From: Pascua guehoae
Taxonomy: Eukaryota; Basidiomycota; Tremellomycetes; Trichosporonales; Trichosporonaceae
Direction: 5' to 3'
Assembly: GCA_001600415.1 (NCBI GenBank)
Contig: BCJX01000002.1
Coordinates: 1 to 64,000 of the forward strand
DNA length: 64,000 bases
In this document: piece by piece, positions 1 through 64,000 of the stretch
How the letters are laid out: every line of letters starts with the position of its first letter
How positions within the stretch are numbered: position 1 is the first letter of the stretch
Notes under the pieces: model-generated
Database searches by the model: none
What the model was told of the DNA's origin: nothing
The model's input: the letters and a program-made list of their open reading frames with translations, nothing else
Made by a program: the position numbers and the translations under genes

Positions 1-2700
1 TGAGACGCCCGCTCAACTGATAAGACGCTGCGGCGACGTTAATGGCTCTGAGACGAGGTGGATGGTGGGTCGTTCATCCAGGAATATCACTCGGCCCCCT
101 TGCTGTGACGCTGATGAGTCCCTCGGCGGGGTAGATAGCACCGCGGCGACGGGGAGGGACGCGGATGGCTCAACGAGATGGTTGGCCGGCGCCACGCTGC
201 CGAGTTCGTCTCTGCGAGGATATGCTGAATTGTTGGCCCAAGAAGCCCGCTGGGCCACCGTTCAGCGGAGAACACGCCGCGGCGACGGTTGATGGCTCAT
301 CGGCGACATGCCTCAGCGCGCGCACTGCCTGCTCTCCGTCGCGCTCGGCAATGGTGGTGGGTGCAGGTCAACGAGCAGGGCGATCGGGCGTGGCTATCGC
401 CAGGCATGGTCCAGCGGGCACTGGAAGGCGGTTGGCAGCCTGGCGGCGACGTAGACTGCTAGTCGATGAAGCCCATTCGGCCGCGCCGCCGTTCTGCAGT
501 AAGGAGACCGCGGTGACTTTGATGGCTCCGGCGCAATGGATGACTTGGCGACGTGGATGAGTGACTTGGACGCCTCGGCGGCGAGGGATTGTTGGGCGCA
601 CAACCCGCTCTGCATCGGTTAACGCTTCTCGTGACGCGCGGAAAGAGACAGTGCTGATCGATGGGCATGGCGCGGAGACCATGAGCTGCGACGGACTGTG
701 TGGAGCCCAGTGCGAGCGATGGCGGAGCAATGTCTGCGACTCTACCAAACCAATGGAGACCCGAGACGTCGAGACATCGGTAGACGTGGCGCCGGAGTGC
801 CGGCACGACTGGAGCATGGCAGTGGTGTTGGTGTCCATGCCGGTGAGACGCGAACGCTCGTACCTGGGCGGCGTTTCTGCCGGGAAGACAAAACGGCGAT
901 GCTCGGCGACGTGGATAGCTCTGCCGCGACGTGGGCGGCTCTGCAACGATCGATCGTTGGTAAGACGGCCCGGCTCGTTCTGTTCTGGGGGCTCACGGTG
1001 ATGGTATCAGGGGCGGTCGCGCGGCAAGAGCCAACGAGCAAAGCATGCGGTGGATGAACACGCACCCAGTTCGCGCCACCTTGATGACCGTGTTGCTCCC
1101 AGATCAATGGGGAACCAGGAGGGGACGAAGGCACTCAGTAACGCGCGTCCGTGTCGCTGATGGAGCAATGGAGACGCGATGAAATGACGAGATATCAGTA
1201 GACGAGACGTGGGAAGCTACGCCAGCACGACTGGAGTAGGACAGTACCGCGCGGGAATAGTCCGTTCTGGTGCGACGCGAACGCTCGTGTTGTCGTGCGA
1301 GCGCGCGGCGATTGTGGCGACAGCAGGGTCGGCATCCAGTACGAGCAATGGGTCCAAAACGAGCGACGGGATCTTGAGAACTGGAGCGGGCGTACCTGTG
1401 GTGACACGTCAAACCGCTCGGGAGGATTCCGAGTTGGCCCAGTCCGAGATGAGAGGGGTACACACGAGGTCCGCGGACGGCACGACTAGCAGGGTATCGC
1501 GCATGGGGCGAGGTGGCGACTGCTGAGAGAATGCCATGGATCAGGCAGTCGAGGCGATTAGGCCCATCATGGCATGCGCATGTCGACGATACGTGGGTGC
1601 GTGCAATAGAGATTGAATGGCCGGTGAGCATGAGCGGTAGTATTGACTCGCGTGGCTCGACGGTGCTGCGACGACGGGAGACTTGGGGGGTCGCCATCGT
1701 GGGAGCCGCAAACGCTTCCTGCCCTTGTCAGTTGGGCCTCTTCGGCAGTCCAAGACTGATATGGACACTCACCAATGACCGAGCACTCAAACGGGGTCGT
1801 GGGAAGATGTGCGGCGAGCGACGGACAATGGAGCGCGTGGACGGCATGTATCAGCGACAAGAGCTGTAGGCCGATGATGGAGGATCTCCGCGAGACATTG
1901 AACAAAGGTCCAGCGCATGTCGAGCGATGGAGCCCGAGGCCGACTCGGTTGCTGGATTAGTGGTAGAGTTGTGAGAGCAGCTGGCGCAACCTCAGGAGCG
2001 ACACGGGACGAGTCAACCCGTGGATTGCGTGACGCTCACCAGGCGGCCCGCTGTCGCCTTGGTAGACTTGCTGTAGGTCAGGGTGGCGTCCGCTGAGGGA
2101 GCGTCAGGAGTCATTGACCGCTGTGAACACGGACTCTGTGGATGCTTTACCTCTTGGCGCAACGATGTGGGGACCACGAACGCTCGCGCCCAGAGTCATC
2201 AGGCATGGTGACAGAGGGTATTGGATACCACGGTAGTTAGAGGTAGGTGGCTGTGAGGGGGCGATGAGTGTAAAACGTCGACGACAGAGGTAATGGTGGT
2301 GATCTCGGCGATGGCTCCCACACGTCCAGGACGTTTGCGTGAGGCTGAGGCGTTATACTGTAGGCGCACGCGAGGTTGTCAACGATGTGGTGATATCGAG
2401 ATGCATCGAGCACGGTTGGATGGTATGGCGGCCATGGTGGGTGGGAATGTGGGAACACGGATGGTGGGATGGAACTCGATGGAAGTCATGTGTGGAACTC
2501 GCGTACTGTACTCGCGGATGGTGGGATCGAGTTCAACGGATGCAACTCAGGTGTGGTGTGGTAGGAGTCACGTGCAGTGGCAAACGGCAAGTCGCCTGCA
2601 CCACTGTCCCCCTGTCCAGCAGAGTTGACCACCCGAGTGCCATCCAAGATATCCAAGTTTCCATCCACCGGACGTAATTCCATCCAAGACTCAGCTGCGT
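1..2700. repeat. Degenerate repeat block, no gene seen
   Basis: This stretch has only short, conflicting open frames. It contains diverged copies of a unit of roughly 440 bp. Positions 723-870 and 1161-1300 share the order 'gagcaatg', 'tagacg', 'gcacgactggag' and 'gacgcgaacgctcgt'. The phrase 'gcggcgacg' followed by 'atggctc' recurs near 28, 142, 278 and 903. Later parts (1580-2300) show weaker echoes of the same words. It looks like an old tandem array eroded by point mutation. Whether it is subtelomeric or pericentromeric cannot be told from the window. Confidence 0.55.
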
Positions 2701-2799
2701 GCCCGACTCGCCGACACCCTCTGTTACAATAAACATCGCGGGCAGCCCGTGTGATGTTATCAGTGTTCTGACTCTTGCATTCTAATCATTGGCGATCCA

Positions 2800-3376
2800 T
2801 CACTTATTGAGCTGGAACCACAAGTCCCACGCCCACATGTAGTTCAACGTCCTAGCCCGCTCCGCGAACACCAACCACCAAAGGGCCCCACTGGCCGTGA
2901 CCAGGATGCGGTGCACATTCCTATCCTTGTCCGCTTCGTCGCTCGGCTCCGTCTGCTGTTCTGCGCTTCTTCGGCTGGAACACGGGATCCCATATACCCA
3001 AGTGCCGCCCTTTGCCACTTCCCATGTGCACCGCTGTGCGTCAATGGCGTAAACGACTGGGGCCGGCAACGGGCTGGTCCAATTCGGGACTGCGGGCTGC
3101 ACCATCTACGACCCCCCAACAGTGACAACGCGAGTCGTACTCACCTCTCTGCGTCTGGCCTTTGCTAGACTTCATACTGAGCGGAAGACGTGGAGCAGGA
3201 CTAGGCTCGTTGGCTGGTTGGCTGGTTGGCCCACGGTGGACACTGCGACACGCCTCCCACATTTGACCACGCGCCGCACTCTGCTCTGTTCCCACCACCA
3301 CAAACAGCTCGAGCGTGAACGACGACATCACCAGCATGTGGTCCTCCCTCTGCGCTGGCTCGTGTGTTCTCATCAT
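2800..3376 (-). CDS. Possible small two-exon hypothetical protein
   Basis: I do not recognise this protein. An open frame (stop near 2800) ends in a Trp-rich tail (residues ALWWLVFAERARTLNYMWAW). Upstream, a GTGAGT donor at about 3143 and an acceptor ending CCCGCAG at about 3089 would join it in frame to an upstream exon beginning near 3376, giving about 170 residues. The frame continuity across this intron is the only support. There is no domain and no neighbour that helps. It could be spurious, because the flanking DNA is gene-poor. Confidence 0.22.
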
Positions 3377-5148
3377 CGGCCATTAGCTGTACACTAATTC
3401 CCAGCTGGGATCGACGAACCTATCCACGCCTCATCCGCGAGTCTTCCGCTTGACTTCCTTATCGCTCGGCTCTTCGGCGTGTCGCCATGCGCCTTGCACT
3501 TCAGTATCACCCTCGAGTACTGGGACTGCCGAGGGTAGTAAAGCCGCCGTTCAATCTTCCGACTCTGCCCCCCTCGTCATACAAGATTGTTGTGAGTCTT
3601 CGATTTGGGCTCTCAGAATGTTCCGAATCCGAGTTGTCCAACAGGCGCCCCTGATCCTGGTTGTCATCTAGGATCGGGGCGCTAGTAGGAAAGCAGCGTC
3701 GAGGGCAGGAGGTTCTGCCGGAGCGGGGGCAGCAGCGGCGGGGGCAGCAGCGGCGGGGGCAGGGCTGCCACCGTGGGCACCAGCCATAGCGGAATCGGCG
3801 TTGGGGACACGACCGCGCAGCTCAAAGAGGACGGCAAGGGCGTGCTGGCTGGGCTCGGGCTTCACCTAAGAGCTCCTTCAGCTGATGGAACAATTACACA
3901 AGCTCCTGCACCGCTCACGGCTGCGGGGGCGCGTCGCCGGGCGTTGTGGAGTGCGATGTCCGGGGCGGGCAAAGGTGCGGCCGTATTGTATAACCTTCGG
4001 CGCGAGCTGAGCTGGGGCAGCAGGAGCATCGTGGGACAGGTGGCGACGCCGACGAGGCACGTGTCATGCCAGCCACAAAGGCAACACGCTGGGGCATACA
4101 TGGAGTGTCCTCCGGCTCGAGCTCGATGGTCTCCTTTGGCTGCGACAGCGGCCGCGACAGGCGCGGCGTATTGTCAAATCGATGCCGCTCGACGCGGTCA
4201 TCATTCATGATGCGGTGGGCATTGATGCGCCTCCAGCCTCTATACTCCGTGCTCGCCCACAATAACCCCCGCAGGCCTTAACGCTCGCCCCAGTAAAACA
4301 CGGTCCCGAACGCCGCTTCGCCTCTACTTGCCATTTCCTGTTGCCTCTAGAATGTAATCGTGCCCAGTTCTGGGGTTCACTAGCCTGCCCAAGTCATATG
4401 CGCTCTTCTCCCCTTCCTGCCAGCGCCATCCTGGACGGTGCTTGTCAACACTCGACATCGCGCACCGGCCTCGCCGCAGTGCATATTAAGCGGCGCCTAG
4501 CAGCACTCGTCCTGGCGACATGCCCTTGATCGTTGGCGCCTTGTGGGGTCCATTGAAGCCAGGACGTCAGTGTCCGAGCCTACACCATGCGCTGTTCGTT
4601 TGTCATCACCGGTGGGGACTCGGCGCGTCCAGTGTGGCCCATGTGAGGCATTGAACTTGGCCTGCTGTCGAAGACTGGGCTAGTTGCGCTTGATGTCGCG
4701 CTGCAGTGGCCGTCATCGGTTAGGCCCACGAGGAGGGTATACCGTCTGATGTGTCGACCGACTTCTCTAACCGAACACTCGTCGCACGACTTGTCCAGCC
4801 GAACACTCGTTGCACGCCGTAGCAGCCGCCGCGCCGCCTCGGTACCCATACCGCCGCTCTCGAGCATACAACACTTGCATCCGTCTAGAACACCATGCAT
4901 GGCTCATCTTGGCACGACCTGGAGGGATGGCTTGTACGGCACTCTTGACCCCGTGACGTGTATCAGTCCGGGCCTTCGCCAGAACATGTGCCCGTCCAAC
5001 TTCATCCAGCCGACCCCCAACACAAGGCGGTGAATCCAGTGCGGCATGGACATCTACGCAAAGAACACAACCGCCACAGTCAGCGCAAAGCAATCGGAAT
5101 ACATTTCAGGCAAAGGCGGCAAGCCATTGCAACAACCACCGCAACGTT
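3377..5148. other. Gene-poor stretch
   Basis: No open frame here carries a recognisable domain or a convincing exon chain. Positions 3725-3768 hold a short GC-rich tandem repeat (unit 'gcagcggcgggg', about three copies) that makes an Ala/Pro-rich low-complexity frame on the minus strand. The rest is unremarkable. Confidence 0.5.
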
Positions 5149-6219
5149 CTAGAACATCGTTCCACTCAAATTGATGACGCGTCCGAAGTGGTCAAACTTG
5201 ACGTGCATCTCCGACTTGTCATCCGAAATGTGCAGCCCTTGGTCGTCCTCGGTGACGGTCCACTCGCGCGCCTCGGCCAGGCCCAGCAGCGCCGCGCGTG
5301 GGTCGCGGTGGTCCGCGCCGTCCGACGTTAGGCGCGTGGACTTGATTATGACGTCGGCAACAGTGATGGGCTTGAGACTCGGAATGTCGAGGATAAACAC
5401 AGCCTTGGACGCCCCGCTGGGCGCGATATAGTAGGGTCCCCTCCCGAGCAGACCGACGAGCGCTGTGCCCACCTCGTGCGCGAGCGCATATGTCGCCGCG
5501 TTCTCGGCCTCGTCATCAACCTCGCCTTGGTCGTCTTCCTGCAGAAAGCCCTCGGGGAAGGGGAGCTCGTCGACCTCCATCGCGGCGACCCCGTCTGCGC
5601 GGCCCCTGTCGCGCACCGCCGCGGCAACGCTGTCCTCGCGCGGGAGAGCCCATCCCCACAGCATGCTCCGCGGGCCCGGGGCTATACTGGCAATCATGTG
5701 AGGAACTGCGTCAATGCTGCGCCCATCTGGCGTGAAGAAGGCAAACGTGCCCCGGCTGAGGTTGGCGCGCCAGGAATGGTCGCCGAGCGCGTCGGTCGCC
5801 TCCTTCATGGCATCTTGGAGGAGACGCGCGTGCAGGATACCGCGGTTGAAGTAGGGTGTGAGTGAGGGGTAGATCATCTTGGAGGTGGGTTGGAGTGTGA
5901 ACAACGAGAAAGAGGGGATGGATATAAGAGCCATGCGAGCCAGTGAGACCCATGCATTTGGGGTGATGTGGACACCACGGTCACCACCGGCACCACCGTA
6001 AGCCACCGTAAACTCCGGTGATGGTGAACCGTGCCCGCCACGCGGTGAACCGTGCCCGCCAAAGGTGGATGCGCCGCTGCCATTAACATTGCCGCCCCTC
6101 CTCTCGCCACCGCGCCACTTGCGCAACTGCGGCCAAGTGCTCCCACCCAACTCTTTATGACGCCCCGACTCAACAATGTCCTCCAAGTCTGGCTCCAACC
6201 ACAGTCTCGTCATTGCCAC
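5149..6219 (-). CDS. DUF6882-like uncharacterised protein
   Basis: An uninterrupted frame of 356 codons. The C-terminal 240 residues look like the DUF6882 family: an N-terminal helix with 'ARLLQDAMKEATDALGDHSW', then 'RANLSRGTFAFFTPDGR', then the Trp-rich signature 'LWGWALPRED'. The family has no known biochemical function. The first 100 residues are Gly/Pro/Ser-rich with a small internal duplication (GGHGSP twice) that follows a DNA repeat at 5985-6065. The true start may therefore be a later Met, at about 5936 (MALISIPS) or 5877 (MIYPSLTP). The middle has an acidic linker (EDDQGEVDDEAEN). No intron is needed. Function unknown. Confidence 0.6.
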   Translation of the reverse strand: MAMTRLWLEPDLEDIVESGRHKELGGSTWPQLRKWRGGERRGGNVNGSGASTFGGHGSPRGGHGSPSPEFTVAYGGAGGDRGVHITPNAWVSLARMALISIPSFSLFTLQPTSKMIYPSLTPYFNRGILHARLLQDAMKEATDALGDHSWRANLSRGTFAFFTPDGRSIDAVPHMIASIAPGPRSMLWGWALPREDSVAAAVRDRGRADGVAAMEVDELPFPEGFLQEDDQGEVDDEAENAATYALAHEVGTALVGLLGRGPYYIAPSGASKAVFILDIPSLKPITVADVIIKSTRLTSDGADHRDPRAALLGLAEAREWTVTEDDQGLHISDDKSEMHVKFDHFGRVINLSGTMF

Positions 6220-6803
6220 CGCGTTTGTGTGTTACACTGGTGACCATGAACAACCTTCCAAAACAGACCTGTTGCCTGTTGGCTGCCTCCCATGCCTCCC
6301 CCACGCTTTCCCACTCACCCACGTGGTCCTTCTCGTGCTCATATGCCCATCGCCGATCGGTCCCATGCGGCTGCGGCGAGGCTGGATGGCGCGGACGTTC
6401 GAACAAACCACGCTGGATCTACGCTAGCACCACCACTGGAGAATGGGAGCGAAGAGAAGACGGCGGGGGAACGATTCGGTTACAGCGTAGTGCGCTTACC
6501 ATGAGCAGAGGCCCTTTGCAGGCGGGGGGGGCTATTTCGCGCCCAAGCAAGGATGCAGTATTCCCAGGCGATGGCACCGCACAGGACAACCGGACCACAG
6601 GCACCGAGGCCAGACGTCGCCAAACTCGTCCCGCTACTAGTCCCGGCATAAGCTCCTCAATACCGGGCATAATATTGACGCTCTGCACCACTTCACCCTT
6701 TAGGATGATCGCATTGACAGCGCATATGCTCCCCATTGGCTACATCACCAAACACACCCGATACCTCCAAGTTACAACCACAGCAGATGTCTTAATCCAC
6801 TCT
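6220..6803. other. Intergenic, no gene seen
   Basis: This stretch lies between the start of the DUF6882-like gene and the stop of the oxygenase gene. A plus-strand frame crosses it (6213-7067), but it reads antisense into confirmed exons of the oxygenase and has no domain. Nothing else is supported. Confidence 0.5.
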
Positions 6804-8129
6804 CTACTTCTTTGCGGCCTGGTACGTGACACCAAGACGATGCTGCACATACTCACCCCCAGTGATCTTGCGGGTACCAGCCGGAAGACCCTTGCTGACG
6901 ATAATCTGGTCCAGCTCTTCGTCGTTGCTGACAATCAGTACTCGCTCCCCAAGCAGATACTCGCTCCTCAAGCAGGTACTCGCTCCCCAAGCAAATACTC
7001 ACGTTGCGCCCATGACGGGGTCGAGCACACTGTCGCTATCGGGGTGGATAAAGTAGGCAATAGCTGAAAAGAGTCAGCCTTATTCCAAACCGTACAACTC
7101 ACAATATCGCGACGCAAGCTCCTCCTGCGAACGAGGCATCACCACACGGTGCTTGGTAGATGTGAAGAGGCCGCCGGACCAGAACTCGAGGGCGTCGCCA
7201 ATGTTGATCACGAGACAGCCCTGCCTGGGAGTCACATCGACCCACTCGCCACCGAGGGAGACTTGGAGGCCCGATACCAAGTGTTGGAAAAGAATGGTGA
7301 TGGATCCATAGTCTGTATGGGCGCCTGCGCGAATGTCGGCTCTGAGTTGTCAGTTGACCTCTTCCGTCAGCAGCGCAACCCACTCGTTGGGGTCGAGGCT
7401 CTTGTGGTCGGTGGCGATAGGTGGGTAGTGGAGCATACGCATGCGGTTGAGCCTGGTTGTCAGCCATGGTCAAGCTGACCCTTGGTGATTCCTCACTCGC
7501 CGGTGTGCTTGCTAGTGAAGAAATCGGATGGAAGCTGAAGATTCATTAGATTTGTGTCCAACCTAAAGTATGATCGCCCACCTTTAGAGCCACGGCCAGA
7601 CCCTCGAGGAGCCTACCGGCGAGGGCGGTGATGTAAGCTACAAACCTGTCGAGCTTCTCGCATGAAGTAGCAAGACCAGCAGGAAGAATCTGCTGGGCGA
7701 CGCCATGCTCTGAGCGCCAATGGCCATCGGCGTAGTGGAAGCTCTCTTTCATGTCACCAGAGTGATTCTTGGTGTCAAGGCTGCAATGTCAGTGACTTTC
7801 GGTCGAGAAGAGTCTTACCTCTCCTGACGGCTGAAGACGAGTCAGCTCTATTCTCGACTACCTGCATCTTCCGCTTACAATGCAGTGTAACCAGTATTGT
7901 CCTTGAGGTCGACCATCCCGGTGACCTTGTCCTCTGTCTTGGACGCAAAGTAGCCCGCTGAAATAGCAAACGCATCGTCGATAACCTCCTGGGGGATACC
8001 ATGATCGCAAACATAGATGAAGCCGAGGTCGGTGCACGAGTCGGAGAGCGCCTTGGCGAGCGATTCGACAGTCTTGTGCTCTGCCACAGCGATGATGGGG
8101 AGAGCGGGCGTAGCGGTGGCAATGGGCAT
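6804..8129 (-). CDS. Fe(II)/2-oxoglutarate-dependent oxygenase (isopenicillin-N-synthase-like)
   Basis: Predicted non-haem iron oxygenase coupling 2-oxoglutarate and O2 to substrate oxidation. The spliced protein has the family layout: an N-terminal DIOX_N region (ALSDSCTDLGFIYVCDHGIP), a GYTA element, then the iron-binding HxD in 'AGAHTDYGSITILFQ', the distal His in 'STKHRVVMP', the 2-oxoglutarate-binding R-x-S in 'ASRYSIAYF', and a 'YFIHPDSDS' C-terminus. About seven introns are needed. One is 75 nt and carries a tandem repeat (6928-7002). Exon 2 is only 12 nt (7819-7830). The start at 8129 (MPIATATP) fits the family better than the in-frame Met at 8306. The gene is divergent from the dihydropyrimidinase gene. 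Thymine 7-hydroxylase and related pyrimidine oxygenases belong to this superfamily, so a role in nucleobase or hydantoin breakdown is plausible but unproven. Confidence 0.88.
6928..7002 (-). repeat. Intron built of 19-nt tandem repeats
   Basis: A 75-nt intron of the oxygenase gene consists almost entirely of about 3.3 copies of a 19-nt unit. On the coding strand each unit begins GAGTAYYTGCTTG and ends GGGGAGC or GAGGAGC. Each unit brings back a GAGTA that resembles the true GTGAGTA donor. The intron ends in CTGATTGTCAG. Confidence 0.8.
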
Positions 8130-8548
8130 TGTTCGAGAATCTGATTGATATGTGGCGAGTGGAGGATAGAGTCGGGAGGTGGTGGTCGTTGGTCGTTGTT
8201 GGTCGGCGTTGGTCGTTGGGGGGAGTTGCTGGTGATCGCTGGTTGTTTTCGTCGCGGACCCAGTCTCTAATAAGAGTTTTATCACCTCTGCCTCAGCTGA
8301 GTTCATGCATCAACGCATCGGGGCACTTGAGGCCCTCCCTGGGCGCTCCGGGTCAGTTTTCATTGTTTCTTCTCGGCATGGATGATCGGGCGAGATAATC
8401 AACCATCTCACCCGAACCATCAACAATCTCACCCGACCCAACGGCGAACCTCTCCTGGACCCGATAGGAATGAGATGTACATCTTACGAAGACTTCATTT
8501 CTCCATTTCCTTCACCCAACTCATTCCACCACCATCACTCTATCCAAC
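8130..8548. promoter_or_regulatory. Divergent promoter region, oxygenase / dihydropyrimidinase
   Basis: A 419-bp divergent intergenic region. CTCACCCGA occurs twice, at 8407-8415 and 8428-8436, 21 bp apart and about 115-140 bp before the dihydropyrimidinase start. GATA-type words (HGATAR) are at 8393-8398 (AGATAA) and, on the minus strand, 8279-8284 (TGATAA). The latter are the class of site used by fungal nitrogen regulators. Binding is not shown by the sequence. Confidence 0.5.
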
Positions 8549-10701
8549 ATGTGCAAACACTTCGACCTTGTCATCAAGAACGGCATCGTAGTCACCTCTG
8601 GAGACAGCGGGCCACTCGATGTTGGCGTCAAAGACGGCAAGATTGCCTTGCTCGCGCCGGATATTGCCGCTGATATGGCCAACAAAGTCATCGACGCACA
8701 GTGAGCTGGGAGACGACTTCAGAGGGGGAACAGCTGACAATGTCCAGGGGTGGCTATGTGATGCCTGGTGGTGTGGACGCCCACGTCCATGTCGCTCAAG
8801 ATTTCCCCAGCGGTGAGTTGAACCCGCGTATCTTTGCGCCCTGGCTGACTGGGCCTCGCAGGTGCTGAGGGTGTGTCGGCACAGTGTGCAGACAACTTTG
8901 AGTCTGGTTCCCGCTCAGCGGTGTGCGGTGGAACTACGACTTTTATCTCCTTCGGTAGGTCAATAGAAGTTCAGGCGCTACTCACACCTCGCAGCCCACC
9001 AGAACCGCTGGGACCCGTCCATCTTGGAAGTAGTCGAAGCATACGACAAGCTCGCAAAAGAGTCGGGCTCGTACTGTGACTATGGTGAGTCGTTGGTCAT
9101 ATATCCAGCTGACACTTTAGGCTACCACGTCATCATCACCCGTCCGGATCTCGAGATGCTAAACAGCGAACTCCCGGTCCTGGTCGAAAAGTGGGGCAGT
9201 GAGTTCAGCGATACTCAACGCACACGATCAACTGATCACCCCAGTCACCTCTTGCAAGCTCTTCATGACCTACGCGGCTCTCCAGCTACGTGACAACGAG
9301 CTCCTGGACATCATGTTCGAGGCCCGCAAGCTTGCCATCACTACCATGATCCACGCCGAGAATGGCGACATCATTTCCTGGCTTACGGGTACGTATTTGT
9401 ACCGAGGCGGCAGGTGACTGAACCCACGCAGACAAGCTGCAGGAAAAGGGTATGATCCAACCCGGCTACCACGCCGAATCTCGACCGCCAGTGGTGGAGA
9501 TGGAGGCCACCGACCGAGCCATTGTCCTCGCCGAACTCATCCAGAACCCTGTCCTCTTTGTGCATGTCGGGTCGGCCGTGAGTTTTGTCGTACGAAGCCT
9601 TCCTAACTTTCAGTCTGCTGCGGCGGTCATCCGCGCCACCCAGACCCGTGGCTTCCCAGTGTTTGCTGAGACGTGTCCACAGTACCTGCACCTCACTTGG
9701 GAGGACCTCGTGAGTTTGATAACGTATCTACGTGGAACTAATGCCGTTACAGAAGAGGTTCCACTCGCCACAGTGCTTTGAGAATGCAAAGCTCATCTGC
9801 TCACCTCCTCCCGGTCCAGACGGCTCCGACCAGGAGGAGCTTTGGATGTGGGTAACATGACCTGACTGTACATAGCCACCTAACTCGCCACAGTGGTCTT
9901 CGTAATGGCACCTTTACCATCTACTCTAGCGACCATTGCGCCTTCCGGTACGTTCTCTAGTCATGTATAGTTTGACTGTATCTGCACTGACGTTCAGCTA
10001 CAACGACGTCCGCGGCAAGGCCCTTGGTGTTATCCAGCACAAGGCAAGCATGGAAGGATCCAATTGCCCCATTGACAACGATCACGTGTGCGACATTGTC
10101 CATGGAAAGACTGGCAACTTCAAGTACATCCCCAATGGTGCGTCTGAAGGTCTTCTCCTCTCTAATGCCTCAGGCTGCCCCGGTCTCGAAACACGTCTGC
10201 CCCTGCTGTTCAACTATGGGGTGAACCACAACCGCATCACAGCGGAGCGGTTTGTTGAGCTCACTTCAACGGCACCCGCAAAGCTCGTAAGCTCCAAGTT
10301 TGCTATCAAGGTTGACATCAGTACGGTCTATACCCCAAGAAGGGAGCTCTCATGCCAGGTCTCTCGGACGCCGACCTCGTGATATGGTACCCAGCGGGCA
10401 AGATGAAGTCGTTCAGCCTCTCAAACGACCACCTCCACCACGACGCAGACTGTGAGTGACCCTCTCATGTAAATGTACCATGTACCTAACACATACAGAC
10501 TCGCCATACGAAGGCATGGAATTCAACAACTGGCCGCGGTACACCATTCTCCGTGGCAAGGTCGTTTGGGCTGAGGGACAGCTGCTTGGGTCACCAAAGG
10601 ACGGCCAGTACCAGAAGCGCAAGCCTAGTCAACTAACCATGACGGCTGTCAAGACTGCGCAGAAGGACAAGCGCAGGGTGGCAACTTGGCTGTACGAGTG
10701 A
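8549..10701 (+). CDS. Dihydropyrimidinase / hydantoinase (PYD2 type)
   Basis: Cyclic amidohydrolase that opens the ring of 5,6-dihydrouracil, dihydrothymine or hydantoins to N-carbamoyl amino acids. The spliced frame starts 'MCKHFDLVIKNGIVVT' and has all metal-site elements in order: HVH in 'GGVDAHVHVAQDF', the carbamylated Lys in 'TSCKLFMTYAALQ', His in 'MIHAENGD', His in 'LFVHVGSA', the substrate strand 'ETCPQYLHL', and the catalytic Asp in 'YSSDHCAFRYND'. The C-terminus has 'DADYSPYEGMEFNNWPRY'. Ten or more short introns interrupt it, including a 36-nt intron at 9578-9613 that is in frame and stop-free. The next cluster members include an N-carbamoyl hydrolase that would use its product. 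Fungal PYD2 is the closest named relative by role. Hydantoinase activity cannot be excluded. Confidence 0.92.
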
Positions 10702-11315
10702 GGGGGGGAAGAAGAGGACTTCGTCGATTGCTTTTTTGACAATGCATTGAGTGTTACATGTTGATACGATTTCGGGTACTGTTGCATATGACTAGCAGCT
10801 CGTTTGCATATGATTGTTCTCTTTTAATTGCGGTTTAATCGGCTCACTGGGAGAGCGGCACGGTGACGTTGGAGAGTTACACGGTGGCCATCAACATGCA
10901 ACATGTCTGTCCTTTGGCTTCTGTGGTTTGTTATCCCTGCTCTTCAGGAGCAGAAAACAACTAGAACTCAAGCCTCGGGGGTGATCACCCTCCCCTCGAA
11001 AAAAAAGGCCACCCAGAGCTTCGGCCCAGATGCGAGCAACTCACCCGATAGCCATCACCCACTCTGCAACCCAATCATCGGCGCCCAACTAATCCCGGCA
11101 CTTTGTCGTTGAATTCTCCAGGATAGGCTTGACCATAGTGATATCCACAAGGCCCTAGATGGTTTACGATGGGCGGCTGAGAAGGGAGATGAGATCAATC
11201 TCACCCGAACATGAATATTATGGACGGTGGGCCACGATCGCATATGTCAGCTACGTTCAAGAACATTTGTGTAGTCGTTTCCAACCACCCACCTCTACCC
11301 GAACTACCCACCACA
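10702..11315. promoter_or_regulatory. Upstream region of the dehydrogenase gene with two CTCACCCGA sites
   Basis: A 614-bp gap between two plus-strand genes. CTCACCCGA is at 11040-11048 and 11200-11208. The second site lies 108 bp before the dehydrogenase start, in the same orientation as the sites before the dihydropyrimidinase gene. No gene is supported in the gap. Confidence 0.45.
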
Positions 11316-12381
11316 ATGACCTTCAAAATTGGCTACGTTGGACTCGGCAACATGGGTACACCCATCTTCCTCAACCTCGCGCGCCACGCCCAATCGCAAG
11401 GCTGGCATTCCCCGTGCGCTTGGAACATTGATCAGTCACGGTACGACGACATCCGAGCGCAGTGCAACCACCTTGTGCTGTACGAGGAGATCAGCAACGT
11501 GGTGAAACACTCCAATGTGGTGTTTACTTGTCTCCTGAACGACGTCGTGGCAGAGGAGGTGTATAACAAGCTATTTGCTGCTGTGGGAGGGGACAAGGTG
11601 GTGTTTGTGGATCAGTCGAGTTTGAAGCCAAAGACTTCTAGTGAGTTACCCCACTCGGCATCGGACTAAACACGCCTGCAGTGAAGATTGAGGCCGCCGC
11701 GCACAAGGTCGGGGCATCATACCTCGGCTGCCCCGTCTTCGGACGCCCCGACGCCGCCGCCGCTGCCCAGCTTGTGCAGCTCATGGGCGGCGAGCCCTCT
11801 GCCAAGAACTTTGTCAAGCCTCTCTTCGTCCCAGCAGTGGCCAAACGCGTGGTCGACGCTGGGAATGACGTCGGCAAGGGATCAGCACTCAAGTTGCTCG
11901 GCAACAGCATGATTCTGGGCGTGGTCGAGATGCTCGCTGAGACATATGCCCTCGCGGACGTTATTGGATTCGATCCCGAGGTTTATCAGGGGTTTATCCG
12001 TGGGTGCATGGCAACAAGACGGAGAGGTGATGCTAACCTCTCGCATGCAGGTGATTTCTTCCCATTGTACCCATACATCTCATATGGCAACAACATTAGT
12101 AAGGGGGAGTTTAGTGGAGTTGGGGGCTTCCGTCTTGAGGCCGGATTGAAGGGTGGGTAATCCTTTCATATTAGAGACTGACCAGTCCAGACGCGCGTAA
12201 TGCTCTGGCGCTCGGAGCGGACTTTGGGCACCCTGTCAACCTCCCTACCATCGCCCTGGCCACCAAGCACCTCGAGCGCGCTGAGGCGTTGTGCGGCAAT
12301 GATGTTGACTGGTCTGCCCTCGCTGTGGCCCTGCGTGAGGATGCAGGGCTGGAGCCATTCCGCTCCAACCCAAAGGTCTAG
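11316..12381 (+). CDS. NAD(P)-dependent beta-hydroxyacid dehydrogenase (3-hydroxyisobutyrate dehydrogenase family)
   Basis: Oxidoreductase of the 6-phosphogluconate/3-hydroxyisobutyrate dehydrogenase superfamily, 311 residues after removing introns of 41, 51 and 38 nt. The start (MTFKIGYVGLGNMGTPIF) contains the Rossmann GxGxxG. 'VDQSSLKPKTS' matches the family's 'D.ST..P' region, 'LGCPVFGRPDAAAA' is the substrate-binding loop, and 'GKGSALKLLGNSM' holds the catalytic Lys and Asn of the GxGxxxKxxxN motif. The 51-nt intron is in frame and stop-free. Such enzymes interconvert beta-hydroxyacids and semialdehydes. In this cluster, malonic semialdehyde or methylmalonic semialdehyde from beta-alanine or beta-aminoisobutyrate is a reasonable but untested substrate. 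Confidence 0.88.
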
Positions 12382-12782
12382 GCCACGAAGACCATCCATT
12401 GATATATACGTGTTGGACATACAACTATCCATGTCGTTCAATGTTAAAGCACGCATTAAGGCCAGAGGCAGTGTACTCACTACAAGGGCTTATCAGGGTC
12501 ACTTGGGTACATGGACCCCGCTGCAAGAAACATTGTCACTTTCGGTTTACTCGATTGAATTGTTACAAAATTGAGCAGGTTTGCTGAGCGTGAATGTCGT
12601 CACCCTGTATTTAGTCGTTTACCGTGTTGTCAATGTCAAGGGGACAATCAATACCGATCATATGCAGCCTGCACCCCAACGTCTTTTTTCGTCTGCCAAG
12701 AGCCAGTGTCATATGTACACGTATACATGTCTTCCCAATGCTCCAAACTCTGCCCATGGGCACAAAAGTACATTCAAAGTCT
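12382..12782. other. Convergent intergenic spacer
   Basis: About 400 bp between the convergent ends of the dehydrogenase and the alpha/beta hydrolase genes. It probably holds both 3' untranslated regions. A plus-strand frame entering the hydrolase gene from here is an antisense shadow. Confidence 0.5.
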
Positions 12783-13724
12783 CTACAGAGCTCCCTCCTT
12801 CCTAGCAAGCCTGTCAATGAACGCGTACATGTTCTCCAGCTGATACTTGGGGTCAACGTCAAAGAGGTGGTCCACACCGTCCAGCACTTCAAATTCGACC
12901 TCGAACCCCTTGTCCTTGCACGCTTTGACGACGTCCTCGGACTGGCTGATGGGCACCTTGTCGTCGATCGTGCCGTGGACAATGTACATTGGTGGAATGG
13001 TTGCCGCCCCCGAGGCGATGGCGGGTGCAATGCTGTATGCGCTCGGAGCGATGCCGGTTCCCTCGCACAGAAGGCTCTGCATGATGGCCTCCTGCACCAT
13101 GTACGGGTACATCTTCATCCTGGGCGACGTCATGGCGTTCTCGCTGGTTTGGGGCGCCTTGGGGTCGAGGTATGGTGCAAGGGCCGACTCGGGGATCATC
13201 TCCTTAACGTACGAGACGGGGTACTGCTTGGTGTTGAAGAAGGGTGCGGTCACGTCGGTCATGGGGTAGAGCGGGGCGACGCCGAGGGGCTTGGGCGGGG
13301 GGGTGAGACCGGACGCTTCAAAGCCGACACCAGTTGCGAGGAGGAGGGCAAGCCAGCCGCCAGCAGAACCGCCAGAGACGATAATCTTGTTCTGGTCTAC
13401 CACGTGGCCGGTTTCGGCGAGGAACTCTGGCGAACCAATGTACTCCATGCATGCCTTGATGTCGAGCATGATACCAGGCATGCGGGTCTGTGGTGCAAGG
13501 CGGTAGTCGGCAGTGACGAGGCAGAGGTTGTGCCTCTCTACCGCGTTGACGAGGTGGGACCACGCGCAGGTACGGGTACCCATGAGAAGACCGCCGCCGT
13601 GGAACCAGAGAAGGATGGGCACCTTGCTCTCTGGGGTAACCGTCGAAGGCAGCATGTAGTCGAGCTTGATTTCGACGCCCTCGTGCTTGGCGTAGGTAAT
13701 GGTCTTGAAAACGGAGGCGGTCAT
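12783..13724 (-). CDS. Alpha/beta hydrolase, esterase/lipase family (HSL-like)
   Basis: Intronless, 313 residues from MTASVFKT (start at 13724). Upstream in-frame Met codons add only non-conserved residues. It has the alpha/beta hydrolase-3 layout: oxyanion-hole 'LWFHGGGLLMGT' (about residues 38-49), 'TADYRLAPQTRMPG', the nucleophile elbow 'VSGGSAGGWLALL', the acid in 'HGTIDDKVP' and the His in 'DGVDHLFDVD'. There is no signal peptide, so it is probably cytosolic. Two CTGACCCGA motifs lie about 115-140 bp upstream, which links it to the catabolic regulon. The substrate is unknown. In this context an ester, lactone or amide formed from the pyrimidine or hydantoin ring is possible. It is also like kynurenine formamidase and steryl-acetate esterases, which share the fold. 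Confidence 0.85.
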   Translation of the reverse strand: MTASVFKTITYAKHEGVEIKLDYMLPSTVTPESKVPILLWFHGGGLLMGTRTCAWSHLVNAVERHNLCLVTADYRLAPQTRMPGIMLDIKACMEYIGSPEFLAETGHVVDQNKIIVSGGSAGGWLALLLATGVGFEASGLTPPPKPLGVAPLYPMTDVTAPFFNTKQYPVSYVKEMIPESALAPYLDPKAPQTSENAMTSPRMKMYPYMVQEAIMQSLLCEGTGIAPSAYSIAPAIASGAATIPPMYIVHGTIDDKVPISQSEDVVKACKDKGFEVEFEVLDGVDHLFDVDPKYQLENMYAFIDRLARKEGAL

Positions 13725-13816
13725 GGTGGTCGTGATGCGAATGCAGAGAACATGAGCGAGGTCGACTGTATTTTGAAGGATATGACATGTCACCGAAAGT
13801 TGCCTAGTCATGGCCA

Positions 13817-13866
13817 CGTCTGGGTGAGTTACCACAAACTGACCCGATGCGCTGAAACTGACCCGA
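13817..13866 (-). promoter_or_regulatory. Clustered CTGACCCGA motifs before the hydrolase gene
   Basis: Two plus-strand copies of CTGACCCGA at 13839-13847 and 13858-13866, followed by TG in each case, plus a related AACTCACCC (reverse strand) at about 13822-13830. They lie 100-145 bp before the hydrolase start and vary by one base from the CTCACCCGA sites elsewhere in the cluster. Confidence 0.4.
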
Positions 13867-14045
13867 TGGATTGGGCCACTACGGAAACACTGCGACTCGC
13901 CCAGGGTTCAGTTTGCAGAATGGCATCGGCCATGCAAACGTCACATACGAAGATTAGAGATGCAATCCAAAGGTGGTGGTAATAACTGCATCTCGGACAG
14001 CTTCGGCCCATGCACAAGAGATAGTCCACCGACGTGGGTGTTGAT

Positions 14046-17000
14046 TTAAAAACTGTCCCAATCTACGAGGTCCAAGTCTAGATCCACGGACTCGAGGTTG
14101 ACCTGTGAGTTCCACAGGAATGGATCCCACACCTCACTCAGCGCTGCAGCGGGTCCAGAGGTGGCGGCTGAAGCAACGGGTGGGGCTAGCTGGGAACTAG
14201 AAGCAAGTCTCACTTGGTCGAAACCGGCACGTGCGCGAGAGGATGAGGGCCGATAAGGATCGACTGCGGCCACGGGTGATGGGGCCGAATCTTTATCTGT
14301 CCGGCGGAACATGTCCAACGCGCGCTTGAGCTCCCCCTCGGCTCGTCCTATCAGGTTGCAACGATCTTTGAATGTTCCTCCAGAACCCGCTTCCGCTAGC
14401 TGCGTGTAATCCTCAATAAGCGGTGAGATGACAAGATAGCCCTTCTTGGCAATGACCGAGAAGTCCGTCAGATCGCGTAGAATGTCCAGGGTTTCGCGGA
14501 CAATAGTCGTAGTCTTAAATACTGAGGTGTAACTCGTCTGATGTGAGGCGTCTAGAAGAAGGATCAGGCTTGCCGCAACTGCGTGGACGAGGACCGTCCT
14601 GTGGTTGGGTCAGTTGGGAAAGAGTTGCGTGTACCCACCAGGTGGTCCGGAACTGTTGTCCAGGTGTCTCTTTGAAGATACGCAGGATCTTGTGGGCGTG
14701 TTCAAGGCATGTCTCGTGGCGTCAGCATGGGTCCACAAATAAGTCAGCTTACAGTACGCGAGCGAGCATATCGCTGGTCACCACGGAACGCACGACCCAG
14801 GTATGGTCGATGGAGAACAATGACCTGGAGTAGGGTGAGCTGAGGAACAACGGCAGTCACCGTACTGTACCTTGTGTGCTGCCGAGAGCTAAGATGTCAG
14901 CTGGCCACAATTGACAAATCTGCCATGCAACTCACAATGTACGCTTTGCGTTGCCAGTCGGCCCAAGCCCGAGCCTCTGGTCCAAGCTGAAACTTGTCGT
15001 CTCTCATCCACTCTGGCGCCTCGTCCGCCACAGCTTGGAGATCGTGATCAATTTGAAGGAGGACCTCGTATGGCAATGGAGCCATGTGCGCCGTCGACGA
15101 GTAGGCCCTGTACGTTAGTATCGTCTCTCTGAGCGCATGGGGGTGGCATTCACCTAACAACTTGTAGTGCGCCTGCTGAGTTAGCTGTCCGCCATCGCAA
15201 GGTATTACTCACATTTCCACAACTGACAGACGTGCGAGTCTGTAGTTGGAAAGTCGTACGACACTGTTGCCTCCTGCAATCCCAGCTCGAGCTTGGAGTC
15301 AATGACATGGCATGGGGGCGGAGTGTTGAATTGTGCTTTGTTTACGGCTGTGCTTTGTTAAAACTATGTGTCCCGCTTCGGACAAGGACGTACCGCATGC
15401 GCCGTTGAAAGCCACATGGAAGGCATCTGTACGCGTGAGCTGAAATTTTGGGAAGAAACATGAACCTACCTTGGTACAGAAGCTGGTACCACGTTCGCTT
15501 CCGCACTTCGCGTTCAATGATTGCCTTGCTGCTCATGGAGTGCCATGTGGCCTCCGAGTCTGGTCCAAGTTGGTGGAGACGGAGCGATTGGGCAACCCTG
15601 AAGAGTCAGGTGGCCATTGAGACCAGTTTTTCGCCCAACTCACTTCAGTGCTGAACCCAGGATTGTAAAATAGAGATCAGCCTTACCAATGTGGTTGGCT
15701 GCTGAGGTGATCACCGCCACACATTGGACGGCATATCTGACGTCAGCTGGGGAACAATGGCCGAAGCTTACAGGCTATGACAGCGCATCCAGTTCGCCTC
15801 GTTGAGACACATCATGCAAGCTTCAAACCATTGGTTGATGAGTTCAAGACGCTTATCTATGAAGCGAGTCAGCATCGTGGCAGGGGAAGAAACCTCACGG
15901 GACGGGAAAAGGTACGAGAACGTGCTGGGTGGGAGGTGATAGGCTCCAGACTGGTCGTGGTTCAGCAAAGTGCGTCCGCTGGCTCGCAACATACCATGAG
16001 CACACCAAAGAGAAGGGCAAGAAAAGACCAGTTGATCTCCACGTCGTCTGAACCCAGAGCCTCCCAGAAGAGCTCAGTCTCGCGCCCTGGAAATGTTAGG
16101 ACAAGGAGCATCTTTTAGCCAACTCACCAAATGTGGGCCCGTGGTAGCAGCTACGGTGTTAGCAGACATGGAATACAGAACCCACCAATGCATCCAAGCT
16201 ATATTGTCCACATCATACTGCACAAGAGCTTGGCCAACGGCAATAGGAGGAAGCTGGGAGAGCAAGTCCCGCCGCACGGCTTTCCGATATAATGATATCA
16301 GGTTTCGATCAGGACGGCAGTTGAGCACAGGGGGCAGTTCCACAGGGAAAGACGTGTCGCTCAAAGAGAGGGTAACAGGCGGCCGGGTAAATCTCCCGAC
16401 GGGGGAGGACGTCTGAAAGGTCAGAGCAATTGCGTTGGTGCAGTTCCAAAACCCGCCTGTGTTCCATGGTATGCGTCGGAGTGGTATATCGAGTCAGATC
16501 CCGGTGATGCTGCTTCGCAGAGGTAGCCAGGTGACCTCCCCCGGAGACGTGATAAAGCCAGACTGATAGTTAGCTCAGAATATCGGTAATCCCTAACAAT
16601 TCTAGTGTAGTGGCTGCATCAGCCTCGTCGTCTCCGAGTACGTGCAGTTGAGGTTCTTCTTGAATTTCGTCGAGGTCCGTATGCGATTCTTCGTCCGAGC
16701 GGGCCACTTGTTGGTACGACAAGGAGGGTCCCGGAGCGCTAGGAGAGGAATGAACCGCCAGAACGGCTGAGGAAGCAGTTGAGGTCGAGGGAGTGGGTCC
16801 AGGGACAGACACAGCTGTTCGGACTAGCTGTTCCAGCTCCGCTATGCGCAAGGTGAGCTGTGCGTTGGCAGACATCATATCTTCCCTCAACGTGCTGAGG
16901 CGAGACGCTTTGGTCCTGGGGCAATCGTCAGCTCAGCTGCATGCCTTCCTCCTCGGTAGCTTACGCACAGATGCTTGGACGGAATTATCTGCTCGATACA

Positions 17001-17340
17001 GCACTTTTCCGCAACCCCGCGACCCAGGCTTTGGCGGTGAGTGGCACGCGCACTTGAGACTGCTTACCAGCTATTGCAAGGGACCTGTCGGTTGCATCTG
17101 GTCATCAGTCAGCATGCCCATAACACACCACCTTCTACTCGCTTTGTCTTTCGTCTGATAAAGGGTCAGCTTCAAAGCATCGGATTTCATGTGGCTTACC
17201 GTGTGCATTCAGTACAGCTGTTTTGGATCAGCACAGTATGATGTTATGGCCCACCTTTGAGGTTGACGCTGGCTGACTCTGATGGGCCCAACCGAGGAGC
17301 TCTGAGGAGTGGGTGTTCGAGTATGGCTACGGTCTGTCAT
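14046..17340 (-). CDS. Zn2Cys6 transcription factor with fungal-specific regulatory domain
   Basis: Probable pathway-specific regulator of the surrounding genes. After splicing, the N-terminus gives a perfect binuclear cluster with spacing C-x2-C-x6-C-x5-C-x2-C-x8-C: CTECTRRKTKC, then NRQVPCNSC, then LGRGVAEKC. It is spread over four exons. One of these is 12 nt (17143-17154) and is followed by a GC-AG intron. A short coiled coil follows (RLSTLREDMMSANAQLTLRIAELEQL in pieces). The Fungal_trans domain has 'LPPIAVGQALVQYDV', the 'HGPTF' element, 'VAQSLRLHQLG' and 'EREVRKRTWYQLLYQ', then 'QFNTPPPCHVID'. The C-terminus is acidic (LESVDLDLDLVDWDSF), a likely activation region. At least 15 introns are needed, most of them 35-50 nt. 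The binding site is unknown. The CCG-containing motif shared by cluster promoters is a candidate. Confidence 0.88.
17143..17154 (-). other. 12-nt microexon in the zinc-cluster region
   Basis: The coding strand reads ACGAAAGACAAA between a TTTATCAG acceptor and a GCGAGT donor. It supplies the residues between the second and third cysteines. Skipping it or using the nearby GTAGAA as a donor breaks the frame of the next exon (CNRQVPCNSC). Confidence 0.65.
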
Positions 17341-17709
17341 TGTAGAGTCAAGCCAAGGTGAGCAGAGGGTGTGACGACAACAAGAACAACACACGAATAT
17401 CAGGAACGCATGTGGGCTGAGCGCACACCCCAGTTGCTGTGGTGGCAGGCATTATCGGGCCTCCGTTGTCCAGATAGGAAGATCGGATATACGCCATTAT
17501 GTCATCCGCCTCACGGCAGTCCTGGAGCTGACGCCACGGCGCACAGGATGACGGTTGACTGGTCCAGAGCCTGCATCCCAACAACTACGGAAATTTGACA
17601 ACGTCTGCATCGCCCACTCTATTCACCACTACCCAATCACACTCAGAAGACCAAATCATGAGCTGGTGGCGTCAGACAATGTATTCTCCAATGCCTGATG
17701 GAAGCAGAC
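17341..17709. other. Spacer between transcription factor and permease genes
   Basis: A 369-bp gap between two minus-strand genes. It should hold the transcription factor promoter and the permease 3' end. No CTCACCCGA word was seen here, so the regulator may not autoregulate through that motif. Confidence 0.4.
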
Positions 17710-19202
17710 TCACTTGTCGGCGCACGAGAAGGCAGACGAGACCGTGCCGGCCGCGTACTGGTCAATGATGCTCTTAATTGACGTGTACGCGCCGCCAGCG
17801 GTCATAAAAAGGCCGACCAGAAGCATGAGAAGGTGGAAGGCCCATTGGGCCTTGCGCGTCAGACCCCCTTTGCGGTAGCTGGCAAAGTCCCAGAGCCACA
17901 GGTGCATGGGGATAACAATCTGGTGGTCAGCTTTCAATGCAGAGACAAGTCGTAACTCTACTTACAGCCATGGGAGCGTACGCGATTGCGGCAAGAAGAC
18001 TAATGAGGGTACCGAAGAACGGAATAGCTTCACCAATAATGAATGCCGCGGCACCGCAGAGTAACGAGATGGAGAACCAAGAGACCCAGTGTACCGTTGT
18101 CTTCTCCTGGAGGTGACGGGTATCGCGGAGGAGACGAACAAAGATGTACTTTGCGGCAAGGTGCTGGTTGATGGTTGAACTCATGAGGAGACCGGGGAGA
18201 GCGATGCCGTAGGAAACTTTCTTGACGGTAGGTCCCGCGCTACCAAGGGCAGGGCTAGCAATCCATGCTGGCGAGTCAGTAACACCAAGAGGGGTTGCGT
18301 TACTGTACTCACTTCCACAATAACGGTAGATGACAAGAGCGAATGCGATGTAGATGACGTTCAGGACACCCATTGAGAGGGCGATGGGTTTCTTGTACTC
18401 CTTGGGGTTCTTCATCTCGGAGATGATGGGAATAAAGGCTGCAATACCGCCCGAGGAAATGAATATGGTGAGCGCGGCGGCCATGCCGTTGACAAAGTTG
18501 GGATGGACAAAGGCGTGGAAACCGAGCTCATAGTCGCCTGCAGGAGCGAGAGCGGGGCGGTCCTTGATGGCGACGGCAATGACAAGAATGAAGATGGAGA
18601 CGAACAAAGTAAAACAGCCCACCCATGCGGCCCATCCAATCTGAGCCAGCTTCGGAAACATGGCAATGGCGGTCGAGAGAGCGCATGCCACAAACGAGAA
18701 CCAGACGGTGCAGGCTCCGTGGTCGGTGAGCGTGTTGAGACCCGTGGCAAAGCCAATGTATCCACTACCAGCGACGAGGTCGAAGCCGATGATGAACAGG
18801 AGTCCCACAAGCTCCCTGTACCATGCTCCGCCGACTATGTGGGCCATGTCCTGCAGGCCGTGGATTCCAGGGTGGCGGAGCTTGAATGCGCCAAGGACGA
18901 AGGCCGAGTAGGCGTTGAACGCACCCCAGCCGACGAGCAATAGCACACCCGGAACAGCGCCAACATAAGAAAAGACGGCCGGGATGGACAAGATGCCGAC
19001 CGATAGCAAAATCTTGAACATTAGAGGGAAAGCACCAACCCTGAGCAAGGTTAGTAACAGTCCTTAGGGTAATGGAGGCCCACCAGGAGACTGAGCGAAA
19101 TTGTTGCCCATCCGCGGTCGTCTTGAAGACCTCGTGCTCGTCGTCAAAGTCGACGTCGGCAACATTGACGTTGTTGTGTGAGCGCTTCTCAATGTCGGAC
19201 AT
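17710..19202 (-). CDS. Amino-acid permease, AAAP (Aa_trans) family
   Basis: Secondary transporter of about 450 residues related to fungal neutral amino-acid permeases (Neurospora MTR type). The N-terminus is cytosolic and acidic (MSDIEKRSHNNVNVADVD). Then come about 11 hydrophobic helices. The first, 'MFKILLSVGILSIP', is the family's signature, and 'SSGGIAAFIPIISEMKNP' and 'IASPALGSAGPTVKKVSYG' are also typical. Three introns are recognised. One, of 45 nt near 18280-18325, is in frame and stop-free, so its retention would insert 15 residues. Family comparison ('YRYCG' then 'IASPALG') favours splicing. It is divergent from the carbamoylase gene over 415 bp. Import of an amino acid such as beta-alanine, or of an N-carbamoyl or hydantoin compound, would suit the cluster. 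The substrate is not deducible. Confidence 0.88.
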
Positions 19203-19617
19203 GGTTGCTAGAGTAGGCGTTGGGGGAGGGGATGGTGCTCTCATGACTGTTACATGGCCTCTTTTTGACCAAGAAGCATTGCTGCAGCGACGACAACAAC
19301 GCCTCGGGAAAATCACTGCCAAGTCAGGCACTTTCGCAGCTTATCTTCGGCCAGCGGTCCTTCGGGTCAGTTGTAGACTACTCGTCCGATATGAGCAGGG
19401 ACTTCAGCTTACGATGTCGGGGTCCAATCTCGGCCGGGTTAAGTCTCCAGGACATGCATCTGTACCCTTCAGACCTCGTTAGGGGGATACTGGCGACTTT
19501 TACATAAACTAGAGAGCTACTCACCCGATGTACCTCATGTTGGCAGACTGCCGCTTCAGCCATATTTTACACTTTCGACATTGGTCATTCTCCACAACCA
19601 TACGCTCAACCTTCACC
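19203..19617. promoter_or_regulatory. Bidirectional promoter, permease / carbamoylase
   Basis: A 415-bp divergent intergenic region. CTCACCCGA is at 19520-19528, 90 bp before the carbamoylase start. A GATAAG word (minus strand) is at 19340-19345, typical of fungal nitrogen control. CGG triplets near 19426-19443 could also be zinc-cluster half sites. Confidence 0.5.
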
Positions 19618-21104
19618 ATGACCAACGACGTCAAGCTCACTGTCAACGCCGACCGCCTCAATGCAGTTCTGCATCACACTAACCAGTGGGGAACTGCACA
19701 CCGCTATGGCTCGTGAGCAGAGTGCTCCAACTTCAAGCTGACGTTTGCAGAGGGGAGTTTGAGACTGGTATGAACCGTTTATCACTCAACGACGATGACG
19801 CTGCCGTGCGACGATGGCTCGTCACTGAACTGAAGAGCCTTGGATGCGATGCCAAGGTAGACAACATTGGCAACATGTACGTTACAGCAGATGTAGAGTA
19901 CTAACGGATCAGCTTCGGCATTCGTCCTGGTCGCCGTGATGGCCCACCAACCGCAATGGGCTCGCATCTCGACACCCAGCCCTCAGGAGGACGGTACGAC
20001 GGCATCCTTGGCGTCCACGCTGCCCTCGAGGTGCTGCGCACTCTTGAAGATAACGACATTACAACCGAATTCCCTATCGCAGTGGTGGATTGGACCAACG
20101 AGGAGGGGGCAAGGTTCCCAAAGGTAGTGAAAAGTATCGTGGCCGTCGCTGATGGGGTCAGATTACATGTGGCTCGGGCGTGTGGGCTGGCCAGATTCCT
20201 CTTGATGAGGCATGGGGTCTTCGGGAGGTCGGTGGAGAGGCGACCATGAAGGCTGAGCTGGAGCGTATCGGCTTCCTCGGCACAGTGGCGAGCAGCCACG
20301 AGACTATTCCTCTTGCAGCGGTAAGTCTACGAACGCCCATCAGTACTGACATCGAAGCACTTTGAGCTGCATATTGAGCAAGGCCCCATCCTCGAGTCCA
20401 GCCGCAAACAAGTCGGCGTAGTCTGCGGCGTCCAGGGTTTCCGCTGGTTCAGCTGTATGGTCAGTGGGAGCGAGGCTCACGCAGGGAGCACACCAATGGT
20501 CGCGCGCTCAGATGCGCTCCTTTGCGCAGCCAAAGTCATGGTCGCAGTCAACGCAGTAGCCAAGAAACATGGCGCAGTGGCAACCGTCGGCATCATCACT
20601 GCCACGCCTGGAGCAGTTAACACCATCCCTGGTAGGGCACAGTTCACTATCGACCTGCGGCACCCGAGCGACGCAGTAATTGCGAGTATTGAGGAGGAGT
20701 TCAAGGCCCTCGCCAAGACCATTGCTGAAGAGGAGAGCGAGAAGGGCTGCACTCTGAACTGGGAGACGACACGCGACCAGTCGGCCGTGGTGTTCAACAA
20801 AGCCGCTATTGAGTGTGTCCGGGCAGCGGCCTTTGAAAGTGTCACGTCGAGCGACGTGATGGATATCCAGAGTGGTGCCGGACACGACAGGTGAGCTTTG
20901 AATCGATGGCTGGAAGCTGACAATGGCAGCTGCTCGACATCGCTTCACTGCCCGACTGCCATGATCTTTGTTCCGTCCAAGGACGGTGTTTCTCACGCAC
21001 CAGTCGAGTACACTTCTCCCGAAGAGTGTGCACTAGGAGCACAGGTGCTCCTCGGAGCAGTATTAAAGTGGGACGCCTTCCGGGCTGCCGGTCATACAGC
21101 CTAA
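19618..21104 (+). CDS. N-carbamoyl-amino-acid hydrolase / beta-ureidopropionase (M20 amidohydrolase, PYD3 type)
   Basis: Hydrolyses N-carbamoyl amino acids (for example N-carbamoyl-beta-alanine) to the amino acid, CO2 and ammonia. It has 432 residues after removing five introns of 36-39 nt. Metal and substrate elements are in order: 'MGSHLDTQPSGGRYDGILG' (His and bridging Asp), 'VDWTNEEGARFPK' (Glu pair), 'HFELHIEQGPILESS' (His), a dimerisation domain with 'VSGSEAHAGSTPM', 'NTIPGRAQFTIDLRHP', and a final His near 'SKDGVSHAPVEYTS'. This is the hydantoinase/carbamoylase family to which yeast PYD3 belongs. Together with the hydantoinase gene 9 kb upstream it forms the last two steps of reductive pyrimidine breakdown. 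No dihydropyrimidine dehydrogenase is in the window. Confidence 0.92.
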
Positions 21105-21847
21105 TCCTTAGGGGTGCGGATGTTGGAGGGGGCTAAGGGGCTGATGTAGCGTTACGGTCAGGCGATGCCATGGTTTCTAGCGATAACGATGACTGGTTTC
21201 TGAGGGTTGCATGGTTTTCTAAGTCGTGACAGAGAGGCACCGGGGCCTACAGGATGTGTGCAGTAGGAAGGGCATAGGGGAGGGCTGCATGCATGTGTGC
21301 CTACGATTTGAAGGTGGATATGGCCTCGATGCGAGGACTCTGCTGTGCGGCTGGATACTCAACTTGAACAACAAAGACTGAACGCAGAGAGACTACTTGT
21401 CGGCGCCGAGGCAGCCATGGTCTTCAACCTGCTCATCGGTCACAGCCCCGTCTCTGCTGCTGCGTGCCCGTGATCCAGTCCACATGTCTGTATCCACTAC
21501 AGCCCGTCAGCCGCACCATCCAGCGTTGAGCAACCTGTGCTTGCCCCAACGTGGCGTACTTGATATTCAGGTTGCCATGCGAGGTGGATAGTAATTCCAA
21601 GCGCCGAAATCAGAAGCTTGAGTGGTGGCATCCGGCATTCGGCAATCTTGACACCGACGGTAATCACCGTGCCGGTGGTGGTCATAGCTCGTGACGTTAC
21701 CCAAGACTGCATCTTCGGTCTCGTTGACGCTATAACGACCTCGGGCTCAATAAGGCCACAACCAACTCGGTCTTATTGCATTGTCTCCCGCCCATCACAT
21801 ATTCACACCTCGCTAACTACACCGAATAACCTTGCAGAGACTGTACG
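21105..21847. other. Intergenic, upstream of acyl-CoA ligase
   Basis: A 743-bp gap with no supported gene. No CTCACCCGA motif was found in it, unlike the other cluster promoters. Confidence 0.45.
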
Positions 21848-24382
21848 ATGGACCCGTCACAGCTCACGCCCCGGACTTATGCACAAGGTAGGCGTCATGC
21901 GGGACTGAAGCAGCATTGACAGCAGCCGACGCGCTCCTCCAGGTGCCGGGATCTATCTACGAGGTTGAAGAGGTAGTGATTGCCGGCCGTAAGAGCAAGG
22001 TGTGGAAGCAGGTGTGTCTCTCAATCCTGCCCTCGTCTACACCGGACACACGCTCACGGTCAGGCGCCGCGTACAATGCGCGACTGGATGTTGTGCAACC
22101 TGATCCGCTGGGGCGACGACGTGTTCATCTCGGAACCTCTGCCGGAACCCGCACCCGCGTCGGAGCGACAGGTCAAGACCTATCGGGACGTCCTGGATGC
22201 CGCGCTCAAAGTTGCAGGCTGGCTTCGCGAGAGCGGTGTCCGCATTGGTGACCGGGTCGCCATTGGTGGCCGCAACTCGTCCAAGTACGTCGCAGCGTTC
22301 ATCGGCACGTGCTTCATTGGTGCAGTCCCGGTGCTGCTCAACACGACATTGTAAGTGCAGCCCGCTTGTCGCGGTAGGCTAATTCACAGGACGGGTGAAA
22401 CCCAAATCCACTGCCTCACACTCACGACACCCAAGCTCGTCTTGTGCGATTGCGCAATGGCGCCGGCTCTCGCCTCTATTGCTCCCAGTCTCACAGCAAA
22501 GGGTATCGACAAGTTGTACTGCTGGGACAGCACCGCGCATGTTGCACCCAAGGTGCGCTCGACTGTCGCCGAGTGCAACCCTACGGCTTCCGCCCAGACA
22601 ATCGCGTCCATCCAGGCGGGTACCGACCTGGATGCCCTGACCCCGGAGAGCGATGGCCTCATTCTCTTTACATCGGGGACAACGAGTAAACCAAAGGCTG
22701 TACTGTCCACTCAGCGACAGGTATGCCAGCAAGTTCACACTGGCAGCTACACAGCGGCGCGGTACATTGTTCGCATGGGTGCTCCCGTCGAAATGGCCTA
22801 CGCCGGGCATGTCCCCGAGACAAAGTCTACGCTGTTGCATGCTGTACCGCTATTCCACGTTACAGGAAGCGGGACTCTGACCCGCTCCATCATTGTGGGC
22901 CAAAAGGTGGTATTCATGCGCAAGTGGGATGTCGACACTGCAATGGATCTCATCCGAGCTGAAAATGTCACCGCTCTCACAGGGTAGGTCTTGTCCACCG
23001 GTGCTCACACTCTACACGCCCATTCATTGCTGACTAACAACCCAGTGTCCCAGCCCTCGCCGCCGGTATTCTCTCTTCACCGCGCCTCGCAGACGAGCTG
23101 AATCTCGACGCAATCATGTACGGTGGGGCCCCAGCGCCTGAGAACCTGGGCGAACGTGTTCAGAATCAGTGGAAGCAAGCCCTTGTTGCACATCTCTACG
23201 GTGCGACAGAGGCCAACGGGTTGTACACTTCCCTTGTCGGGGTGGATTACTTCAGCAACGTGAGCCCATTCTCGGTTATCCGGGGCGCCCCAGCGTTCCA
23301 CGCTCATACCCAGCCTACTTCAGTCGGTCTGCCGACTCCCATCCTTGAAATGCGAGTCGTGCACCCCAAGACACGCGCTACCCTCCCACCCAATCAGCCG
23401 GGCCTCATCACCTTCAAGGGAGGCAGCATGATGAAAGAGTACTTGAACAATCCTGGTGAGTGTACGCCCAGTATAGCCAGAAGCCAGAACGGAGTAGTTT
23501 GAGCGCCGTTGCCACACCGTGGGTGTCGGAAGGCGGCGTGCAGCTGCTTCCTGGAGGTGCACCGAACCACCATGTGGTCATTGCTAACGCTCAGAGGCGA
23601 CGGCCGCGGCCTTTGACGCCGAGGGATGGTACAACACTGGCGACGTCGGGTATCTTGACGAGCAGGGCTTCCTGTACATTAGTGACCGGGAGAAAGACAT
23701 GATTATTCGCGGTGGGGAGAATGTGCGTGCATCAGACTAGCAGCCTGCTGAAGGCTCTCCTCGCCTCTGTCTTGCACGTTCGCCCAGTCACGAGCACCTT
23801 TCGGCTGTCTTTGCTAACTCGCACAGATTGCATCCGCCGAAGTCGAGAACGCAGTGTACAAGGACAGCCGCATTCTCGAATGCGCCGCCGTTGCCGTCCC
23901 CGACCCCATCATGACAGAGCAGGTGGCACTCGCCGTCAGCCTTGTCGACGGCGCGAGCGCGACCCCTGAAAGCATCAAGGCTGCTCTTGACCCTTTGTGA
24001 GTGTATTAGCCACTGTGCGCAGCGAGGCATGGCGCATAAACAGCCAGTTGGTGGAAGATTAGGCGGAGGCGACAGAGCTATAACGGGTCAATAAACGTGG
24101 CTCCCGCTGTCCAAGTCTCTGCTCCTTGTTATGGAGGTAAAGACATCCACGACTGCCCCCCACTTCTTTGCGGTAGAGAACGCACTAATGACAGGCTCCG
24201 CCCCCAAGCTCGTCCGGTCATCGTCCACATCTGGGACGGACCACTGCGTAAGTAATCTGACTCAGAGTTGGGTTTGACCGGCAGCGCGTAACGGAACTGG
24301 CAAGATTGTCAAGAACGAAATCCGGGAGGTAATGGCGGCCAAGTGGGCGAATGGTGGCGGGCGCACACGAGCCAAGCTCTGA
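21848..24382 (+). CDS. Acyl-CoA synthetase, AMP-dependent (class I adenylate-forming)
   Basis: Activates a carboxylic acid to acyl-AMP and then acyl-CoA. The spliced protein begins [13 protein letters not shown] and contains the core motifs in order: P-loop-like A3 '[15 protein letters not shown]', A5 '[13 protein letters not shown]', A7 '[19 protein letters not shown]', the hinge '[20 protein letters not shown]', and the catalytic Lys motif A10 '[14 protein letters not shown]'. It ends in AKL, a peroxisomal PTS1-like tripeptide (variant of SKL). At least seven introns are needed. The cluster context suggests a short-chain substrate from the amino-acid product, such as 3-hydroxypropionate or malonate, but the N-terminus also resembles fungal fatty-acid and aryl-CoA ligases. 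The substrate is unknown. Confidence 0.88.
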
Positions 24383-25057
24383 TGGGTCGTGAGGGTGTCC
24401 AGCAACCTCGTTGACAGTACTGTGCCATTGCCACAAAGCGTTGGACAAGCACGCTGCAATGACTGCCGACACACTCACTTTTGGCCCACATTTTCAGACC
24501 CTTCGAGCGCAACAAGTTGTCAGGCTCTGTATTTCCAATGTCAATTCGCTCGCTGTAGCCACTTCCGCCCGGCACTACCGCCGCATAACTTGTTTATAGT
24601 GCTAGCTGTCTTTCATGACATGCACATTGTGTTCGTCGCTTCTGTCTATTGTACGTCGTCTCCCAGAAATGGCAGCTCCGCAGCTACAAACCCCGGCAGA
24701 TCTCCTTCCCCTCGGTCAAAACCGACGCCAAGGGGCGAAGCAGTGGGTCAATTTGATACCGCCAACGCAAAGGAGTGCGTCCCTCCTGTCCCCCATCCAT
24801 TGTCAGCCAAAGAAAGAATGGAGCAACGTCTTCCATTGTCGCACCAACAAACCACTGCTGTTAGCACACTCCTTCTCACGACAGACAAACCACCTCAATT
24901 CGCATGTCATCTCCTCCCTCCTCGGGTTAGTGCCCACACCGTCGTCATTCTTCGACACGCCGTTCATTCTCCAACTCCGGCTCTATCATTCAGTTGCTCA
25001 CAACAACTTCCCGCCTCCAACTCCACCCACGTCATATGCCCATCGTCAGTGCGAGGC
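24383..25057. other. Pyrimidine-rich intergenic stretch
   Basis: The plus strand is C/T-rich with few purine runs, as in fungal promoters or 5' leaders. The open frames across it have low-complexity Pro/Ser/Thr composition and no domain. Confidence 0.4.
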
Positions 25058-25665
25058 ATGACATTGGTACAGGTGAGCAGCCGCCCCTCCCCTCTCCTGT
25101 TCTTCCCTAGACTCTGCCCACTTTGCCTCCCGTTCGCTCTGGCTATGCGCCAAGGGACTGTACAGCTCGTGACATCCCAGCCATTCAAGACCTGCACGGC
25201 CCCTCTCACCACGTGCAAGGCTCACGGTCCCAGAGGCAACCACCCCGAGACACCCTGAATCAGCCTGGCCTATCACTGCATCGCTCTACGCTATCTGATA
25301 ACTGTCTTCGGGAGCTCATTCGCTCTCAACCTTATCATTATCAAGGGCGTATCCTGCGCGTGCTGGACTTCGCTGGCTTCATCTCAAAAGCCGACTTCAT
25401 TCCTGGCGTGTCCTCAACCCGAGTCATATTCAAAGACAATACCTCATTGTTGTTTCTGGCTCTACACGTGCTGACCTGTTACGTTACTGACTCAGCTGGA
25501 CGCTTGTGCGCGACAACCATCACATTTTCTCTCACCGTGTCTCTGACCTCCAAGCCCCGTTCGCGGTTCAGATGGAGCCGGCTGCCTCGACTGCTCCTAC
25601 GGAGGCTGGTAACCGTGGCGCTCTCACCACCAGTAGCGAGACGACGTCAAGAGAGGCTGGCATAA
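25058..25665 (+). CDS. Possible two-exon hypothetical protein
   Basis: I do not recognise this protein. MTLVQ is followed by a well-formed 38-nt intron (GTGAGC ... TTCCCTAG), and the frame then stays open for about 180 codons to a TAA at 25663-25665. The middle has a plausible folded segment ('YHYQGRILRVLDFAGFISKA') and a hydrophobic stretch ('SLLFLALHVLTCYV'). The tail is Arg-rich. A C/T-rich leader precedes it. No family match is evident and the frame could be chance. Confidence 0.25.
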
Positions 25666-26161
25666 ATACTGTCACAACTTTCCCCAGTACAGTTGGCGTG
25701 ATCTTTTGATGCCATTGTGGGTGCATAATCGCAAGAGGGTCCTCGGGCTGCTCTGAGACAGCGCTAGTATCCGCGATCTGACATCACCCCGCTAGGTTCG
25801 GTGATACTTCCTCTCTGGCTCATGCCGAGGGTCGCGGCAAAAACCCCTCCCCAACCGGTGGACGGTGGAACAAATATTGGATGCAACACGCCACCCACCT
25901 GCTCCTGAGAGACCTATCCGCCTGAGCGCGTTCACGCTGGTCGCTCCGGATGCCAGACTGCTGTGGGTAAGCGGGTGGCCAATGTATCAGCGTGACGGTT
26001 AGTGACACGGTAAACGTTGCTCTTTGAGAAACGATGTGGTTTCATTCTACTATGCAATGCCGTTGCGCCACCCGGATGCGAGGCCAGTCATGCGGGGAAA
26101 GGTCCTCGAGGACATTGGGACCTTTGGCGACTAAGAGGCGGAATGTCTTGTCGTCTATTAA
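25666..26161. other. Intergenic, no gene seen
   Basis: About 500 bp between a doubtful plus-strand frame and the stop of the small membrane protein gene. Nothing is supported. Confidence 0.4.
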
Positions 26162-26555
26162 TCATTCCGGATCTGTTACTTTACTGCTGGGAGTAAGCTT
26201 TTCGGCGTCGTTCTGTCGGCTTACGTTTGGCGGGTGTGACGTTGAACTCACAATTTGTGTTCTCTCGGGGGGAGCCTGGAGATGGAGGTGCTTCTCTACT
26301 AGGGATCGCAAACGCGAGATCGATGTTTCTCGCTTTTCGTGATGCTCTTCGAGTTGCATCGATTGACGAGCTGTGAGCCTGGAACAAGTTAGCTGAGAGT
26401 GCGACTACCAGAGAAGTCTACCAAGACGGCAGGGCAACTCACTCATCAAACTTCCTGTCGAGTTCGTTGTGCCATGGGAGGAGGACTCCGACCTGGAACC
26501 CCAAGGCGACGCTGGAGATGACAAAGTTGATGTAGGGGAGAGCTCTTGGAGGCAT
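26162..26555 (-). CDS. Small single-pass membrane protein, probably mitochondrial
   Basis: Two exons (26443-26555 and 26162-26378, intron 64 nt) give 109 residues. The N-terminus 'MPPRALPYINFVISSVALGFQ' leads into a transmembrane segment (about residues 8-30), then 'PWHNELDRKFDE' and a charged helical region with 'MQLEEHHEKRETSISRLRSL'. The C-terminus is Ser/Thr-rich. The form, with a short N-terminal helix anchor and a charged coiled tail, resembles small fungal inner-membrane proteins. I cannot assign a family. The frame match at the splice site and the short spacing to the next gene support a real gene. Confidence 0.55.
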
Positions 26556-27086
26556 GGCGGACGCGACAGAGGACAGAAACGATAACGATGCTGGGTCACA
26601 ACAAACAATCGAGCTGTGGCTTTATAAGCGCTGCGTGTTCAGCCAAGGTCCCATCTACAAATCGGCTACACCCGGGAAATACAAATCCGTTCCTGCCAAT
26701 TTGGATATTGATGCCTTCATTTGTAGTCGATTACAAATGTAGCCGTGATCGGCCGAAACATTGCCGAGCGGTTAAGGTGCGGCGGCTCGCTATCGCGGCC
26801 TGCGCCCCCACTGCCGACAGGCCGCTGTAGACTACCCGAAACAAGGTGCTGAACATCATTCCAGTATGGCATGACGGGTGGCAACCGAGCTCGAGCGACT
26901 CGAAAGTGCCACCAACGACGCCACCCGAGCGGGCCCGCGGCCCCACGGGCCCCTCTAAGCCCCTCTACAAATCGCCCACGTGGCGTGCGTCCGTCCGCGG
27001 AAAATAACAATACCGGTGTTCAGATTCTCAAAGCCGGCGTCCGCGCGTCCGCGGCCTGATGCCTACAGTATTCTGCGTGTTCCTGG
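26556..27086. other. Divergent intergenic region
   Basis: Lies between the small membrane protein gene and the DUF7726 gene. It contains the word TACAAAT (C or G next) at four places (about 26656, 26682, 26732 and 26963) and the perfect inverted repeat listed separately. No gene is supported. Confidence 0.4.
26718..26739. repeat. Perfect 8-bp inverted repeat
   Basis: CATTTGTA and TACAAATG are separated by a 6-nt loop (gtcgat). It lies 163 bp upstream of the minus-strand small protein gene and 348 bp upstream of the DUF7726 gene. It could be a dimeric protein-binding site. Confidence 0.4.
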
Positions 27087-27720
27087 ATGACTCTGGTGCC
27101 CACGCGACTGCCTTCTGTCCTTCCAAGAGTATTACCTAATACATATTTGATCACGCCAGTACGCAAAGGAGGCGCCGGCTTCCAAGCCCAAGGGCAAGGC
27201 GGCGCTCACAAACTTTGGCGACCTCACGCTCCCCGGTGAGGACGAGGGCAAGGTCCAGATTTATGATACGTGGGTTTCCACTCGGTTAACCCGCGCTGAC
27301 TCGCAGTTGTGACGAAATCCGCAAGAAGATCAACGCATATCTTCGAAAGCCAGAGATTACCCAGGCTGCCTTCTTGAAGGACATTGCGGCCCAGGCCGGT
27401 GTCAAAGGCATTCAGGGCAAACAGCTCAACGACTTCCGCAGCTACAGCGGCCCTGACACTGGCAACACGTCGCGGGTGTACTACGGCTCGTACGTGTTCT
27501 TTGAGAAGATGCGTATCAGGGATGGCAAGGACAAGTCGGCGCATAGGTTGGAGATGGAAAAGTGAGTTTAAATCTGTCCATGGCCAGAGGCCCTGCTGAC
27601 GTGCGCAGGAGGTGGAAGAACGGAGTCGATACGACTACATCGAACAAGGGCATGTGGCTCCACAAGAGCGAGATTGCTGTCCAGGACAAATTTGGCACCG
27701 TCACGATCCATAGGCGCTAA
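27087..27720 (+). CDS. DUF7726-domain protein
   Basis: Four exons with introns of 31, 37 and 47 nt give 172 residues from MTLVPTRLPSVLPR. The body is the fungal DUF7726 domain: 'CDEIRKKINAYLRKPEITQ', 'FLKDIAAQAGVKGIQGKQLN', 'NTSRVYYGSYVFFEKMRI' and 'SAHRLEMEKRW'. The last part ends 'DKFGTVTIHRR'. The domain has the look of a small helical nucleic-acid-binding fold, but no function is established. The 31-nt first intron (GTATTACC ... CGCCAG) has a CTAAT branch word. It is one of the shortest in the window. Confidence 0.8.
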
Positions 27721-29199
27721 ATCGTCGCCACTCGGATCTCTTGCGAGGGTTGGTCCCATGCAATTACGAGCCCATCCTGGTTCCACAGCGTCCCTGATGC
27801 TGAGACAACCACGACTGGCTTGACCGCAAGTCTGGCATGCAGAGCCCCGGCCACATCGAGTATGCCCATGTAACCAAGAACGTACAACAACCGTGAACGA
27901 CAAGAACCCCAGGCGACTGTGAAGCAGGCCGCCAGACCGATACCCAAGCGGCCGCACGACCAAGGTGGAATGCAGACAACCGCACACCAGATACCCAAAG
28001 GACCGCAGAAGCCAGGCACACGGACCGAGACGCAGGCGGACGCCCCGCGTGGTGTCCATTCCGCCAACGACTCGTCGACAGCACGGCTCACCAAGGATGC
28101 ACTACTGTCCACAGCGGGCACGCCGGACCCCATCGATCTCGCTCCTGTTAGACGGGATATCGGCACGCTGCGCTGCTCGTCGGGATGTATGCATCTACGA
28201 TGCTGAGGCCACAGAGGAGTGACGAGGTGATGGGTGTTGCTCCGAGTAGCACATTTTCTGAATGGAGATGCATGTGTCCCTCGAAGGGGACCGACGGCAG
28301 CCAACTGGCCAGTGATACACGAGGAAGAGGGCACCGTGATGACCATGGGCACAGGACCTGGCTTCCCATGTGGGCCGAGTAGGGTCGGTGGCAGCGCTCT
28401 ACCATGTGTCAGCAGATCTGGTGGCGATGCTCATGGCGAGCACAGGTTCCCGGAATACAGCCTAGCTGGGCAAAGTTGAACATGACTGCCATCGCGAGCG
28501 GAACGAGAGGCCATGGCATCAACCTCCACGGATACGACTCGGCATGGAGGAGTCGCGGTGAGCGGCAGTACGTAAACCGCTTTCGAGATCGCTCATTGGA
28601 GCAAGGAGGACCCCCAACTCCGCTCCTGTGCCTCTTAACATTCCTGGCTGTCAACATTCCTCGGGGTGGTCTCTCAATTACATTCCATTCTACTCGCCGC
28701 CGTGGTGTGAGCTATTTATGGGAGCCGTGGTTTGCTCTGATAGAATCGCACCGCAAACGTCTACCCGCGGTATCTCGACAAACAATTCCTGTCCAAGCAC
28801 TGCCCCCCTTCCGCGTACCACCTCTCATTCCATTACCTTCAGCGCAACAAACCGAGCGACCCTACTGACACCAATGCATGGACCCGCATATACCCAAGGT
28901 CCAACCAATGGTATGGATCTCTCCAATTTAGATCTCGGTCGATGGTTGCTCAGAAGCGAGCGGCAGACAGGTTCAAGGCAATCATTACCGTGCGGAACCA
29001 CATCTCATCACATTGCACCTCACCAACAGCATGGGAAATGAGATCTTGTACATTGTGCGATGTGAAACGGGAACCGCGACTGGAACACTGCATAAAAGGC
29101 CTCCATCTCAAAGAATCCTTCTCCTCAGCAAACCCACAACTCCGCCCCGCGCAGGCAACAAACACAATCCACCACTCCGAAGCTCTTACTCCTTCCACA
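27721..29199. other. Intergenic, no convincing gene
   Basis: About 1.5 kb. A 211-codon minus-strand frame (27717-28352) overlaps the DUF7726 stop, has no domain and biased composition, and I regard it as chance. The last 300 bp are probably the methyltransferase promoter. Confidence 0.45.
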
Positions 29200-29916
29200 A
29201 TGGCGACATTGCCCAGCATCTCATACGCCATCGCAGGCGCTCTCCTCATCCCACCCATTCTCATCGCGTGCGTCGTCTCCCCGCTTGGAAAGGAGTGGTA
29301 CGACCGCACTGTCCTCCCCTACGTCATCGATATTGCGTGCACGCGGACCGCCTTCATGGGCCCGCGGTACAAAGTTGTGCCCCTTGCCCATGGTCGCGTC
29401 CTCGAAATCGGCATCGGGAGCGGGATCAACCTCCCCCTCTACAGCGACAAGGTGACGGAAATCGTTGGCGTCGACCCCTCGGCTGCAATCCAGGACCTCG
29501 CGCGCCCGCGTATCGCGACACTGCTTCATCAACACGGCACACCTGTCGAGATGATTCCGCTCGAGCTGGGGCAAATCGACGCACCGGACAACTCGTTTGA
29601 CGACATTGTCTGCACATTCACATTGTGCACCATCCCCGACGCGCCTGCCGCACTCCGCGAGATGCGTAGGGTGCTCAAGCCTGGTGGCCGACTCCTCTTC
29701 GCCGAACATGGCAAGGCACCGGAAGCCGACAAGCGCGTGCGCGAGTTGCAGACACGCCTGAACCCCTTCTGGTCGCCATTGGTCGGCGGGTGTCGTCTTG
29801 ATCGTGACATTCCGGCGTTAATCCGCGAAGGAGGGTTTGAGATACGACAACTCGAGGCGAAGTACATCAATATGCCGAGTTGGCTTGGGCATGTTTTCAC
29901 GGGGTGGGCGGACTGA
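29200..29916 (+). CDS. Class I SAM-dependent methyltransferase (METTL7/UbiE-like)
   Basis: Intronless, 238 residues from MATLPSISYAIAGALL. An N-terminal membrane anchor (about residues 5-30) is followed by the SAM-binding motif I 'RVLEIGIGSGINLPLY', motif post-I 'EIVGVDPSAA', motif II 'FDDIVCTFTLCTIPDAP' and motif III 'EMRRVLKPGGRLLFAEHG'. The 'NPFWSPLVGGCRLDRDI' and 'YINMPSWLGHVFTGWA' segments match the membrane-associated METTL7 (thiol methyltransferase) group. The likely site is the endoplasmic reticulum or lipid-droplet surface. An upstream in-frame extension is open but lacks conservation features, so the Met at 29200 is preferred. Confidence 0.85.
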   Translation: MATLPSISYAIAGALLIPPILIACVVSPLGKEWYDRTVLPYVIDIACTRTAFMGPRYKVVPLAHGRVLEIGIGSGINLPLYSDKVTEIVGVDPSAAIQDLARPRIATLLHQHGTPVEMIPLELGQIDAPDNSFDDIVCTFTLCTIPDAPAALREMRRVLKPGGRLLFAEHGKAPEADKRVRELQTRLNPFWSPLVGGCRLDRDIPALIREGGFEIRQLEAKYINMPSWLGHVFTGWAD

Positions 29917-30980
29917 AGGCTCGTAACATTACCCACTGGCAATGTCCAAGGCGGGTGGTTGGATCTACCTGCTGGACATGCCCGCAACACTCGGGGGTGG
30001 TCGTGGAGCTTTGCCTCTCTCAACCCCAACCGCCTATCCCGCGCCACTGGTGTTTCTTCCCACTGGTAAAGCGGGTTCTTTCGTAACTGATGCAGACTTC
30101 CTGATACTGCTCTCTGTTCCACGTGATCAGTGGCGGAGGGGAACACCTTGGGGCAACCGCCGCAATGACCTCTCCAAGATAGGAGAAGAAGCGCCACCCG
30201 AGGCAAGCGAAGCTGGGCGAGGATCCGAGGGAGAACCAGCCTTTGGAGGCGTCATCGGGCGTGACACCAGGGGATAGAGGCGTCAGATGTACAAGGAACA
30301 CTCGGCTGAACGCCAAGGGGAGCCTCGCCGGTGGCGGCGGATGACTTGAGAGTTCAGAAGTTGACAGCTGGCACTTCACTGAAGGGAAGATCATCTCCCG
30401 GGAAAGCTTGAACGGAGCCCCATCGACGTAGCGGAGTCGGGTCATCCTCTTACCCATGCTCCTCTGACAAGGTCTCTTCAACACAGTGTGTCTGAACAGC
30501 TGCCCCTCACAAATGAATCCCCTATCTATACGCATTTTCTCCGCACAGTACTGCCGTACTGCGCAATGCCTTGGCATATCGTCGCAGCGGCATTGGCTGA
30601 TGATCCGTTTGTCACACGGGGTTAGGCGTGGGCCCCGGCGGAAACCATGCCGAGCCCTGTAAGGAATCAGGCATGTTTGAGCTTCTGCCCACCAAACAAG
30701 CGTGCCACATGCCTGGGTGTGCTCCAAAAGCAGAAATCTCTTAGCGGCCGGTGCGGTGGCGCGGTGGCGGTAGAAGTGACGGAGGTGGCAGGGGGTGTTC
30801 CTTCCCGGCATTGACAGTCCTGCATGGTGCTTGGGGTGTGCACGGATCGCGCCGCTGAATCAGAACGACAAAGCCTCGTTTTAAATGTCCTCCACAAGTC
30901 CAACTCCTCGAAACTTGCCCACGTTCTCCCTTTCTCTCGGTCACTCGTTTTTGGCTGCCCTCGCCTCGGTATCCACTACA
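29917..30980. other. Intergenic, no convincing gene
   Basis: Holds a 263-codon minus-strand frame (30020-30811) with no domain and irregular composition. It is probably chance. An in-frame Met at 30885 could extend the next gene by 32 residues. Confidence 0.4.
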
Positions 30981-32466
30981 ATGTCGTCCAGAGTCATCCA
31001 AGTGGTACTGTTCGGCTTTGCGCTGGTACTCTCCATCGCCGTAGCGGGCCTGAACGGCTACATCACGAACGATGTGTACAGTGCCATCTCAACGGTGACG
31101 CCAGCGGCAAGTTCGTACCCTGGCTGTCCATTCGACCACAGCTAATCAATAGGACTTCCCAGCCCTCAAACGGTCACCATACGTGCGGATAGGTTCCTCC
31201 GAGGGCCACAGCTAATGCCTAGAGCCTCATAACCATGTCACGAGTGTATGGGAGACCTACGAGACAGTCGTTGCCAGCTACGCCCCCACGCTCGTCACCA
31301 TGACGGTTACAGTGGGGACATGGGTGGAGAGCCCCTCGGTCCGCTACGACCCCGACCTTTCGCTCACTCTTACCCACTTGATCTACACCCGATCATCGAG
31401 TGCAAAAGTCATGACGGCTACTGAGATAACGTATGTCCCCTACACTACAACCATCGAGGGGTACAGGACCACCTACGTCAAGCGGGGTCAGCAGACTCTC
31501 GCTGCACCTACAACTGTCACCCGGGGCGCTGAGGTGTCGCCTGCTACGCCAGCGGCAGTACGTCCAAACGAACCCACCCCTGTCGTTGTTCAAAGCGGAA
31601 TCCAGATGGCCGCTCCGACACCGACTCCAGCTCCCAACGCGGCCAAGCTTTCCATCACCCACAGGCTCGAGAAACGCCGCGGCGCCGGCAGTGCCATCTA
31701 CGACGTGACCTCACAAACCGCAAAGTTCGCACCCCTAATTGTCGTGGAAATTTGGACGCTCTTCGTTGCCATTTATACCCTTTCTCAGTGAGTGGTTCTC
31801 TCTGCCGTCGATACAGCCGTTCTTGCTTGGCATAACTCGATGCTTCCCAATGGCCCAGCGCTGCTCATCACACTTCGACATATCCCCTTCGTAGGGTATA
31901 TTGCCACTGTTGTCTTGCCGAGTGCAACGAGTAAACTCATCTTGGAAAGCTAGCCGACTTGCCACCACCCGAGGCATTACTAATTCCTTGCTAATCGCAG
32001 CCTGGTTGTTAGTGAAGTAAAACCGGGTGCTCGCTTTGTGCGCGTGGACAACGACATGGGGTTCCTGGTGGTACTCGTCCTTATCGGCATCGCTGCGACC
32101 ATTTCCATGACCACTCTGGTCAACCGCTACTTGCTTCCAACACCGTGAGTAGCCATAGGTATATATTCGCCAGAGTCAGACACTTACAAAGACAGCATGT
32201 TCGTGGCCGACATTGTCTTGGCTTGGATCCTCCTCGTTGTTGTACGTGCCTTGGACTTGCCCGTCCACTTACCACACAAATGCGTCGCCTAACAACAGGT
32301 CTTCGGGATCGGGGTCTGGGAGACCACCCACGTCAACAACCACTACCCTGGCAAAGAAAACACGAAGAAGAGCATCAAACAACTGTCTCGGCCCGGGGCG
32401 CCAACTCGCGATCTCGACACCAGGGTCGACCCGTACAATTTGCCTGTTGCCGACCCCCCAAAGTAG
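30981..32466 (+). CDS. Four-helix integral membrane protein with long Thr-rich loop
   Basis: I recognise the architecture but not the family. Helix 1 is 'VIQVVLFGFALVLSIAVAGL', helix 2 'APLIVVEIWTLFVAIYTL', helix 3 'MGFLVVLVLIGIAATISM' and helix 4 'MFVADIVLAWILLVV'. Between helices 1 and 2 lies a loop of over 150 residues rich in Thr/Ser/Val and Pro ('TEITYVPYTTTIEGYRTTYV'), which suggests an O-glycosylated outer loop, as in MARVEL or SUR7-like fungal plasma-membrane proteins. The tail is soluble and ends 'DPYNLPVADPPK'. The last introns fit well (209, 50 and about 57 nt), but the splice joining the first exon (after VTPAA) to the loop exon near 31225 is not resolved. Confidence 0.6.
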
Positions 32467-33104
32467 TGCCAATCTCAAATATTCCGCTCTTCACCGACTG
32501 TGAGCTACGCAGGCTTGTGCCTGCTTTTTGACTATCGATCGTCGTTATATAATGCCACAATTATCGACAGAGAAGCCAGAGGAGGGTAGTGCACATCACC
32601 AATATGAGGGAGGACCTCCATATGTTGTCCTGTGAGGTTGGCAAGTGGCTACAATGGAACGCGCGTGCTGTGGATCAAGTTTACGGAAACCCCTACGACG
32701 TCCACATCTCGGAAAGGTGCCAAATATGCTGCTTGTCGTATCTGCTTCTATACATTGCCGAAACTAATGGGAGTGATTCCAAGACAATGTCACAGCCGCC
32801 ATTACCGCACATCTGCATTCTGTGAGGCTGGAAGCGATCGTGAAGTGGTGACAGGGCCATGTTGGCCTCAACGCCTACCTACAGTGTTGGTCGGGAACGG
32901 CAATAGTTGGAGATTATTTGTCCGCCCGAATGGTTCGAGGGAGAATCAGACGTGGAATGAGACAAACAGGATCATCCAACGGGCTTACTGGCAATGAACT
33001 CGGGGCGCAAGCCGAGGTATTCGTGCTTCTGTAGGGCCAGAGTGAGGAAGGGAACTGCGCACCGATAGGAAGGCCGTTCTCCTGACTGCCAAGATCTGAA
33101 CACG
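32467..33104. other. Intergenic, possible transposase relic
   Basis: A plus-strand frame at about 32650-32830 reads 'KGAKYAACRIC' and later 'CHSRHYRTSAFCE', spaced like a BED-type zinc finger of hAT transposases, but it is short and not continued. No gene is claimed. Confidence 0.25.
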
Positions 33105-33207
33105 GTGGGTTTAGCACAGTGGTAGTTGCATCAGATTGCAAGTACGGCTTCTGTTCTGAAGTCGAGCAAACATCTGAGGGTCCCCAGTTCGAACCTGGGA
33201 ACTCACT
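33105..33207 (+). tRNA. tRNA-Cys (GCA), intron-containing
   Basis: The acceptor stem GTGGGTT pairs with AACTCAC. The discriminator base is T, as expected for tRNA-Cys. The anticodon stem is TCAGA/TCTGA with loop TT-GCA-A-A, interrupted by a 30-nt intron after position 37 (33142-33171). The T arm is CCCAG-TTCGAAC-CTGGG. A run of T (gttttt) follows as a Pol III stop. The flanks differ from those of the second copy at 49191. Confidence 0.93.
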
Positions 33208-33578
33208 GTTTTTAACTTTGTCCACTACCTGTGTTGCTGTGTTCCACGTCGCAAAAGCATGGGCAAGTCCGTGCTGCATTTCGCCACTACTGCTTGTAGT
33301 TCTTTTAGTTCTTGCCCTGCGTGTGCCGTCTGCGCTGATTGCGGCTTGTATAGCGTTGCACACCGTACTTCACGTTTGGAAAGGCCATTTCATGCAGATT
33401 ACACAGATCGAATGTGGATGTAACTCAACCGCTGCAAAGACTGTCGATGCACCTCGCACCTCGAAGAAACAGGATGAGGCGGATAGACACAGAAGCGTGA
33501 ATCATCGGCACGCGCTGGCTCACATCGACAATGAATTCATGCCTAGGCTAACAAAGGACACGACCGCCGTATGCCCAA
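33208..33578. other. Spacer after tRNA-Cys
   Basis: About 370 bp between the tRNA gene and the stop of the siderophore synthetase gene. An open plus-strand frame has no domain. Confidence 0.4.
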
Positions 33579-36500
33579 CTATCCCTGGACCTTCGCGGGG
33601 CCTCTTCCCGCGCCATTGAGTAGACCCTCAACTCCCCCGTTCGCGACACTGAGCCCTTTGAACCCAGGGACATAGAGCGGGTTCGGCTGCTCCGTGTAAC
33701 AGTCACCAGCGCTGGGGGTGACTCGCATGGTCAGCAACGCCTTTTGCCTGAGTGTGGGGCCCAAGAGCGCTACAATGTCACCTTCTGCCCGAGCGGCAAG
33801 ATTGGGCCAAGCAGCCGAGAAACGTGCACCGAGTGAAAGGACGCAGTCACGGACGATGCCCCACAGCTCGCCCTCTGTCGCGCCCGTAGCGGTAGACAGT
33901 TCGTGCACGATAGCGAGGAGATTTCCGAAAATGACGGCGTGGGTAAATTTGCCGCGGAGCACGCCAATGTCATCGGTGACAATGATGGAACCTGGGTACG
34001 GGGTAAAGTCGTGGCTGGATGCGCACAGACGACCCGGGTGGACGCGCAGGCCAGCGAAATCGCGCAAGAGCATGCGGGAGAGGCGCATGGGCGCCCCGTT
34101 GGCCCCCGGTCGCACGACCAGGAGTGTGTTCTGGAGGTGGGCCTCAAGTGCGATGCCTGTGCGCCACAGAAGTGGGAGTGTTGCTGACAGCACAAGCTGC
34201 GCATATTGTGTCATGAAACTCGCCGCCGCCGCTCCGAGGTCACCGGCGCTTTGGCCTGCCATGGCATTCACCAGCTCGGCCAGAATAGACTTGCCCGTGA
34301 TCGGCGAGGTGGCAATGAGAGAGCTGCAGCTGATTGCGAGTTCACCGGATTCGATGTAGTCTGCGGGATCGGCGCGAATGACGGCCGACAGACCACGTTC
34401 ACGAGCCGATGCCGCATGTTTACCTTCTGGAGGTACAAAGGCAATGCCGGCGAGCTCTGGAACACATGTCACACAGCCGTCGGTAAGCTGCTCGGTAGAA
34501 AGAATGGTACTGAGCATGGTGGACAGCCGGGGACCATTGCGGGTGCTCGCATGAGAGATGGTTCGCCGGGTTGAAGTCAACTGCACGTCCATGGCGGTCT
34601 TCAGAGCGAGGCGTCGACCGAGGACACCAGGTGTTGAGGTCACAACAGTTCGGGTCGAGACCGTGGGGCGGCAGGAGAGTTGGACCTCAGACAGGATTAC
34701 GATGGCGCCGTCGGCAATCTCACGAGCATACTCGCGAGGGATCACATTCGCTGCCTGCCAAGGGTGTGTGGGGACAAGCTCATAGAGCTTAGGATCAAGC
34801 CCACGGCGGGCCAGTGCCTGCTCAGCCGAACGCACAATGACTGGGTAATGCTCCGCGATGACTTGTCCAACCGAGCGTCCACTCGTGTCTGGGGTGGACA
34901 GCGTGAGGGCGCGCAGCACGGCCACAAGGGGAACGCCAACTGTGGGGTCGCACTCGGGAGCATAGGCCAGGGAGTCGTCTGGCGAGAACCCAGTGCGTGT
35001 TCGTCGGCAAGGATGCACCGGGTGGCCTTCAACGCACAAGACGTCCAGGTCGATTGGGATATCGCTGCGGCTGTGTTCCTTGGCGAGTGTTGCTAGCGCC
35101 GTGGAGGCATTGAGCGCCTGCGCTCGCAGCCGCAAGTGTTCACCGCGCCAACGCCCCACAGCGCGTGCCAGGGCCAAGTTGCACGCCGAGTCCTCCAGCT
35201 CGTGGGCCACGAGGTTCCAGTCGGTCGTATGGCCGTTGATAACCTCGGCGTTCGGGAGAATGCCCTCACTTAACAGCGCCCGATCCTGATCCTTCTGAAC
35301 ATCCGACCGAGCACCATCGAGTTCTCCCAGCCAACGAGTGGCCAGGGCAGGTTCCGTGACGCAGAGATAATCAAACATGCGCTGTTCGACACCGTTGAGC
35401 ATGAATCGTGGCTGTGGGACTGGTGGTGTTGACACTGTGGAGAGTGGATTGGGCGCGTCGACGTAACGCTGGTCGGTAACTAGCCCTTCCAGTCGCATGG
35501 CAAGCAACGTCTTGCGTCGCCAAGGCTCGTGGAGAAGTGCGTATCCGTCATCCAATGTTTCGTCCTGTTCTTGCTTACTCGCCGAAGAACGGGTGAGGTA
35601 CGCGAGCGTTTCGTGCACACACTCACGCACTACGGCCCAGAGGGGCGTCTCGTCGCAAGCTGCGGCAGCAGCCATGGACGTCACGACTTGGCCAAGATGG
35701 TTTCCGAACAGTGGATAGAAGAGCTTGGACCGCAGTGATGCGGCATCGATGGCAATCAGGCCCGTGTCGCCGCCCAGTTCGATCGCATAGCCCCTCCGTG
35801 CAAGGCGATCGGGGAGCACACGTGCACCTCCAAAGTCGCGGACATAGGCACGATGTGGGCGGCCGTTCTTGATCACAATGACGGCGTTCTGAGGGTGAGG
35901 TTCGAGTGCAACACCGTATCGTGACAGCAATGTAAGCAAGGGTGGAATGAATAGCGAGACATGGGCGCGGAGCCAGTCCTCGGCGACTTGCTGCGGCGAG
36001 ATGCTTGGGCTACCTGCAGAGATAGCTTCCTGAAGGAGGTCACCGATGATGGTGTGGTCCGAAAGGGGCGAGCGGGCGAGCAATGCGGCAACAGGCATGC
36101 CCACCTCGTCTGGGCCCATGGTATCCTCAGGGTCCTCGCGAAGAAGCGAGCCCAGAGCACGCTTGCTCCCAGTAAACGCCATACCGGCCAATTCGCGGGC
36201 CGTGGCAAACAGGGGTCGGCCCGACATGTCGGTGCGCGCGAGGTCCATATCACCAGCGACGATGGATGCGATGAGTCGCGACATGCGAGGACCATTGTGG
36301 ACAGACGTCGTTGATACACCACGAATGCACCCTGTCAGCTGCACCTCGAGCGCCGTCTTGACGTGCAGGCCAGTGGAGCCCTCCCTGACCGAGAGGGTGC
36401 GCACAGACATGAGGGGTTTCGCCGGGGCGGTCACGTCGAGAGGAATAAGGGTCTTGTCGGCAAGTGCGGCAGCGTGGAGCTTGGGCAGCGCGTGGTCCAA

Positions 36501-37346
36501 CTGGTGCGGGTGCACGGGAATGAGCACATACCCCGTAGGGTCGATGCCCATCGCAACGAGTTGAGCATGCGCATTCGACGTGGCCAACGGAAATGCCAAC
36601 CGCAGCAGTGCCATGAAGGAATCCGCAGCCCCGTGCGTTTGTGGAAGGATTGTCTTGACAGCGGCAGTCGCGATGGCGCCGCTCTCGCCTTCCGTCCACT
36701 CCTTCTTCACAGCCACGAATCGGAGGCCAAAGCTGGCACCAAACTCGGGGCCGTAGCGCGACGCGTCAGCTGCCGACATGCCGAGCTTGATCTTGGCACA
36801 TGGCGTGAGAGGATGACCATCCACGACACTCTGTTCAAACCCGACGAGGGCGTGCTTGCCGTAGTGGTCAGCTTGCAGGGCGGCAACCAGGGCAGAAAAT
36901 GGCCCGCGGCAGTGGCCGTTTGCTTGGATAAGTGTCTGCAGTCGATGCGCACGCGCCTTTTCCGCTGCGCGAGCGAGGGCCAGACCTCGTACGCTGTCGG
37001 CTATCTCAAGCCGGACCTGGTCCCACGATTGGGCCTTGCCTTCGGTGACAAGATGACGCTGGCAGAGGACATCCAATAGGTCGAGGGGTTTGGTGACCTC
37101 CCCTTGGCCGTCGACAAGGATCGGTGACGCCGAGATGCCGTCTCGACGGCCAGCAGCTGGACCCAAGTGTACGCCCCGGGATGAACACACTGCCAAGTCG
37201 ACGAGATTCTCTGTGACCAAGCACAGGACGAGGCGATCGAGTATGGATCTCTCGGCGGCACAAAACGTCGCACTGTTGTCGAGGGCGTCGGAATCCAAAT
37301 GCTTTCCGCGGGCGTTGCCGTTAGGCAGCATCTTGAGATCAGTCAT
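33579..37346 (-). CDS. Tandem (bimodular) IucA/IucC-family NIS siderophore synthetase
   Basis: One uninterrupted frame of 1255 codons containing two complete NRPS-independent siderophore synthetase modules, about residues 30-640 and 655-1235. These enzymes adenylate a carboxylate (citrate, succinate or 2-oxoglutarate type) and condense it with an amine or alcohol. Module 1 has GHPLTPCAKIKLG (177-189), PVHPHQ (277-282), SVRT (314-317), HNGPR (350-354), EPHPQN (482-487), RDFGG (503-507) and a C-terminal MRLEG...PNPL. Module 2 has GHPVHPCRRTRTG (774-786), THPWQ (860-864), STRT (897-900), RNGPR (936-940), EAHLQN (1068-1073), RDFAG (1095-1099) and MRV...PNPL. Each module departs from the usual GHPxHPxxKxRxG at different positions. 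There is no signal peptide. The family is chiefly bacterial, and in fungi the described case is rhizoferrin synthetase of Mucoromycota. No introns are present, in a region where most genes have several. Horizontal origin is an inference. Confidence 0.93.
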   Translation of the reverse strand: MTDLKMLPNGNARGKHLDSDALDNSATFCAAERSILDRLVLCLVTENLVDLAVCSSRGVHLGPAAGRRDGISASPILVDGQGEVTKPLDLLDVLCQRHLVTEGKAQSWDQVRLEIADSVRGLALARAAEKARAHRLQTLIQANGHCRGPFSALVAALQADHYGKHALVGFEQSVVDGHPLTPCAKIKLGMSAADASRYGPEFGASFGLRFVAVKKEWTEGESGAIATAAVKTILPQTHGAADSFMALLRLAFPLATSNAHAQLVAMGIDPTGYVLIPVHPHQLDHALPKLHAAALADKTLIPLDVTAPAKPLMSVRTLSVREGSTGLHVKTALEVQLTGCIRGVSTTSVHNGPRMSRLIASIVAGDMDLARTDMSGRPLFATARELAGMAFTGSKRALGSLLREDPEDTMGPDEVGMPVAALLARSPLSDHTIIGDLLQEAISAGSPSISPQQVAEDWLRAHVSLFIPPLLTLLSRYGVALEPHPQNAVIVIKNGRPHRAYVRDFGGARVLPDRLARRGYAIELGGDTGLIAIDAASLRSKLFYPLFGNHLGQVVTSMAAAAACDETPLWAVVRECVHETLAYLTRSSASKQEQDETLDDGYALLHEPWRRKTLLAMRLEGLVTDQRYVDAPNPLSTVSTPPVPQPRFMLNGVEQRMFDYLCVTEPALATRWLGELDGARSDVQKDQDRALLSEGILPNAEVINGHTTDWNLVAHELEDSACNLALARAVGRWRGEHLRLRAQALNASTALATLAKEHSRSDIPIDLDVLCVEGHPVHPCRRTRTGFSPDDSLAYAPECDPTVGVPLVAVLRALTLSTPDTSGRSVGQVIAEHYPVIVRSAEQALARRGLDPKLYELVPTHPWQAANVIPREYAREIADGAIVILSEVQLSCRPTVSTRTVVTSTPGVLGRRLALKTAMDVQLTSTRRTISHASTRNGPRLSTMLSTILSTEQLTDGCVTCVPELAGIAFVPPEGKHAASARERGLSAVIRADPADYIESGELAISCSSLIATSPITGKSILAELVNAMAGQSAGDLGAAAASFMTQYAQLVLSATLPLLWRTGIALEAHLQNTLLVVRPGANGAPMRLSRMLLRDFAGLRVHPGRLCASSHDFTPYPGSIIVTDDIGVLRGKFTHAVIFGNLLAIVHELSTATGATEGELWGIVRDCVLSLGARFSAAWPNLAARAEGDIVALLGPTLRQKALLTMRVTPSAGDCYTEQPNPLYVPGFKGLSVANGGVEGLLNGAGRGPAKVQG

Positions 37347-37805
37347 TGCGCAGACGCGTTCGATGGGCTACTTGGCAGCGGCGACGAGGGAGAACGAAAG
37401 GCGCAATGAAGGCGGCGTTCGATACCGATGTCTCCAGCTTAAGTGTTGCACGGCGTGGGGCAGGTGATGCGGCCGTTGCGTGTTGCCGTGGAATAGGTGT
37501 GTCAGGATTGGTGGGACACAGGAGGGACCCGAGAGCAACAGTGGTGCGAAGCACGATTCAGAAGCGCGCGAATCAAGGAAGTTGATGGCTCCAGGTTTCA
37601 ATGTGGTCGTGGGAAGCAAGTGGCTGGCTCTTCCACTCGGCCGAAACACTTCTCAGCATGCGTCCGAGTTCCAGCAACGCCTCTGGCCTCTGGGGGTCGC
37701 TGTGCGCCATTTGTAAGTGCCACCGCACAGACTCTGCACATCACTCTGGATCAGAGGCTCTGAAGGTCAGAGACAGAGGACGTTGATCGTGACGGCAGTC
37801 GGTCC

Positions 37806-37866
37806 AGTGAGTATCGGCCCGCAGAGTATCGGCGCGCAGAGTGTCGGCAGTAGAGTATCATCGGCA
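37806..37866. repeat. Short minisatellite upstream of NIS synthetase
   Basis: Four imperfect copies of a unit reading about GCAGAGTATCGGCCC (variants AGTATCGGCCC, GAGTATCGGCGC, GAGTGTCGGCAG, GAGTATCATCGGC). It lies 460-520 bp upstream of the synthetase start. Confidence 0.6.
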
Positions 37867-38578
37867 ACTACAGCTGGACACACGTCAGTGCAGGGGCTTT
37901 GGTTGAGGCGTACCGAAGACATGGGAACTTGATGGCTCACGGCTGCAGGTGCGAAGCGCACAGATACTTTCCACGTGATCTTCTGCGGACCGCAGCAGCG
38001 CACATGGTGACAATCCTGGGTTGGTTACACACTCGATCGCGCACGGTTGAGCCTCGTCTGTGGAATGGTAAGAAACTTTCCGTGGACGTGGAAAGGGGAG
38101 GGCATCCGCCGGGCCGCCGTCTTCGTGGACCAGCACAGCGTTGGCATGTTGGCAGATCCTGAACGGGACACCTCAAAGTTCCGAGCTAGGCCCGAGCTAG
38201 GCCCCACTGACGCCGATTGTAGTTTTGCGTTGAGGTCATCCGGTCCGTCACCGTGGTTGACTCACAATTGACGTCTTTGGTTGAGAGATAGTCTACATTG
38301 AGCCGACGGGAATGTCGGGGATGGTGTGGGCCCAGCCGACATGCGTCGACACCACCCATAAATCAGAATTCTCGCAGACGATGAGTCGCGCTTGTCGTTG
38401 TGGAATAAAGCGCTTGTATGTCCGTGAACAAGCCTCGGTGGGCGGGAAGTTCATTGCGGCGGCTGTCATACACCAGGGTGAGGATCTGTGGCCATCGTCG
38501 AAGCGAATCGTCGTCGAACCGCTTGAGGCAGGGGCCTTGTCCAAGCCTAACGAGCCCCCGACATGCGCATCCTCGACA

Positions 38579-38594
38579 GGGGGGGGGGGGGGGG
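38579..38594. repeat. Homopolymer G16 tract
   Basis: Sixteen consecutive G bases on the plus strand in the divergent intergenic region. Its length is likely variable between isolates and error-prone in sequencing. Confidence 0.85.
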
Positions 38595-39394
38595 TATACT
38601 TGGAGCAGGGCGGGTTCGGTTGCGGCAGGGCCCACGCGTTGATTACTTCAGTTTGCACGTCATGGATGAGTGTACCTGGGACTCGGGACAGTGACGTGGA
38701 GGAGCGCGGAGTGGGGGGGTGATGGCCCTGTACCTGTCAACGTCGCATCAATTCGCAGGTGGAAGTAACGATGTGAGTGGCAATGCTTGTAGCCGGTCCA
38801 TTGCCGGTCTGTGTACCGTTCGTGCTGGTCTTATATTGATCCAGATCCAGCTGGTCTGGCCATATCATGAACAAGACTGGGAGCGCGGTAAGTTGGCGCA
38901 GCGCAGCAAGTCTTGCCTTCTTAGTCAGCGATCAGCGACGAGACCAGATTCTTGCAAGAAGTATACCCACTATTGTAATAGACAAGGCATGACCTCGCAG
39001 AGTAATGTCTGAGCCGCTGAGGCGCAGCCCCGGCTCCACACTGATGGCTGGCGGTGGTGCGGTCCCAGTGCCCATTGGGAGGGAGACGTATCATTGTCTT
39101 ACGGGATTTCCCGGAGGCGCGGCATGGGCGGTGCATATAGTTGTGCATGGCGACAACGGCAGTATGTGGGGAGATGCATGGTGTGTATTGGCAAGTGAAG
39201 CTGCCGGAGGGTTGTTTTGCAATGTGTGTGGAGAGGTGTCGAGTGGAACGAGTTGTTGTCGAGTTGAAATGTCCGTGTCGAGCTCGAGTCGAGCAGTTCC
39301 CTTGCTGACGTCTTTTGGTCACGTGATTCACAACATGTGCAGGGGCCATATGGGCCCAACCCCAACTCCAATGTCGCCATCTACCCACTTCACC

Positions 39395-40189
39395 ATGTCC
39401 ATCGTACGCCAAACAGACTTGTCCTCCGTCACCATTGATTCTGCTGCAGCGGTGTACAATGAGTCCTTCAACGTGCGCACGTTTTATGTCTTGCGGGCTC
39501 TCTGGGGCGACATGCCAGCGAGCGAAGTGGACCCGATCCAATTGCTCCAGTTCAAGCAGTTTGCCTACCGCGCCATGCGCAACCACGAACTGTATTTCGC
39601 ATACTTGAACGGCTCCCAAGATCCTGGAGCTATCATGGTCCTCAAGCCACCCCGCGGGGATGGCGAGTCTCCAAGGTGTGCCCGAGGAGCCAGACTACTG
39701 AACTCAACTGACGGACTCTGCAGCGAAGAGACACCTTACGATGCCGAGTTCAATGCCCTTGTTCCACCAGATGTGACTGCGCGATCCGACGAAGTGAGTA
39801 TTGTCATAAACATTGCTGACGGCCAGTTGGACGTGCACAGAGCAGCCATAAAGTCGTCGTCGTGGGGACCCGAAGACAAGCTCAACTATCACATCTCCTA
39901 TTTGGCTACTGCGCCATCCGCACAACGACGAGGGCTGGCCTCCCGCCTCATAAAGATGGCTCTGAACCGCGCGAGGAATGAGGGAAGGGAGGTGTCTCTT
40001 ACGACCCACAATGCGGAGAACGTCAGTGCGGGTATTCGATCCGTTCTAACCTCCCAGGCCCAGTTCTACGCACGACACGGCTTCAAGGTCAAGGGTTACG
40101 CAGAATGGAACATTGACTCGACGCCATTTACTTGGTGGTGTCTCACCACAGACATGGCGGGAAAGGGCGAGAGCAGCGCAGGTCAATGA
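39395..40189 (+). CDS. GNAT-family N-acetyltransferase
   Basis: Transfers an acetyl or acyl group from acyl-CoA to an amine. It has 225 residues after removing introns at 39676-39723 (48 nt), 39794-39826 (33 nt) and 40022-40057 (36 nt). All three are multiples of three without stops, so the unspliced frame is also open. Spliced, the protein has the GNAT core 'LNYHISYLATAPSAQRRGLASRLI' (motif A with Q-x-x-G-x-A) and 'NAENAQFYARHGFKV' (motif B). The family-like junctions confirm that the introns are real. The start at 39395 (MSIVRQTD) is preferred over the open extension back to 39005, which looks like a promoter. It is divergent from the NIS synthetase gene. Siderophore pathways often use a GNAT enzyme, but this one has no IucB-specific feature I can name, so the link is only positional. 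Confidence 0.85.
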   Translation: MSIVRQTDLSSVTIDSAAAVYNESFNVRTFYVLRALWGDMPASEVDPIQLLQFKQFAYRAMRNHELYFAYLNGSQDPGAIMVLKPPRGDGESPRCARGARLLNSTDGLCSEETPYDAEFNALVPPDVTARSDEVSIVINIADGQLDVHRAAIKSSSWGPEDKLNYHISYLATAPSAQRRGLASRLIKMALNRARNEGREVSLTTHNAENVSAGIRSVLTSQAQFYARHGFKVKGYAEWNIDSTPFTWWCLTTDMAGKGESSAGQ

Positions 40190-40454
40190 TATAGGCGTGT
40201 TTGGGGGAGGAGCGGATCCCAAACGGGGCGAATGTCAGAGGGGTATGATCGGAACACTGATACGGGGACCCTTTGGAACCCTTCGCATGCCCACTCTCGG
40301 AGTTAGATTGACCTTGGATGTTGTACGTCTCCATGTCACTCCCGTATCACACGCACAACGGGATCAAGAGCGGTTCCATATCGTTAACGTTGCATCATCT
40401 TATTGTACGCTGCTGAACCACCCATTCGCGATTGAACCACTCCAAGCCTACTTT

Positions 40455-41790
40455 CTACTTTCCAAGCGAGTCGTAGAACGCCCTCTCCAGCTCGTTGAAC
40501 GCTAAGTCAAACGGCTCATTGGGGACACCAAATGCAAACAGCTGGGTGGTGAACACGCCCTGTCATGTCAGGCTGTATTTCGACTCAACGTCTCTCCTCA
40601 GGTACTCACAGTTACACCGGTGGTGGGGTCCAACCAGTAAAAGGTCTTGTAGATGCCCTCCCACCACATGCTGTCCTTCTTTCGACCGTGGGGGCTGTCG
40701 ACGGTGCAGACAAAGCCACCAAGGGAGTGCGTGAGGTGGCCGCTATCGATGAGGCTGGGGTCAATGTGAGGGACAAAGCGGGCAAAGTCCAATTGTCCCT
40801 TGAAAGTTCCCTCGGGCGCCTCAGGAAGCTGGTTGGTGAACAGCAGCTTGAACGACTCGGGCGAGATGAGCCCGCCCGGCTGGGCGGAAGCCATGACACC
40901 CTGGAGTACGCGCAAGTAGTCGCGTGCGGTGCCATACAGACCAGCGCCACCAGATGCCTGGCCCTTGGCGGACCCGGGTGTGCAGTCGCGAATACCGGGG
41001 AAGACGATGAGCTTGTGGTCGGCCGGATCGTGCGTGACGACCTGCTGGAGGTGCTCATAGGCAGCGTCCTTGGGGTAGAACGTAAGGGTTGTCGCACCGA
41101 CCGGCTTAAAGACGTGCTCCTGGAAGTAGTCTTCGAGAGACTGGCCCGTAATGCGCTCAATGAGGATGCCCGTCCAGTCAAGGCCAAGAGAGTAGTTCCA
41201 ACCCTCTCCGCCTTCAAAGATGAGGGGCAGCTCAAACGACTTGACCGTGAGGTCGGTGGAAATGACGGTGCTGGCATTGTTCAACTTGACCCACTCGCCA
41301 AGGAGGGGGACCATGACGTCGTAGCCGGTGCCGTTGGTATGCGTGAGCAAGTGGCGGAGAGTGATCTGTTTGGTGGCCTTGTGTTGGACCGCCTTTCCAT
41401 CCTCGATGGCTGTCAGAATTGGCCGCCCAGCTCGGGGAGGTGCTTTGCAATGATTGCGGGGTCATCCAAGGTGAGCTTGCCTGCCTCGACGAGCTGTAGT
41501 GCGGCGAGAGTCACCACAAGCTTGGTCATGCTCATGAGCTGGAGAACTCGTGTGTCAGTAACAGTGATGGATATCCTCGTCTTACCAGTGTCCTCGTCAA
41601 TCTGGCCCTTGTCTGGCTGGCCAAACACCTTGTCTCCCTCGGCCTTGAAGTAGATCGGCGCAGCCTTGGGGTCGGCTGTCGCGATTGCAAACGTCGCCGC
41701 GGGGATGAGGCCCGAGTCGACATGCCTCTTGAGAATGCCGTCGAGCTTGGCCTTTGTTTCAGCGGACACGGTTGGTGGTGAGGTAGTCAT
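40455..41790 (-). CDS. Beta-lactamase-like serine hydrolase/esterase (class C fold), apparent frameshift
   Basis: Serine hydrolase of the beta-lactamase/EstB/LovD type. The catalytic S-x-x-K is in 'LQLMSMTKLVVTLAALQ', the Tyr in 'GWNYSLGLDWTGILIERITG', and 'LRHLLTHTNGTGYDV' is the conserved segment between them. The C-terminus is 'KDSMWWEGIYKTFYWLDPTTGVT', joined to 'GVFTTQLFAFG' by an intron with GTGAGT and CTGACATGACAG. The 39-nt first intron is in frame. At about 41425-41428 the reading frame must shift by one base ('PELG' to 'RPILTAIEDG') with no GT or AG nearby to allow an intron. Either one base is missing from the run of G/C bases or the copy is damaged. The start is at 41790, or 41826 with MNGLPASSQPRA added. 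No signal peptide. Substrate unknown. Confidence 0.75.
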
Positions 41791-41905
41791 TGCGCGGGGT
41801 TGGGAAGACGCGGGGAGACCATTCACTGCTTCCTTAAGAGGCTGTTTTTAGCTTGTATCGTTGGCTGCTAGTGATGCGGGGCCGCGCGTGATTGGGGGAG
41901 GGGGC

Positions 41906-41922
41906 GGGGGGGGGGGGGGGGG
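41906..41922. repeat. Homopolymer G17 tract
   Basis: Seventeen G bases just upstream of the beta-lactamase-like gene, in the interval between it and the thioesterase gene. A second long G run like the one at 38579. Confidence 0.85.
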
Positions 41923-42287
41923 AATGGCGGCAACCCATGTCCCCGTGACAAACCTGCATTCATTGATACTGTCAATAAAGCACTTGTGTGTGGGGGCTCC
42001 GGGGCCCGATGTTGATCGGAGGTCGCCGTCGCCGACAAACCCATCCATCGGCACTCTGGTCGGTAATCGGGTAGAGCGACAGACCGAGCACCAAGCAAGT
42101 GGGCAAACGCCAGGATAGCCCTGACGTCACAAGATGGCCCGGCTACTGGTCTTTTCTTCCCCACAGCCCCCGTCTCAGCGTGTTCGCTCGCTCGTTTCAC
42201 AACGTTGGCCAACACATCCACTCTTCAACCCCCCGTGCCCACCAGTAGGCCCACACAACGTTGACCCACACACATCTTCTCCGAGCC

Positions 42288-43182
42288 ATGGCAGCCCCGA
42301 CTCTCAGAGCAGCGCTACAAGTAGCGGCATTTGGCCCAGCCCGTGCTCGCGCCCTTGCACCTCTCGCCCGCTATGCCTCCCTCCGCCCGACACTTCCGAC
42401 GATGACGAGAGGCGCGCCCGCCATGTACACGCGCGGCGTGACGCACGCGGCCACTGAGGAACGTATCAGGCCTCCGCCTCACATGGACCCAGCGTACGAC
42501 GCGTCACGTGCGGAGGCCAAAGAGCACTTTGACTCACACGGGTTTGACCCCGAGGGCAGGATAGAGTGGCCCGTCGAGTGGGGATCGATGGATATCTGCC
42601 GGTGAGTCATGGGTTGGGTTGCGATAATCAGCCTTCGGGACCTCCGAGAGCGTGGTATAGTGGGCCACTCACGCTGTAAACTGACTGGGCAGACACACCA
42701 ACAACGTCATCTACGTCCGGTACGTGGAAACGTCCCGCATGCGTTGGTTTGAAACGCTTGAACCCGACCTCGGCGCAGAGTACTGCCGCAACATCCAACT
42801 GGGCCTCAACACAGGCATGGTGGCCAATGAGCAGACTATAAAGTACATCCGGCCCGTGGTCTATCCCGACTCTGTAAGTTGGCTTTCGAGTGCTTCTGAG
42901 GTCGGGCGCTGACGTGCAGATCATCTGGGCCGTTCGGATACACAGCATTGACCAGGCAAAGTCAAGCTACCGAATGGCACATGCTGGCTGGAGCGTCAAG
43001 GAAGGCCGAATCGTCTGCATTGCGGATGTGTGAGTATCAGAACCCGGCTCGTTCGTTGCTGACGATGTAGCAAGGGGACGGTATTCGATTTCAACGCCAA
43101 CAGGCGCGGAGTCATGACGGATCAAGTCAAGGCAGTTCTGGAGAGCCGTATGCGGCCTATCACTGCTCCGCCACGGTCGTAA
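42288..43182 (+). CDS. Hot-dog fold thioesterase, probably mitochondrial
   Basis: About 240 residues in four exons. The N-terminus is rich in Arg/Ala with few acids (MAAPTLRAALQVAAFGPARARALAPLARYASLR), a typical mitochondrial presequence. The 4HBT-like domain follows: 'WPVEWGSMDICRHTNNVIYVRYVETSRMRWFE' carries the Asp and the helix typical of 4-hydroxybenzoyl-CoA-thioesterase relatives. Then come 'MVANEQTIKYIRPVVYPDS', 'IIWAVRIHSIDQ' and 'MAHAGWSVKEGRIVCIADVKGTVFDFNANRR'. Such fungal proteins hydrolyse acyl-CoA or acyl-ACP, or are tied to mitochondrial translation. The exact role is unknown. The introns have GTGAGT or GTAAGT donors and GACGTGCAG-like acceptors. Confidence 0.8.
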
Positions 43183-43888
43183 GCGACGCCTCCAGACCGT
43201 TAGCCAGGAAAATACTTCCAAAACAAAAGCAAAAGCCACGTCCAAGACTCCTACGGCGCCCCAGGGCGTTCTCGAGGCTGGCACAAGCATGCACTGCATG
43301 GAGATGCCTTCCAGCAAGGGGTGCCTGAAACTGATGATGTTGCTGGTTATTGACCCTCATTTAAAGTGTACCAGAACGTGATGCTCAATGATTGATAAAC
43401 GGGGTAGGCTTCAGATTGGACGAGGCGGACAGTACCCATTCTCGCCAAGCCTTGACCACTCAGATGACAATGCGCGACTATTGACACTGCCAAACCCAAC
43501 CACTCAGCCGCCAGTCATCTCTGCCATTCACACAATCGCTCAAGACGTCTTGAATGGTATGACGAATCCACAGCAGGTTCTTCCACTGTGCCGTCCCACG
43601 TCCAGACACCCGATCCACTATGGGAATGAGACTGCCATGGCTGCCAGAATGTTGGGTAAGTTTGAAGATTCCCAGTGGCTGGTCTAATGAAGCAAACTAC
43701 AACTTCATTGAGAGTGTGTGTGGATGGACGTTTGAGCCCGTGCCGCGGTATTCCAACGTTCCCCATCCGGCACAAAAAGTCCTACGTCTGCGCTCTGGAA
43801 ATGGATACAACGCATGGACAGCCAAACTTGATTCATTTCCTACAGAACTATTATTGCTGGCGATCCCTGAGACATTGTCCAGTTCAAT
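43183..43888. other. Convergent intergenic spacer
   Basis: About 700 bp between the convergent thioesterase and phosphatase genes. A plus-strand frame near 43620-44018 contains 'FPTELLLLAIPE', which resembles the start of an F-box, but it runs antisense into the phosphatase last exon and is not supported. Confidence 0.4.
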
Positions 43889-46049
43889 CTACCACGGCAG
43901 GCCGTTTCCATCGCGGAGCTGGCTCGTTTCCGTGACGTTCACAATCGTACCGTCTGCGGGTCAGTGCCCATTGTATTCGCATTTCCTTGCTGGGAAACAC
44001 TCACGGCATGCCTTCTGATAGTCGATTTCGTCCATGCGCGCATTCAAGGCAGCGACGACAGTGTCGACATCGCACAGACCATCATCGTTCGGCTCACAGC
44101 CCTTATACGTTTGGTCGAGGGGAACAACGGCGTCATTGCTGGGTGTCAGAGATTTGGAGCGGAGCCAGATAGACTTGGATGGAAGAGAGCTGATGCTAGG
44201 ACCTCACGCGTACTCACATTGCGAAACGCAGCTGGGGCTTTTCTACCCCCTCGCACGACATGACCTGCACCACAAGGTTCGTGTTGAATGGGACGAGATG
44301 AGAGGACATGAAGGAGCGCTTGGGACCGCGATCTACGTTTGTGGGGAGTGAGCCATAAGTGTCAATGACGGAGAAGTTGAGCGCCGTAAACGTTGACATG
44401 ATGTACGAGTCGTGCGAGCTGGGGGGTTAGAGGACAATCACCAAAGGTGGCAGGTGAGGAGGAAACTTGGGGTGGCGTCGCACAGCATCCCCTGGATGAT
44501 GGATGTGGGGCTTCTGTTCTACTCTGGGAGGCCCACGTTTGAAAACTCACGCATCTGCGTAAATGGTCTGGTTGAGAGGAAACGTCTCCGGGTTCCCGTC
44601 CAGAGTCGAGTTGGTGCTCGAGTCGTACACTGGGATTGGAGTGTGGGTGAGCCGTGCAAGGAATTCCTGCACCCATCCTTTCCCCTGTGCGGCTGTCGTT
44701 TGCCCGCCGGGACCGTTACCATACTGGGTCTAAGTAATGATACTGGGACGTTTGGTGCTCACGTAAAACATAATGTCAAAGGCGTACTGCATGTTGTCGA
44801 CTGTAATGTGAGCTGGGCACCCTCGTCCTCATCGACTCACAATCCTGCTGGGTGAACAGCGGACAAAACTTCGAGTAGCCAAGAGCAAGTGTCTCGTACG
44901 AGCACAGACTGAGCATAGCGAGCACATCGGCCGGGGTAAACTTGTACCCGCCTTTGGCAGACTTCTGGAGGCGCTTGGCTGTCGAGGCGAACACCTTGTT
45001 GACAAACTCGGCCTGTCCAAGCTTTGACGCAGCTACGTCGAGGTCGCTATTGGGGCACGTACCGCCGCCCGGGTCAGAGCGTCAGAGCCCATATCCACAG
45101 AGGTAGACTTACACACTGTGGCGTTGACGCCCTTTGCCTCGACAGCAATCGTGAGGCTATACTGCTTTTCCGAGTCCCGACCAAAGAAGCCTTGCGCGAA
45201 CGACTCCATCGTGTCGACCATTCGGTCAATGCTTCCCGTGCGGAACTGGGGTCAGGCAACCCCGACCACGACAGCACGTACAACAGGCAGTGTTCCCTTT
45301 TCGACAAAGTCGTTCAGCAAGTGGCCGTATGCCATGCGGCTCCGCACGCCGAGGTCGTAGCACTGTTGCCTACCAAACGGGTGCAGAATGGCGGTCCCCA
45401 GCTTGTATGTCCACTCGTTCAAAAAAGCAAGCTCTCCCGTACCGCTAAATTCCCCGTTCCGTGCCGCTTCGCCGAGGCGAGTCGCAAAGTTGGAGGACTC
45501 TTCGCCTGCTGTTGGGTAGCGGGCGCCGTGGCGCATGAGCTGTTGTCAGAGCCGAGGGCTTTCGACTGGTGGGCACGTGACATCTGCACGGTGATCCTCA
45601 CAAGGTGAACCGCAGTAAGCTTACACTGCTCGGGGACAATGGGAGACGCTTTGCAGGCGCCAAACGTGTCACGAGGAAGTGAGTAGCGGGGGGTCATGTA
45701 GCCCCAGGACTTGATCGGCTGGAAACCGGGTGACACCTGAACGAGTCAGCGGATGTTCATGCCGGTTACTCACCTTGCCCTTGGCCTTGGGAAGAACCAC
45801 GGGCCCAAACATGTCTTGGACCATCGGGAACTGTGCTGCCGGCGCTGTCTGGAAAGCAAACGCCTCCGCACCCGTCCGCGTCGTCTGTGGGTAGCCTACA
45901 ACATCCTGGTCCGGGAAGAGGGCAGTGTTGACCTGAGTACCGGTGGGAGGGAAGCTATCATATGTTGTGCTCCCCACGAGTCCCGGTGAGACCGGCGCCG
46001 AGAAGGCGACGATACTTAGGTGGGCGATGGCAAGGATTGATGCGAACAT
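43889..46049 (-). CDS. Secreted histidine acid phosphatase / phytase
   Basis: Histidine acid phosphatase that hydrolyses phosphomonoesters outside the cell. A signal peptide (MFASILAIAHLSIVAFSAP) opens the protein. 'SPGFQPIKSWGYMTPRYSLP' precedes the catalytic RHGxRxP, here 'HLLMRHGARYPTAGE', formed across an intron. Then come 'ILHPFGRQQCYDLGVRSRMAYG', 'PVFRTGSIDRMVDTMESFAQGFFG', 'ACPNSDLDV'-like segment (CPNSDLDVAASK), 'SLCSYETLALGYSKFCPLFTQQD', and the proton donor HD in 'YADASHDSYIMSTFTALNF'. The C-terminus ends 'GNGLPW'. Several Cys positions and N-glycosylation sequons (NQT, NST, NVT) fit a secreted enzyme. About nine introns are required. Phosphate-starvation control is typical of the family, but I saw no certain site. 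Confidence 0.88.
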
Positions 46050-47392
46050 TATCGCGTTCCCAAGCTGGGCGATTGTGCTAGTCCAGAGAGGGAGGGATGC
46101 CTAACCTATATACCCCATGGACGACTAGCCTTTGTTGTCACTCGTCACGTTACCTGGTTGGGGCGGCATCACATTGCGGCGTACGACGAGTGGCGGGGCA
46201 TCATTGCGGTTGGAGGCAAGTGTAAGACATAAAGAAGCATGTGTGGGGAGGATGAGAAGAATATTGAAACAAGTGCCGTTAGATCGTCAGAACAACGTCA
46301 TCAGGTACATGCCTTGACCAACTCTTAAACTCTTATCGAGGTCGCTCAACCATGAGGCACATCTCTTACCGAAGCGGAGCGCAGAACCATTGGCCAGGTC
46401 AAGGTCATGCGCCGTCGGTGCGCCGGCTAATCTGTCGGCCTAAACCTCGCAGTTGCCGATGCCAAGCAAGATCGTGCCCATTTAAGCTGTAACGCATTGA
46501 GATCTCGGTCGAGGCCGAAGAACAACAGGCATCAGGTGATATGAAGTGGAGGTAATTAAGTCTGCAAAGGCTGACACATGACACACCGGATGAGGGCATG
46601 AGGGTGGGTCTAGGCTCAAGCTTTGACGCAAGAGCAACATCACACTCACCCTCTGTTGTAAAAGAACATCTCCAACCCCCCATCCAACATGTGCCGTTCG
46701 CTCGGCTCCCCATGAGGTAGGTTTTGTCGTCAACTCGAGAACATTATTCGGAACTCGAAACTAACTGCGCAGCTAAAAGCGACCATTCTCGCCCTTGTGG
46801 CCCGTGACGACATCTAAGTCCTTGCACCTATTGCTCAAGTATCCCGTGACCTTTACCTTGTCCTCAACGTGCAGTCATCTACTGTTCACCTGTCCACGCA
46901 CCGACTATCCAAAGGGCACACCTGTTTGGCGTAATGTACACGACACTCTGTACATGGGACGAGAGGGAATTCGGTACACAGGGCGATAGCATGCACACCG
47001 ACAATGTTGGCACGGACACGCCGGAAGAACAACTTGACCTCGGGTCCGGTGTCGAACAAGGACTTGTGGTGCACCTTGGCATTCGGGATCGTCATCACAG
47101 GACGACGGATGGGGGTCTACAGGGCAAGCATTGGTGGTGCCGGTGGAGTTGAGGAGCGAAACAAGGAACTTGCCCTCACGAGATCCGTCGAGGGAGATGG
47201 GCTTGATCGAGTCGTCGAGGCGAGCAGATGGCGGTAAACACATGGAGGAGGAGGCGTGATGAAACTTGGGGGCGCATTGGAGGACGGTGGAGCCCAACGG
47301 GCCCAACGAGATTGACAGAGCCGTTGGGGCGGCCCAGGACATTAACGAGGTTACTTGGCATTGCTGTCGCCTTGCCGGTTTCGCACAAGCAG
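46050..47392. other. Intergenic with possible retroelement scrap
   Basis: About 1.3 kb. The minus-strand frame 46886-47098 reads 'KSLFDTGPEVKLFFRRV', which resembles the active-site loop of retroviral-type aspartic proteases (D-T-G), but no further retroelement domain is visible. No gene is claimed. Confidence 0.3.
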
Positions 47393-48617
47393 CTACATGA
47401 CCTGATCCAGCTGGCCCTTCAATTCTCCCTGCGCGGCTTGCATGTCATCGATCTGCTGCTTCAGGGCACGCTGGTGAGCCTGCATGCCCTCGATGTGCTG
47501 CTGCATGCCATCGATCTGTTGCTGCATGGCATCGATCTGTTGCTGCATGGCACTCTGCCTGGCCTCAAGGGCGACAAGACGATCTTTGGAGTTGGGAGCG
47601 GTGGACAGGCCGGCGCTCTGGATGCTGTGCCGGTCATTGCCATCTTGCGATGTGGGGCTAGTGCCCTCATACGCATCCCTGTCGGACTCAGAGGGTATTT
47701 CGCCTTGCCCCGCAGGACCGCGGGGGCCGGGTTCATGACCAACGGGGGTACCGCCGCGGTCCCCGTCACAGTCCATGTGCTCCCATTCGTGGATATCGGC
47801 CTCAACGCGCACGACCACAAATTAGCCATCCACTCGCTCGACATCGTCGCCGGGCTGGCCATTCCAGCGCCGGACTGCACGATGCGCAGCCAAATATGCG
47901 GCCTCTTGGACGACCGCCGTGGCCAGCCATGCCCCGCTCCACGGCTTGCTGTTCTTCTCGCACACCCGCTGGAGCCGGTAGTAAACGGACCAGAACTGTA
48001 AAGGTGAGCATCTAATCAGCTGATAGAATCCTGACACTCACGACGTGCCGCTCCACCCAGGCCAGAACTTTGTACGTTTCCTGGTCAATGACCCAGATAT
48101 CCTTGCTACGCTTCGGCCCAACCGACAGCGCCCATGACCTTGTACCGAAAGCCAGGGTCATCGGGGCCGTCGAGGCCGTCGTACTGGGCGTGGTCGGTGC
48201 CGACCACGCAGCCCGCGAACCAGGTTCCATGCTGCCGAACATATCATTATGCTGATACAGGCACAATGGAAAGTGATCATCGCCTTCTGGGTAGACGATC
48301 AAGTCGGCTGGTGTGCTGACATGCTGTGCGCGTTAGTCGACACCACGTCACACGGCACGAACAACCATACAGCATTCGCGACGCCTAGAGAAGTGGGTTC
48401 CACACGACACTTGTAGCCGCCAAACGACACTCACGAGTCCAGACACGTATGGGTCGTGGATTCCCAATGGCGGGAGCGACGTTATGCTGTGTCGGTGGCG
48501 TGGGTGTAGGCGGGGTCGCAGCAGAGGCACGTCCGGTAGGTCGCGCGCCGTGGTAGGTGGTGCTGGGGTAAGGATGTGGCAGTGGCGGATACGCTGTTGA
48601 TGATGGGAAGTCTTCAA
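47393..48617 (-). CDS. Uncharacterised protein with C-terminal coiled coil
   Basis: Not recognised. The confident part is three joined exons: 'KDIWVIDQETYKVLAWVERHV', then (intron GTGAGT...TTTACAG) 'FWSVYYRLQRVCEKNSK' through 'HRAVRRWNGQPGDDVER', then 'ADIHEWEHMDCDG' and a Gly/Pro/Ser linker. It ends in a coiled coil built from heptads MQQQIDA, MQQQIDG, MQQHIEG, MQAHQRA. An in-frame TAA at 47822-47824 is removed if a 33-nt intron (GTGGAT ... CTAAT ... TTGAG) is spliced out. Otherwise the gene is broken. The N-terminal exons upstream of 48302 are Pro-rich and their splicing is uncertain. The heptads are encoded by a 21-bp tandem repeat at about 47484-47567. Confidence 0.45.
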
Positions 48618-48676
48618 TTGACCACTAACAAATCATCATCAATTGGGGAGCCGGCGTCGGCCGTCTCTTTGCAGCG

Positions 48677-49029
48677 ATGGTTGACAAGGTGAACGCGACC
48701 CAGGACGGTGACCTCGACATCTGCAGCTTCGTCCTAAAGACGACATGGGTGCTCCAAAAGTTCTGGGACGGCATGCTGGTACCAGAGGACCTTACAATCT
48801 CTGTCTGCGCATGTGCAAGGCTGGGCCTGACCGCGACGATGATCGCCCATTGGCCCGCGCTAATTCATTCGTGAAGCTCCTCTGTTTTGTGTATCGACAC
48901 GAGCACCAGAAGGGACAAATACACGGGCCCAAGGAAGGAGCCGCCGCCATCATCACGAGCAGTGACGCCAATGTCGCAGTAGAGGCCCAAGCTGCCCCTT
49001 CCTTAGCAGGAATTCAGCTAGGTACCTAA
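48677..49029 (+). CDS. Possible small hypothetical protein
   Basis: MVDK is followed by a possible intron (GTGAACGC ... ATCTGCAG), and the frame is then open to a TAA at 49029 with 'NSFVKLLCFVYRHEHQKGQIHG' and an Ala-rich tail. No family is recognised. It may be a scrap of a decayed gene. Confidence 0.2.
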
Positions 49030-49190
49030 GTCCTCCCCACCCATAAAAACATTGCGTCCGACCTGTGTGTAAGTTACGTGAGAACAACTACCGCGATAGA
49101 GTTACGACGTCTGGGTCAAAGACAAGATGAGTCCACTCTGCCGGGGTGATGATTTCGAAACCTATCGACAACGGCCGTTCTTTCACCACA

Positions 49191-49287
49191 GTGGGTTTAG
49201 CACAGTGGTAGTTGCATCAGATTGCAAATACGAGATCCGTCTTGAGCAAGCATCTGAGGGTCCCCAGTTCAATCCTGGGAATTCACT
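49191..49287 (+). tRNA. tRNA-Cys (GCA), intron-containing, second copy
   Basis: Acceptor GTGGGTT pairs with AATTCAC (two G-U pairs), discriminator T. The anticodon arm TCAGA-TTGCAA/A-TCTGA has a 24-nt intron at 49228-49251. The T arm is CCCAG-TTCAATC-CTGGG. The 5' half is identical to the copy at 33105. The 3' half and intron differ by several bases. A T run (gcttttta) follows. Confidence 0.9.
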
Positions 49288-52200
49288 GCTTTTTACTTCC
49301 AGCTTATGGATCCATAACATATGGCTGTTCCAGCGTACGGTTTGTGCCACCTGCCACAACCACAAAATCTGTCTTTGCGGCTCCGTGTCGGATGTTATCG
49401 GGCATGTCTTGGAACCCGCCCACGGTTGGTCGATCAGTATGAAAGACAAAGTCAGTCGCGTGCACATGGGCCTAACCTGGTGGCAAAGCGATGTGGGAGG
49501 AACCCATGCCACCCACACATCCGGCCAGCGCACCCGCCTTAGTCGCTGGACCAAACGTCCCCATCTCAATCCGGCGAGGTCTCTTCCTTCATCTTCCCTT
49601 GAATGAGGACGACATGAGTAACGCAGCGATCCTCACTTACCAGGGAAATGACTACTAGAGGGTTATTGAGCCGGCCGTCCCCCTTGGCGACGAACCCATG
49701 TGGCATAGCTGCGTGCATTCTGTTCACCGCAAGCACCAGGAGCTCAGTGGAAGACCATTCTTCTGGGCCATTGGAGCGATGGCGACAGCTGGTGCTGTCA
49801 GCTGCGGTCTGCTTACGGTGACCGCAAACACTTCATTCTTCTCGCGTCACTTGAGCGTCTATCTTTTATGCTCGTTTTCGGTGCCCTATCCCACGCAGCC
49901 GCCGCAGGTTATCTTGCCGGCTTTGGATGTCCCATTGCCTCAATGTGTCTATCAACGTACCTATGGTTAGATGTGCCTCAGTTGGGATTTGTCGTGCCTG
50001 CGTCGGCGTCTGAGCCAGAATTGCTGTTGGCCGTGCCGGAAGAGCAAGTTGGCGTCTGGCTCGGTAGTGGTTCGCGCCAGACGCCACGCCACCATCAACC
50101 CTTATATCTGAGGCTAACCACGGTCGCTCTGACATTCGTTGGCTTACATGGGGAAATGCCAAGACAATGGGAGACGGCAAAAATCACGCGCCCAGGCGAG
50201 TATATGTTACTGGGTGTGCCTGTTCATATGTGCTACTGAAGTTACCAACCCTGTACGACAAGTACACTGGCCTGCGACCAGGACGGTAGGCCAGAACTGA
50301 TCTAACTTAGCGCCGGGGTCTAACGCCCGCTCTGTAGTTGCCTTCCGGGTTCCGAGCCCTTCCGTTAGCCCCAGAGAAAGTTCGGTAATGTAGGGGGTCG
50401 GACACTTTATGTTTCCAGGAGGTCAAGAGGCTGCGAAAGCCTCCTCAACAAGAAATAACCTCACATACATGGAATGACGAATGGTGTGCACGCGGTACCT
50501 GGTCGAAGCTATTCTGTTATCCGCCAGACATTCAAGGCATCGTTTAAGCTTGATTGCCACAACGGGCGCAAAATACTCAGGCGGGACGGACATTACTGCC
50601 AAGCCTATCTCTTTCGAGGGAACACTAAAACAGCACCAGATCGCCGGCAGACGCAATAAGTCTGCAGCATGAAGGACCTGGGTACAGAAGCAACTGGGGC
50701 TCCAAGGAGTCGATGACCAGACAACGGCTCGTCAGCTGGAACGTTTTGGTTGCGGATGGTTTGCGTGACTTCCCGAAACCAACCTCGGAAGCAGTCTAGT
50801 TCTTGCCGACTGGGGCACCCCCACATGCGCATCAAAACGCCGAGTGCATTATTGGATCCAAAGTCGGCGGTTAGGCTGTCTTGGCACCGCTAGCCGCCTG
50901 GTAGCCGTTTAGTGCTTCTGTGCCAACTTGCAATTGGCCCAGAATAACACCAACACATCAGGTGAGCCGACAACACGTCGGTCAAGTCGGCGAAAGACAA
51001 CAGTTTAATTTCTTGGCGTGGATGAGACAGCAAAGGTGGACGGATGATGGATTGTGTGGGTGCAAAAGACGTGTACGGGATGGTCGTCGCCACCAAATGT
51101 GGGTACACATTCGCCGCAGAGATGTTACGTACGGGTTGCGGCTCCATACTGCTTCCTGCGATTACAAAGGAAGTATGCGGACGTAGTATGGATCTACTCC
51201 GGATCTACATCATTGCTGGTTGGATGTATACGGATGTCTGCGGATGTCACTAATCTTCACCCTTGCCTCGACCACCATTCCGCTGCAAAAAGACGCGGGT
51301 GGCGTTGGCCGCGGGAATGCACACTCACTCTGCTCACGTACGGCCGCCGGCATGGACGTGCACTTTATCCGAGGGGCGGCTACCCTCGGCCCCGTTCATG
51401 GGCGTGCAGTTGTGGAATAATGTGACCCAACTTCTTTCAAATGGGGACGCGCCTGACGCTCTTTTGGGATGCATGTGGTGTCATCTAGCTCAGGTACAGT
51501 ATATTTAAACACTCGAACCACCCTTGGGGCACCGCATGGCCAGCACACCTTGGCACTGGGGCACATGGAGGGTTGTGCCTGCCTCGTGCTCTTTGTCGGG
51601 GGCTGTCTCGGGGCAGCAGAGGCTCAAAGGCGGCGCTCAGAGGCGTTCGCGGCGCAACACATGCGGGATCGATCAACGACTGTCGAAGACACGGGTAAAA
51701 GGGTCAGGGTAACTTTAAACCGCTCCACCCCAAGTCACAACTCACCATCAACAAACCTCGTACAGTCACTGCAGTGCGATGCATTCTCCAACCATGTCCA
51801 CCGTCACCGCGGCTGCGCTGCCGCTCGCTTACTTGTTCTTATTTTCGGAGATTCTCTCTACCTGCACCCACTCAGGGGCGCTGCTGCAGTGCTTGATACA
51901 CCGGGCCGGGTCCAGCTGTGTGTCCCAGGAGACTGGGGCGGGGTACCAAGCTCGTTGGGTCCAAGGCGCCGTGGTCGCCGGACATCCTATCGGGGCACCA
52001 GCAGATGTAGAGCGACGCTAGTTGGAATTCGGCGTTCCAAGCGGCGCCTGTGAGTCCTTGACTTGAAGGTTGAATGCGCTCTTAAGAAGGTGAGTTCCCT
52101 CGCACTCGTCTCCCTCCCGCCATCCGCTCCTCACTTCGTCACATTGACCGTAGAGCGTCTGTCTTTGACCTTTTGCTCTGTTCCGCGGCACGGTAACGAC

Positions 52201-52406
52201 AAGGCAGTCACCGAGGTACGCCACATTGCTTACAAGTATGTTCAATACCCAGGTCGTGTTCGAGTATGGTACACACATACTAATGCCAGCGACCAACTGA
52301 ACTGAACGGAACGCATCTCCCCATGGCGTCCACTTTCGACGACGAGAAGTCGTTCGCCCGTGGTGCTACATACAGTACGTCCCGAGCCGTCCATTCGTGA
52401 GCACAG
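49288..52406. other. Three-kilobase stretch without a supported gene
   Basis: The open frames are short and mutually inconsistent. 49698-50239 has hydrophobic frames without a joinable exon chain. 51779-52021 (plus) starts with a signal-like segment (AAALPLAYLFLFSEIL) but has no further support. A TATA-like 'agtatatttaaac' lies at about 51498. Position 52323 offers an ATG (MASTFDDEKSFARG) whose frame does not join the transporter frame downstream. Confidence 0.4.
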
Positions 52407-55177
52407 ATGTTGAACGAGGCACCAGCGACAGGACCTCCCCCCACGTTCGAAGATGACAAGTCGGCGACTCATTCGGGCGAGAAGCTCGGTTCCACAGAGC
52501 ACCAGGAAGTCTACGAAGTGGGCGAGGATGGCTGGACTCCTCCGGAAGAGTGGCTGTCACGGCTGCGCGAAGAGTACAGTGGCGAGCATACGGGCGAGAC
52601 GCTACCGCCGGGAGCCGACGCAGAGCGCACCGTCCGCTCCATTCTGACAATGGACGTCGACGAGTCTTTGGCGATTCTTAGGGAGACCATCAAGGACCAT
52701 GCCCAAGACTACACGTTTGACACAAAGCTCATGGACAAGATCAAGGAGCTCGTCAAGGGCAACGAGGCCTGTGGCATGGAATACAGCGAGTGGGCATTCG
52801 ACGTGTGCAAGTGGGCGGGCTTTATCCACAACTGGTCCCCATACGCCGAGGTCAGGGCTGTCACCCTCCCCTACGATGACCCCGAGGAACCATGCGAGAC
52901 CTTCCGAGCATATTTACTGGGTTTCTTCTGGGTGTGCTGCTGCACAGCTGTCAATACATTTTTCAGCCTACGTCAACCACCCATTCTCATCCCTTCGGGT
53001 GTCGTGCAGCTCCTCCTGGTGCCAATGGGTCGTTTCATGGCAGCCGTCTGTCCCGATTGGGGGTTGACCCTCTTTGGTACACGCTACAGCCTCAACCCGG
53101 GCCCGTGGAGCTCCAAGGAGCAGCTCTTTGCCACCATCATCTACCAGGGCGCGTCGAGCATCGGCAACTTTACGGGTCTCCTCGTCATGCGCTTGCCCTC
53201 AATGTTCGGTCAGCAGTGGGCGGGATTCGGCTTCTGCATCGTCCTCGCATTTGCGAATCAGGTCATGGGTATTGGCATGGCCGGCATCCTGCGTCGCCTC
53301 TCCGTCTACCCCATGGAAGCTGTATGGCCCAACACTCTGCCGACCCTCGCTCTGAACAGGACTCTAATCAGCCAAGATAACAAGCGCGAGACAATCAACG
53401 GGTGGAAGATTACACGTTATGTTTGCTTTGTCATCTCGGCCGTCTTCTTCCTCGTCTACTACTGGATCCCGAACAAGTTCTTTAGTGCGCTCCGCCTGTT
53501 CAACTGGATGACCTGGATCAAGCCCGACAACTTCAACCTCGCAGTCGTCACTGGATCGTACGGCGGAATGGGCTTCAACCCCTGGTCAACTTTTGACCCC
53601 AACACGTCGGGCTCGACTGTCATGCAATCGCCATTCTTTGCGTAAGTCGTGCTCGCCATCCCCGCCCCTGTGTCGCTGACACAACCCACAGGCAACTGCA
53701 GCAGTATGTTATGCGCGTCATTGCGGGCATCGCCATCCTCATCATGTACTACACCAACACGTCCTGGGCCGCGTACATGCCGATCAACTCGAACAGCGCC
53801 TTTGACAACACAATGTCATCGTACAACGTCTCTCGGGTCCTCGATTCCAACAATCACCTCGTCGACGAGGCTTACCTGTCGTACGGCCCACCCTACTATG
53901 CCATTGCCAACCTGTTTGTCACTGGCGCCAACTTTGTCTACTATACCTTTTCGATCATCTACGTCTTCGTCAAGTACTGGAGGCAATTGAAGAAGGCATT
54001 CGTCGGCATCTATGTCAACACCGTGAAGCGACAGTCGGTCTACACTGGCTTCAACGACGGCAGTGCCCGTATGATGCGTCGCTACCCCGAGGCACCCGAG
54101 TGGTGGTACACCATCGTATTCGGTTTTGGATTTATCTGCTCCATTATCGCCGTCGAGGCGTGGCCGACAGACACACCTTGGTGGTCCATCCTGGTTGTAA
54201 TCGCCGTCGGCGGCCTGCTCACCATCCCCTGGGTCATCATCGAGTCCATTGCCCACACTGGTATCCAGGTCAACGTTATCTGGCAAGTGTTGCCAGGTTT
54301 GCTCTGGCCAGGTCGTCCTATGCCCCAGCTCGTCATTCTCATGCTGGGCGGCGCATTCGAACAGATGGCGGGCACATTTGCCACCGACCTCAAGTACGCC
54401 CACTACGCGAGGCTGCCTCCCCGTGCCGTGTTGAGGGGCCACGTGTCGTCGGTCATGGTCAACTGCATCATATATGTCGGCATTCTCGAGGCTATGATGC
54501 TCTACTACAAGTCGGACACGACCCTGTGCCAGTGGGACAACAAGGCCTACATGGTTTGCCAGTACGCCAACGCGGTCTACAGCTCGACCATCTTCTACGG
54601 CGCGTTCGGCACCAAGATGATGTTCAGGCTCTACCCCGTCCTGCCCTGGTGCTTCCTCATTGGAGCCATTCTTGGTGCCCTCTGGGTCGGGTCGGAGAAG
54701 ATCCTCCCTCGTGTACGCGCACGCATTGTCGGGCACCTGGACAAGAACAGGCTCGAGTCCTTTGACAGGTACTTTTGGCGTCCGTGGGCGAGCGTCCTGG
54801 CTACCCTCAACCCGGCGATTGCCCTGTCTGGTGCCTTGAACTGGGCCGGCAACATGAACCTCACGTACGCAACGTTCGGTATCTACATCGCCTGGTACTT
54901 CCAGTACTATCTCAAACGCAAGTACACGGCCTGGTGGGGCAAGTACGCCTACCTCATCTTTGCCGGTCTCGCCGTTGGTGTCGCCATCTCTGGCCTCGTC
55001 GTCACCCTCGCCTTTAGCTTTGGGTCAGGCAAGAACGCAAACCTGGGTTGGTGGGGCAACAACGTCAACAAGGCCGGCGTAGACTACCAGCTCTACAACA
55101 ACAAAGCGTCCTTGAAGCCGCTGCCGGAAGCGGGCTACTTTGGTCTGTCGCCCGACCAGTACCCTCACAACTGGTGA
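52407..55177 (+). CDS. Oligopeptide transporter, OPT family
   Basis: Proton-coupled plasma-membrane importer of small peptides (or metal-chelates in some members). It has 906 residues in two exons (intron 53642-53691, 50 nt, spliced ...SPFFA-QLQQYVMR). A long acidic N-terminal domain (about 150 residues, 'VDESLAILRETIKDHAQDY') precedes about 14-16 hydrophobic helices. Family landmarks are 'FRAYLLGFFWVCCCTAVNTFF', 'PWSSKEQLF' after 'YSLNPG' (the NPGPFN.KEH position), 'YPMEAVWPNTLPTLALN', 'SYGGMGFNPWSTFD' and 'GGAFEQMAGTF'. The C-terminus is 'SPDQYPHNW'. This matches fungal OPT/ISP4-like proteins. Substrate is unknown. Siderophore or phytosiderophore transport is known only for the YSL branch, so a tie to the NIS gene 15 kb away is not implied. 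Confidence 0.92.
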
Positions 55178-55907
55178 GCGCTGGCGTGCGGGGGGGGAGG
55201 AGATAATCGGCGGGTTAATGTCTATTTTAGGTAGTGGAGACAGGGGGGTCGTTATAGCTGTCTTTAAAGTGATCAATGTCATGATATGCAGAGTGTCGGA
55301 ACAACGGGGCCCACCATGGGACCAGTCAACCGCCCAAGGACTTTCCAGTGGAAACCTCCTGTAGGAAGGTGAAACTGAATGAAGGCTGCAGTTGAAAGAG
55401 GCCCCGCATGCACGCTTGAGCGTACGTGGGACGATGCGTGCGCCGAGGATTGGGTCGTGCAACCCTACAGCATATAGCAGGCAACGTTGCACAAGGAGGT
55501 GGTGGACGAAAGGCGGTAGGGAACGCGAACAACCTTGAGGCACTGGCAACGCGTGGTACAGCGACTCGGCAAGAGGGAATCTCCGGAACCCAAATGTTCA
55601 CCAGTGGGATGGAACAGGAACCAAGAAGCTGGGATGATGACATGGCGGGGCATGTCGTGGCGCTGACGCGTAGTCATTCTTGGTGACTTGATTACCCGCA
55701 ATGTTTCACTCGAGTTGAGTCGTAAGCAGCTCCCCATCCGTAGTCGTGTAGTATAAAATCCTACGCGTGGATGTTGGAATTCGTCAGAAGCCACATGAAT
55801 GTTCGACACTCTCAACACCAGTTAGCAGGAAATAGCCTGCGGATGGAGATGCTTCACCGAGGCCTATCATTGCGCACGTTACCCTCCAAACAAGACGAAC
55901 AACGTCA
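55178..55907. other. Intergenic between OPT gene and tRNA-Gly
   Basis: 730 bp with no supported gene. The first 150 bp presumably include the transporter terminator region. Confidence 0.4.
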
Positions 55908-55998
55908 ACGCTTGTCGTCTAGTGGTAAGGATGCCACTCTTCCAGCAGCATCTGCAAGGATCAAAGTGGTGACAGGGGTTCGAGCCCCCTCAGGCGTA
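55908..55998 (+). tRNA. tRNA-Gly (UCC), intron-containing
   Basis: The acceptor ACGCTTG pairs with CAGGCGT, discriminator A. The anticodon stem CCACT/AGTGG encloses loop CT-TCC-A-A, interrupted by a 19-nt intron after position 37 (55945-55963). The T arm is AGGGG-TTCGAGC-CCCCT. The D arm contains GTCTAGTGGTAAGGAT. The anticodon read is UCC. All stems pair. Confidence 0.9.
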
Positions 55999-56629
55999 TG
56001 ATCTTCACTTTTTCGTGCCCATTCGGCCTCTGGGTGATCGCCCAAATCAGTGGAGCGGCGGTGCATGATGAGGGCTCGGTCCACAGCGGGGTCAGCATTG
56101 TAGAGTATGATGCCAGTGCAGCTGGCACTGCTGGAAGGTGGTCTTCATTCTGCCCTTAGTTCAAATGAATGTCGACCCATGACGGCCTCGAGATGCGGCG
56201 GACACTCCCTCCGAGAGGGTATGCGTGACTGTAACGCGACGGCTTCCCCAGTGCGAGTTTGTGAGTATGTATCGGAACACAGAACGGCAGTGCGTGAAAG
56301 AAACTGTTCTTCTGCAGAAGGTTTAGTTTTAGACTTGTAACGAGTGGTGCCATTTCACGACCCTAGAGCAGTCAGCCAATGGTGATCTGCAAGAGAGTGT
56401 TGCCTCGGGGCGTACATCGATCCCCTCTATACGAAACATGATGATAGGACGAGCATCACACTCTATGACAATGGCATGTGCAGCGTACAACACCCGTGGC
56501 CAACTGTCCCCAACGGCAGTCCTGGGTCTACCACAATGCTATAAAGCAGGACAATCGGCGACGTCCAGGTCGCAAAGTACTCGTCTCCAAATCCGATCCA
56601 TCCCTATGAATCTACGCCATTCCCATCGC
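55999..56629. other. Intergenic after tRNA-Gly
   Basis: A Pol III stop (cactttttc) follows the tRNA gene at about 56008. No coding sequence is supported beyond it. Confidence 0.4.
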
Positions 56630-57095
56630 TCGCCGCCGCGCTGGCGATGCGGACGTGGTGCGCGTCGCCTTCGAACGCTCCGAGGGTACCGTCACGTGGT
56701 ACATTGACGACAAGGCAAAGCACACGGCCACCAACCTCGGCTACTACTTGAGCGATCAGATGTCCATCCTATCGACCGCAGTGGCGTCGAGGAAGCGGCT
56801 GGTGACATTAACTAGCTCACGTGTGGATTTGGAATCGCCACCCTCTTGGACGGTTACAATGACACCAAGTAGCTCGCCTATGTCAGTCTCAACCCCGACC
56901 CCGGATGCTATGTCAATCGCGAACACACTCGGGGAACGTCACCTTGTTCGACAACGAAACCAAGCCCGAGAATCGTCTCTGGGCCAGGGCGGGGCCCATC
57001 TTCGCGAACTCGTCGTCTCCAACGGGAAGAAGTGCAACGAAAGAAAGGTGACAAGGAGAAGGGTGACAGGAAGAAGGGTGGGAAGAAGAAGTGAG
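56630..57095 (+). pseudogene. Decayed concanavalin-like (DUF6081-type) protein gene
   Basis: A frame reads 'VVRVAFERSEGTVTWYIDD' and 'NLGYYLSDQ', which resembles the beta-sandwich core of secreted concanavalin-A-like proteins. It then continues only through frame changes: 'GFGIATLLDGYNDTK' followed by a TAG stop, then 'LAYVSLNPDPGCYVNRE', then in another frame 'GNVTLFDNETKPENRLWARAG'. A Lys/Arg-rich low-complexity tail follows. At least one stop and one frameshift separate blocks that belong to one protein. No signal peptide exon is visible. Introns could explain part, but not all, of the breaks. Confidence 0.5.
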
Positions 57096-58259
57096 GCAGC
57101 AAGGGCTAGTCGAGGTCCACCACGGAGATGAATTCGACGGGAACTGCCTCTTAAAATATTTCCATCCTCCTGTTATGAGCAGGGTGTCGAAGAGTGGCAG
57201 GTCAGCAAGACTAGGAGAGGTGGGAGCGCTTTGCACCTCGTTCCGTGACAGAGATGCTCCCTTGCCAAGCAGAGCATATGTGATCCACTCATACTGGTAC
57301 CTCCCGCTCCCAGTCCGATGCCAATGCCGTAGAATGAACATGAAGCACCGCCAACGGTCGAAACTAGGTGATGGGTTGGGCCATTTATGTATTGGGCGAT
57401 GGGCCACAGCCAGCTCGAGTTGTATTGGCGGAGCTAGCAGAGATCATCTAGTTCGGTCCCAACGAATGGTGCGAGCGATAAGGGTTGTTGTATAATGCAT
57501 CAAGGTCGGCAACTGAAGGTTTACTGGGTGGGTTCAGTGGCAGAAAGAGCAGAAAATTGGTGAGGGGTTGAACAGTTGCCCCATTAGGTACAAATGTCGA
57601 ATGCGTTATGCGCAGGGGTATGATGCTCCGATGTTGCGACTGCATGAGTGGAGGATGTTGCGGGGCGGTCCAGCAGTAGAAGTTGCCTTGGCTGCATGGT
57701 TGGGCCATTGCAGCATTACCTTGGCTAGGTGAAGTGACCGTTAGCGGCAATCAATCGCTCATGAATGGAGGTATAGTGGTGGACAATCTCCACAACGTCC
57801 GCGCCACAAACACTGGCTCTCGCAGAGGCTATCGTACCGCCTATACTTGCATAAATAGCAAAGGATGTTCGGCAAGGGTGATAACTGGGAATTGTCAGTG
57901 GTGGATAGATGCAGAGACAGGTAACAAGACTACTCACCAGACAGTACATGGAATGTCTCGGCGTACATACAAGCAACACGTTAACAAAGTCCGACGATAT
58001 GACGACAAGGCAACGGTTGAACCGAGATGACTACAGTACACGGCAAAGAAGCTCATACAGTCAACATGCCTGACGGCATGGTGGTGAAGACACAGTCGAC
58101 GCTCATACAGTCAACATGCAGTCAACGCAATGTGACAGGACCTGACAAGGGATCGCGTAGTCTATTCGCGACCCGTCGAGGAGAGCGCTAACGCGATCCT
58201 AATCCGCATTGTGAGAGGGGGCGTGGGCCGTGGCGAAACACGGGGTAACGGCTGTAAAG
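57096..58259. other. Intergenic, with a 19-bp direct repeat
   Basis: No gene supported. GCTCATACAGTCAACATGC occurs at 58051-58069 and again at 58101-58119. Confidence 0.5.
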
Positions 58260-59339
58260 TCAGCTATACGTGATCGATGTCGGTTGAAGACCCACTGCTT
58301 CGACCGGGATAGCTTCCTCTTCCAGGCCGGATGAGTAGTGTTCGTCTTCCGAGGACGACGGCGAGGTTGACTCGGACAGGTCACCATCGTAGCGTGTCAC
58401 TGGAACACGTAGAGGTGGCAACATCTTGATGTCTGCAACGTGCTGGTCCCAGACACCTAGTAGACGGGGATCGTATGAAGGCTTTGGCTCGTTCATGACG
58501 GCAAACGCGTCGGCGCCGCGAGCAAAGCCCATGTCCAGGAGAGTGCGCGCGAATTTTGCAACATCGTCACGCAGTGGGAGCTCGCTCCGAAGCGGTGCGT
58601 CCATGGGGAGTGCCTTCAGCGCCTGGGGGTCAGCGATGGAAGACATAATGAGACCAGTAGCAAGGGTGGAAGGGGATGGAGGCTTGGCCAATGGTGAGAG
58701 TTCGAGGCTCGTGTGGCACAGATAAGGCGACAACAGTACAGATAAGATAATAGTCCCGACATGCGTGAACCGTGACATGAAGACTTGAGGGACTGCAGTG
58801 CGAGCACTAAACTCGCAAAGTTGGAACAAAAGACTCACCATCTCGTACGCGTCATCAATCATCGCGTTGGTCTGGAGGCGCCAGGCATCCACGCTTTCTA
58901 GACGGTGCTGGAGAATGAAAGTGTACTGGTCCATCGGGGGGAGGTGTCGGCAACTGGCACCTGTCCGATTCGGCCGCTCGAGGGCGTTTCTGCAAGTCAG
59001 CGACGGTGCTCAACAGCAAGGCATGGTCAGGAGGAAGCAACGTGGGAACAGATAAATATGGCGTTGCCACGATATGAATGGTAGGCATTGACGTATGAAT
59101 AAACATTGCTAGAGCCACACTTACAACTCATACACCTTGTCATAGACGGCGAGGATAAGACACGGCCCGTCGACATTGTCCCAGATGTTGTTGCGCTCGG
59201 CGGTTGCCCACGCAATGCTCGCTGCACGTGCGGCCGCTAACGCTCGAGGAATTTGGTCTGCTTGGTCGGGAAAGTGGGACCACCGTGCCGGGGGATGGCG
59301 TGTACGTGGGAACGTGCGTATTGGAGACGGGTTGGGCAT
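58260..59339 (-). CDS. Uncharacterised fungal protein
   Basis: Not recognised. Exon 1 starts MPNPSPIRTFPRTRHPP (59339) and contains 'ARAASIAWATAERNNIWDNV'. A GTAAGT donor at about 59119 and a GACTTGCAG acceptor at about 58988 join it in frame to 'NALERPNRTGASCRHLPPMD' and then 'YTFILQHRLESVDAWRLQTN'. A second intron (GTGAGTC donor at about 58840) leads to 'ALKALPMDAPLRSELPLRDD', a helical 'KFARTLLDMGFARGADAF' and an acidic Ser-rich tail (SESTSPSSSEDEHYSSG) before the stop at 58260. The three blocks share one frame chain. It may be a small scaffolding or signalling protein. No domain is evident. Shares its promoter region with the plus-strand gene at 59782. Confidence 0.55.
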
Positions 59340-59781
59340 GTTGTTGGTGGCTAGTTGGAATGGGATGGCAATGGATGGTGGTTATCACAAGCACATCGAG
59401 CTCGACGCCATTGATGGTGATGGAGCCAGAGGGCAGAGGGGCTGTGTCTCAGGGTAATGCCACGTGGTCAGGCGCGTGGTTGACGAAGAACCCAGTCAAC
59501 GTGCGCAGCCCTGAAAACTCACGCGAGCACCACGTGGGGACCCTGTAACTATTATTATTTTGTTAATCTTTGGTTTAAATTTCCATTAGCGGAAGCATTT
59601 ATTTGTGATGGAACACGGTATTCAACGGTAAACAAGGCGGGGCCTCTGACTGTCCGTCAACATTGGTCCCTCCACTCGACAACGCTGCATGCAAAACGAC
59701 ACTTTCGACTTTCGACTTTCTACAAAACGTGCAGCACAACGTCTGTCGATACCCCGTCGCTATCGCTGTCACGCCGGCAGC

Positions 59782-60816
59782 ATGGATCCCGTGTCATGGG
59801 TCGACCTCGAGAGCTCCTTTCGTACGCGCCAGCGCACGACCGCCCACAGGCGACCCGCCCCGCTCACCGCTCCCGCACTGCGCCTCCTGCGGAGCAGTGA
59901 AAGGGTGACCATCCGAAGGATACCAGACTTTATGGCGCGCATGGCATACGACGACCTGCATTTCAACATATTACATCTTCAGCATAAGGCACAGAGTGAA
60001 CTGGTCCCAACTGCAGAGGCCCAATGCCCAGAGTCATCGGTTCCAGTAGGGAGCGCCGGTCCTTGCACCGGCCCACCAACTTGGCACCCACACGTCGAGG
60101 ACCTCACGCATCATGTAGCGCTCGACGAGGGGCGCGCGCTCGACGCTCTCGTCACCATTGAACCCTTCCGAAGTCGTAACAATGCCCGTGTGCAGGCAGG
60201 ACTGCGCCACTACCGCAACCCTACGCGCCAGAGCCACCTCGTAAACACTCTCACAGTCGGTGTGCCACCGACCGCTGACCGGGTCGAGTGGGACCTGCTC
60301 ACTGTCAATGTCATATCCGCCAACTCGGCACTTGATGACGCACATCTCGAGCACCTCGACGCGTTCCTCGAGGACGACGAGCCGCCATTGCCAGACGGTG
60401 ACGACCTCGGAGGATGGGACAACGGCGCAGTAGATCTCAATCCTCCACCCGCAGAGCCACAAGAGAGTCCAAACGAGCCCTCTGACGTGACATACATACG
60501 AGTCAAGGTCGAGGGACATCGAGTCTCCTTTCTCCGTCCTGACGAGGTGCCGGTCCCACGGCACATTACGCCGACTCTGCGCCAGATCCTCAATGCTGCG
60601 GGGACGGCCAACACGACCGGCCACAGCCGGACGATGCTCTTCACTGGCAATTCGCACATCTTCATCGAGGTCTCTACCCTCACCGAGGTCGAAGTGCGCG
60701 TGTCGCGAGCCTTTGGGTCAAAGGCTGATGGGGCCGTCTGGCCTCTCCAGCGAGGATCTGCGAGCTTTCTCTTTTCGTCGGCCGCGGCCGTGTTCGACCG
60801 AATTCGGTACCCGTAG
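59782..60816 (+). CDS. Uncharacterised intronless protein
   Basis: Not recognised. A single open frame of 344 residues from MDPVSWVDLESSFRTR. An in-frame Met at 59689 would add 31 basic residues. The N-terminus is Arg-rich. The middle has an acidic Pro-rich region ('FLEDDEPPLPDGDDLGG') and the C-terminal third looks folded ('VTYIRVKVEGHRVSFLRPDE', 'RTMLFTGNSHIFIEVSTL', 'GSASFLFSSAAAVFDRIR'). Codon positions show the C/G third-base bias of neighbouring genes. There is no signal peptide or membrane segment. Confidence 0.6.
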   Translation: MDPVSWVDLESSFRTRQRTTAHRRPAPLTAPALRLLRSSERVTIRRIPDFMARMAYDDLHFNILHLQHKAQSELVPTAEAQCPESSVPVGSAGPCTGPPTWHPHVEDLTHHVALDEGRALDALVTIEPFRSRNNARVQAGLRHYRNPTRQSHLVNTLTVGVPPTADRVEWDLLTVNVISANSALDDAHLEHLDAFLEDDEPPLPDGDDLGGWDNGAVDLNPPPAEPQESPNEPSDVTYIRVKVEGHRVSFLRPDEVPVPRHITPTLRQILNAAGTANTTGHSRTMLFTGNSHIFIEVSTLTEVEVRVSRAFGSKADGAVWPLQRGSASFLFSSAAAVFDRIRYP

Positions 60817-61568
60817 CACGCTGGTACTGGTGCTCGGTCGTTCTCATCACCGGCAGACCCTCGGACATTGGCGCCGCGTTGGAGCGCTTGCGATGGGCTC
60901 ACTGTGGTTATCATTGATGGGATCGGGGACGATCCAATACCGACCTGTCCCCACGCGGCGGTCCGATCACTTTGGACCTGACCCAGCCGGGAGATGTGCC
61001 AAATGGCCGCACTGGAAGTCGGGGATACCCATCCCACGTTCCGTAAGGATCATACCCAGAGACTGCGCGTTCAGCACAGGCTTGTGCATCCCGCATGTCG
61101 CACGCACCACATCGGTCCGAACCGTGCAAAAGCAGGCGTGCTGCAAGGGCAGCCGCCGTGCAGGCAGTGTCCAAAAGGGCACCGACGTACCCAGTAATGA
61201 TATATGAAAGCAACGAGTGGGTGGTTTGTAACACCGTCGGGCCAGTCATGTGGTCCATGGGAACTATAATAGATACATAGACGTGGCTGCGTCAATGCGA
61301 TAGCCTAAACTCATATTATGCAGCAGGTTGTTCATCGTGTGTGGATGATCGACTGGCGTGTCGTTGGTGCGTGAAGCTGAACTGAGCCTATGTGGGCCAG
61401 GTTGCAACGATTGCCCGGGGTGTGGGAGTGTGCAGCATGCAGCAAAAGGTGTGAAATGGAATGATTTTCATGGTGATACTATACTGTGGACGATGTACAA
61501 TCTACGGTCTAAGAAGTAATACAAGCAATGTCAACAAGGGGCGTCGGCTGTAGTCGTGCGCGCGGTGT
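60817..61568. other. Intergenic, no gene seen
   Basis: About 750 bp between the plus-strand gene end and the convergent minus-strand small gene. It is more AT-rich toward 61200-61500. No supported gene. Confidence 0.45.
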
Positions 61569-62043
61569 TTAAATGACGCAGCAAAGGCGGCGGATGCCGG
61601 TGTAGTAGCGGCGCTTCTGAGCCTTGGTGCCCTTCTTGATACGCTTGCGGAACTCCTTCTCGTCGTCGTCGTATGGGAGGGGGTCGGGGTTGGCGTACGA
61701 CTCAACTGGTTATTAGCGCAGGGACTTGGGAACTGTGGACACGACAAGACTTACTGGCGGCGAGCTTTTCGAGGTTGCGGGCAAACGCCGTGAACTCGTA
61801 TGCGTCGTGCGTGTTCTCCCACCAAAGCGGGTTCTTGAAGTATGGACGGACGTATTCGTAAAGGAGCTTGGCGTGACGGCGCGCGAGGTAGATGACGAGC
61901 TCCTGGCTGTGGGGGCCAAAGATGCGGTCCTCGTCCTGGACGCGGTAGATGAGGTCGGGGATGTGGATGGTGTCCGTGGGCTTCATCGACTCGAGGATCC
62001 AGTAGTCGATGGGCATCTCGAGGGTGGGGTCGAAGTTGTGCAT
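61569..62043 (-). CDS. Small basic protein with C-terminal CaaX box
   Basis: Two exons, intron of 49 nt (GTAAGT ... CTAATAACCAG), 141 residues. It starts MHNFDPTLEMPIDYWILE. The body has 'DLIYRVQDEDRIFGPHSQEL' and 'RRHAKLLYEYVRPYFKNP'. The tail is strongly basic ('KEFRKRIKKGTKAQKRRYY') and ends in CCVI. That is a CaaX prenylation signal (Cys-Val-Ile context, with a second Cys adjacent) next to a polybasic stretch, so membrane attachment at the plasma membrane or endomembranes is likely. I do not recognise a domain and it is not a Ras-type GTPase (no P-loop). A GGTAGT simple repeat lies just upstream in the leader. Confidence 0.75.
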
Positions 62044-62046
62044 CGT

Positions 62047-62115
62047 GGTAGTGGTGTGTGTGCTGGTAGTGGGTGTGGTAGTGGTAGTGGTAGCGGTAGC
62101 GGTAGCTGTAGCTGG
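62047..62115. repeat. GGTAGT/GGTAGC simple repeat
   Basis: About eight units of GGTAGT, GGTAGC or GTGTG-related hexamers on the plus strand, immediately upstream of the CaaX protein start. It would lie in the 5' leader. Confidence 0.7.
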
Positions 62116-63473
62116 AGCTGTCGGTCGCGTTGAGTGAGCGAGAGTAGTTTGATGAGATGAGAGTTGAATGAAGAGACGTTGGGTGGGGGGAGGGGGTTTA
62201 TATGCACTGGAGGTGGGTGGGGGTCAGACATGAGCGCTTCGCGCAGGGGGGTATCATTGGGACGCATCCGGAATGAGAATGACGGAAGTGATGAGACAAG
62301 AGAGAGGTTGAAAGACGGATGCGGCGACATGGGTTGTAATCGCCACAGCCTGGCCCACGGATAGTGCCACACTAGCGCCAAATTTGCTTCCGCTCATCCG
62401 CAGCCACCCATTGTCCCCCTCTCCCCTCCTCTCTGTATCCTGCCTCTCGCCCAGTGTGCCAGTGCATGCATGCACTGCACGCATGTACGCACAGCGGGGT
62501 CTTCAAATAGCCAGCCAAGCATCCTATGTGAGTCTATAGTACATGCCAAGGCATGGTCATGTCTCAAAAGTGTGCCGTTGTGTGCCGTTTGGTCGCCGAA
62601 TCCGGCCTTCTGACTTCTGGCCCCAACGGCCCCTACCTCTGGTCGTCTCCTGCGGCTTGCGTCCATGGCACAGCCTTGGGGGCGAGTTGAGTGAGCTCAC
62701 ACGCTGCCCAGAACGCAGCACACTTGCGCCTACATCTTTGGCACAACCAGAGTGGTGCGGTATGGGGTTGGGAGAAAGACGGGCATGCCGGGCGGTCCCC
62801 GGGTGAGGTGAAAGACCCGCAGCCGCTCGCCTTGCGTGCACTCTGCTCAGAAGCATGACAGAGGCAACGCTAGTCGAGCATGTGTTCACACGCACACGAA
62901 GCTTGATCACTGTGAATCACACCTGCAGCGTACCGAGTATGATGCCTCTCCTGGGTTCTTTCTCTCGTCAGGCCAGCGATTGCCATGGCAAGAATAAGCC
63001 GATGATCCAAAGACTGACCGAGTTTCAGGGTTGCTTTGCTTAGCTGCTAGCTGCTTTTCCACTGGGAGAGCCTTGCTTCGGTCCGCCGTGTAACTACAGA
63101 TAAGCCCATCCGTGTCGCGCCAGGCGGATCAAGGGCGGAGATATCCTAGTGCCGATGAGCCATCCTGGAGGTCACAGGTCACCGAGCTGCTAGTAAACAG
63201 CGACCTCCTCCGAAGCCCAGCATTGGGGGACACGACCACGGGCGTTACATCGACAGTGTCTTGGCACCACACGTCAGGCTTTCCAACGTGTCCTCTTCTG
63301 ACATCTTCAGAGTAGCGGTACGCGATATACAATGCTTCTAGCCAGTGAGCTCCAGTAAGCATGCATTGGTACCGTGATCAACCACCTGCCTCAATGTCCA
63401 TCACCTCAACCTTGACTTGACCCAAAACACCCTGCCACTAGCGTCCAGCTTGCAAACCGTACGATCACTCCGT
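62116..63473. other. Intergenic, no gene seen
   Basis: About 1.35 kb. Short frames on both strands lack domains. It presumably contains the promoter of the CaaX gene and the 3' region of the edge gene. Confidence 0.45.
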
Positions 63474-64000
63474 TCACACCTGACTTCCCCATGGATATGT
63501 CCCCGGCCCAGTCCCGTAGTCTTGATACTCCGCGTACTGCTCCTCGTAAGGCTCAAACGGCTGTCGGTAACGGTCGCGGTGCGACCGCGGGTAGGAAGGC
63601 GGAGATGAAGGGGCGATTTGGTTGTACTGGTGTGCTGTCGCGTCGTACCCTCTCGGCGGAGGGTATGGGAACGGAAACTTGTTGGGAAGCAGTGGTTGTC
63701 GCTGCTGGTCATCGCTGTTCGGACGCGAGGGACGAGGGCGCCCCATGCGAATCCTCTTGTGATCAAGGTCTAAGTCGCTCGGGTCGAGGTTATCGACATA
63801 CTGCTGCAGCTGGGACGGGTCTTGTTGGTATTGCTCGGATCCTGACGGCTGGCCCCCCTGCGTTGATTGACCGCCGTGTCCAGCGTTGTCCATGTAGGTT
63901 TGCACACCAGCGTTCCCAAACGTGTGTGCCACCGACATCGGGTCGACCCTCACACCGTACCTGGGCGGGTCGTAGTCGTACTTGCCGTATTGCGGCGTGT
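63474..64000 (-). CDS. C-terminal part of a Pro/Gln/Tyr-rich protein, cut by the window edge
   Basis: The frame is open from the right edge to a stop at 63474. The visible part begins 'TPQYGKYDYDPPRYGVRVDP' and has low-complexity Gln/Pro/Tyr stretches ('SQLQQYVDNLDPSDLDLDHK', 'PNKFPFPYPPPRGYDAT', 'EEQYAEYQDYGTGPGTYPW'). No membrane segment or enzyme motif is visible. It looks like the disordered tail of a larger protein whose N-terminus lies outside the window. Confidence 0.65.
   Translation of the reverse strand, partial: TPQYGKYDYDPPRYGVRVDPMSVAHTFGNAGVQTYMDNAGHGGQSTQGGQPSGSEQYQQDPSQLQQYVDNLDPSDLDLDHKRIRMGRPRPSRPNSDDQQRQPLLPNKFPFPYPPPRGYDATAHQYNQIAPSSPPSYPRSHRDRYRQPFEPYEEQYAEYQDYGTGPGTYPWGSQV

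Follow-up and report, generated by a model that had tools for sequence, protein, structure and literature searches.

The locus at positions 33579..37346 (minus strand) of the window, the whole stretch of 64,000 nucleotides analysed here, raises the question of whether one gene of a basidiomycete-like yeast can carry both synthetase steps of a carboxylate siderophore pathway, and from where such a gene was obtained. The most probable answer, held with reasonable confidence, is a self-contained two-site NIS synthetase, horizontally acquired, that would make a citrate–diamine–citrate siderophore of the rhizoferrin/staphyloferrin A/corynebactin class.

Domain architecture of the synthetase

The tandem NIS siderophore synthetase gene encodes 1255 aa from ATG to TAG, with no intron seen. 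Its N-terminal module 1 (residues 146-650; 35397..36911, minus strand) and C-terminal module 2 (residues 741-1234; 33645..35126, minus strand) are each formed from an IucA_IucC and an FhuF-like domain. Assignment to the NIS family was based on PF04183 and PF06276 above the Pfam cut-off, and two of each have been found: two IucA_IucC matches (389.3 bits, E 8.6e-117) and two FhuF matches (189.4 bits, E 8.2e-56). Both halves thus lie inside the IucA/IucC family in the profile search that had been proposed. The open reading frame contains no internal stop and aligns at full length with bacterial and fungal tandem proteins, so no hidden intron or second gene is seen. Pfam matches, motifs and the uninterrupted frame agree with the original prediction of two full modules in one intronless frame of 1255 codons.

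The modules were checked against a set of motifs of NIS synthetases, taken in part from the original prediction. All motifs have been located in both modules, those other than KTAL/KTAM as had been claimed: HPxQ (HPHQ 279 in module 1, HPWQ 861 in module 2), SxRT (SVRT 314, STRT 897), KTAL 330 or KTAM 916, NGP (351, 937), ExHxQN (EPHPQN 482, EAHLQN 1068), RDF (503, 1095) and PNPL (632, 1221). Residues of the catalytic motifs are among the columns invariant in all 21 of the 21 aligned tandem proteins, and invariant columns occur in both halves. The predicted models of the modules adopt the NIS fold, with NIS synthetases making up all of the best 22 structure matches in each list. A two-module synthetase is far beyond chance. 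Across the 33.6-Mb assembly only two PF04183 matches were obtained, both inside this reading frame, which is the sole IucA/IucC locus; a search of genome contigs with the window protein alone as query found no relative.

Relatives and descent

Protein searches scored 7993, 7996 and 7997 candidates. The main search (41 matches among 7993 candidates) yielded 11 Orbiliales proteins of the same tandem architecture, and 11 matches with actinobacterial names and tandem-type length, one of them partial. The closest relatives among these candidates are the Orbiliales tandem proteins (1190-1210 aa, 45-47% identity), which share the two modules but come from another phylum (Ascomycota) than the window host. 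The actinobacterial tandem proteins (Kutzneria, Amycolatopsis, Embleya, Kitasatospora) are 45-46% identical to the window protein, with the same architecture and module order. No Trichosporonales name occurred among the matches to the window protein (7993 candidates scored), and since only about 7993-7997 candidates were scored, the lack of another basidiomycete relative is no proof of absence.

A single-chain tandem NIS synthetase, CiuE, is required for corynebactin, a lysine bearing two citrates, in Corynebacterium diphtheriae (PMC3326035). CiuE and the window protein both have two homologous IucA/IucC-FhuF modules per chain, in the same order; Corynebacterium-type tandem proteins are about 30-35% identical to the window protein. 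The product of CiuE is known, whereas that of the window protein is putative. CiuE and the 11 actinobacterial matches contradict the earlier statement that the two synthetase steps in bacteria are separate proteins, and the 11 Orbiliales proteins remove the implied uniqueness of the tandem among fungi. What stands of the claimed novelty is the tandem in a basidiomycete-like host; the single-chain arrangement itself is known in bacteria and present in Orbiliales. No tandem NIS synthetase from a basidiomycete-like yeast is described in those portions of the literature that were searched.

The synthetases Rfs, FslA and Armillaria type A' belong to the same NIS family, but have one module per protein instead of two. 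Single-module NIS genes of Armillaria, a basidiomycete genus, have already been published, and Rfs and the Armillaria cluster 1 genes have several exons (PMC10700112). Among NCBIfam models, FslA matches each half best, but its score of 316.6 bits stays below the cut-off of 1000; this model is of the 'exception' type with a narrow cut-off, and no NCBIfam family scored above its own cut-off for the window protein.

The tree comparison of modules 1 and 2 that had been called for was made in one module tree of 312 modules, reduced to 299 without duplicates and 298 after a length filter, and two distinct, unmixed clades were recovered. The N-module clade (support 0.999) has 54 members, including 44 of the 47 tandem N modules and no C module; the C-module clade (0.986) has 57, including 44 of the 47 tandem C modules and no N module. 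The exceptions are P0034, P0035 and P0041, tandem proteins with neither module in either clade. Tandem proteins of the Corynebacterium type, represented here by proteins other than CiuE, have their N module in the clade of window module 1 and their C module in that of window module 2, and this N/C pairing is retained in bacteria and eukaryotes. Deep clades with L050-L082 were taken as other NIS types by assumption. Modules 1 and 2 are ancient paralogues. A recent duplication inside the fungus has been ruled out, as the modules are 30% identical (167/556 aligned positions) and lie in separate ancient clades.

The Orbiliales and window genes share a branch, according to the placement computed here. 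In a concatenated tree (58 sequences, 54 after gap and near-identity filters) the window protein is sister to Orbiliales plus Bemisia with support 100/100, and the module tree gives the same position (N 1.0, C 0.993). An AU test on a subset of 26 sequences out of these 54, selected by the authors and run with a simpler model and a fast search, rejected the grouping of the window protein with actinobacteria without Orbiliales (p-AU 0.0002 and 0.004). Relatives of the tandem gene also occur on chromosome-size contigs of a whitefly, Bemisia, and a liverwort, Calypogeia. Horizontal acquisition is the best reading of these data, the direction and number of transfers being conjectural; the gene would derive from an actinobacterial CiuE-like tandem, on a branch common with the Orbiliales genes.

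Genomic setting and alternative origins

The synthetase gene is located on a 3.83-Mb contig. Upstream, 37347..38992 (no strand assigned) separates it from a divergent GNAT-domain ORF and presumably contains the promoter. On one side of the gene there is an intron-bearing tRNA-Cys gene; ARAGORN finds tRNA-Cys genes when introns are allowed and no tRNA when they are not. The sole Rfam report in the window at gathering threshold is a tRNA at 55908-55998. On the other side lies a PF00144 gene (40598-41847) that occupies two reading frames, as an interrupting intron would cause; the ORF at 40553-41650 (plus strand) is antisense to it. This PF00144 gene is 29% identical over 191 positions to one adjoining an Amycolatopsis tandem gene (L005), and L006 has one too, but the pair was discounted as a shared cluster because the family is too common. 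A search of the window for telomere repeats gave none. Of 16 contigs retrieved, 14 were scanned with Rfam over their initial 10 kb, where it detected four tRNAs and no rRNA.

Contamination or an assembly artefact has thus been discarded as very improbable, and with it the contaminant contig named in the original prediction: beside the size of the contig, both the intron-bearing tRNA gene and the frame-split gene speak against it. The one point in favour of an artefact is a GC3 of 0.66, the lowest of 19 stretches compared, the 18 host stretches being Pfam-match segments, some from weak matches. The codon usage, unusual for the host, is yet nearer host genes than actinobacterial ones; it could be accompanied by low expression. 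The basidiomycete-like character of the host agrees with one thin line of evidence, the adenylosuccinate synthetase of the same assembly, which matches PDB 5i33, a Cryptococcus neoformans protein, with 613.7 bits, the next entry reaching 383.2. A separate acquisition, directly from an unsampled bacterium near the Orbiliales donor rather than by a single entry into fungi, is a serious minority possibility. The long branches of the concatenated tree (window 0.32, Orbiliales 0.41), the distance between the host and Orbiliales phyla and the thin sampling of donor bacteria favour it; against it, the fully supported group of window, Orbiliales and Bemisia in the 54-sequence tree contains no bacterial sequence.

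Actinobacterial tandem genes sit in operons, such as that of Kutzneria (L004) with aminotransferase, aspartate-kinase-like, NIS and MFS genes, and the Corynebacterium-type locus L012 is a bacterial operon with an MFS gene, whereas the window gene is isolated and fungal. The neighbours of bacterial relatives include diamine-related or MFS genes; decarboxylase-bearing bacterial loci lie outside both tandem clades. These neighbour ORFs were picked in a first set mostly by length, 6 of 10 lacking a Pfam match, and in a later set by GC3. Near the window gene, no siderophore partner, transporter, iron or MFS exporter gene was recognised among the 39 ORFs scanned of 173 with at least 110 aa.

Proposed product and siderophore genes of the host

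The two modules would each use ATP to activate a carboxylate, citrate being the likeliest, and join it to a single amine of a diamine. The mono-citryl amide would be formed by one module and receive the second citrate from the other, leading to a citrate–diamine–citrate siderophore of the class named above. The putative diamine (putrescine, ornithine or lysine) would come from ordinary fungal metabolism, so that no gene cluster would be needed. The citrate and diamine substrates, the order of the steps, the product, its export and its regulation are those proposed here. The doubly condensed carboxylate siderophore of the original suggestion remains the likely, inferred product, with the bis-citrate product of CiuE as precedent (PMC3326035).

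A true NIS synthetase might instead use an acid or amine other than citrate and a diamine (another carboxylate, an amino alcohol, a hydroxamate) or form a non-siderophore product. This is improbable. In its favour, substrates are not readable from sequence and the 39 ORFs scanned beside the gene include no recognisable transporter or iron gene. Against it, siderophore production depends on CiuE (PMC3326035) and on DhSip1 (PMC13101506) in their hosts, and TRI12-type MFS genes occur elsewhere in the genome. Deletion of DhSip1, an Orbiliales NIS gene of Dactylellina haptotyla, abolishes the siderophore (CAS) halo; its length is given as 1055 aa (PMC13101506; GenBank PX849498), and it is a putative orthologue of P0001. 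Somewhat less probable still is a protein with one catalytic module, performing both condensations, and another that binds or scaffolds. Rfs alone is reported to be enough for rhizoferrin in Rhizopus delemar (PMC10700112); against such a division stand the checked motifs and invariant columns present in both modules and the lasting pairing of both clades.

The two-site synthetase may be the only siderophore pathway of the host, as the NRPS condensation domain PF00668 gave no match in the assembly and the N-oxygenase PF13434 gave seven, all above the Pfam cut-off but weak and partial, which leaves some room for a hydroxamate route. It would probably act alongside reductive iron uptake; FTR1 is present in the genome. 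The TRI12-type MFS family, which includes siderophore transporters, has 16 matches (best C10:1266696-1268168, E 4.9e-29). Tentatively, and with less than even confidence, the one-gene pathway may be viewed as a cross-kingdom mobile trait, in which two ancient NIS genes fused in actinobacteria and later reached nematode-trapping ascomycetes, a basidiomycete-like yeast, whitefly and liverwort, in the yeast replacing the NRPS route as sole siderophore synthetase. If confirmed, the presence of this tandem enzyme in a basidiomycete-like yeast would mean that a fungus without detectable NRPS siderophore genes can acquire an entire siderophore pathway as a single gene. The roles of each half, left open for CiuE (PMC3326035), would become testable in a eukaryotic enzyme, which could also serve as a compact tool for carboxylate siderophore production in yeast.

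In Staphylococcus, citrate–ornithine–citrate (staphyloferrin A) is made by two NIS modules, SfaB and SfaD (PMC3326035), which are separate proteins, in contrast to the single chain of the window modules. Four staphylococcal loci lie within the same large clade as the window modules. Equating module 1 with SfaB and module 2 with SfaD was not upheld, as SfaB groups with SfaD (0.935) and the two belong to neither module clade, in a part of the tree where support is weak. Such a mapping had been suggested by source names: the single-module match P0063 is called 'staphyloferrin A synthase', and P0084, P0089, P0092, P0098, P0102, P0107 and P0133 are called 'D-ornithine---citrate ligase'.

The tandem synthetase and its relatives

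The assignment of the protein encoded at 33579-37346 (minus strand) as an NIS synthetase is very secure, and the predicted presence of two such modules in a single gene proved to be a real observation. The tandem architecture is already known, from CiuE and other proteins. In Corynebacterium diphtheriae, production of corynebactin, which consists of lysine with citrate on both amines, needs CiuE, an NIS protein with both modules in tandem on one chain; its authors left the role of each half open and named further bacteria with tandem IucA/IucC-FhuF proteins (PMC3326035). The view in the original prediction that bacteria carry the two synthetase steps on separate proteins is not supported as a general rule, CiuE being one chain. 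Of specialist interest are the host of the gene, which is a basidiomycete-like yeast, the position of the gene as sister to genes from a different phylum, and the likelihood that it is the host's only siderophore synthetase.

A search with the window protein gave 41 matches from 7993 scored candidates. The top matches comprise 11 proteins from Orbiliales, which are 1190-1210 aa long, share 45-47% identity and are labelled hypothetical or uncharacterized. Alongside them are two liverwort proteins, from Calypogeia fissa (P0003 and P0013, of 1282 and 1241 aa), whose genes lie on chromosome-size contigs of 46.8 and 25.0 Mb. Next in the ranking are tandem proteins of Kutzneria, Amycolatopsis, Embleya and Kitasatospora. 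The whitefly Bemisia tabaci is represented by one protein (P0027, 1021 aa) on a chromosome-size contig of 47.5 Mb. The Bemisia and Calypogeia tandem proteins may reflect either transfer or contamination. Corynebacterium-type proteins share about 30-35% identity with the window protein, and in all five Actinopolyspora loci (L007-L011) the two modules are separate adjacent frames.

Among Orbiliales, both the CAS halo and trap formation depend on the NIS gene DhSip1 in Dactylellina haptotyla, with rescue by iron; the DhSip1 product is described as having 1055 aa and an IucA/IucC domain, and groups with an rfs-like protein of Cladobotryum (PMC13101506). DhSip1 is presumably orthologous to P0001, a D. 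cionopaga protein of 1199 aa. NIS genes with a single module are known in Armillaria and other basidiomycetes, and the Armillaria paper names the Rhizopus enzyme as the only characterised fungal NIS synthetase (PMC10700112). Cladobotryum is described as having NIS clusters whose origin is foreign or uncertain (PMC10989895). In the part of the open-licence literature covered, neither a basidiomycete nor Bemisia is described as carrying a tandem NIS gene.

Origin of the two modules

Modules 1 and 2, for which the original prediction proposed separate trees, fall into two distinct clades. In a tree of 298 modules, one clade of 54 members (support 0.999, zero C modules) takes in 44 of the 47 N modules of tandem proteins, and a second of 57 members (support 0.986, zero N modules) takes in 44 of the 47 C modules. 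In each clade, Orbiliales and Bemisia together form the sister group of the module from the window (support 1.0 for N and 0.993 for C). Because the N and C modules form separate clades with the same sister relation in each, the two modules are an ancient paralogue pair inherited together and did not arise by duplication inside fungi.

The concatenated IQ-TREE analysis of 54 sequences joined the window, Orbiliales and Bemisia at 100/100; Calypogeia adjoins this group at 51/82 only. AU tests, performed on 26 of the 54 sequences, rejected trees that put the window together with actinobacteria and leave Orbiliales out (p 0.0002; 0.004 with Calypogeia added to that group), as well as a grouping of Orbiliales, Bemisia, actinobacteria and Calypogeia without the window (p 5e-6). 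Calypogeia is accommodated both in one eukaryote clade (p 0.57) and beside actinobacteria (p 0.23). The whitefly protein is placed among or beside the Orbiliales proteins, its position outside them having an AU p of 0.57. The simplest history would be that an actinobacterial gene entered fungi once and then spread between phyla; separate fungal entries from an unsampled donor are a possible alternative. The codon usage of the synthetase gene is closer to the host than to actinobacterial genes (-1.26 vs -1.41 log units per codon). Even so, of 18 host stretches (Pfam-match segments, some from weak matches), 17 are more host-like than the gene, and none of the 19 stretches, the gene included, has a GC3 below the gene's 0.66.

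Gene setting and iron genes of the host

The window covers the opening 64 kb of a contig of 3.83 Mb, in an assembly of 33.6 Mb (28 contigs). An adenylosuccinate synthetase exon from this assembly scores 613.7 bits against PDB 5i33, the Cryptococcus neoformans enzyme, with 383.2 bits for the runner-up, which makes a tremellomycete-like basidiomycete host likely. Just beyond the synthetase gene, on its 3' side, lies a tRNA-Cys(GCA) gene whose intron has 30 bases (33104-33208, plus strand), and a similar one with a 24-base intron is present at 49190-49289 (plus strand); neither was reported by Rfam at the gathering threshold. Pfam matches mark a divergent GNAT-domain ORF (38993-40189). At a greater distance from the gene they mark, in order of position, an amino-acid transporter at 17.9-19.1 kb, an AMP-binding enzyme at 22.4-23.5 kb, a methyltransferase at 28.7-29.9 kb and an OPT transporter at 52.4-55.2 kb. 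Besides the synthetase, 39 of the 173 window ORFs of at least 110 aa were scanned with Pfam, and none of these was recognisable as a siderophore partner. A PF00144 serine-hydrolase-like gene occupies two frames, as if split by an intron, at 40598-41847 (minus strand). In two Amycolatopsis loci (L005 and L006) the gene immediately upstream of the tandem synthetase likewise belongs to PF00144, with 29% identity between the L005 protein and the one encoded in the window; the resemblance is probably a coincidence.

A CCAAT-N12-RWT site, a HapX-like iron-regulator motif, is located at 37492-37511 (minus strand) and begins 165 bases upstream of the synthetase ATG; it may be due to chance, because the window holds 13 such matches on both strands. 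The GATA-type site ATCWGATAA is absent from the 1 kb upstream of the gene.

Other iron genes were sought by six-frame profile searches of the assembly, exon by exon, and the NRPS condensation domain PF00668 gave 0 matches by this approach, which a split gene could escape. The Lys/Orn N-oxygenase profile PF13434 gave seven matches, all above the Pfam cut-off (best E 1.3e-6), each spanning only 73-121 of 339 positions, and these are read as other flavoproteins. FTR1 was matched three times, and the matches fall at two loci (best E 8.0e-45). These results suggest that the NRPS/hydroxamate siderophore route is absent from the host and that reductive iron uptake is present. The search method works on this genome, since FTR1 and the synthetase (1.1e-131) were recovered, these two being the checks that were made. 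The synthetase gene is likely the host's sole siderophore synthetase. The TRI12-type MFS family, which includes siderophore transporters, gave 16 matches (best E 4.9e-29).

Neighbours of bacterial relatives and the likely product

The mechanism and product of the window enzyme would be those indicated by its family and by the genes beside its bacterial relatives. The second tandem copy of Kutzneria viridogrisea (L004) lies in a row of consecutive genes: a class-III aminotransferase (6949-8610), an aspartate-kinase-like protein (about 8628-9800; above the cut-off for Pfam AA_kinase and below those of the NCBIfam aspartate-kinase models), the tandem synthetase and an MFS gene. This suggests that the neighbours may supply an aspartate-derived diamine such as 2,4-diaminobutyrate, and hence a siderophore built on diaminobutyrate. 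Downstream of this row are genes of the L-lysine epsilon-oxidase type and ferritin-like genes. Amycolatopsis circi (L006) and Corynebacterium silvaticum (L012) also have an MFS gene following the tandem synthetase.

Outside the tandem clades, three two-gene loci (L014, L020 and L041) carry an overlapping ornithine/DAP decarboxylase-type gene, that of L020 scoring below the cut-offs of the NCBIfam models, FslC included. For the first Kutzneria copy (L003), the ORFs scanned show no such partner. On the whole, these neighbours fit a product in which two acid caps sit on a diamine core that varies by lineage. In the module tree, the tandem clades adjoin Legionella, Ralstonia and staphylococcal SfaB/SfaD modules, and some of these relatives make rhizoferrin-type products. 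At locus L033, the recognition of SfaA-D rests on the order of the genes together with an ornithine-racemase-like gene and an MFS-like one.
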